Origin: Rhodanobacter sp.
GTDB lineage: Bacteria; Pseudomonadota; Gammaproteobacteria; Xanthomonadales; Rhodanobacteraceae
Length of the DNA stretch: 32,120 bases
Direction: 5' to 3'
Assembly: GCA_004298505.1 (NCBI GenBank)
Contig: SCRO01000088.1
Coordinates: forward strand, 1-32,120
The stretch's first letter is position 1; the number at the start of each line of letters is the position of its first letter. The position numbers and the translations under genes are program-made. The notes beneath the pieces are model-generated. The model made no database searches. It was not told the origin of the DNA and was given only the letters and a program-made list of their open reading frames with translations. Below, in pieces: positions 1 to 32,120 of the stretch.

Positions 1-1
1 G

Positions 2-119
2 GTCCATATTTCCGCCGATTCTTGGCCCATGGAACCACCATGGGCCGGCGAACCGTCGAAAATCTGTCCTCGCACAGCCGAATTCTCGCCTCGACCACCA
101 AAGTCCGACAGACTCCTAG
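2..119 (-). repeat. Dispersed TIR repeat, left terminal copy (truncated by window edge)
   Basis: Positions 2-119 are the exact reverse complement of 32003-32120. A diverged full-length copy lies at 17230-17389. The piece ends at the right with the element's terminal sequence (GTCCGACAGACTCC) and carries an internal palindrome at 24-46, with 9-base arms GGCCCATGG/CCATGGGCC around a 5-base loop. The other end lies outside the window. No coding capacity is evident, so this is a short MITE-like or REP-like element whose parent is unknown. Confidence 0.8.
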
Positions 120-124
120 AGGAG

Positions 125-162
125 CTGTCGCTTGATCAGAGCTCGATTGAATGCCGAGGCAA
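125..162 (+). repeat. Fragment of IS50-like-ended element
   Basis: This begins CTGTCGCTTGATCAGAGCT, close to the Tn5/IS50 inside end, and matches the reverse complement of 25401-25438 almost base for base through CGATTGAATGCCGAGGCAA. The similarity stops after about 162, so only one end of the element is present. It abuts the repeat that ends at 119. Confidence 0.65.
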
Positions 163-450
163 AATACTCCACCACGATGCGATGGTAGGCAAAGTCCAAC
201 AGCCTCCCAGGGCCAGACAGCCCGGGCGGTGAGCGTGCCGGTTCCCGCGATGAACGCGGGAGCGGTGGGGGACGGCAGGGCAGCGGGAGAGAGGGCTGCG
301 GACATTATCCGCAAGGAACACGCATAAAAGACGATAGCCGCGACCCCGGCGCTTCTACACTGGCGTCGGGGGAAGGGAGGCGAATGCGAGGAACCGCAAC
401 GTTGAAACCGCGGCGGTCCGGGTTTCGTGCGGCGCATGCCGGGGTCGCGC
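163..450. other. Gene-free region with inverted repeats
   Basis: No convincing gene. It holds a short perfect hairpin at 243-261 (arms TCCCGCG/CGCGGGA, 5-base loop). It also holds a 12-base perfect inverted repeat (CGCGACCCCGGC) at 339-350 and 438-449. The second arm touches the end of the cysteine-synthase-like gene. Neither is followed by a T-run, so transcription termination is only possible. Confidence 0.4.
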
Positions 451-1401
451 TCAGTGGAACGGTACTGGCTTGTCGCTTTCCGGGGTCGGGTGCATGAAGA
501 AGTCATGCATGTATTTTTCGCCCTCGTCGTCGAGGATGGTGACGACCGTCTTGAGTTCCGGGAACTGCTCGCGCAACCGCCGCGCAGCAATCATGTGCGC
601 GCCGGAACTGGGGCCGCAGAACAGGCCGCGGCTGCTTGCCAGCTTGCGCATCTCGGCGACCGCCTCGGTGCTGGATACGCTCAGCATGTCGTTGATCAGT
701 TTGTGGTGGCGCGCGAAGATCCCTGGTATGAAACCGTCTGAAATGCCCTCGATCTGGTGCAGCGCCACTTCGCCGCACAGCAGGGTGCACGATTCGGAGG
801 GCTCCATCGCGAACAACCGCACGTTCGGGTTGACATTGCGGAATGCCTGGCCGACGCCGATCAGGGTGCCGCCGGTGCCCACGCCGTGCACGAACGCATC
901 CGGCACGCAGCCCGCTGGCAACTGCGCCAGGATCTCCTGGCCGAGGATTTCGCGGTTCTCGTCGATGTTCCATTCCGATTCGAACTGGCCAGGAAAGAAG
1001 AACCCCGGTTGCTGGCCAAGTTCACGCGCGCGATTGAGTGCATCGTTGACGTGGAAGGTACCGCAGAACAGGACTTCGGCGCCGAAGGCGCGCGAAATCG
1101 CCACGCGCTCGCTGGATAGTCCCTCGGGCATCACCACGATCATCCGATAACCCTTGACCGCGGCCACCATCGAAAACGCGTTGCCGGTATTGCCGCTGGT
1201 GGCCTCGACGATGGTATCGCCGGGCTTGAGCTCGCCGCTCTGTTCGGCGCGTTCGACGATATATTTGGCGATACGCGCCTTGATCGAGCCAGACGGATTC
1301 AGATATTCGCATTTGGCGAACACCCCGTCGACGTCCAGCAGCGGCGTATCGCCGACGGCATCGAGAATGTTGGTTGAGACTTGCGTGTAACGGGTTGTCA
1401 T
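451..1401 (-). CDS. PLP-dependent cysteine synthase family protein
   Basis: This is a 316-residue fold-type II PLP enzyme of the CysK/CysM/cystathionine beta-synthase group. The PLP lysine is K41 in NPSGSIKAR. The substrate/phosphate loop TSGNTGN follows at about residues 69-75, a glycine-rich PLP-phosphate loop GVGTGGT lies near 175, and CGPSSGA lies near the C-terminus. The usual VKDR or VKCR after the lysine is KARIA here, so the substrate may not be O-acetylserine; a serine-using beta-replacing or beta-eliminating activity is possible. The start at 1401 has GGAG 7 bases upstream. It follows the porin gene by 17 bases on the same strand, so the two are probably co-transcribed. The family is clear; the exact reaction is not. 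Confidence 0.85.
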   Translation of the reverse strand: MTTRYTQVSTNILDAVGDTPLLDVDGVFAKCEYLNPSGSIKARIAKYIVERAEQSGELKPGDTIVEATSGNTGNAFSMVAAVKGYRMIVVMPEGLSSERVAISRAFGAEVLFCGTFHVNDALNRARELGQQPGFFFPGQFESEWNIDENREILGQEILAQLPAGCVPDAFVHGVGTGGTLIGVGQAFRNVNPNVRLFAMEPSESCTLLCGEVALHQIEGISDGFIPGIFARHHKLINDMLSVSSTEAVAEMRKLASSRGLFCGPSSGAHMIAARRLREQFPELKTVVTILDDEGEKYMHDFFMHPTPESDKPVPFH

Positions 1402-1418
1402 GTGGGTGCTCCGACTAA

Positions 1419-2861
1419 TTAGAACTCATAGAACGCGCTCAAACTTACCTGGTTGCCGCTGGCGTTGGCGCGATCCGCGCCGTCGGTGGTGTAGTGGAGT
1501 TTGTCGTGCATCAGCTCCAGCGCGAAAGCATACGGTCCCGCCGCGTATTGCAGGCTCAAGGCGTCTTGCCGGTTTCTGATCAAGCCGGACGAGCCGTAGC
1601 CGAGCCAGTCGATCACGTCCTGCTTATTTAAGCTGATGGCGGCGTAGGTCGCGTAAGCCGTCCAGTGCGGTGTGAAGCTGTAACCTACCTGCAGGTAACC
1701 GCCGGTCTCGCCGATGTCGCCGAACTGGCCCAGGCTGCCGGACAATTCCCCGAGGCCGTTGCCCGTGTATGCCGCGCCGCCGAGCACCCATGGACCGGGC
1801 TTCCACTGGCCACCGATCTCGTAGGCCACGCTTTTCAAGCCGGGCTTGACCGGCGTCGGTGCGTTGCCGCCCACTCCGCGCAGATCGACCTCGCTGTAGT
1901 GCGTCGCGAAAAACGCCACCCAGTCACTACCCTTCGCGCGCAGGCGCGCCTCGAGCTGTGGACGGAAACCGACGTTGCCGCCCGTGAGAAAGTCGACGTT
2001 GTTGCCGGGCCCGTCCCACTGTCCCTCAAACACGCCAGCGGCCAGTTGCCACTGGATGCCGCTGGCGCCATGGTTGAGATCCTGATACACCACCGCACCG
2101 GGAAAGCGCCAGCCGATCAGGCCAGCGGAGAGGCCCAACGGGTCGCCGATGTGAGTCAGCGAGGCAGGATCGGGAACCAGCAGGTCCATCAGCTCCCACT
2201 GCTGGCCGAGCCGCACCGTGGTGCCGGTCTCGGGGTTGATCAGATCCATGTAGGCCTGGCGCAGGCGTGGCGTAAGTTGCTGCTGGCTGAACGGACCGCT
2301 GCCATTGTACCCGCCGAAGAAGTCCATTTCGATGCGGCCGCCGCCAATCCAATTGCCGCCAAACTTGGCGCCGGTCATGTCGAACCAGAAGCGCGAGCTA
2401 CGCGCGTCAAAGCCACTCAGTGAGCCATTGGATCCGGGCACTGGCCATAAGGCAGCTTGTCCGTTGCCGAATTCGAAAGGCCTGTTCTGACCGAATGCCG
2501 TAGCGCTTATCCAGCCATGCATGGCCACCGCGATGCCCGGGGCGCTGCTGAATACGGGTTTCTCGGGCGGTTGTACTGTGGCCGCAGCCGGTGCCGTCGC
2601 AACCGGTGATTGGGGTGCGGGTGCAGCTTGTTGTTGCTGAATCAGCTGTTTCAGCTGTTGGACTTCCTGTTCCAGCTGCGACACCTGCGCCGCAAGCCGC
2701 TGGTTGCTCGGCGTGTCTTGCGCCTGCGCGGCAAGCGGCGACAAAAGTGCACACGCAACAGCGACGGCAAGCGCGCAGTAGCGATGAATGCGTTGAGCGG
2801 CCGTTGAGGCCGCCCAAAGATTTCCGGTATTTCCGGACGGATTGAGTTTGAAACTTGACAC
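1419..2861 (-). CDS. Outer-membrane porin with N-terminal coiled coil (DcaP-like)
   Basis: The product is a 480-residue predicted beta-barrel. After a long basic leader comes a hydrophobic signal segment ending SPLAAQAQ at about residue 48. A Q/L-rich coiled coil follows (about 53-80), then a Pro/Ala linker and a barrel rich in alternating aromatic and small residues. The C-terminus is SAFYEF, the terminal phenylalanine typical of BAM substrates. This plan resembles the trimeric DcaP porins, which take up small anionic solutes, but I assign the family only by architecture. The start is GTG at 2861 with GAGGGGG about 10 bases upstream. It is the first gene of a two-gene minus-strand unit with the PLP enzyme and faces away from nothing else; the regulator at 2982-4004 lies upstream on the same strand. 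Confidence 0.75.
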   Translation of the reverse strand: MSSFKLNPSGNTGNLWAASTAAQRIHRYCALAVAVACALLSPLAAQAQDTPSNQRLAAQVSQLEQEVQQLKQLIQQQQAAPAPQSPVATAPAAATVQPPEKPVFSSAPGIAVAMHGWISATAFGQNRPFEFGNGQAALWPVPGSNGSLSGFDARSSRFWFDMTGAKFGGNWIGGGRIEMDFFGGYNGSGPFSQQQLTPRLRQAYMDLINPETGTTVRLGQQWELMDLLVPDPASLTHIGDPLGLSAGLIGWRFPGAVVYQDLNHGASGIQWQLAAGVFEGQWDGPGNNVDFLTGGNVGFRPQLEARLRAKGSDWVAFFATHYSEVDLRGVGGNAPTPVKPGLKSVAYEIGGQWKPGPWVLGGAAYTGNGLGELSGSLGQFGDIGETGGYLQVGYSFTPHWTAYATYAAISLNKQDVIDWLGYGSSGLIRNRQDALSLQYAAGPYAFALELMHDKLHYTTDGADRANASGNQVSLSAFYEF

Positions 2862-2981
2862 GCGGCCTGTACCCCCTCAGTAAACGACGACATGAATCCC
2901 CCGTGCTGTCGATAGTTGCCGGAAATAGCCCGCATGACTTGTACGTTCACGACACTGTGCAGGTACCCAAGCGCCCCATTT

Positions 2982-4004
2982 TCATCCGGGTCGGGCGTTC
3001 ATGGCGCGGCGTTCTGCGCCGGGCGGGATGCCGAACTGTTCCCGATAGCGGCGTGTGAAGTGCGCCACCGATGCAAAACCGCAGGCCGCGGCGATATTGA
3101 TGATCGCTTCCCCGGTGCCAAGCATCAATTGACGCGCGCGTGCGAGGCGCAGTTCGAGACAGTAGGCACCGGGCGTGCATTGCAGATATTCATTGAAGAG
3201 CCTTTCGAGCTGGCGCGCGGAAAGGTTCACGTGGCGGGCGAGTTCGTCGACGCTCAAGGGCTCTTCGAGATTGCTTTCGATCAAGGCGGCGGCCTCGATC
3301 AGCTTGGGTTGGCCCGTGCCGATGCGCTGGCGCAACGGCACACGCTGGGTGTCGCCGGTTGAGCGGATGCGTTCGCACACCATCAACTCGGCGGCCATCG
3401 CGGCCAGCTCATCGCCGTCCGCTTGCCGGCGGATCAAGTTGAGCATCATGTCGACCGGGGCAATGCCGCCGCTGCAGGTGTAGCGGTCCCGGTCGATTTC
3501 GTAGAGCCGTGTCGACACCGCTATTTTCGGGAAGTCGGCCAGGAATCGGCTCGCGTCCTCCCAGTGCAGAGTGCATCGATAGCCGTCGAGCAGGCCAGCC
3601 TTGGCCAACCAGAAGCTGCCTGTACATATGCCACCCAGCGCCGTTCCGCGGTGCGCCATGTCGCGCAGCCAGTGCAGATGTGCGCGCTCGATTCGGGGCG
3701 GGATGGGGTTCGACCCACACACAAAGAGTGCGTCGAGCTGCGGGGTGTCGGCCATCGAAAAGTCGGGTTGCACGGCGACCCCGTTGCTCGAGCGAGTCAG
3801 TTGGCCATCGACCGAAATCGTGTGCCAGTGGTAGCGCACCCCGTGGTCACACCGGTTGACCATGCGTAGTGGCTCAGTTGCGGAGGCAAAGCCGATCAGC
3901 GTGAAACCCGGAACCAGCAAGAACCCGTAGCGTAGCGGACTATCCGGGCGACCGCCCCTGGTCGTGGCTGGCGTGTCCTGACCATTTATTCGAGATTGTT
4001 TCAT
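2982..4004 (-). CDS. GlxA-type AraC-family transcriptional regulator (creatinase-junction copy 1)
   Basis: This 340-residue regulator has an N-terminal DJ-1/PfpI-like amidotransferase-fold domain (about 25-205; GICTGSFWLAKAGLLDG marks the nucleophile-elbow region). A C-terminal AraC double helix-turn-helix follows (about 225-330; LSVDELARHVNLSARQLERLF and the second motif ending GFASVAHFTRRYREQFG). The family includes GbdR, SouR and CdhR, which sense betaine, sarcosine or carnitine derivatives. It is transcribed away from a regulatory region that, in a related copy at 13 kb, faces creatinase. I infer that it controls creatinine/creatine genes. It is the only intact one of three copies: the second is a pseudogene (6033-6608) and the third a remnant of about 20 codons (13001-13063). 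Confidence 0.88.
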   Translation of the reverse strand: MKQSRINGQDTPATTRGGRPDSPLRYGFLLVPGFTLIGFASATEPLRMVNRCDHGVRYHWHTISVDGQLTRSSNGVAVQPDFSMADTPQLDALFVCGSNPIPPRIERAHLHWLRDMAHRGTALGGICTGSFWLAKAGLLDGYRCTLHWEDASRFLADFPKIAVSTRLYEIDRDRYTCSGGIAPVDMMLNLIRRQADGDELAAMAAELMVCERIRSTGDTQRVPLRQRIGTGQPKLIEAAALIESNLEEPLSVDELARHVNLSARQLERLFNEYLQCTPGAYCLELRLARARQLMLGTGEAIINIAAACGFASVAHFTRRYREQFGIPPGAERRAMNARPG

Positions 4005-4315
4005 GACTTCGTTTTCAGGCTAGTTAACGTCGCGCTGGGATAACTTTGACGGCGAATGCTTACGATACTCTTGATCAGCCTCAGCGCTACCGCAAAAGTC
4101 GCGCGCCGGGAATCAAAACCGATTATGGGCGGGGAAGCAATACGTCTCACATGTGCTTGCGATAGTCGCTAGCGCATCGCCGTCGGATGAACGTCCGCAG
4201 TCGAAGCCATATCTGGCGTCACCGCGCGCATGCCCCTGCGTCTCGACGCGTTCAGGAAGCCGCACCTATCCCGCTACCCGGCCATCAGCAACCCAGGCAA
4301 TGCCAGAAGTCTCAC
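4005..4315. promoter_or_regulatory. Divergent regulatory region, copy 1
   Basis: This lies between the intact regulator and a broken creatinase start. It shares several blocks with 6609-6924 and 13064-13369. Block A at 4005-4032 contains GACTTCG and GGCTAGTT. Block B at 4145-4169 begins TCTCACATGTGCTTGCGATA. Block C at 4203-4218 reads GAAGCCATATCTGGCG. Block B starts 171 bases before the old creatinase ATG, compared with 172 in copy 3. No clear sigma-70 pair could be fixed by eye. The region now precedes the MFS gene at 4514. The blocks are candidate operators or promoter elements for the adjacent GlxA-type regulator. Confidence 0.6.
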
Positions 4316-4468
4316 ATGTCCGATCACGCAGCATCGAGGACTACGCGGGTTTCCCGTTCACGTATTTCAACAGGTTTTACACCATGGCCGTCACGGCCGT
4401 GACACGGTCGCGGTTAGCACCAATATCGATGCCGATATGCCGTGGCAGCGCGGCTGCGGCGAAAACAC
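4316..4468 (+). pseudogene. Creatinase remnant, copy 1
   Basis: The first six codons (ATGTCCGATCACGCAGCA) match the start of the intact creatinase at 13370. About 170 bases are then missing. The match resumes at about 4340 with a sequence encoding GFPFTYFNRFYTMAVTA, compared with DFLFTYFGRFYAMVVTA at residues 66-82 of creatinase. It runs through the equivalents of ISANIDAGMPW and GYGEN, and ends near 4468. The reading frame is broken several times. The ribosome-binding site GGAG seen before the intact gene is AGAAG here. The MFS gene starts 45 bases later, so this remnant is now the 5' leader of another gene. Confidence 0.85.
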
Positions 4469-4513
4469 GAAGCAAATTGCGAGACGGCGTTAGATGCAAC
4501 GCAAGGCTCAACA

Positions 4514-5803
4514 ATGAGTGGTGAGCACGTGAGCAACGCGATGCCAGCACTTGGCAAATCGGTGTGGATGCTGTGCATTGCGCTGTTCCTGGTTGCGTAT
4601 GCCGCGCAGACCGTGTCACCGGTGATGCTGTTCTATACGATCGACCTGCAGTTGTCGACGACGGACCTGACCTTGTTCTTTACCGTCTATGCGGTCGGCC
4701 TGATGATCGCGTTCCTTGTCGGCGGCCCCCAGTCGGACAGGCGCGGCCGCAAGTCCATCGTCCTGCCGTCCACCGTGCTGCTGGTGCTCGCGCTGCTGGC
4801 GCTGCTGGGTGCCGCGCTCTGGGGTGAACGCATGATCTTCATTGCACGGTTCATCCAGGGGGTCACCAGCGGTGCGGTCTTCTCCGTGGGCACCGTCTGG
4901 TTGCGCGAGCTGGCTGGGACAAGGAACGCGGCACGTGCGTCAATGCTGGCCGGTGGCGTCATGGCAGCCGGGTTTGCCGTGGGTCCGTTCGTTTCAGGCG
5001 CCCTGGTGGAATGGGCCCCGTGGCCCAGAACCCTCTCCTTCATCATCGCGCTGATCATGGTGCTGGTCGCGATCATGATCCTGCGCGCGCTGCCCGAGAC
5101 CATGACCGGCTATCGTTCAACCCGGGTTCGAATCGGGCTGCCAAAAGGCACGGCAACCGGATTCGCCTGGTATCTCGTTCCCTGCGGACTGCTGGTCTAT
5201 ACGTTCACGATGCTGTCGCTGATCGCATTTCCGCTCCAGCTTGGCAAGGCAGGCTTCGTACAGATCTACTTCATCCTCGGGGTCAGTGCGCTGCTCGTGC
5301 AGGGGTTTGCGGCGCTGGCCACCCTCTGGGCCATGCGGCTCGGTCCCGGCCATGCCGGCTGGATGGCCGGCCTGTGCGGCGCGCTGGGCTGCGCGCTCGG
5401 CTACCTGGCGGTGCAACCCGGCAACTGGTTGTGGGTGATCCCCGCATCCGCAGTGATCGGCCTGGCCAACGGCCTGTCGATAGCGGCCGGTGTCACGGTC
5501 TCGGACATGCTGGCCCCTGCGGATCAACGGGGCGCGCTGATCTCGCTGTTCTACGTCGTGGTGTATGCCGGCTACTCCAGCCCCACCGTGCTGTCGCTCA
5601 TCTGGGGCAGCCGGACGATGGAGAAGGGCAGCACGATCGTCGCGCTCGGCATGGTTGCCGTTGTGATCATGGCGATCCTGGCCAGTGCCGGCCGCAGGGT
5701 GATATTCCGCCAAAATACCGGGAGCAGCCAAGTTCCGCCGTTCGCGCCGAGAATTTCCGGAGGTACAGCCAACAAATTCAATGAAGTCAACGAGTTACGA
5801 TGA
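4514..5803 (+). CDS. MFS transporter
   Basis: This is a 429-residue major facilitator with about 12 hydrophobic segments. The loop 2-3 signature is GGPQSDRRGRKS (about residues 75-86), close to the MFS GxxxDRxGRR motif. I choose ATG 4514, which has AAGG 7 bases upstream; a longer frame back to 4442 would run into the creatinase remnant. The last 35 or so residues after the final membrane segment are polar and look like an unrelated tail (RQNTGSSQVPPFAPRIS...), possibly because the original end was lost. It sits directly behind regulatory region copy 1. The substrate is unknown; creatine, sarcosine or a related compound is an inference from position only. Confidence 0.8.
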   Translation: MSGEHVSNAMPALGKSVWMLCIALFLVAYAAQTVSPVMLFYTIDLQLSTTDLTLFFTVYAVGLMIAFLVGGPQSDRRGRKSIVLPSTVLLVLALLALLGAALWGERMIFIARFIQGVTSGAVFSVGTVWLRELAGTRNAARASMLAGGVMAAGFAVGPFVSGALVEWAPWPRTLSFIIALIMVLVAIMILRALPETMTGYRSTRVRIGLPKGTATGFAWYLVPCGLLVYTFTMLSLIAFPLQLGKAGFVQIYFILGVSALLVQGFAALATLWAMRLGPGHAGWMAGLCGALGCALGYLAVQPGNWLWVIPASAVIGLANGLSIAAGVTVSDMLAPADQRGALISLFYVVVYAGYSSPTVLSLIWGSRTMEKGSTIVALGMVAVVIMAILASAGRRVIFRQNTGSSQVPPFAPRISGGTANKFNEVNELR

Positions 5804-6032
5804 CCGTCGAGCCTATTTCGGTAGCGTCGTGTGGTGTCACGCGTTAACGTTATTTTGTATTCCGGATGATTGACACAAGCCCCGATGAGCACACACGATA
5901 CAAGAATAACCTGGAAGTATAAATGGCCAGACGCTCAAGCTGGCATGCGCGGGATGCGGGAATGTCACGTTCATCCGCCGGGTGATCCCTACAGCCGCGT
6001 GGAACCAGGCGCCGTATGGATCTGGCCGAACC
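5804..6032. other. Gene-free region between MFS gene and regulator pseudogene
   Basis: No gene is recognised. The stretch lies between the stop of the MFS gene and the point near 6033 where similarity to the regulator begins. It probably contains a rearrangement junction, because the C-terminal half of the regulator copy is missing exactly here. No transposase remnant was identified. Confidence 0.4.
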
Positions 6033-6608
6033 AGCTCGCGGAAATCAGCATCATGTCAACCGAAGCGATGCCGCCGTTGCAGGCGTAGCGGTCTCGGTCG
6101 GTCTCGTACAGCCGTGTCGACGCCGTAACTTTTGGGAAGTCGACCAGGAATCGCTTCGCGTTCTCCCAGTACAGAGTGCGCCGACAGCCATCGAGCAGGC
6201 CAGCCTTGGGCAACCAGAAGCTGCCTGCACATGTTCCACCCGGTGCCGTTCCGAGATACGCCATGTGCGCAGTCATTGGAGATGTGTGCGTTCGATTCAG
6301 CGCGCGATGGGGGTCGGTCCGCGCACAGAGAGTGCTTCGAACGGCGGGGTATCGGCCATCGAGTAGTCGAGCTGCACGGTGACTCCGTTGCTCGAACGCG
6401 TCGGTTTGCCATTGGCTGACATCGTATACCACCGGTACTACTCGCCACGGCCGCACTTGTTGACCATGCGCAGTGATTCCGCCGCGGCCGCCAAGCCGCT
6501 CAGGGCGAACCCGGGAACCAGCAGGAATATAGTGCAGTGCATCATCCGCGCGGCTGCTTGCCTGCAACGTGGATGGAGTACCCCGACCATTGTCGGCAGT
6601 TGATTCAC
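6033..6608 (-). pseudogene. GlxA-type regulator pseudogene, copy 2
   Basis: Read from 6608 leftward, this is a decayed copy of the regulator at 2982-4004. The start codon is GTG in place of ATG (6606-6608). The first 56 codons align without gaps, including FLLVPGF and SLRMVN. Codon 57 (arginine in the intact gene) is TAG at 6438-6440. Beyond it the frame continues (YRWYTMSANGKPTRSSNGV), then shifts. A later frame gives GGTCAGSFWLPKAGLLDG and DRYACNGGIASVDMM. Similarity stops near 6033, so the whole AraC helix-turn-helix part is gone. The product cannot be a working regulator. Confidence 0.9.
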
Positions 6609-6924
6609 GACTTCGTTTTTAGGCTAGTTAACGTCGTATTTGGACGAAATCGAAGTCGGATTTTTACGATAGTCTCAATTGGTCCCAGCGCAGCCACAAA
6701 AGTTGCGCGTCGGGGAACAGAAGCGATCTTGGGCGGGGAAGCCATTAAATCTCACATGTGCTTGCGATAATCGCTGGCGCATTCTCTCCCGATGACGGTT
6801 TTCGGTTGAAGCCCTATCTGGCGACATCGGGCGTCCGTACCAGCGAATCGTAACGTGTTCAGGAAGCCGCACTCAACTTGTTATACCCAATCATCAGAGG
6901 CCGAGACTAACGTCAGGAGTCGCA
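6609..6924. promoter_or_regulatory. Divergent regulatory region, copy 2
   Basis: This carries the same ordered blocks as copies 1 and 3: block A at 6609-6636, block B at 6750-6774 and block C at 6808-6823 (one change, CTATCTGG). It also has TTCAGGAAGCCGCAC, as in copy 1, and the GTCAGGAGTC ribosome-binding sequence before the lost creatinase start. Both flanking genes are dead, yet block B differs from copy 1 at only one base in 25. The next gene downstream is the porin at 7157, so the region could drive the porin, permease and creatininase genes. Confidence 0.6.
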
Positions 6925-7015
6925 CACCGCCGATTATGCAACGGCAATACCAGCAACCTCCATCGCCGAGCTCGAACGCCAGCTGTTTGCACAAAGCCAG
7001 GAAAGCCGCTTGGCT
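6925..7015 (+). pseudogene. Creatinase N-terminal remnant, copy 2
   Basis: The sequence aligns to the first 30 or so codons of the creatinase at 13370. It retains CCAGCAACCTC, then an equivalent of IAELERL, then TTTGCACAA. The start codon is ACC in place of ATG, and no open frame continues. After about 7015 similarity is lost. It is a decayed gene fragment, now part of the leader of the porin gene. Confidence 0.75.
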
Positions 7016-7156
7016 GCGTGATCGCCACGCTCAGGAGGGCTAGCCTCGCCTCTGAGTGTTCTTTAATGCAGAGCGTTTTTAGCTTGAAGGTCCGTTATAC
7101 GCAAGTATCAATAATCTCCAGGCTTTTGTGGCCCCACTAATCAAGGGACAAATCAC

Positions 7157-8461
7157 ATGCATCACAAGCTCGTCATGACCGTAATGATCGCCTCCTTGGC
7201 CTGCGCCGCCATACCTGCACTGGCCGAAAGCCCGGACTATGTGCATACCACGCTCACTGGAGACTGGGACGGTGCGCGCACACGGATGTCCGACCTGGGT
7301 ATCGATCTGAATCTGTACTACACCGGTGACTTTGCCTACAACCTCACTGGCGGCGACAGGCATTCAGGCGCCTATGCTTCCGAGTTCGACTTCGACGGCG
7401 CATTTGACCTGGAGAAATTGGTGGGTTGGAAAGGCGGCTCGTTTCATACTGAAGTAGCCAATTTCCACGGCCAATTGCTGGATGCGAAGGTCAATCTTGG
7501 ATCTCTGATGGACACTCAGGAGATCTATGACGGTCATGGCACCTATCTGTCGAATTTCTATCTCGAACAATCCCTATGGAATGGCCTGGTCGACATCAAG
7601 TACGGCCGCATGGACTTCAACGCCAGCTTCTATCCAACGTTCGCCAACCTCAATTTCCAGGGCCTGAGTTTCTACGGGCCTCAGCCGGGTTTGATGGTTC
7701 CTGATTTGGTAGACTGGCCAACAAGCGCTATCGGAGAGGTGATCACGATCAAGCCGTCAGAGGCGTGGGACTTCAAAGTCGGCAACTTCGCGGTGCAGCC
7801 TAACAACTTTGTCCCTAATGATCTCAAAGTGCAAAATCGGGGTCATCGTGTAGGAAACATGACGGTGGGCGAGCTCGACTTCTTCACTACCTTGGCTGGC
7901 GGATCGAAGGATGCACCGCTGTCAGGAACCTGGGCGCTGGGTGGATGGCACAACACTGCACCCAAGCCGGACCTGTTCCTTGACATCAATGGCCTGCCGC
8001 AGGCGCTCACTGGCGCAACTCCGCTGATGCGCGGCAGTACGAGTGGCGTCTATGTGACCGGTCAACAACAGGTCACCCGTAATGCAGCAGGTGGTGGCCT
8101 TACCCTGTTCATGAATTTGGTCCAAGCCGATTCTGAAGTGGACTTCATCGACCAAATGTCTTCCGTAGGGATGCTTTACGCAGCGCCTTTTGCGTCACGA
8201 CCGAACGATATCGTTGGTGTTGTGCTCGGACGCAATCATGTCAGCAGTCGCGTCGCTGACGCCAATCGCATTATCAACGCCAGTAGCTTCGTGGCAGTGC
8301 CGGTGCCAAGCTCAGAGTACCTCTTGGAGCTCAACTACACAGCGAGCTTGTACCGCGGGATCACGCTGATGCCAAACCTGCAATATGTTCGTCATCCTGG
8401 CGGCACGAAAGCAAATCGTGATTATACCGTACTCGGTGCGCAGCTAATCGTGTCATTCTAG
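7157..8461 (+). CDS. OprB-family outer-membrane porin
   Basis: The product has 434 residues. A signal peptide (HHKLVMTVMIASLACAAIPALA) is probably cut after A23. The mature start has LTGDWDGARTRMSDLGIDL, typical of the carbohydrate-selective OprB family, and the protein ends LIVSF with a terminal phenylalanine. AAGGGA lies about 10 bases before the ATG. OprB proteins form monomeric 16-stranded pores for sugars. Because the permease and creatininase genes follow on the same strand, I infer that this one passes creatinine or creatine across the outer membrane. Base composition is more AT-rich than in the genes beyond 14 kb. It lies behind regulatory copy 2. Confidence 0.85.
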   Translation: MHHKLVMTVMIASLACAAIPALAESPDYVHTTLTGDWDGARTRMSDLGIDLNLYYTGDFAYNLTGGDRHSGAYASEFDFDGAFDLEKLVGWKGGSFHTEVANFHGQLLDAKVNLGSLMDTQEIYDGHGTYLSNFYLEQSLWNGLVDIKYGRMDFNASFYPTFANLNFQGLSFYGPQPGLMVPDLVDWPTSAIGEVITIKPSEAWDFKVGNFAVQPNNFVPNDLKVQNRGHRVGNMTVGELDFFTTLAGGSKDAPLSGTWALGGWHNTAPKPDLFLDINGLPQALTGATPLMRGSTSGVYVTGQQQVTRNAAGGGLTLFMNLVQADSEVDFIDQMSSVGMLYAAPFASRPNDIVGVVLGRNHVSSRVADANRIINASSFVAVPVPSSEYLLELNYTASLYRGITLMPNLQYVRHPGGTKANRDYTVLGAQLIVSF

Positions 8462-8774
8462 ACAGTGGGACGTGAATGACCCGGTGTTGCGCTAGAACGA
8501 ACATCGAAGCGCAGTATTTGTAATAGTGACGATGAAGCTCTGATTTGCCCCGTTGTGTCCATGATTGAACAAGTTCATCGTGAAGATCCCGCATCGTTTT
8601 TCCATATGGGCCGGAGCACAACTTTATCAAGAAGTAGAGATGCGGGGAGTTACGTGCATACTCGACGCCAGCTCGAGCACGCAGTTCAACAGGATCCCCG
8701 AAGCGACGCCATCGAGCTGATAGTGCGCGAACGCAGATACCCAATTTTCGTAGGGCCTTGACGGAGACACGATA
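8462..8774. other. Gene-free leader between porin and NCS1 permease
   Basis: No gene is recognised. Two perfect 8-base inverted repeats with long loops are present: ACGATGAA/TTCATCGT at 8529-8536 and 8574-8581, and CCCGCATC/GATGCGGG at 8588-8595 and 8639-8646. They could fold as consecutive stems in the RNA ahead of the permease gene. Neither matches a riboswitch class that I know. GGAG about 8 bases before 8775 is the permease ribosome-binding site. Confidence 0.35.
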
Positions 8775-10202
8775 ATGCCACAGAGCGCAACTACACAACA
8801 CGACACAGATGAGTACGGGACCGACCAGGTTCCCCACGACAAGCGTGAGTACAACTTTTTTCATCAGTTTTCGACCTGGTTCGGCTCGGGCGTCAACACC
8901 GGGTCATGGTATTTCGGCGGCATGGCTGCGGCCCTCGGGATGGTGTTCGTATTCCAATACAGCTTGATTTATCTGCCCCTGATGATGATCCCGTGGGCAA
9001 TGCTCGGGTGGATCGCCTACAAGCACGGCGCGACTACCGTGGTCAGCTCCACCGCCGCGTTCGGAGTTTCGGGGCGGCGCCTCGTCGGTTGGGGTGAGTT
9101 TTTCGGCATGATCGGGTGGCCCAGTGTCAATACCTACATCGCCGCAATATCGCTGACCTACGTATTTCATGCCATGTTTGGATGGGCTGCGTTCGGGTCT
9201 CCCGGATCGACATGGCCGCTAGTCGCTGGCATTGTAACTACCTCAGTCGCGCAAGGCGTCGCGGTGGTGATCGGCCAGCGCGCCATCAAGTACCTCGAGA
9301 TGGTGTCAATGGTTCTTTTGGTGGCGCTTGGTATATGGGAGTCAATCGTCGTTTTGCAGCATTGGGATTTCAACAAGGTGATGTCGGTGAGGATGCCGAC
9401 GCACTCACACTCCGTGGCTTTTTACATTGACCTCGCCTTCGGTTTCGCCTGGGGTTGGGCCATGATCGGAGACTTTGCCCGGCTCGCGAAGAGCGGCGCG
9501 GGTGCAACGCTTGGTAGCTGGCTTGGCATCAACATCGGCCAAGGCTGGTTCATGATAATTGGTGGCCTGGGTGTGGTCGGCGTGATGCTGCGAACGGGTA
9601 CTTATGATCCCAACAATTCGGACCCGAGTTCGATCGTCGCTTCGCTCGGGCTGGGAACGATCGCCTTTCTGGTGGTCTTTTTCGCAACTCTAAGTACCAA
9701 CATTACGGTACTGTATGGCTCCGGAATAGGATTGGTGGGTGCCACCAAGTCTAAATCACCCAAGAAGTACCTGATATTCATTGCGATCCTGCAGTTCTTC
9801 ATGTGCTTTCTCCCCCTGATGTTTGCCAGTTTCGTTGACTATTTCGAGTTTTTTCTTGGAATCTTGGGCGGTATTTTCATTCCCATGTGGACCTTGATCT
9901 TCGTCGATTACTTTATCGTACGCAAACGCGACCTCAAGGACGAAGATCTGTTTGCCGGAGCGAACCGCGACGGTTCCACGAAGAGTCGCCTGGGTGACTG
10001 GAACGTCGCCGGATGGATATCCGCGATCCTCGGTTTGAGCGTGTTCTATCTTCTGAACTATGGTCTGACCGGCATTGCTGCAGTTACGACTGCGTCGTTC
10101 CCGGCGATTGCGGTGACCGCAGGTTGTTATCTGGTTTTGACATTAATGTTTGGCATGGGCAAACATGCGCGTGCCAAGGTGCTTCCGGTCGCAGCGAAGT
10201 AG
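8775..10202 (+). CDS. NCS1-family permease (cytosine permease-like; probable creatinine uptake)
   Basis: This is a 475-residue inner-membrane protein with about 12 membrane segments, related to CodB and other NCS1 (nucleobase:cation symporter-1) carriers. An N-terminal polar tail (about 1-40) leads into WFGSGVNTGSWYFGG, matching the family's first helix with its substrate-site glycines. The C-terminal end is KHARAKVLPVAAK. Creatinine is a small cyclic ureide-like molecule similar in shape to cytosine. The creatininase gene starts only 49 bases downstream. Creatinine import is therefore a strong inference, but other ureides or bases are possible. Confidence 0.87.
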   Translation: MPQSATTQHDTDEYGTDQVPHDKREYNFFHQFSTWFGSGVNTGSWYFGGMAAALGMVFVFQYSLIYLPLMMIPWAMLGWIAYKHGATTVVSSTAAFGVSGRRLVGWGEFFGMIGWPSVNTYIAAISLTYVFHAMFGWAAFGSPGSTWPLVAGIVTTSVAQGVAVVIGQRAIKYLEMVSMVLLVALGIWESIVVLQHWDFNKVMSVRMPTHSHSVAFYIDLAFGFAWGWAMIGDFARLAKSGAGATLGSWLGINIGQGWFMIIGGLGVVGVMLRTGTYDPNNSDPSSIVASLGLGTIAFLVVFFATLSTNITVLYGSGIGLVGATKSKSPKKYLIFIAILQFFMCFLPLMFASFVDYFEFFLGILGGIFIPMWTLIFVDYFIVRKRDLKDEDLFAGANRDGSTKSRLGDWNVAGWISAILGLSVFYLLNYGLTGIAAVTTASFPAIAVTAGCYLVLTLMFGMGKHARAKVLPVAAK

Positions 10203-10251
10203 GTCGCGATGCGTGGATCTAGGCGTTTTAGGCAGTTAATCGAGGTGCAAG

Positions 10252-11019
10252 ATGGATAGCGTGGATATCGCGGACCTGGCGTGGCCAGTGTATGACGACC
10301 GCGTCAAGAAAGGTGCCGTTGTGCTGATCCCCGTCGGGGCGTTGGAACAACATGGCCCGCACATGAGCATGAATCCGGACGTCCTGCTGCCGACGGCGAT
10401 CGCCAGGAAGGTGGCCCAAAATATCGGCGGTCTGGTCGCACCGGCCATTGCCTATGGCTACAAGTCACAGCAAAAGAGCGGGGGCGGAAACCATATGCCC
10501 GGTACCACCAGCTTGGACGGCTGGACGCTGACTTGTGTTGTCCGCGACGTCCTGAGGGAGTTGGCCAGGCACGGGGTCCGCAGAACCGTTATGGTAAACG
10601 GTCATTTTGAAAATTCGGCATTCCTTGCCGAGGGTATCGATTTGGCATTGAGGGATCTGGGCTCGCACAATATCAAGGACTTCCGCTGCATCGTGCTGTC
10701 GTATTGGGACTTTATCGACCAGAAGACGATTGACACGATCTACCAGGGGACCTTTCCGGGTTGGGCAGTCGAACATGGCGGTGTCTTGGAGACGTCTTTG
10801 ATGCTCCACCTGTATCCGAATCTGGTGAACATGGACTTGGTGATAGATCACCCCCCCGCAACGTTTCCACCGTACGATTTCTTCCCGATCAAACCTGAGT
10901 GGACTCCGTCATCGGGTTGTCTGTCGTCGGCCAAAAGCGCCGCAGCAACTCACGGTAAATTGATCTTCTCGGTTTGCGTCGAGGGAATATCCGGCGCGCT
11001 GCGGACAGCGTTCGACTGA
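10252..11019 (+). CDS. crnA: Creatininase (creatinine amidohydrolase)
   Basis: This 255-residue enzyme converts creatinine plus water reversibly to creatine (EC 3.5.2.10). All metal ligands known for the Pseudomonas putida enzyme (E34, H36, D45, H120, E122) are present with an offset of two: E32 and H34 in ALEQHG, D43 in NPDVLLP, H118 and E120 in NGHFEN. Long family-specific stretches are conserved, such as YGYKSQQKSGGGNHMPGTTS and HPPATFPPYD, which separates it from other creatininase-superfamily amidases. GAGG about 8 bases before ATG is the ribosome-binding site. It closely follows the NCS1 permease and is probably in one transcript with it. Confidence 0.96.
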   Translation: MDSVDIADLAWPVYDDRVKKGAVVLIPVGALEQHGPHMSMNPDVLLPTAIARKVAQNIGGLVAPAIAYGYKSQQKSGGGNHMPGTTSLDGWTLTCVVRDVLRELARHGVRRTVMVNGHFENSAFLAEGIDLALRDLGSHNIKDFRCIVLSYWDFIDQKTIDTIYQGTFPGWAVEHGGVLETSLMLHLYPNLVNMDLVIDHPPATFPPYDFFPIKPEWTPSSGCLSSAKSAAATHGKLIFSVCVEGISGALRTAFD

Positions 11020-11138
11020 CCGGTTTTGGTTCGTACCAACCTGTTGAGCGTTGTTGACAAGGAGCTGACAGGCCCGCGTCCTAGCCGCAGCTACAGGGAC
11101 TTTGTAGTACGTGAGCCTTTTGCACATGGAGGGTACGA

Positions 11139-11186
11139 ATGCTGTGTACAAGTGGGTGCGAGCGCCTTGAGGCTGAATCGCCATGA
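11139..11186 (+). CDS. Possible 15-residue leader peptide
   Basis: A very good ribosome-binding site (GGAGGG, 5 bases from ATG) precedes a short frame reading MLCTSGCERLEAESP. Its stop codon overlaps the ATG at 11183 as ATGA, so translation could be coupled to the antiporter gene. There is no homology support. It may be chance. Confidence 0.3.
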   Translation: MLCTSGCERLEAESP

Positions 11187-12757
11187 TCCGCGGCTCCTTG
11201 GGGGTTACCAGGCCAGTTGTCGCTACCCCCCGCCACTGGCTGCGCTGGCTAACCCACCATGTCGAAGGTTTGCAATGTATTCGAGATAGCAAGGTGGCTC
11301 GTCGGACCGCTGAAGTTACGGCCCGCCGGCGCCGACCTCGTCTCGCGATGACACTTGCTGCAATCATATTGTTCTGCGTTGGCACCACACCAGCGGTGGG
11401 GGCCACGACCACGCAACTGGTCGGAGCAAACATGTCTTTGCTGTGGGTACTGCCATTCGGAGGCCTTCTAATTTCGATTGCAACCGGCCCGGTGCTCTAT
11501 CCGCGTTTGTGGGAGCACCATTATGGGAAATTTGCGTTCGGGTGGAGTGCGCTCGTCGTGGTTCCACTTTTAGTCTGGGCTGGCCCATCGCTGGCGGTTG
11601 CCGCGCTTGTGCATACGCTCTTGCTCGAATACGTACCTTTTATCATCCTGCTATTGGCACTCTATACTGTCGCTGGCGGTGTGCTGGTTGAGGGCAATAT
11701 GCGTGGGACGCCGTTGACGAACGTCGGAATCCTCGTGGTCGGGGCGTTACTTGCCTCTCTGGTTGGGACTACCGGCGCCGCGATGATCATGATCAGGCCA
11801 CTGATCCGTGCGAACCGCAATCGACCGTTCAACGCGCATGTCGTCATCTTTTTCATCTTCGTCGTTTGCAACATTGGCGGTGCGCTGACGCCACTTGGTG
11901 ACCCGCCCCTTTTTGTCGGATTTCTGCGTGGCGTTGGATTCTTCTGGCCATTACCGCATTTGCTGGCGGAGACTGCGACGGTCACGGCGCTGATACTCAT
12001 TGTTTTCGTCGTAATCGACGGCTATTTATGCGCCCGAGAGAGGCGTCAAATGGCGACCGAGAGGCCGCTAGCGAAATCACGTGCCCGCCTCTTGGGTTGG
12101 GTGAACCTGCCGCTATTCGGTGGCATTATCGCGGCCATATTGTTATCAGCAATATGGAACCCCGGTATTTCATTCATGGTGCACGGCTCCGAGGTCAAAC
12201 TTCAGAACGTGACGAGGGACGCCATCATGATTGCGATGGCCATTCTGTCGTTGGTGCTCAGTCCCAAGGAATGTCATCGCGTCAACGATTTCAGGTGGGG
12301 TCCGATCATCGAAGTTGCGGCGCTGTTTGCCGCCATTTTCATCTGTCTCGTCCCGGTGGGTGCGATGCTGCACGCCGGTCAGCAGGGCTCGCTGTCATCG
12401 CTGTTTGCATTGGTGACGCGTGCTGATGGGTCGGCCGATCCACTGGCCTATTTCTGGCTCTCTGGCGCGCTGTCATCGTTCCTTGATAACACGCCCACGT
12501 ATCTCGTGTTTTTCGACCTGGCCGGGGGCAACCCACAGTACCTCATGAGTACTGGCGCGGCGGTTCTGGCGGCGATCTCGACAGGTGCGGTTTTCATGGG
12601 TGCCAACACATACATCGGCAACGCGCCAAACTTCATGGTCTATGCGATCGCGCGGGATGCTGGCGTGCGGATGCCCCATTTTTTTGGATACGTGTTGTGG
12701 TCCGTAGGTATCCTCATCCCCATCTACCTGTTTACGGGATGGCTGTTCTTCACGTGA
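11183..12757 (+). CDS. Sodium:proton antiporter / CitMHS-like ion transporter
   Basis: This is a polytopic membrane protein of the ion-transporter superfamily (NhaD/CitMHS/ArsB-like). Family-like stretches include VGTTGAAMIMIRPLIRAN, FIFVVCNIGGALTPLGDPPL and FLDNTPTYLVF, with the paired TPxGDPP and SxxLDNxPT re-entrant loops. The start is uncertain. ATG 11183 is coupled to a short upstream frame, but the first 55 residues are poorly hydrophobic. A signal-like segment MTLAAIILFCVGTTPAVGA begins at 11348, preceded by a basic run, so the true start may be GTG 11293 or ATG 11348. In this setting it may balance sodium or protons or carry an organic anion; the substrate is unknown. Confidence 0.82.
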   Translation: MIRGSLGVTRPVVATPRHWLRWLTHHVEGLQCIRDSKVARRTAEVTARRRRPRLAMTLAAIILFCVGTTPAVGATTTQLVGANMSLLWVLPFGGLLISIATGPVLYPRLWEHHYGKFAFGWSALVVVPLLVWAGPSLAVAALVHTLLLEYVPFIILLLALYTVAGGVLVEGNMRGTPLTNVGILVVGALLASLVGTTGAAMIMIRPLIRANRNRPFNAHVVIFFIFVVCNIGGALTPLGDPPLFVGFLRGVGFFWPLPHLLAETATVTALILIVFVVIDGYLCARERRQMATERPLAKSRARLLGWVNLPLFGGIIAAILLSAIWNPGISFMVHGSEVKLQNVTRDAIMIAMAILSLVLSPKECHRVNDFRWGPIIEVAALFAAIFICLVPVGAMLHAGQQGSLSSLFALVTRADGSADPLAYFWLSGALSSFLDNTPTYLVFFDLAGGNPQYLMSTGAAVLAAISTGAVFMGANTYIGNAPNFMVYAIARDAGVRMPHFFGYVLWSVGILIPIYLFTGWLFFT

Positions 12758-13000
12758 GCATAATCACCGTGAGTCGTCGCTGAATCTGGTGCGTAGGGTG
12801 AGTCGTGGAAGACGACGTGCTGGATTGGAATGGGCTTGCCGAAGCACTCAACCACGGAGTACACCAGTAGCTCGAACGATACCGTTTTGCTCTTCCAGCC
12901 AGGCTGTTCCAAAACGTGCTGACGGTACCTATGCGTAAGAAACACGCCAGCTGCTGCCACACGCCATTGAGGTCAAAGGTGCGGCGTTTCTGCGCGAGCG
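12758..13000. other. Gene-free region replacing the regulator in copy 3
   Basis: No recognisable gene was found. In copy 1 the body of the GlxA-type regulator stands here; in this copy the sequence after about 20 codons of regulator is unrelated. Short open frames on the minus strand (for example 12724-12960) have no family features I can name. Confidence 0.4.
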
Positions 13001-13063
13001 TTAGCGATCACTTGCCTGCATAGCGACAGGCGTGTACCGATCTTTTATCCGTGACTGATTCAT
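13001..13063 (-). pseudogene. GlxA-type regulator N-terminal remnant, copy 3
   Basis: Read leftward from 13063 the sequence encodes MNQSRIKDRYTPVAM and then a stop near 13001, compared with MKQSRINGQDTPATT at the start of the intact regulator. The ATG and the flanking block A are in the same relative position as in copy 1. Only about 20 codons survive. Confidence 0.75.
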
Positions 13064-13369
13064 GACTTCGCTTTCAGGCTAGTTTACGTCGCGTCAAGAC
13101 GAATTTGACGGGCTACGCTTACGGTACGCTCATCTCGGTGCTGCCACGAATGTCGCGCTCCGGGAACCAGGACGAATCATTCGCGGGTCGGAATATGTCT
13201 CACATGTGCTTGCGATAGTCGCCAGCGTATCCCCGTCTGATGAAAGTCAGTAGTCGAAGCCATATCTGGCGTCGCCATGCACATGCACCGGCGCCGCTAC
13301 TTGTTCAGGTAGCCACGCTCACCCACTCACCCACTTATCAACCGCCAAGACCAACGTCAGGAGTCTCAC
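13064..13369. promoter_or_regulatory. Divergent regulatory region, copy 3 (creatinase promoter region)
   Basis: This is upstream of intact creatinase. It shares block A (13064-13091), block B (13198-13222) and block C (13256-13271) with the copies at 4 and 6.6 kb. GTCAGGAGTCTCACATG supplies the creatinase ribosome-binding site. The sequence GTCTCACATGT occurs twice, once in block B and once at the start codon. The block order and spacing to the ATG are kept, so I take it as the functional promoter/operator region, though exact promoter boxes are not resolved. Confidence 0.65.
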
Positions 13370-14629
13370 ATGTCCAATCACGCAGCAGCAACACCAGCAA
13401 CCTCTATCGCGGAGCTTGAACGCCTGAAGGTTTTGCACAATGGCGAGAAAGTCCCGCTGACATTCTCCGATACCGAGCTCAAACGCCGCATTACCGGCTT
13501 GCGCTCGATCATGGCCGCGAAGCAACTCGATGCGGTGGTGCTGACCAGCTGGCACTCGATCAAGTATTACTCGGATTTCCTGTTCACATACTTCGGCCGG
13601 TTCTACGCCATGGTCGTCACGGCTGATGACACGGTCACGATCAGCGCGAATATCGACGCGGGTATGCCGTGGCGGCGTGGTTACGGCGAGAACATCGTCT
13701 ATACCGACTGGCGCCGTGACAACTACATTCACGCCATTCAGGAAGCGCTGCGCCAGCGCAAGGTTAAGGTCCGCCGGCTCGGTGTCGAAGAAGACACGCT
13801 GCCAGTGGACAACCACAACAAGATTCAGGCCGCCTTTTCGGATGCAACGTTGGTCGATGTGGCGCAGGACGCGATGCGTCAGCGCATGATCAAGTCGCCC
13901 GAGGAGATCGAAGTAATCAAGCATGGTGCCCGCATCGGCGACCTCGGCGGCGAGGCGATCAAGGCCGCGATCCGCGAGGACATCAGCGAGTACGAGGTGG
14001 CGCTGATCGGTACCGAGGCGATGGTGCACGAGATCGCTCGTACTTTTCCCAACTCCGAAATCCGCGACACCTGGGTCTGGTTCCAGTCCGGGATCAATAC
14101 CGATGGCGCGCACAACTGGCCCACCACCCGCAAGCTGCAGCGCGGGGACATCCTCTCGTTGAACTGCTTTCCGATGATCTCGGGCTACTACACGGCGCTG
14201 GAACGTACCCTGTTCCTGGGCGCGCCAGACCAGCGCTCGCTGGAGTTGTGGAAGATCAATGTCGAGGTGCACAACCGCGGCATGGAGTTGATCAAACCCG
14301 GCGCGGTGTGCAAGGACATCGCTGCGGAACTGAACAAGATCTACGTCAAGCACGGCCTGCTGGCGAACCGGACCTTCGGCTACGGGCACTCGTTCGGCGT
14401 GCTGTCACACTACTACGGTCGCGAGGCGGGCCTGGAACTGCGCGAAGACATCGATACCGTGCTGCAACCGGGCATGGTCGTGTCGATGGAGCCGATGATT
14501 GCCGTGATGGAAGGCCAGCCCGGGGCCGGCGGCTATCGCGAGCACGACATCCTGGTGATTGGCGAAAACAGTGTCGAGGACATCACCAAGTTCCCGTATG
14601 GCCCGGAGCACAACATCATCTCCTGCTAG
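13370..14629 (+). CDS. Creatinase (creatine amidinohydrolase)
   Basis: This 419-residue enzyme hydrolyses creatine to sarcosine and urea (EC 3.5.3.3). It has the metal-free 'pita-bread' fold of peptidase family M24 with an N-terminal creatinase domain. The residues that act in P. putida creatinase (H232, E262, E358) are found at H248 (DGAHNWPT), E278 (YYTALERTLF) and E374 (VVSMEPMIAV), an exact offset of 16. Lengths agree with the family (about 403-420). ATG 13370 has CAGGAG 8 bases upstream. It is the only intact copy of three; fragments occur at 4316 and 6925. The gene is followed by a strong hairpin at 14756-14790. Confidence 0.96.
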   Translation: MSNHAAATPATSIAELERLKVLHNGEKVPLTFSDTELKRRITGLRSIMAAKQLDAVVLTSWHSIKYYSDFLFTYFGRFYAMVVTADDTVTISANIDAGMPWRRGYGENIVYTDWRRDNYIHAIQEALRQRKVKVRRLGVEEDTLPVDNHNKIQAAFSDATLVDVAQDAMRQRMIKSPEEIEVIKHGARIGDLGGEAIKAAIREDISEYEVALIGTEAMVHEIARTFPNSEIRDTWVWFQSGINTDGAHNWPTTRKLQRGDILSLNCFPMISGYYTALERTLFLGAPDQRSLELWKINVEVHNRGMELIKPGAVCKDIAAELNKIYVKHGLLANRTFGYGHSFGVLSHYYGREAGLELREDIDTVLQPGMVVSMEPMIAVMEGQPGAGGYREHDILVIGENSVEDITKFPYGPEHNIISC

Positions 14630-14755
14630 TGATCTGCGGGATCCGGCTGGCCGACACGGCTGGCTGTGCAAGGACCGAGCAGTGCCGGTTTGCGGGGCCG
14701 GGACGGCCCCATGAACTCGCGAATCGGCGGGTCGTAAAGCGTACCCGCGGACGCG

Positions 14756-14790
14756 CAGAGCGGCCAGGCAAAGCCTGCCTGGCCGCTCTG
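14756..14790 (+). terminator. Perfect 15-bp hairpin after creatinase
   Basis: CAGAGCGGCCAGGCA pairs perfectly with TGCCTGGCCGCTCTG around the loop AAGCC. No T-run follows, so it is a possible but not classical rho-independent terminator. It could equally protect the creatinase mRNA 3' end or be a REP-like palindrome. Confidence 0.5.
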
Positions 14791-14930
14791 GGATGAATCG
14801 CATTGGCTTCATGGCGCGTGATGCACGCCCACGCGCCGCGCGCTTCGGATGGAGGGGTTCATTCCGGAGGCGGCATTTCGAATCAGGCGATCGCTGGCGC
14901 AGGATCAGCACAACCAGACGGGGAGACAAC

Positions 14931-16244
14931 ATGACCGACGTATCCGTAAAATACGGTAGCCCACCTGTTCAGGCGGACGCTGCCACTCTCAAGAAGGTAG
15001 CCTTGGCAAGTTTCATCGGCAACTTCATCGAATGGTTCGACTATGCATCCTATGCCTATCTTGCCACCATCCTCGCCACAGTTTTTTTCCCGGAGATTTC
15101 GCCTTCGGCAGGTCTGCTGGCGACGTTTGCGGTATTTGCCCTGTCGTTTATCATTCGGCCGATAGGCGGGATTGTCTGGGGGCACTATGGCGACATCATC
15201 GGGCGCAAGCTCGCCTTGTCCCTGTCGATCATCATCATGGCATCGGCCACGTTCCTGATCGCGTTCCTGCCAGGCTACGACCGGATTGGTGTCTGGGCAG
15301 CGGTGCTGTTGCTGCTATTGCGTCTGATCCAGGGCTTTTCTGCCTCGGGTGAATATGCGGGCGCGGCCGCTTTTCTGGTGGAATATGCTCCCCATCGCAA
15401 ACGCGGATTGTTTGCCAGTATCGTGCCGGCCAGTACGGCTGCCGGATTATTGTTCGGGTCACTGCTGGTCACCGGCATGCACCAGTTCCTGAGCGCGGAG
15501 CAGATGCACTCGTATGGCTGGCGCCTGCCATTTTTGCTGGCGCTGCCGTTGGGTTATATCGGTCGTTACATCCGTATCCATCTCGAGGATTCACCCAAGT
15601 TCCGTGCGCTGGAGAAATTGGAGAAGGTGGCGCATGCGCCGATCTCGCTGCTGCTGTCCAAGCACAAGCGGTCGCTGATCATCGCGATCGGGGTAACGAT
15701 GTTGAACGCGGTGGGGTTCTATACCATCCTGACCTATATGCCGACCTATATGTCGGTGCAACTGCATGTGAGCGAAGCAGAATCCTTCCTGTCCACGACC
15801 ATTGCGCTGGTGGCCTACATCTTTTTCATTTTCCTGATGGGCACGCTGTCCGACCGTTTCGGTCGCAAGACCATGCTGATAGCGGCCTCCGTGGTGTTCG
15901 TGGTGGTCTCCGTGCCGTTGTTCAGCCTGCTCGGGACTGCCGGGTTCATCGGTATTATCTTGATCCAGATTGCATTCGGGTTCATGTTGACCATGAACGA
16001 CGGTACGCTGCCGTGTTTTCTCGCCGAGATATTCCCCACCAACGTACGCTATAGCGGCTTTGCGCTCAGCTTCAATCTGGCCAATGCCATTTTCGGTGGC
16101 ACGGCGCCGTTCGTCGCCACCTGGCTGATCCAGGTCAGCGGCAACAAACTGGCGCCGGCGTGGTACCTGGTGGCGGCAGCGATTATTGCCTTGGTCGCCA
16201 TGGTGGCGAGCAAGGAGACCTCGCACGAGCCTTTACCGGATTGA
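14931..16244 (+). CDS. MFS transporter, metabolite:H+ symporter (ProP/MHS-like)
   Basis: This is a 437-residue carrier with 12 predicted membrane segments. The opening FIGNFIEWFDYASYAYLA and the loop GHYGDIIGRK are hallmarks of the MHS branch, which includes ProP, ShiA and KgtP. The second-half repeat has GTLSDRFGRKT. ATG 14931 has GGGGAG 6 bases upstream; the longer frame from 14793 lacks such a site. Members move betaine, proline, dicarboxylates or shikimate. Lying between creatinase and the sarcosine operon, it is a good candidate for creatine, sarcosine or betaine uptake, which is inference. Confidence 0.85.
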   Translation: MTDVSVKYGSPPVQADAATLKKVALASFIGNFIEWFDYASYAYLATILATVFFPEISPSAGLLATFAVFALSFIIRPIGGIVWGHYGDIIGRKLALSLSIIIMASATFLIAFLPGYDRIGVWAAVLLLLLRLIQGFSASGEYAGAAAFLVEYAPHRKRGLFASIVPASTAAGLLFGSLLVTGMHQFLSAEQMHSYGWRLPFLLALPLGYIGRYIRIHLEDSPKFRALEKLEKVAHAPISLLLSKHKRSLIIAIGVTMLNAVGFYTILTYMPTYMSVQLHVSEAESFLSTTIALVAYIFFIFLMGTLSDRFGRKTMLIAASVVFVVVSVPLFSLLGTAGFIGIILIQIAFGFMLTMNDGTLPCFLAEIFPTNVRYSGFALSFNLANAIFGGTAPFVATWLIQVSGNKLAPAWYLVAAAIIALVAMVASKETSHEPLPD

Positions 16245-16260
16245 TCTTGCCATGGAGGTG

Positions 16261-16292
16261 GGGGCCGGTGTGCACGCGAGCGCACCGGCCCC
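16261..16292. terminator. Hairpin between convergent genes
   Basis: GGGGCCGGTGTGC and GCGCACCGGCCCC form a 13-base stem with one mismatch and a 6-base loop. It stands between the converging MFS gene (stop 16244) and purU (stop 16310), the place expected for a bidirectional terminator. No T-run is present on either side. Confidence 0.55.
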
Positions 16293-16309
16293 TGCCTGGC
16301 GCGGTCGCC

Positions 16310-17200
16310 TTACAACACAATCGTGCGCTGGCCGTTGATGAACACCCGACGCTCGATATAGTTCTTGACGGCGCGCGCCAGGGCCTGGCATTCCAGGTTG
16401 CGCCCGGTGGCCAGCAAGCGCTCCGGATCCTGGGTGTGATCGACGCGCTCGACAACCTGCTCGATGATCGGACCCTCGTCCAGGTCGTCAGTGACGAAAT
16501 GGGCGGTGGCACCAATCACCTTCACGCCGCGCTGGTAAGCCTGACGGTAGGGATGAGCACCCTTGAAGCCAGGCAGGAACGAATGGTGGATATTGATCGC
16601 ACGACCGGCCAGCGCGCGGCTGGTGTCCGCGCCCAGGATCTGCATGTAACGGGCGAGGATGACCAGTTCGGCGCCGCTCGAGCACATCAGTTCGAGGATG
16701 CCCGCTTCCTGTTCGCTGCGGTTGCTTTTGTTGACCGGCATATAATGGAACGGGATGCCGGCCGCTTGAGCGTGGCCACGCAAGGTGTCGTGGTTCGAGG
16801 CGATCGCGGCGATATCCATGTCCAGTTCGTGCATGCGGGTACGGAACAGCAGGTCGGCCAGGCAATGCTCCAGACGCGACACCAGAATCAGAACTCGAGG
16901 ACGCATCGACATGTCATGGATGTCCCAATCCATGTCGAAGGATTGCGCCAGCCCGGCAAAGTCCTGGCGCAATGCGCCGCGCGCGAGAGCGGTCGGGCCT
17001 TCGGTGTGAAACACGCAGCGCACGAAAAACCGGCTGGTGCGCTTGTCGTCGAACACCGACAGCTCATCGATATAGCCTTGGCGCTGATCCAGGAAGGCGG
17101 CGATGGCGGCCACCTGACCTGCCCGGCTCGGGCACGACACAGTCAGGCAGAACGGCCGAATCGCCGAATCGGAGGCAGGGTATTCAGCACGGGTGTTCAT
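16310..17200 (-). CDS. purU: Formyltetrahydrofolate deformylase
   Basis: This 296-residue enzyme hydrolyses 10-formyl-THF to formate and THF (EC 3.5.1.10). An N-terminal ACT domain (about 15-95; CLTVSCPSRAGQVAAIAAFL) is followed by a formyltransferase-like hydrolase domain. The conserved Asn-His motif is in INIHHSFLPGFKGAHPY and the catalytic Asp in FVTDDLDEGPII. ATG 17200 is chosen because upstream frame sequence belongs to the repeat at 17230-17389. purU often accompanies soxBDAG and glyA, where oxidation of sarcosine loads the folate pool with C1 units. Here it diverges from the second GlxA-type regulator and converges on the MHS transporter. Confidence 0.94.
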   Translation of the reverse strand: MNTRAEYPASDSAIRPFCLTVSCPSRAGQVAAIAAFLDQRQGYIDELSVFDDKRTSRFFVRCVFHTEGPTALARGALRQDFAGLAQSFDMDWDIHDMSMRPRVLILVSRLEHCLADLLFRTRMHELDMDIAAIASNHDTLRGHAQAAGIPFHYMPVNKSNRSEQEAGILELMCSSGAELVILARYMQILGADTSRALAGRAINIHHSFLPGFKGAHPYRQAYQRGVKVIGATAHFVTDDLDEGPIIEQVVERVDHTQDPERLLATGRNLECQALARAVKNYIERRVFINGQRTIVL

Positions 17201-17229
17201 GGGGTCTGCTCGGTGGAGGGCGAAATCCG

Positions 17230-17389
17230 GGAGCCTGTCGGGCGTTGGTAGTCGAGGCGAGAATTCGGCTATGCAAGGACAGATTTTTGACAATTCGCTG
17301 GCCCATAGTGGCGATGGGCCAAGAAGCGGCAGGAATATGGACCGCACAGGTGGATTCGCAAACCGACCGCGTAAAGTCCGACAGGCTCC
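17230..17389 (+). mobile_element. MITE-like element with terminal inverted repeats (middle copy)
   Basis: The ends GGAGCCTGTCGG (17230-17241) and CCGACAGGCTCC (17378-17389) are perfect 12-base inverted repeats. The left part (to about 17343) aligns with the repeats at both window ends, including GTCGAGGCGAGAATTCGGC and an internal palindrome GGCCCAT/ATGGGCC. It is 160 bases long with no coding capacity. No convincing target duplication flanks it. It lies in the divergent region between purU and a regulator, 30 bases from the purU start, so it may affect their transcription. Confidence 0.7.
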
Positions 17390-17491
17390 TGGGTGAAGCG
17401 GTGGCACAGGTGTGGCGACTACACCACGGTTGGCGATTCATGCATAGAATCGAAGCGTCACCGAGCATGAACGAAGTTGAGGTCGGTAATC

Positions 17492-18547
17492 ATGGACAAG
17501 GGTCCAGTACGTTTTGGTTTTATCCTGCTGCCGTATTTCACGCTGACTGCGTTCTCGGGTCTGCTGGATGTGTTGCGCCTGGCCGGTGACGAGGGCGACA
17601 ACAGTCGCCCGGTGCGTTGCACCTGGCAGGTCATCGATGAGACCCTGGTGCCGGTGCGCTCCAGCAGTGGCATCCAGGTCGTGCCGTCCGAGCACCTGGG
17701 CGATCCTTCGCGCTTCGATTATGTCGTTGTCGTGGGCGGGTTGCTGCATACCGGGACGCCGGTCAGCAACGGGCTGCTCGAGTTCATCCGCAACGCGGCA
17801 CGACAGAATGTTGCGCTGGTGGCCGTATGCACGGGGGCATTTACGCTGATGCGGGCCGGCGTACTCGATCAGCACCGGGTGTGCGTGAGCTGGTTTCACT
17901 ACTGGGATTTCCTCGAACAGTTTCCCGCGACCGATCCGCACAATATCGTGGCCGACCGCCTGTACGTGTTCGATCGACAGCGGATCACCTGCTCGGGCGG
18001 ACGCGCCTCGATCGATGTGGCAGCCGAGATCCTCAGGCGGCATATGGATGCGTCCATCGTCGACAAGGCATTGCGTATCCTGCAGGTAGACGGTTCGAAT
18101 CGGTCCGAGACAGTACAGCCCCTGCCGCCGGGTATCGAGCCTACTGCACATCCGGTCGTGCGCCGCGCGGTGTTGTTGATGGAGCAACACATGGGGCAGG
18201 CGCTGAGTCTGGATCAGCTGGCGGCCCAGCTGAATATCTCGGTGCGTCAGCTTGAGCGACTGTTCAAGGAATGCACTGGCCAGAGCCCGCAGGCGTACGG
18301 ACGCGGCATGCGGCTGCGACTGGCCGCCTGGCTGCTGACCCACTCCAAGAAGACCATTTCGGTGATCGCGGCGACCTGCGGATTCTCCGATGCGTCGCAC
18401 CTGGGTCGGGAGTTCCGTTCGACGTTCGGCATACCGCCCAGTGTCTGGCGCGCGCGCGCGCAGTTGCCCGCTTCGCTGTTGCCCGAGCAGGTACCGCCCC
18501 CCGATGGCATAAACGAGGTTTTTCCGAACCGCCGGGAATTCTACTGA
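17492..18547 (+). CDS. GlxA-type AraC-family regulator (SouR/GbdR-like)
   Basis: This 351-residue regulator has a DJ-1/PfpI-like domain at about 5-190; [17 protein letters not shown] is the nucleophile-elbow region, with Cys in place. An AraC HTH domain follows at about 220-325 ([23 protein letters not shown] and [20 protein letters not shown]). I chose ATG 17492, which has GAGG 9 bases upstream. It precedes soxBDAG in the same direction. In Pseudomonas, relatives such as GbdR and SouR activate glycine-betaine and sarcosine genes, so control of the sox operon by sarcosine or dimethylglycine is likely. A small inverted repeat GGTGT/ACACC at about 17409-17425 could be an operator half-site pair, which is unproven. 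Confidence 0.9.
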
Positions 18548-18702
18548 AACAGCGCATTTGCCGATGGCCTGCGCAACCCCGGACGGGATTGTTCCATGGA
18601 TACGGCACAACGGTTCTAGCACGGGTCCCTTCGCTCTGGTCTAGTAGCTGCAACCGGCAGCGGGAGTGCCTGCGCAAGTCCAGGGTCAAGGGTGAGGCGA
18701 CC

Positions 18703-19950
18703 ATGAGTAACCGTTATTCAATTTTCAGCCTGATCAAGAACGGGCTCAGTCACAACGAGAAGTGGGGCCAGGCGTGGCGCAGCCCGGAGCCCAGGCGCGA
18801 GTACGACGTGGTCATCGTCGGTGCCGGCGGCCATGGCCTGGCCACGGCCTATTACCTGGCCAAGGTGCACGGTGTGCGCAACATCGCCGTGCTGGAAAAG
18901 GGCTGGCTGGGCGGTGGCAACGTGGCGCGCAACACCACCATCGTGCGCTCCAACTATCTGTGGGACGAATCCGCCCGGCTGTACGAAAAATCCATGCAGT
19001 TGTGGGAGGGACTCTCGCAGGATCTGAACTACAACGTGATGTTCAGCCAGCGCGGCGTGCTGAATCTTGCGCATACCCTGCAGGAAGTTCGCGACACGCA
19101 GCGCCGCATCAACGCCAACCGCTACAACGGCGTGGATGGCGAGTGGGTCACGCCCGAGCAGGTCCGCGACATCGTACCCATCATCAATCTGAACACGCGC
19201 TACCCGGTGCTGGGCGGCTCGTTGCAGCGGCGTGGCGGCGTGGCGCGGCACGATGCGGTGGCGTGGGGCTTCGCGCGCGCCGCCGACGCGCTGGGCGTGG
19301 ACCTCATCCAGAATTGTCCGGTGACCAACATCCGCACGAAGGGCGGTGCGGTCGAAGGCGTGGACACCGGCAAGGGCTTCATCAAGGCGAAGAAGGTTGC
19401 CGTGGTGGTGGCAGGGCACTCCAGCGTGCTGGCCGAGATGGCGGGCATCCGCCTGCCGATCGAGAGCCATCCCTTGCAGGCACTGGTTTCCGAGCCGGTC
19501 AAACCGGTCATCCACACCGTCATCATGTCCAATGCCGTGCATGCCTACATCAGCCAGTCCGACAAGGGCGACCTGGTCATCGGCGCCGGGGTCGATCAGT
19601 ACACCGGTTATGGCCAGCGCGGCAGTTTCCAGAGTATCGAACACACGGTGCAGGCAATCGTCGAGATGTTCCCCACGCTCAGCCGCGTGCGCATGAACCG
19701 GCAGTGGGGCGGCATCGTGGATGTCACGCCCGATGCGTGCCCGATCGTCTCCAAGACCGACATCAAGGGCCTGTACTTCAATTGCGGTTGGGGCACCGGC
19801 GGCTTCAAGGCAACCCCCGGCTCGGGTTGGGTATTTGCCCACACGATTGCCCACAACGAGCCCCATCCACTCAATGCGGCATTCTCGATCGATCGGTTCT
19901 ATAACGGACACTTGATCGACGAGCATGGCGCGGCTGCCGTCGCACACTGA
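18703..19950 (+). CDS. soxB: Sarcosine oxidase subunit beta
   Basis: This is the 415-residue catalytic flavin subunit of heterotetrameric sarcosine oxidase, which oxidises sarcosine to glycine and transfers the C1 unit to THF (EC 1.5.3.24, formerly 1.5.3.1). A Rossmann FAD motif lies at residues 35-60 ([20 protein letters not shown]). His183 in [12 protein letters not shown] appears to match the histidine that carries covalent FMN in characterised enzymes. The C-terminal [14 protein letters not shown] and [15 protein letters not shown] complete the flavin site. GAGG lies 5 bases before ATG. It is the first gene of the tightly packed soxBDAG operon. Confidence 0.96.
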
Positions 19951-19960
19951 GGAAGTCAGC

Positions 19961-20239
19961 ATGCTAGTGATTCGATGCCCATGGTGCGGCGAGCGCGCCG
20001 AGACCGAATTCAATTACGGCGGCGAAGCCGACATTGTCAGGCCGACCGACGCCGAGCACCTGTCCGATCGCGAGTGGGGCGACTACGTGTTCATGCGCAA
20101 GAACACGCTGGGCCTGCATCGCGAGCAATGGGTGCATAGCCACGGTTGCCGACGTTGGTTCGTCGCCGAGCGCGATACCCGGACCTACCAGTTCAAGAGC
20201 TACGAAAAGCTCGGCGCACACGCGATGGAGAAGTCATGA
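19961..20239 (+). CDS. soxD: Sarcosine oxidase subunit delta
   Basis: This 92-residue subunit holds a structural zinc. The expected ligands are present: C6 and C9 in RCPWCG, H59 and C63 in VHSHGC. It starts 10 bases after soxB with GAGGAAG as ribosome-binding site, and its stop overlaps the soxA start in ATGA, so translation is probably coupled. Length and order are normal for the family. Confidence 0.96.
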   Translation: MLVIRCPWCGERAETEFNYGGEADIVRPTDAEHLSDREWGDYVFMRKNTLGLHREQWVHSHGCRRWFVAERDTRTYQFKSYEKLGAHAMEKS

Positions 20240-23200
20240 GCCAGTCTTGCCGCCTGCCCCACGGGGGCCGCGTGCAGCGCAGTGCGCCGGTACGCTTTTT
20301 CTTCAACGACAAGCCGTATGACGGCTTGGCGGGCGATACCCTGGCCTCGGCCCTGATCGCCAATGGCGTGCACTTCGTCGCGCGCAGCTGGAAGTACCAT
20401 CGTCCGCGCGGCATCGTCGCCGCCGGTGTCGAGGAGCCCAACGCGTTGGTGCAGCTGGAAACGGGTGCTTACACCATCCCCAACGCGCGGGCGACCGAGA
20501 TCGAGCTGTACGAGGGCCTGCGCGCGACCAGCGTGAATGCCAGGCCCGATATCGAACACGACCGCATGGCTGTTGCGCGGTACTTTTCGCGATTCATCGC
20601 GGCGGGCTTCTATTACAAGACCTTCATGTGGCCGCGCGCCTGGTGGCCGAAGTACGAAGAGCGCATTCGCGATGCGGCGGGCCTGGGCACGGTGCCGGAC
20701 ACACTCGATCCAGACCGCTACGAGAAAACCCATGCGCATTGCGACGTGCTGATCGTCGGCGCCGGGCCGGCCGGCCTAGCGGCTGCGGTCGCTGCCGGGC
20801 GCACCGGCGCGCGCGTAATCCTGGTCGACAACCAGCCCGAACCGGGCGGCAGCCTCCTGTGGTCGACCGATACGCTCGGTGGAGAGCCGGCCGGGCAATG
20901 GATCAGGCGCGTCACCGACGAGCTGGCGACCATGCCCGAGGTATGCGTGTTGCCGCGCACGACGGCGTTCGGCTACCAGGACCACAACCTGGTCACTGCC
21001 TGCGAACGCCTGACCGATCACCTGCCGTTGCAGCAGCGGGCAGGCGTGCGTGAGCGGCTCTGGAAAATTCGTGCACGGCGCGTGGTACTGGCTACGGGCG
21101 CGCATGAACGCCCGCTGGTTTTCGGCAACAACGACTTGCCCGGCGTGATGCTGGCCTCGGCCGTGTGCACCTACATCAACCATTATGGTGCGCTGCCGGG
21201 CCGCCAGGCGGTGGTATTCACCAACAACGACAGCGGCTACCAGGCAGCGCTGGACCTCAAGCGCAATGGCGCACAGGTGGTGGTGGTTGACCCGCGCACG
21301 CGCAGTGGAAGCGGCCTGTCCATGCGCGCCGAGCAAGCGGGTATAAGGATCATCCAGCAGGCCGTGATCGAGCATGCCGTCGGCGGCACGCGCGTCAGCG
21401 GCGTGCGCCTGCAGGGCCATGGCGCGCGCCTGCCCGCCGGCACCGAGTCGCTGAGCTGCGACCTGCTGGTCATGGCAGGCGGCTGGAACCCGGTGATCCA
21501 CTTGTATGCCCAGTCCGGGGGCAAGCCACGCTGGTGCGACCAGCGTGCCTGCTTCGTCCCGGACGTGCAGGTGCAGCCCCAGATCAGCGTGGGCGCCGCC
21601 AACGGCGACTTCAGCCTGGCCCAGGCCTTGAGCGGCGGTGTACGAGCGGGAATCGAAGCGTCCGCGCAGTGCGACTTTGCCGACGTCTCTGGCAAGGCGC
21701 CGGCGGCATGGGCTACGCATGCTTCCACCGAATCACCGATTCTGCCGATCTGGTCGATCGGAAGCGGCAAGGCTGCCACGCGCGGGCCGAAACAGTTCAT
21801 CGACTACCAGAACGACGTTTCGGTCTCGGATATCCACCTGGCGGTGCGCGAAGGCTATCGCTCGATCGAGCACGTCAAGCGCTATACCGCCATGGGCTTC
21901 GGCACCGACCAGGGCAAGCTGGGCAACATCAACGGCATGGCAGTGCTCGCCGGCGTGCTGGGCCAGAGCATTTCGGAGACCGGCACCACCACCTTCCGCC
22001 CCAACTACACGCCGGTCAGCTTTGGCACCATCGCCGGTCGTGAACTGGGCGACATGTTCGATCCGATCCGCAAGACTTATCTGTACGAGTGGCATGTAGC
22101 CCACGGTGCGGTGTTCGAAGATGTCGGTAACTGGAAACGGGCGCGCCATTACCCGCGCCCTGGCGAGGACATGGATGCCGCCGTCGCGCGCGAATGTCTG
22201 GCGGTGCGCCACAGCGTCGGCCTGCTCGACTACAGCACCCTGGGCAAGATCGATGTGCGCGGCCCGGACTCGGTCACCTTCCTCAACCGCATCTACCCCA
22301 ACCTGTGGGACAAGCTCAAGCCGGGGCGCTGCCGCTACGGCCTCATGCTCGATGAGAACGGCATGATCCTAGACGATGGCGTGAACCTGCGCCTGGCCGA
22401 GCAGCACTTCCTGGTGAGCACCACCACCGGCGGGGCCGCGCGCGTCATGAGCTGGATGGAGCGCTGGCTGCAAACCGAGTGGCCGGATCTGAAGGTCTAC
22501 CTGACCTCGATCACCGACCAGTACGCCACCGCTACCGTCGCCGGCCCCAACGCGCGCAAGGTATTGCAGAAAGTCTGTCAGGACATCAACTTCGACAAGG
22601 AAGCGTTTCCCTTCATGGGCTTCAAGGAGGGCACCATCGACGGCGTCTTCGTACGCATCCTGCGGGTGAGTTTCTCGGGTGAACTGTCCTACGAAGTCTA
22701 CATGCCGGCCAACCTCGGCCAGCACGTCTGGAACCTGCTGATGGCGGCGGGCGAGGAGTTCGGCATCACCCCCTACGGGACCGAGGCGATGCACGTCCTG
22801 CGCGCGGAGAAGGGCTTCATCATCGTCGGTCAGGACACCGATGGGTCGATGACCCCGCTCGACCTGGGCATGGGCGGCATGGTGTCCAAGGCCAAGGACT
22901 GCCTGGGCAAGCGTTCGCTGTCGCGCAGCGACACCGCCAGCCCCCACCGCAAGCAATTGGTGGGACTGCTGCCGAGCGATCCGACCTGCGTGTTACCCGA
23001 AGGCGGGCAGATCCTCAACGCGCCCTCCACCGCCGCCATTGCCGCGATGCAGGGCCATGTGACCTCCAGCTACATGAGTCCGATCCTGCAGCGTTCGATC
23101 GCGCTGGCCGTCATCAAGGATGGCCTGAACCGGATGGAGCAGGAGGTCACCATCCCGCTGCCGGACGGACGTTTCGCCCAGGCCCGCATCTGTAGTCCGG

Positions 23201-23241
23201 TCTTCTACGACCCGGAAGGAGCTCGTCAAAATGTGGACTGA
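20236..23241 (+). CDS. soxA: Sarcosine oxidase subunit alpha
   Basis: This is the 1001-residue large subunit. The N-terminal part has a ferredoxin-like fold (VRFFFNDKPYDGLAGDTLASAL, about 18-40). The dinucleotide-binding motif DVLIVGAGPAGLAAAVAAGR starts at about residue 171 and binds NAD+. A second nucleotide region follows (about 290-480). From about 600 a GcvT-like aminomethyltransferase domain takes the methylene group from the oxidised sarcosine to THF, giving 5,10-methylene-THF. It ends with a barrel-like domain (LVGLLPSDP onward). It overlaps soxD by 4 bases and soxG by 11 bases. No lesions were seen. Confidence 0.96.
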   Translation: MSQSCRLPHGGRVQRSAPVRFFFNDKPYDGLAGDTLASALIANGVHFVARSWKYHRPRGIVAAGVEEPNALVQLETGAYTIPNARATEIELYEGLRATSVNARPDIEHDRMAVARYFSRFIAAGFYYKTFMWPRAWWPKYEERIRDAAGLGTVPDTLDPDRYEKTHAHCDVLIVGAGPAGLAAAVAAGRTGARVILVDNQPEPGGSLLWSTDTLGGEPAGQWIRRVTDELATMPEVCVLPRTTAFGYQDHNLVTACERLTDHLPLQQRAGVRERLWKIRARRVVLATGAHERPLVFGNNDLPGVMLASAVCTYINHYGALPGRQAVVFTNNDSGYQAALDLKRNGAQVVVVDPRTRSGSGLSMRAEQAGIRIIQQAVIEHAVGGTRVSGVRLQGHGARLPAGTESLSCDLLVMAGGWNPVIHLYAQSGGKPRWCDQRACFVPDVQVQPQISVGAANGDFSLAQALSGGVRAGIEASAQCDFADVSGKAPAAWATHASTESPILPIWSIGSGKAATRGPKQFIDYQNDVSVSDIHLAVREGYRSIEHVKRYTAMGFGTDQGKLGNINGMAVLAGVLGQSISETGTTTFRPNYTPVSFGTIAGRELGDMFDPIRKTYLYEWHVAHGAVFEDVGNWKRARHYPRPGEDMDAAVARECLAVRHSVGLLDYSTLGKIDVRGPDSVTFLNRIYPNLWDKLKPGRCRYGLMLDENGMILDDGVNLRLAEQHFLVSTTTGGAARVMSWMERWLQTEWPDLKVYLTSITDQYATATVAGPNARKVLQKVCQDINFDKEAFPFMGFKEGTIDGVFVRILRVSFSGELSYEVYMPANLGQHVWNLLMAAGEEFGITPYGTEAMHVLRAEKGFIIVGQDTDGSMTPLDLGMGGMVSKAKDCLGKRSLSRSDTASPHRKQLVGLLPSDPTCVLPEGGQILNAPSTAAIAAMQGHVTSSYMSPILQRSIALAVIKDGLNRMEQEVTIPLPDGRFAQARICSPVFYDPEGARQNVD

Positions 23242-23863
23242 ACTCGATCAGGAAACCCCTTTGGTGGGCTTGGGCCATCCACCCGGCGGCTTCACGCACG
23301 GCCAACTGGGCAGCGTGCTGCTGGCCGAACTGCCCTTCGTCGAGCTGACCAACCTGCGCGGCGAGCCTGGGTCCCCGGGCTTCCTGGCGGCGGTGCTGGA
23401 TAGCATCGGAAGCGAGCTTCCCACCACGCCCAACACCGTGGCCACCAGCGCCGACTGTTGTGCGATGTGGCTGGCGCCAAATGAATGGTTGCTGCGTAGC
23501 ACCGGCGCGCAGCCGACCGACCTGGCACGGCGGCTGGATGCCGCGCTGGGCAGGCAGTTCTTCGCCGCCACCGATCAGAGCAGTGGCTACTCGGTCATCC
23601 GCCTGTCCGGACCCCACGCCCGCGCAGTCCTGGCCAAGGGCTCGCCACTGGATTTGCATCCGCGCGCGTTCGGCGTCGGCCAGTGTGCGCAGACGCTTCA
23701 TTTCAAGACCAGTGTGTTGCTGCGGCGGCTGGATCTGGCCGGACAGGAAGCGTGGGAAGTGATCGTGCGACGAAGTTTCGCCGATTACGCGGTGCGCATC
23801 ATGCTGGATGCCATGGAGGAATACCTCGGACCCGGCGTGGCACCAGGATCTTCTTCCCATTGA
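23231..23863 (+). CDS. soxG: Sarcosine oxidase subunit gamma
   Basis: This 210-residue subunit resembles the GcvT/SoxG fold and has a structural role in the tetramer. Typical features are WLAPNEWLLRS (about 80-90), the SSGYSVIRLSGPHARAVLAKGSPLDLHP stretch, and the C-terminal RRSFADYAVRIMLDAMEEY. The start overlaps the 3' end of soxA, fitting translational coupling. It ends the soxBDAG unit; glyA follows after 126 bases. Confidence 0.93.
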   Translation: MWTELDQETPLVGLGHPPGGFTHGQLGSVLLAELPFVELTNLRGEPGSPGFLAAVLDSIGSELPTTPNTVATSADCCAMWLAPNEWLLRSTGAQPTDLARRLDAALGRQFFAATDQSSGYSVIRLSGPHARAVLAKGSPLDLHPRAFGVGQCAQTLHFKTSVLLRRLDLAGQEAWEVIVRRSFADYAVRIMLDAMEEYLGPGVAPGSSSH

Positions 23864-23989
23864 TCCACTTGGCGCGATCAGAAATTCGAAGAGCCTTTTC
23901 CCGGGGCGCGCTCCACCAGCAGCCAGCGGTCCGCCTGAAGAGGCCGGTCCAGCGGTCTCGATCACTCAATATTTTGCGTGAGGTTTGCA

Positions 23990-25258
23990 ATGTACAACCA
24001 TGAAATGCGTATCGCCGGCTACGACGACGAACTGGCCGAGGCGATCAGGAAGGAGCGCCAGCGCCAGGAAGACCACGTCGAGCTGATCGCGTCCGAGAAT
24101 TACGCTAGCCCGTGCGTCATGGAGGCACAGGGCAGCGTGTTGACCAACAAGTACGCGGAAGGTTACCCGGGCCACCGCTATTACGGCGGTTGTCAGCATG
24201 TCGACGTGGCCGAGAAGCTGGCGATCGAACGGCTGAAGCAGTTGTTCGATTGCGACTACGCCAACGTGCAACCGCACTCCGGTTCGCAGGCCAACCAGGC
24301 GGTGTATTTCGCGCTGCTCAAGCCCGGTGACACCATCCTTGGCATGAGCCTGGCGCACGGCGGGCACCTCACCCATGGCGCCAAGCCGAACATCTCCGGC
24401 AAGGTCTTCCACGCCGTGCAGTACGGGGTCGACGACAACGGACTGATGGATTACGACGCGATCGAGAAACTTGCGACCGAGCACAAGCCGAAGATGCTGG
24501 TGGGCGGGTTCAGCGCCTACTCGCAAGTGGTCGACTGGGCCCGCATGCGTCAGATTGCCGACAAGGTGGGCGCCTATTTCTTCGTGGACATGGCCCATCC
24601 GGCGGGTCTGATCGCGGCGGGCGTGTATCCCTCGCCGTTGCCATATGCCCACGTGGTGACCTCGACTACCCACAAGACCCTGCGCGGCCCGCGCGGTGGC
24701 CTGATCGTGGCGCAGTCGTCGGCGATGGGCGAGCACGCCGAGGAGATCCAGAAGAAACTGCAAGCGATTGTGTTCCCCGGCCTGCAGGGTGGTCCGCTGA
24801 TGCACGTGATCGCGGCCAAGGCGGTCGCCTTCAAGGAAGCGCTCGAACCCGGGTTCAAGACCTACCAGCAGCAGGTCGTCAAGAATGCCAAGGCGATGGC
24901 CAGGACGCTGATGGATCGCGGTTTCAAGGTCGTGTCGGGGGGTACCGAGGATCATCTGTTCCTGGTCGACCTGGTTGGCAAGAAGCTGACCGGCAAGGAT
25001 GCCGAGGCAGCCCTCGGCAAGGCCCACATCACGGTCAACAAGAACGCGGTGCCGAACGATCCGCAGAAGCCGTTTGTGACCTCGGGTTTGCGCATAGGCG
25101 CGCCGGCGGTGACCACGCGCGGTTACCAGGAAGCCGATTGCACGGAGCTGGCCGGCTGGATTGCCGACGTGCTGGATGCCATGGGTGACGACACAGTCAT
25201 CGAGCGCGTGCGCGAGCTCGTCAGCGCGCAATGCGCGCGTTATCCCGTGTATGGATGA
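23990..25258 (+). CDS. glyA: Serine hydroxymethyltransferase
   Basis: This 422-residue PLP enzyme interconverts glycine plus 5,10-methylene-THF and serine plus THF (EC 2.1.2.1). The PLP lysine is K229 in [14 protein letters not shown]. Other marks are [26 protein letters not shown] and [20 protein letters not shown] 23990 has GAGG 7 bases upstream. Placed behind soxG, it captures both products of sarcosine oxidation as serine. Most genomes also carry a housekeeping glyA elsewhere; this one probably belongs to the catabolic set, as glyA1 does beside soxBDAG in Pseudomonas. Confidence 0.96.
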
Positions 25259-25330
25259 CGAACCGTAACGGGCGAGGATCGAAGGGCAGGATCAGGGGTT
25301 CGACGCTGACCAGGACCCCTTTCCCCAAGG

Positions 25331-25438
25331 CTGGCTCTTGATCACATCTTGCATGGATGCAGAACAGCCGCGCCGTAGGGCGGGCACTGCCCACCGGCCC
25401 TTGCCTCGGCATTCAATCGAGATCTGATCAAGAGACAG
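25331..25438. mobile_element. 108-bp element with Tn5/IS50-like ends
   Basis: The right end read inward is CTGTCTCTTGATCAGATCT, identical to the 19-base inside end of IS50 as I remember it. The left end is CTGGCTCTTGATCACATCT. The interior (for example GCGGGCACTGCCCACCGGC) has no coding capacity. TCCCCAAGG flanks the left end (25322-25330), and CCCCCAAGG lies two bases past the right end (25441-25449), a possible 9-base target duplication with a slip. One end of a related copy is at 125-162. This looks like a MITE mobilised by an IS4-family transposase. Confidence 0.6.
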
Positions 25439-25474
25439 CTCCCCCAAGGAGAGGGCTTCAGACAAAACACCGAA

Positions 25475-26305
25475 TCACCCGTGCTCCAACCCCGTCACAT
25501 GTCGCTCATCGTCATACTCCACCACCGTGTCGGCCAGCGCGGGCAAGGTGGCCAGGGCGTGGCGGCTGAGGCGTTCGAAGTGCATCAGGAAACGCTCCAT
25601 GCTGGTGGCGTCCATCGCCAGCGGGGCGTGGCGTGCCACCAATTCCTGCTCCTGCTCGCCGCGCCAGCGGCGCACGATGTCCCAGCTGGGTGCCTGCAGC
25701 ACGATCAGGGCATCGAACTTGCGCCATAACGGCTGATAGCCACGCAGTTGCTTGTTGACCCAGCGTCGCCAGTCGCCCGCGGGATCCTCCTCGCGTTCCA
25801 GCCGGTTGATCGGCTTGGCCAGCGCGGCCGGCGACTGCGGCCGGATGCCCAGCGCCCAGCCCTCCACGATCACCAGGGCGGGTCGTTGCATGATGCGGGG
25901 CCAGCGCGACGGCGGCAGGCGGGTGTCGCGACCCTTGTCGAAGCGCGGGTAGATGACCGCCAACCGCTCCGATGCCTGCGGCACGGCCGCCAGCACGGAC
26001 AGCAGCAGCTCGATCTCGTGCGTTCCCGGCACGCCGCGCGTGCGCAACAACGGGTGCACGTCGCGCGCCAGCGCCTCGCGTTCACTGCGGGCGTAGTAGA
26101 AATTATCCAGCGAAAGCACCTCGGTGGCCCAGCCACGGGCCTTGGCCTGGGCCTTCATCACCCGGGCCAGGGTGCTCTTGCCGCTGCCCTGCAGCCCGGA
26201 CAGGCCCAGGATGTACGGGCGGCGCGAGCGGGCGATGCGCCCCGCGTACTGGTCAAGCAGGTGCCCGGCCAAGGCCTCGTTCTGCCGCTCGGCATGCGAC
26301 ATCAT
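25475..26305 (-). CDS. P-loop kinase, D-glycerate 3-kinase-like
   Basis: This 276-residue kinase has a Walker A motif GLQGSGKST at 37-45. LSLDNFYYARSERE (about 65-78) corresponds to the DDFY substrate region of the uridine kinase/phosphoribulokinase/glycerate kinase superfamily, and PALVIVEGWALGIRP is the Walker-B-like strand. The Arg-rich lid WRRWVNKQLRGYQPLW and the overall plan resemble plant-type glycerate 3-kinase and fungal YFH7 relatives. If it phosphorylates D-glycerate, it would feed carbon from serine or glyoxylate into 3-phosphoglycerate, which would suit the glycine/serine route, but such kinases are common in this bacterial group outside that setting. ATG 26305 and 26302 are both possible starts. 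Confidence 0.75.
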   Translation of the reverse strand: MMSHAERQNEALAGHLLDQYAGRIARSRRPYILGLSGLQGSGKSTLARVMKAQAKARGWATEVLSLDNFYYARSEREALARDVHPLLRTRGVPGTHEIELLLSVLAAVPQASERLAVIYPRFDKGRDTRLPPSRWPRIMQRPALVIVEGWALGIRPQSPAALAKPINRLEREEDPAGDWRRWVNKQLRGYQPLWRKFDALIVLQAPSWDIVRRWRGEQEQELVARHAPLAMDATSMERFLMHFERLSRHALATLPALADTVVEYDDERHVTGLEHG

Positions 26306-26539
26306 CGACCGTAAAGCCCAAGGTCAGGCCAGCTATCGACGCCCGGCAGGCAGTGTCGGGGCCGGATCGGGCATGCACCCGCGTTGCCGCAGTCTTCACC
26401 CGGCATGCGGAAGCATCGCAGCGGTTCCAGTGCGGATCTGATGCAGGCAGCAGCGGTCATTGGCATTATCATGGGTCAGGTTCGTTCGCGCCATGATGGC
26501 GCGAGATGGCCTCAATGCAAAAGGGAAGTTTCACACATC

Positions 26540-27127
26540 ATGCTCAAACCCGAAATCCTGAATACCTTTCTGCACCTGCTGGAGGAGGCCAAGGCCAGCG
26601 GCGATCGCGAGCCGACAGCAATGAACCTCGCCACCGTCGACAGCGGCGGGCGGGTCGCTTCGCGCATCGTGCTGCTGAAGGGCGCCGACGAACGCGGCTT
26701 CCGCTTCTACGCCAATTACCAGAGCGACAAGGGCAGCCAGCTCGAGGCACACCCGCAGGTGGCGCTGTGCTTCCACTGGAAGCGGCTGCGCAATGGCGTG
26801 CAGGTGCGCGTGGAGGGGGTCGCGCGCAAATTGCAGGAAGAGGAGTCCGATGCGTATTTCGCCAGTCGCGCGCGCGGCAGCCAGATCGGCGCGTGGGCCT
26901 CGCTGCAATCGCAGACACTGCCCGATCGCGACACCTTCGAGCAGCGCGTGGCGCGCTACGAGCACGAGTTTGAGGGGAGCGAGGTGGCGCGGCCACCGCA
27001 CTGGGGCGGCTATCTGGTGGAGCCGGACGTGCTGGAGTTCTGGTACGGCGCCGAATTCCGCCTGCACGAACGCGTGCGCTGGAGCCGCCACGGCCAGACC
27101 TGGACCAGCCGGTTGCTGTACCCGTGA
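26540..27127 (+). CDS. pdxH: Pyridoxamine 5'-phosphate oxidase
   Basis: This 195-residue FMN enzyme makes pyridoxal phosphate from PNP or PMP (EC 1.4.3.5). It shows the family's EPTAMNLATVDSGGRVASRIVLLKG opening, GFRFYANYQSDKG for FMN binding, SQIGAWASLQSQ, and the C-terminal EFWYGAEFRLHERVRW with final RLLYP. ATG 26540 gives the normal length; AGGGAAG lies about 10 bases upstream. PLP serves GlyA and the PLP enzyme at 451-1401, but the gene is housekeeping. Confidence 0.94.
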   Translation: MLKPEILNTFLHLLEEAKASGDREPTAMNLATVDSGGRVASRIVLLKGADERGFRFYANYQSDKGSQLEAHPQVALCFHWKRLRNGVQVRVEGVARKLQEEESDAYFASRARGSQIGAWASLQSQTLPDRDTFEQRVARYEHEFEGSEVARPPHWGGYLVEPDVLEFWYGAEFRLHERVRWSRHGQTWTSRLLYP

Positions 27128-27176
27128 GTGGGGCGCTGCCCGCGCTGCGCGTCGCGCAGGCCGGTTTCTCCGTGCC

Positions 27177-27974
27177 ATGAGCGATCCGTTCCCGCAACGT
27201 ATCGTCTGTCTCACCGAGGAGCCCACCGAGGTACTCTACGCGCTGGGTGAGGATCGGCGCATCGTGGGCATCTCCGGCTTCACCGTGCGCCCGGCGCAGG
27301 CGCGCAAGGAGAAGCCGAAGGTATCGGCGTTCACCAGCGCAAAGATCGGCCAGATCATGAAACTGGAGCCGGACCTGGCGATCGGTTTCTCCGACATCCA
27401 GGCCGATATCGCGCGCGAACTGATCAAGTGCGGTGTCGAGGTGTGGATCAGCAACCATCGCAGCGTCGACGGCATCGTCGCCTACATCCGCCGACTTGGT
27501 GCGATGGTCGGCACGTATGAAAAGGCCGAAACCTACGCGCAGTGCGCCGAGCAGCATATCGCCGACATTCGCGCCGCCGCCGCGCAGCTGCCGCGGCGGC
27601 CAAAGGTCTATTTCGAGGAATGGGACGAGCCGATCATCACCGGCATCCGCTGGGTGACCGAGCTGATCGACATCGCCGGTGGTGACGATTGCTTCCCTGA
27701 ACTCGCCCGCGAGCCGCTGGCGAAACAACGCATCCTGGCCAACGGCGACGAGGTCGTGCGCCGCGCTCCTGACATCATTCTCGGCTCCTGGTGCGGCAAG
27801 CGCTTTCATCCCGGGAAGGTGGCGGTGCGGCCGGGTTGGGCGACGATTCCGGCAGTGCGCGACGGGCAGTTGTTCGAGATCAAGTCGCCGATCATCCTGC
27901 AGCCCGGGCCGGCGGCGCTGTTCGACGGGTTGGATGCGATCCATCGAATCATCGTGGCGTGGGCGCGGCGCTGA
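27177..27974 (+). CDS. Cobalamin-binding-like protein (BtuF/TroA fold) without signal peptide
   Basis: This 265-residue protein belongs to the periplasmic-binding-protein class III group (BtuF/FhuD type). It opens with RIVCLTEEPTEVLYALGEDRRIVGISGF. The domain-linking region is near PDLAIGFSDIQADIARELIKCGVEVW, and the second lobe includes KVYFEEWDEPIITGIRWVTELIDIAGG. No secretion signal precedes the fold, so it probably stays in the cytoplasm. No transporter partners are adjacent. The ligand could be a corrinoid or heme-like compound; this is unproven. It starts 49 bases after pdxH. Confidence 0.75.
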   Translation: MSDPFPQRIVCLTEEPTEVLYALGEDRRIVGISGFTVRPAQARKEKPKVSAFTSAKIGQIMKLEPDLAIGFSDIQADIARELIKCGVEVWISNHRSVDGIVAYIRRLGAMVGTYEKAETYAQCAEQHIADIRAAAAQLPRRPKVYFEEWDEPIITGIRWVTELIDIAGGDDCFPELAREPLAKQRILANGDEVVRRAPDIILGSWCGKRFHPGKVAVRPGWATIPAVRDGQLFEIKSPIILQPGPAALFDGLDAIHRIIVAWARR

Positions 27975-28201
27975 GCGTGCGAGTTGCTGTGTGCTGCGTT
28001 GAATCGGGAGTGCGGCATGCGCATAGATGCGTACGGGTCACAGCTGGTCAGAGGATGCCGGCCGCTTCGTGGGCCTGGCGTGTTCCACTTACACGGTGCC
28101 GGCCGACCGGCATTCAGGGGAGAGCGGCATGTTCCGTCGATGGTGTGCTTTGCTGGTGAGCACGCTGCCACAGTCGCCGTCCGCAGCAGCGGAGCCGTCG
28201 C

Positions 28202-29026
28202 ATGAGGCCTGATGTTCGCAGCGCGCTCACCGCGGCGACGCAGCGGCTCGGTGAGCGGGCGGATGCCGAGCTGTTGTTGCTGCACGTGTTGCAACAGTCG
28301 CGCAGCTGGCTGTTCATGCATGCGAACGACACGCTGGATGCGCACGTCCAGATGACTTACGAAGCACTGCTGGCGCGCCGGGAGGCCGGCGAGCCAGTGG
28401 CCTACATCACCGGTCGTCGTGGCTTCTGGACGCTAGAGCTGGAGGTGACCCCGGCGACGCTGATACCGCGCCCGGAAACCGAACTGCTGGTGGAACTGGC
28501 CCTGCAGCGCTTGCCGCCCGACTTCAGCGGCAGCGTGGCTGACCTCGGTACAGGCAGTGGTGCGATTGCGCTGGCCATTGCGCGCGAGCGGCCGCGCGCG
28601 CAGATCGTTGCCACCGACGCCAGTGCCGCCGCGCTCGCCGTCGCCCGGCGCAATGCGCGGCGTCACGCGATCGGCAACGTCGGCTTTGCGCATGGCGACT
28701 GGTTGGCGCCATTGGTGGGCCGACGTTTCGACCTGATCGTTGCCAACCCGCCTTACATCGAAGCCGCCGATCCGCATCTGGCTCAGGGCGACCTGCGTTT
28801 CGAACCCGCCACGGCGCTGGCCTCGGGCAATGACGGCCTGGACGATATCCGTCGTATCGTCGATGGCGCACTCGGCCACCTCGACACGGCCGGTTGGCTG
28901 CTGTTCGAGCATGGTTGGAAGCAGGGCGATGCGGCGCAAGGTTTGCTGCTCGATGCCGGTTACGTCGACGTGTTCACCGCGCCCGATCTGGAGCAGCGCG
29001 ATCGCGTGAGTGGTGGGCGACGCTGA
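28202..29026 (+). CDS. prmC: Peptide chain release factor N5-glutamine methyltransferase
   Basis: This 274-residue SAM-dependent methyltransferase modifies the GGQ glutamine of RF1 and RF2. An N-terminal helical domain (about 1-75) binds the release factor. It is followed by [13 protein letters not shown], the [10 protein letters not shown] stretch, SAM motif [17 protein letters not shown], and the catalytic NPPYIE motif at about residue 182. The C-terminal GW.Q.A......GY matches the family. GGAG 8 bases before ATG supports the start. It is a housekeeping gene. Confidence 0.95.
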
Positions 29027-29289
29027 TCTTCAGTCATCGCGGCTTCGTGCGCGCTGATGTCAATCGGCATGCCTGAAGTCGTCGTTGACATTGACAAGTG
29101 CCTACGCCAAGTCCGGGTCGATCGACTCCAGTTGCACGCGTGTCTCCAAGCCGCGATGATGCGCTACGCATTTTGCATTGCGTGCCCGAAGCATCGCCAT
29201 CGTCTTTTATCTGTCAGGCTCTCGCGCATGCGGGGAGAACAGGATGGTCCCGGGAGGTGATGCGCTTTCCAGGGTTACACGGGGTGTTG

Positions 29290-30147
29290 ATGTTCAGCTG
29301 GTTCGATTGCGCCGAAGAATTCATGGAATCTGCCTTGCTCCTGCAGCCGCAGGTGGAGATTGGCGAACGCTACCTCGCGGGGCGCCGCAGCTGGCGCGGC
29401 TACTGCGCTTGTTGCCGCGCGGTGGTGCGTATGCGGGTGAAGACGGGTGCGTACTCCGACAGCGCGCCCAACCTGCGCGAAGGCATGGTCTGTCGCCGCT
29501 GCAAGTTGACCAACCGCAAGCGCCTGCTGTGGCAGGCGATTACCGAATCCGTCGGTGTATTGCCGGACGCGCGGGCCGCCTTGCTGGAGGCGCGCTCGCC
29601 GCTGGGCGGACAGTTGGCGCTGCGTTATCCGCACTTGATCGAATCGGAATATCTCGGCGAGGATCATGTCGCCGGTCAAACCTACAGCCATCGTGGGCGA
29701 GCGGTGCGGCACGAGTCGCTGCTGGGGTTGTCCTGGACGGACGCCTCACTGGACCTGATCGCGCACACCGACGTGCTGGAACATGTCGAACACCATCGTG
29801 CCGCGCTCGCCGAATGCCATCGTGTACTTGTGCCGGGCGGGAAGCTGGTCTTCACGATGCCGTTCTTCATGTTCAGCGCGAACAACCTGCTGCGCGGTCG
29901 TACGCGCGCCGATGGCAGCATCGAACACTTGCAACCACCGGAGTACCACGGCGACGGGCTGCGTGCCGAGGGGATCTACACCTGGCACCACTTTGGCTGG
30001 CGACTGCTTGCGGATCTGCACGAAGCGGGTTTCGGCGAGGCGCAGATCGGGCTGAACTACGATCCGTTTGCCGGCTTCGTCTCCAACCACCATCCGCAGT
30101 ACGAGGTGGGATTGATGCTGCCCGTAGTATTTCGCGCCACGCGCTGA
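29290..30147 (+). CDS. Class I SAM-dependent methyltransferase with zinc-ribbon-like segment
   Basis: The product is about 285 residues when started at ATG 29290; the frame stays open back to 29098, and ATG 29260 and 29323 are alternatives. An early CACCRAVVR...CRRCKLTNRKR segment has two CxxC pairs, suggesting a bound zinc. The methyltransferase core is atypical: the region EYLGEDHVAG...DASLDLIAHTDVLEHVEHHRAALAECHRVLVPGGKLVFTMPFF carries motifs of the Methyltransf_11 type, while motif I is not obvious. Substrate unknown; similar proteins occur near glycan genes, but none are present here. Confidence 0.7.
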   Translation: MFSWFDCAEEFMESALLLQPQVEIGERYLAGRRSWRGYCACCRAVVRMRVKTGAYSDSAPNLREGMVCRRCKLTNRKRLLWQAITESVGVLPDARAALLEARSPLGGQLALRYPHLIESEYLGEDHVAGQTYSHRGRAVRHESLLGLSWTDASLDLIAHTDVLEHVEHHRAALAECHRVLVPGGKLVFTMPFFMFSANNLLRGRTRADGSIEHLQPPEYHGDGLRAEGIYTWHHFGWRLLADLHEAGFGEAQIGLNYDPFAGFVSNHHPQYEVGLMLPVVFRATR

Positions 30148-30285
30148 GCGCGCGCTGCAGGCTTCAGAACGGGTACGGGGTCATCCTCAGTGCGACGAGT
30201 GGATGTCATGGGGATTGCGCATCAACCCGCTGCTGATTTCTTTTGACCTGCAAGACTCTCCCTGGGATCCCCGCGTTTGGCCGCC

Positions 30286-31893
30286 TCACAGATTCTGGTA
30301 ATTCGGCCCGGAACCACCTTCGGGTGTGACCCAGGTGATGATCTCGTACGGATCCTTGATGTCGCAGGTCTTGCAGTGCACGCAGTTGGCGGCGTTGATC
30401 TGCAGGCGTTTGCCGTGCGGCATGCTCGCGTCGTCGACCATCTCATAGACCTGAGCCGGGCAGTAGCGGGTGCATGGGTTGCCGTATTCCTCGAAACACT
30501 GGGTCGCACAGATGTTGGTGTCGGCCACGTGCAGGTGGATGGGCTGGTCCTCGTCGTGCTCGGTGGCGGCGAAGTAGACGCCGGCCAGGCGGTCGCGTGG
30601 CGGCAAGGCGCGCTGCACGTAATCGCGGATCGGTTCCTCGCATTCACCCAGCTTGTGCAGGCTGGACCAGTCGGCCTTGTTTTTCAGCGTCCACGGCGAC
30701 CGGCCGGCGGAGGCGGTTTCCCACGCGGCGTTGAACATGCCGAACCACAGCCCCTTCTTGAAACCGGGCTTTACGTTGCGCACTTTCTTCAGCTCGGCCA
30801 TCACCTCCGAGCCGCGCAGCTTCGCGTCGAAGCCGGCACTGTCGAGCTTGCCGGCCAGGTGCTCGGCGGCCAGCATGCCGCTCTTGATCGCCTGGTGGGT
30901 GCCCTTGATCTTGGGTACGTTGAGCAGGCCGGCGGTGTCGCCGATCAGCAGCGCGCCGGGCATTTCCACTTTCGGCAGCGACTGGTAACCGCCGGTGACC
31001 ATGGCGCGGGCGCCGGCGGAGAGGATGCTGCCGCCTTCCAGCAGCGGCTTGATCAGCGGGTGATGCTTCCATTGCTGGAAGGCCTCCCACGGCTTGTAGT
31101 TGGGGTCGCTGTAGTCGAGGCCGCTGACGTAGCCCAGCGCGATGCGGTCGCCATCCAGGTGATAGATGAAGCCGCCGCCATAGGTGCACGTGTCGGCGGG
31201 CCAGCCGAAGCTGTGCACGATCTTGCCCGGCGTCGCGCGCCCGGCCGGCACCTGCCACAGCTCCTTGATGCCGATGGAATAGCCTTGCGGATCGCTGTGT
31301 TCGTCCAGCTTGAAGCGCTTGACCAGCACCTTGGTCAGGCTGCCGCGGGCGCCTTCGGCCAGCACCGTGACTTTCGCCTTGATGTCGATACCTTGTGTGT
31401 AACTGGGTTTGTGCGAGCCGTCCTTCGCCACGCCCATATCGCCGATGCGCACGCCGGCGACCGAACCGTCGTCGTTGTATACGGTGTCGGCGGCGGCAAA
31501 GCCGGGGAACACATCCACCCCCAGCGCTTCGGCTTGCGGCGCCATCCACGCGCACATCGCGCCCAGCGAGACGATGAAGTTGCCGTGGTTGTGCATGCCT
31601 GGCGGCAACGGCAGCTTGCGCGCGCCGGTCTTGTTGAACAGGTAGAACTCGTCGGGGCCGGCCGGCACACAGATTGGCGGCGGATTGTCGCGCCAGCCTG
31701 GCAGCAGGGCGTCCAGCGGCTGTGGCTCGATCACCGCGCCGGACAGGATCTGCGCGCCGATGGTCGAGGATTTTTCGATCACGCATACGCTGACATCGGG
31801 CTGCAACTGCTTCAGGCGAATCGCAAAAGACAGCCCGGCGGGGCCGGCGCCGACCACGACGACGTCGTATTCCATGGTTTCGCGCTCGCTCAT
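30286..31893 (-). CDS. Electron transfer flavoprotein-ubiquinone oxidoreductase
   Basis: This 535-residue membrane-associated enzyme passes electrons from reduced ETF to ubiquinone (EC 1.5.5.1). An N-terminal FAD motif YDVVVVGAGPAGLSFAIRL (about 8-26) and GALLIGDTAGLLNVPKIKGTHQAI (FAD/quinone region) are present. The C-terminal 4Fe-4S cluster cysteines lie in CATQCFEEYGNPCTRYCPAQ and CVHCKTCD. ATG 31893 has GGAG 8 bases upstream. It may serve dimethylglycine-type or acyl-CoA dehydrogenases; the soxBDAG oxidase uses oxygen directly and does not need it. Confidence 0.96.
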   Translation of the reverse strand: MSERETMEYDVVVVGAGPAGLSFAIRLKQLQPDVSVCVIEKSSTIGAQILSGAVIEPQPLDALLPGWRDNPPPICVPAGPDEFYLFNKTGARKLPLPPGMHNHGNFIVSLGAMCAWMAPQAEALGVDVFPGFAAADTVYNDDGSVAGVRIGDMGVAKDGSHKPSYTQGIDIKAKVTVLAEGARGSLTKVLVKRFKLDEHSDPQGYSIGIKELWQVPAGRATPGKIVHSFGWPADTCTYGGGFIYHLDGDRIALGYVSGLDYSDPNYKPWEAFQQWKHHPLIKPLLEGGSILSAGARAMVTGGYQSLPKVEMPGALLIGDTAGLLNVPKIKGTHQAIKSGMLAAEHLAGKLDSAGFDAKLRGSEVMAELKKVRNVKPGFKKGLWFGMFNAAWETASAGRSPWTLKNKADWSSLHKLGECEEPIRDYVQRALPPRDRLAGVYFAATEHDEDQPIHLHVADTNICATQCFEEYGNPCTRYCPAQVYEMVDDASMPHGKRLQINAANCVHCKTCDIKDPYEIITWVTPEGGSGPNYQNL

Positions 31894-32002
31894 GGCGGAC
31901 TCCTGCGGGTAGTACGGTGGGTGGCGTGGCAGTGACGTTGTTGACGTACGATACTCTGCAGCATTGTCCGGGTTCAGGTCGCGCGGGGCAACGTGTGCTG
32001 CG

Positions 32003-32120
32003 CTAGGAGTCTGTCGGACTTTGGTGGTCGAGGCGAGAATTCGGCTGTGCGAGGACAGATTTTCGACGGTTCGCCGGCCCATGGTGGTTCCATGGGCCAA
32101 GAATCGGCGGAAATATGGAC
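32003..32120 (+). repeat. Dispersed TIR repeat, right terminal copy (truncated by window edge)
   Basis: This is an exact inverted copy of 2-119 and is in the same orientation as 17230-17389. It starts with the element end GGAGTCTGTCGGAC at 32006 and is cut by the window edge inside the element. It lies 110 bases upstream of the ETF-QO start. Confidence 0.8.

Follow-up and report, generated by a model that had tools for sequence, protein, structure and literature searches.

A divergent regulator-creatinase junction present in three copies in a Rhodanobacter creatinine-utilisation cluster, probably duplicated and then reciprocally decayed

The window analysed here is a stretch of 32,120 nucleotides from Rhodanobacter sp. 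(contig SCRO01000088.1) that carries a creatinine-utilisation cluster. In this cluster a divergent junction, in which a GlxA-type regulator gene and a creatinase gene face away from each other across approximately 310 nt, occurs in triplicate (copy 1, 3442-4467; copy 2, 6047-7010; copy 3, 13029-14629). Self-BLASTN and MAFFT aligned copies 1 and 2 at 76.5% across 831 nt (3442-4265 versus 6047-6872, E = 1e-170), copies 2 and 3 at 68.8% across 414 nt (6601-7010 versus 13056-13458, E = 1e-37), and copies 1 and 3 at 75.7% across 366 nt (3970-4333 versus 13029-13387, E = 3e-64) as well as, in the creatinase part, at 78.7% across 136 nt (4333-4467 versus 13559-13694, E = 3e-25). The original prediction had proposed three copies of the junction and had named pairwise alignment as a check; with E values from 1e-170 to 3e-25 and an overall likeness of 69-77% over hundreds of bases, the similarity is long and specific. 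Chance matches are excluded as its source, and the copies are homologous. When the whole genome was searched with the intergenic DNA of the junctions, only the three copies were returned (12 of 30 candidates scored), and further junction homology in the other gaps was no better than in shuffled sequences (at best, 18 of 200 shuffles were as good).

The intact genes of the pair lie in different copies: copy 1 has only the regulator, copy 3 only the creatinase and copy 2 neither. The regulator of copy 1 (REG1; 2982-4004, minus strand) is an uninterrupted reading frame of 340 codons whose product carries, in a single chain, the DJ-1/PfpI and HTH_18 domains that define GlxA-type AraC-family regulators (PF01965, 9.8e-13; PF12833, 1.3e-23; both above gathering scores). 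Assignment of REG1 as GbdR, the choline/betaine regulator, was considered and rejected, the NCBIfam GbdR model giving 400.8 bits, under the cut-off of 480; REG1 is a GbdR-like relative instead. The regulator remnant of copy 2 (6047-6608, minus strand) is broken by a frameshift and three in-frame stops, the first at codon 57 as predicted; its homology extends to residue 188, short of the HTH, which is missing. In copy 3 only the opening 11-12 codons are left (13029-13063, minus strand), fewer than the 20 or so first proposed; nothing significant was found farther left, where 18 to 71 of 200 shuffles of 12758-13028 scored equally well. A dN/dS of 0.39 was obtained for the regulators of copies 1 and 2, versus 0.11-0.20 for REG1 and three relatives, a result in favour of duplication with complementary decay.

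On the enzyme side, copy 3 encodes an intact creatinase of 419 aa (13370-14629, plus strand), starting 9.4 kb from the start of REG1, a little more than the distance of nearly 9 kb given originally. Its nearest solved structures are creatine amidinohydrolases, matched over nearly the full length (1chm_A, E = 1.1e-169, residues 22-417 of 419), and it is predicted to be a creatinase (EC 3.5.3.3, M24 fold) with the putative activity of converting creatine to sarcosine and urea. Copy 1 retains the creatinase start in a remnant at 4316-4467 (plus strand), but has lost approximately 171 nt, equivalent to 13388-13558 of copy 3, and is out of frame beyond, in agreement with the deletion claimed for it. 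The remnant of copy 2 (6926-7010, plus strand) has ACC at the start position, which is ATG in copies 1 and 3. To the right of copies 1 and 2, creatinase homology was no better than in shuffles (18 of 200 as good at best).

The intact creatinase is 85-86% identical to Arthrobacter proteins (dN/dS of 0.11 with two Arthrobacter genes), versus no more than 64%, taken over full length, for the Pseudomonadota loci compared. In a creatinase tree made by a quick method without bootstrap from 20 of the 21 searched-genome loci (L098 was omitted because only 74 of its residues were scored), a 99.9 branch joins 25 Pseudomonadota rows and leaves the window creatinase outside; an AU test did not reject its placement as the earliest branch on the Pseudomonadota side (p = 0.517). 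These identities and this branch together type the enzyme, by sequence, as actinobacterial. The group so termed comprises 23 of the 119 other proteins listed among the best 120 of 7,980 passing, and 19 of the 23 bear names that we take to be actinobacterial. The creatinase fragments of copies 1 and 2 look to be of the same type; the N-terminal ATSIAELER of copy 2, for instance, matches copy 3. These signatures were judged by eye against six actinobacterial and eight usable Pseudomonadota rows (L039-L043 and L085-L087), in an alignment that misplaced the copy 2 fragment and had L084 and L088-L091 read from the opposite strand. Since the remnants look actinobacterial in type, the replacement of the enzyme would predate the duplications of the junction.

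Each junction leads a plus-strand operon. An MFS transporter gene (4514-5803; PF07690, 9.1e-31) lies downstream of junction 1. Junction 2 is followed by genes for an OprB-family porin (7157-8461; PF04966, 1.8e-70), an NCS1-family permease, probably for creatinine (8775-10202; PF02133, 1.6e-24), a creatininase (10252-11019; TIGR04448, 357.3 bits, above the cut-off of 235; 1j2t, 2.5e-105) and a CitMHS_2-family transporter (11183-12757; PF16980, 6.3e-174). Behind the creatinase of copy 3 lies a ProP-like MFS transporter gene (14931-16244; TIGR00883, 395.9 bits, under the cut-off of 443), relatives of which are found within the clusters of loci L040, L042 and L043. The GC3 of the OprB-CitMHS block (0.64-0.71) is lower than that of its neighbours (0.74-0.82), and part of the block may thus be a separate insertion. 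The island as a whole is foreign to the genus: creatinase was found in none of the 226 other genomes of the family sampled (E up to 1e-120), and soxA in none of 40 other genomes sampled (E up to 1e-60). We infer that it moved between genera and was acquired horizontally. A repeat was found at the contig ends.

A compact divergent regulator-creatinase pair, such as the one expected as ancestral arrangement, was present in five of the nine named loci fetched (L039-L043), in Alcaligenaceae and Lautropia, and in two of these (L041 and L042) it is followed by the NCS1 permease, probably for creatinine, and, adjoining it, the creatininase. Named relatives of the regulator and the creatininase are mostly betaproteobacterial. 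In a regulator tree built with 30 of the 119 further homologues listed, the copy 2 remnant falls within a five-row clade with REG1 and proteins P0002-P0004 (support 100/98), separate from the L039 row (P0033) and from those of the Lautropia assemblies, on a branch 12-fold longer than that of REG1 (0.66 versus 0.055). Positions of copy 2 as sister to REG1, just outside REG1, P0002 and P0003, or with P0004 gave AU p values of 0.47, 0.48 and 0.31. Membership of this tight clade on so long a branch marks the copy 2 regulator, as judged from the tree, as a decayed paralogue and not a distant import. The clade and the similar creatinase signatures of the remnants also argue that the common ancestry of the junction copies is more recent than their link to the relatives carrying compact pairs. 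Within the sampled order, class and phylum the best regulator match was 55%, and the search there yielded neither a genome carrying P0002-P0004 nor an intact tandem stage.

The intergenic DNA (4005-4315, 6609-6925 and 13064-13369 in copies 1, 2 and 3) could be aligned across the three junctions and contains two conserved islands: island A (4008-4032, 6612-6636 and 13067-13108) and island B (4145-4164, 6750-6769 and 13198-13217), a block of 20 nt identical in all copies. Allowing up to three mismatches, the two blocks are found in the window at exactly the three junction sites, and the 20-mer occurs only there in the 3.78 Mb genome. Columns conserved in all copies are clustered on three of four measures (p = 0.0009-0.002); the fourth, the number of runs of nine or more, gave p = 0.081, and for copy 2 alone protection of the islands was not significant (p = 0.46-0.90). 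Island A also matches the L039 junction, of Alcaligenaceae, even though REG1 stands at a dS of approximately 1.9 from the L039 regulator (shuffles equally good: 5, 48 and 0 of 2000 for copies 1, 2 and 3). In the four Lautropia junctions no match at island A beats shuffles, the L042 match to copy 3 (6 of 500) lying elsewhere. Retention in all three copies and presence in the Alcaligenaceae junction indicate that the element is probably an operator or promoter, with island A as candidate operator. A promoter pattern built from five relatives' junctions was tried and discarded: of 300 shuffles, 75, 22 and 5 scored as high as its best match in copies 1, 2 and 3, the best site of copy 1 lies elsewhere and the right half in copy 3 is displaced, and for these reasons no promoter is claimed. 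Sigma-70-like sites numbered 4, against 4.8 expected by chance, no Rfam family matched at gathering scores, no tRNA was found, and the intergenic DNA of junctions 1 and 3 showed no likeness to the DNA upstream of two Arthrobacter plasmid creatinases.

Taken together, it is quite likely that the divergent pair was copied twice within the creatinine-utilisation cluster and that its redundant halves then decayed reciprocally. The starting module would already have had an actinobacterial-type creatinase beside a betaproteobacterial-type GlxA regulator, and would have been duplicated twice inside the cluster, either in this lineage or in its donor. Decay would then have left the regulator only in copy 1, the enzyme only in copy 3 and neither in copy 2. 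The surviving regulator would activate the copy 3 creatinase in trans from 9 kb away, would probably also act on its own junction and, as a candidate role, may act through copy 2 on the OprB-permease-creatininase operon. Duplication with complementary decay, as originally proposed, is thus supported by the alignments, the relatives' compact pairs, dN/dS and the regulator tree; the accompanying idea of a snapshot of remodelling needs amending, since a divergence of 24-31% between copies and a dS of approximately 0.42 indicate old rather than fresh events. The evidence fits duplication in this lineage and in the donor equally, and our claim does not extend to how, or in which order, the duplications took place.

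Arrival of the copies from different sources, which the original prediction had set against itself, would make the junctions xenologues from related but different clusters, recombined into one mosaic. The lower GC3 of the OprB-CitMHS block would suit such a mosaic, as would an actinobacterial-type creatinase among mostly betaproteobacterial relatives and a copy 2 regulator that may fall outside REG1, P0002 and P0003 or with P0004. It is nevertheless improbable, because the remnants of copies 1 and 2 look to be of the same unusual enzyme type as copy 3; one intergenic sequence is common to all three junctions, and copy 2 lies inside the tight REG1/P0002-P0004 clade. Duplication and decay could also have taken a more specific route, namely tandem duplication of a larger block (regulator, creatinase, permease, creatininase, ProP) with random loss, one copy having left the middle genes and the following one creatinase-ProP. 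Exactly this order is seen in L042, and loss from it yields that of the window; against it, GC3 differs between blocks and no remnants of permease, creatininase, ProP or OprB genes were found in ten gaps, the search there picking up just two known features, the creatinase fragment of copy 1 (which the L043 creatinase matched too) and the start of the CitMHS2 gene itself. Later deletion could explain this absence, and we consider the route possible, if on balance doubtful.

Compatible with duplication and decay, and not exclusive of it, is a reading in which the junction was copied or kept as a bidirectional operator that placed operons under one regulator, the gene remnants being by-products. 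Three operons each headed by a junction, islands A and B retained despite the divergence of the copies, and island A shared with L039 speak for it, but the lack of significant protection in copy 2 alone, sigma-70-like sites at chance level and the weak scores of the relatives' promoter pattern make it rather unlikely. Also unlikely is its stronger form, a dispersed cis-regulatory cassette through which the copy 1 regulator controls uptake, ring opening and creatine cleavage, with the gene-less copy 2 kept as pure regulatory DNA; if true, a regulon would have been built by copying a promoter along with genes that are now dead. For the preferred history of duplication and reciprocal decay, we counted as adverse the fourth clustering measure, island protection in copy 2, the absent gap remnants, GC3, the placement of copy 2, island A in Lautropia and the lack, in the sampled order, class and phylum, of a regulator closer than 55%.

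CahR of Pseudomonas putida is a creatine regulator of GlxA/AraC type encoded beside creatinase. The clusters of L039-L043 likewise have a regulator of the same family with creatinase adjoining, but in the window the intact regulator and creatinase belong to separate copies and start 9.4 kb from each other, the junction is present three times and the creatinase is of actinobacterial type. An Arthrobacter plasmid locus (NZ_CP015734.1) has a creatinase 83% identical to that of the window and, close by, genes for sarcosine oxidase and an MFS transporter, but its regulator is of IclR and not GlxA type and its upstream DNA is unlike. Within what our literature search covered, no entry joined creatinase, creatininase, AraC and transcriptional regulator, and absence from print is not claimed.

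Duplication followed by reciprocal (complementary) gene loss, and the tandem duplication-random loss model, are known processes, of which this locus is a clear example. As in that model, a duplicated block has lost alternate members and remnants remain; the differences are the setting, here a divergent junction within a bacterial catabolic cluster, and a full ancestral block that is not reconstructable. The studies of the model met in our literature search concern mitochondrial genomes. Gene order in bacterial catabolic clusters shifts often, and deletion usually removes the traces of the stages in between. Here gene order has changed through the copying and losing of pieces, and because remnants are still readable a route can be proposed and tested in which the enzyme was replaced across phyla, the divergent pair was duplicated, its members were lost reciprocally and regulation came to act in trans from a distance. 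If the gene-less copy 2 works as a promoter, copying of a divergent junction would also be a way for a regulon to grow.

When the window was searched against itself with BLASTN, three copies of the divergent junction between a GlxA-type regulator and a creatinase were located, at 3442-4467 (copy 1), 6047-7010 (copy 2) and from 13029 into the intact creatinase (copy 3); no fourth copy was found by this search. Identities of 76.5% (copies 1-2), 75.7% (1-3) and 68.8% (2-3) confirm the repeated junction of the original prediction. Copy 1 retains an intact regulator, and its creatinase lacks approximately 171 nt and is out of frame thereafter. In copy 2 both genes are lost, as had been proposed: the regulator carries a stop at codon 57, two more stops and a frameshift, its HTH is absent, and the creatinase has no start codon. 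Copy 3 does carry an intact creatinase, but its regulator is reduced to 11-12 codons rather than the predicted 20 or so. Longer gene remnants were also sought, and none scored better than shuffled sequence.

The contig belongs to a 3.78 Mb genome in 139 contigs, and its island is a creatinine-to-glycine gene set. The regulator (2982-4004, minus strand) comes first in the order, followed by genes for an MFS transporter, an OprB porin, an NCS1 permease, creatininase, a CitMHS transporter, creatinase, a ProP-like transporter, a PurU-like protein (Formyl_trans_N), a second GlxA-type regulator (17492-18547; 36% identical to the first), the adjoining sarcosine oxidase and serine hydroxymethyltransferase. 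Relatives of the second regulator (69-79%) lie near sox genes in one Alcaligenaceae and three Lautropia loci (L039-L042). Sequence matches make the identities of creatinase (1chm, E 1.1e-169) and creatininase (1j2t, E 2.5e-105; TIGR04448 score above cut-off) secure.

Homology searches mark the island as foreign to the genus. Creatinase was absent at E <=1e-120 from all 226 other family genomes sampled, the best-scoring M24 match among 59 other relatives being 24% identical (E 5e-18), and soxA was absent at E <=1e-60 from 40 other genomes, 24 of them of the same genus. The cysteine-synthase-like gene at 451-1401 is native: 10 of 24 genomes of the genus have it, at 75-79% identity, and none of 16 others does, a result that speaks against contamination as the origin of the contig. 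The longest contig in both the creatinase (P0121) and creatininase (P0241) clusters measures 274,165 nt, and for the regulator cluster (P0001) none is listed that exceeds the window in length. Both enzymes may occur in a close relative whose regulator has diverged further or been lost.

A repeat of approximately 120 bp lies inverted at the two contig ends (1-125 and 31997-32120, 98%); another copy (85%), at 17230-17343, separates the PurU-like gene from the gene of the second regulator. It has at least 50 matches in the genome (40 of 107 candidates scored). Since 11 of these begin within 7 bases of the first base of a contig, and antisense self-matches reach approximately 74%, the repeat appears to be a palindromic, MITE-like element where contigs break off. 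An inverted repeat of 42 nt (95%) has one arm just inside the left contig end (121-162) and the other downstream of the glyA-type gene (25401-25442).

Compact regulator-creatinase pairs were sought in relatives and found. Among nine named loci encoding regulator relatives, five (L039-L043, one Alcaligenaceae and four Lautropia assemblies) have an adjoining, divergent creatinase; NCS1 permease and creatininase genes follow the pair in L041 and L042, and a ProP relative is present in L040, L042 and L043. The pairing takes other orientations in L090/L111 and L091, of the same class. At 821-1156 of L083, also of the same class, a regulator 50% identical to that of the window adjoins a creatinase from which a large inner part is missing (residues 205-289 are matched, then 386-417), so that creatinase loss beside this regulator may not be confined to the window. 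Regulator matches reached 46% among 397 other genomes of the order (1 at E <=1e-80), 54% among 368 of the class (17 at E <=1e-95) and 55% among 397 sampled from the phylum (2 at E <=1e-105).

Except for P0202 (611 aa, 61%), the 119 other creatinase homologues among the matches listed are at least 79% identical, and every organism name given for them is actinobacterial, Arthrobacter foremost. Creatininase, by contrast, has its nearest named match in Castellaniella (78%). The phylum sample gave 21 matches in 397 other genomes (best 64%), Pseudomonadota plasmids 64% at best among the matches listed, and L039-L043 61-63%; an L083 fragment of 85 residues, part of the conserved core, is 68% identical. 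In a 49-row tree, a branch with support of 99.9 has all 25 Pseudomonadota creatinases on one side and the window enzyme on the other, beside 23 rows (19 with actinobacterial names); an AU test does not reject the window enzyme as first branch of the Pseudomonadota side (p 0.517). Judged by eye, the copy 1 fragment carries the actinobacterial-type signatures FTYF, VTA, MPW and GEN, and that of copy 2 an ATSIAELER start, which indicates that the enzyme was swapped first, and that a betaproteobacterial-type regulator and an actinobacterial-type creatinase already adjoined each other before the junction was copied.

Duplication was weighed against separate arrival with a regulator tree (32 sequences, 160 columns), in which copy 2 clusters with the intact regulator and its homologues P0002, P0003 and P0004 (support 100/98), on a branch of 0.66 versus 0.055 for the intact gene. 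Two placements of copy 2 fit equally well, as sister to the intact regulator (AU p 0.47) and as the next branch outside a group of that regulator, P0002 and P0003 (p 0.48). The test does not reject a grouping with P0004 (p 0.31), and it speaks weakly against a position outside all four (p 0.044). Compared over 159 codons, copies 1 and 2 give a dN/dS of 0.39, versus 0.11, 0.17 and 0.20 between the intact regulator and three relatives, indicating relaxed constraint. From its placement and dN/dS, the copy 2 regulator is thus, on sequence evidence, a paralogue that lost constraint during part of its life. The event is old, because dS between the two is 0.42 and the junctions diverge by 24-31%. As to the route, tandem duplication of a larger block followed by loss is attractive in view of the gene order of L042, but a search of ten gaps for remnants of the other block genes found none. 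The OprB-NCS1-creatininase-CitMHS block (7157-12757) has a GC content of 55-57%, below that of flanking genes, and a GC3 of 0.64-0.71 versus 0.74-0.82 in adjoining genes, which leaves room for separate insertion of part of it.

Across the three copies, 203 of 346 junction columns are identical, and these cluster more than in 10,000 shuffles of the columns by three of four measures: p is 0.002 both for the longest run (20) and for the best 20-column window, 0.0009 for the sum of squared runs, and 0.081 for how many runs reach at least 9. The 20-nt island B (4145-4164, 6750-6769 and 13198-13217) occurs genome-wide only at the three junctions, allowing up to 3 mismatches. Island A (4008-4032, 6612-6636 and 13067-13108) aligns from each copy to one identical intergenic spot of L039, upstream of the regulator start. 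For copies 1, 2 and 3, respectively, 5, 48 and 0 of 2000 shuffles did as well, and the scores are 13-19 versus 7-11 for nine control gaps of the window. The match persists even though synonymous sites are near saturation between the regulators of L039 and the window (dS 1.9). Island A, not seen in the four Lautropia junctions, probably belongs to an operator or promoter. In copy 2 alone, unchanged columns are not significantly clustered (p 0.46-0.90), which argues against a retained role. Between copies 1 and 2, the best 30-nt windows fall in the regulator remnant (29/30 at 3586-3593) and next in island B (28/30); 3442-3661 is 85% alike versus 71.7% over 3662-4004 (Fisher p 0.0002), which may reflect old constraint or gene conversion.

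Most likely, the copy 1 regulator would bind the common operator both at its own junction and, in trans, at junction 3, turning on creatinase and the ProP-like transporter there; the OprB-permease-creatininase operon at junction 2 could be controlled likewise. If junction 2 also responds, the pathway would be under one regulator. Duplication with complementary decay is thus supported, amended in that the event is old, and the locus represents a well-preserved case of a known evolutionary process, not a new kind of system.
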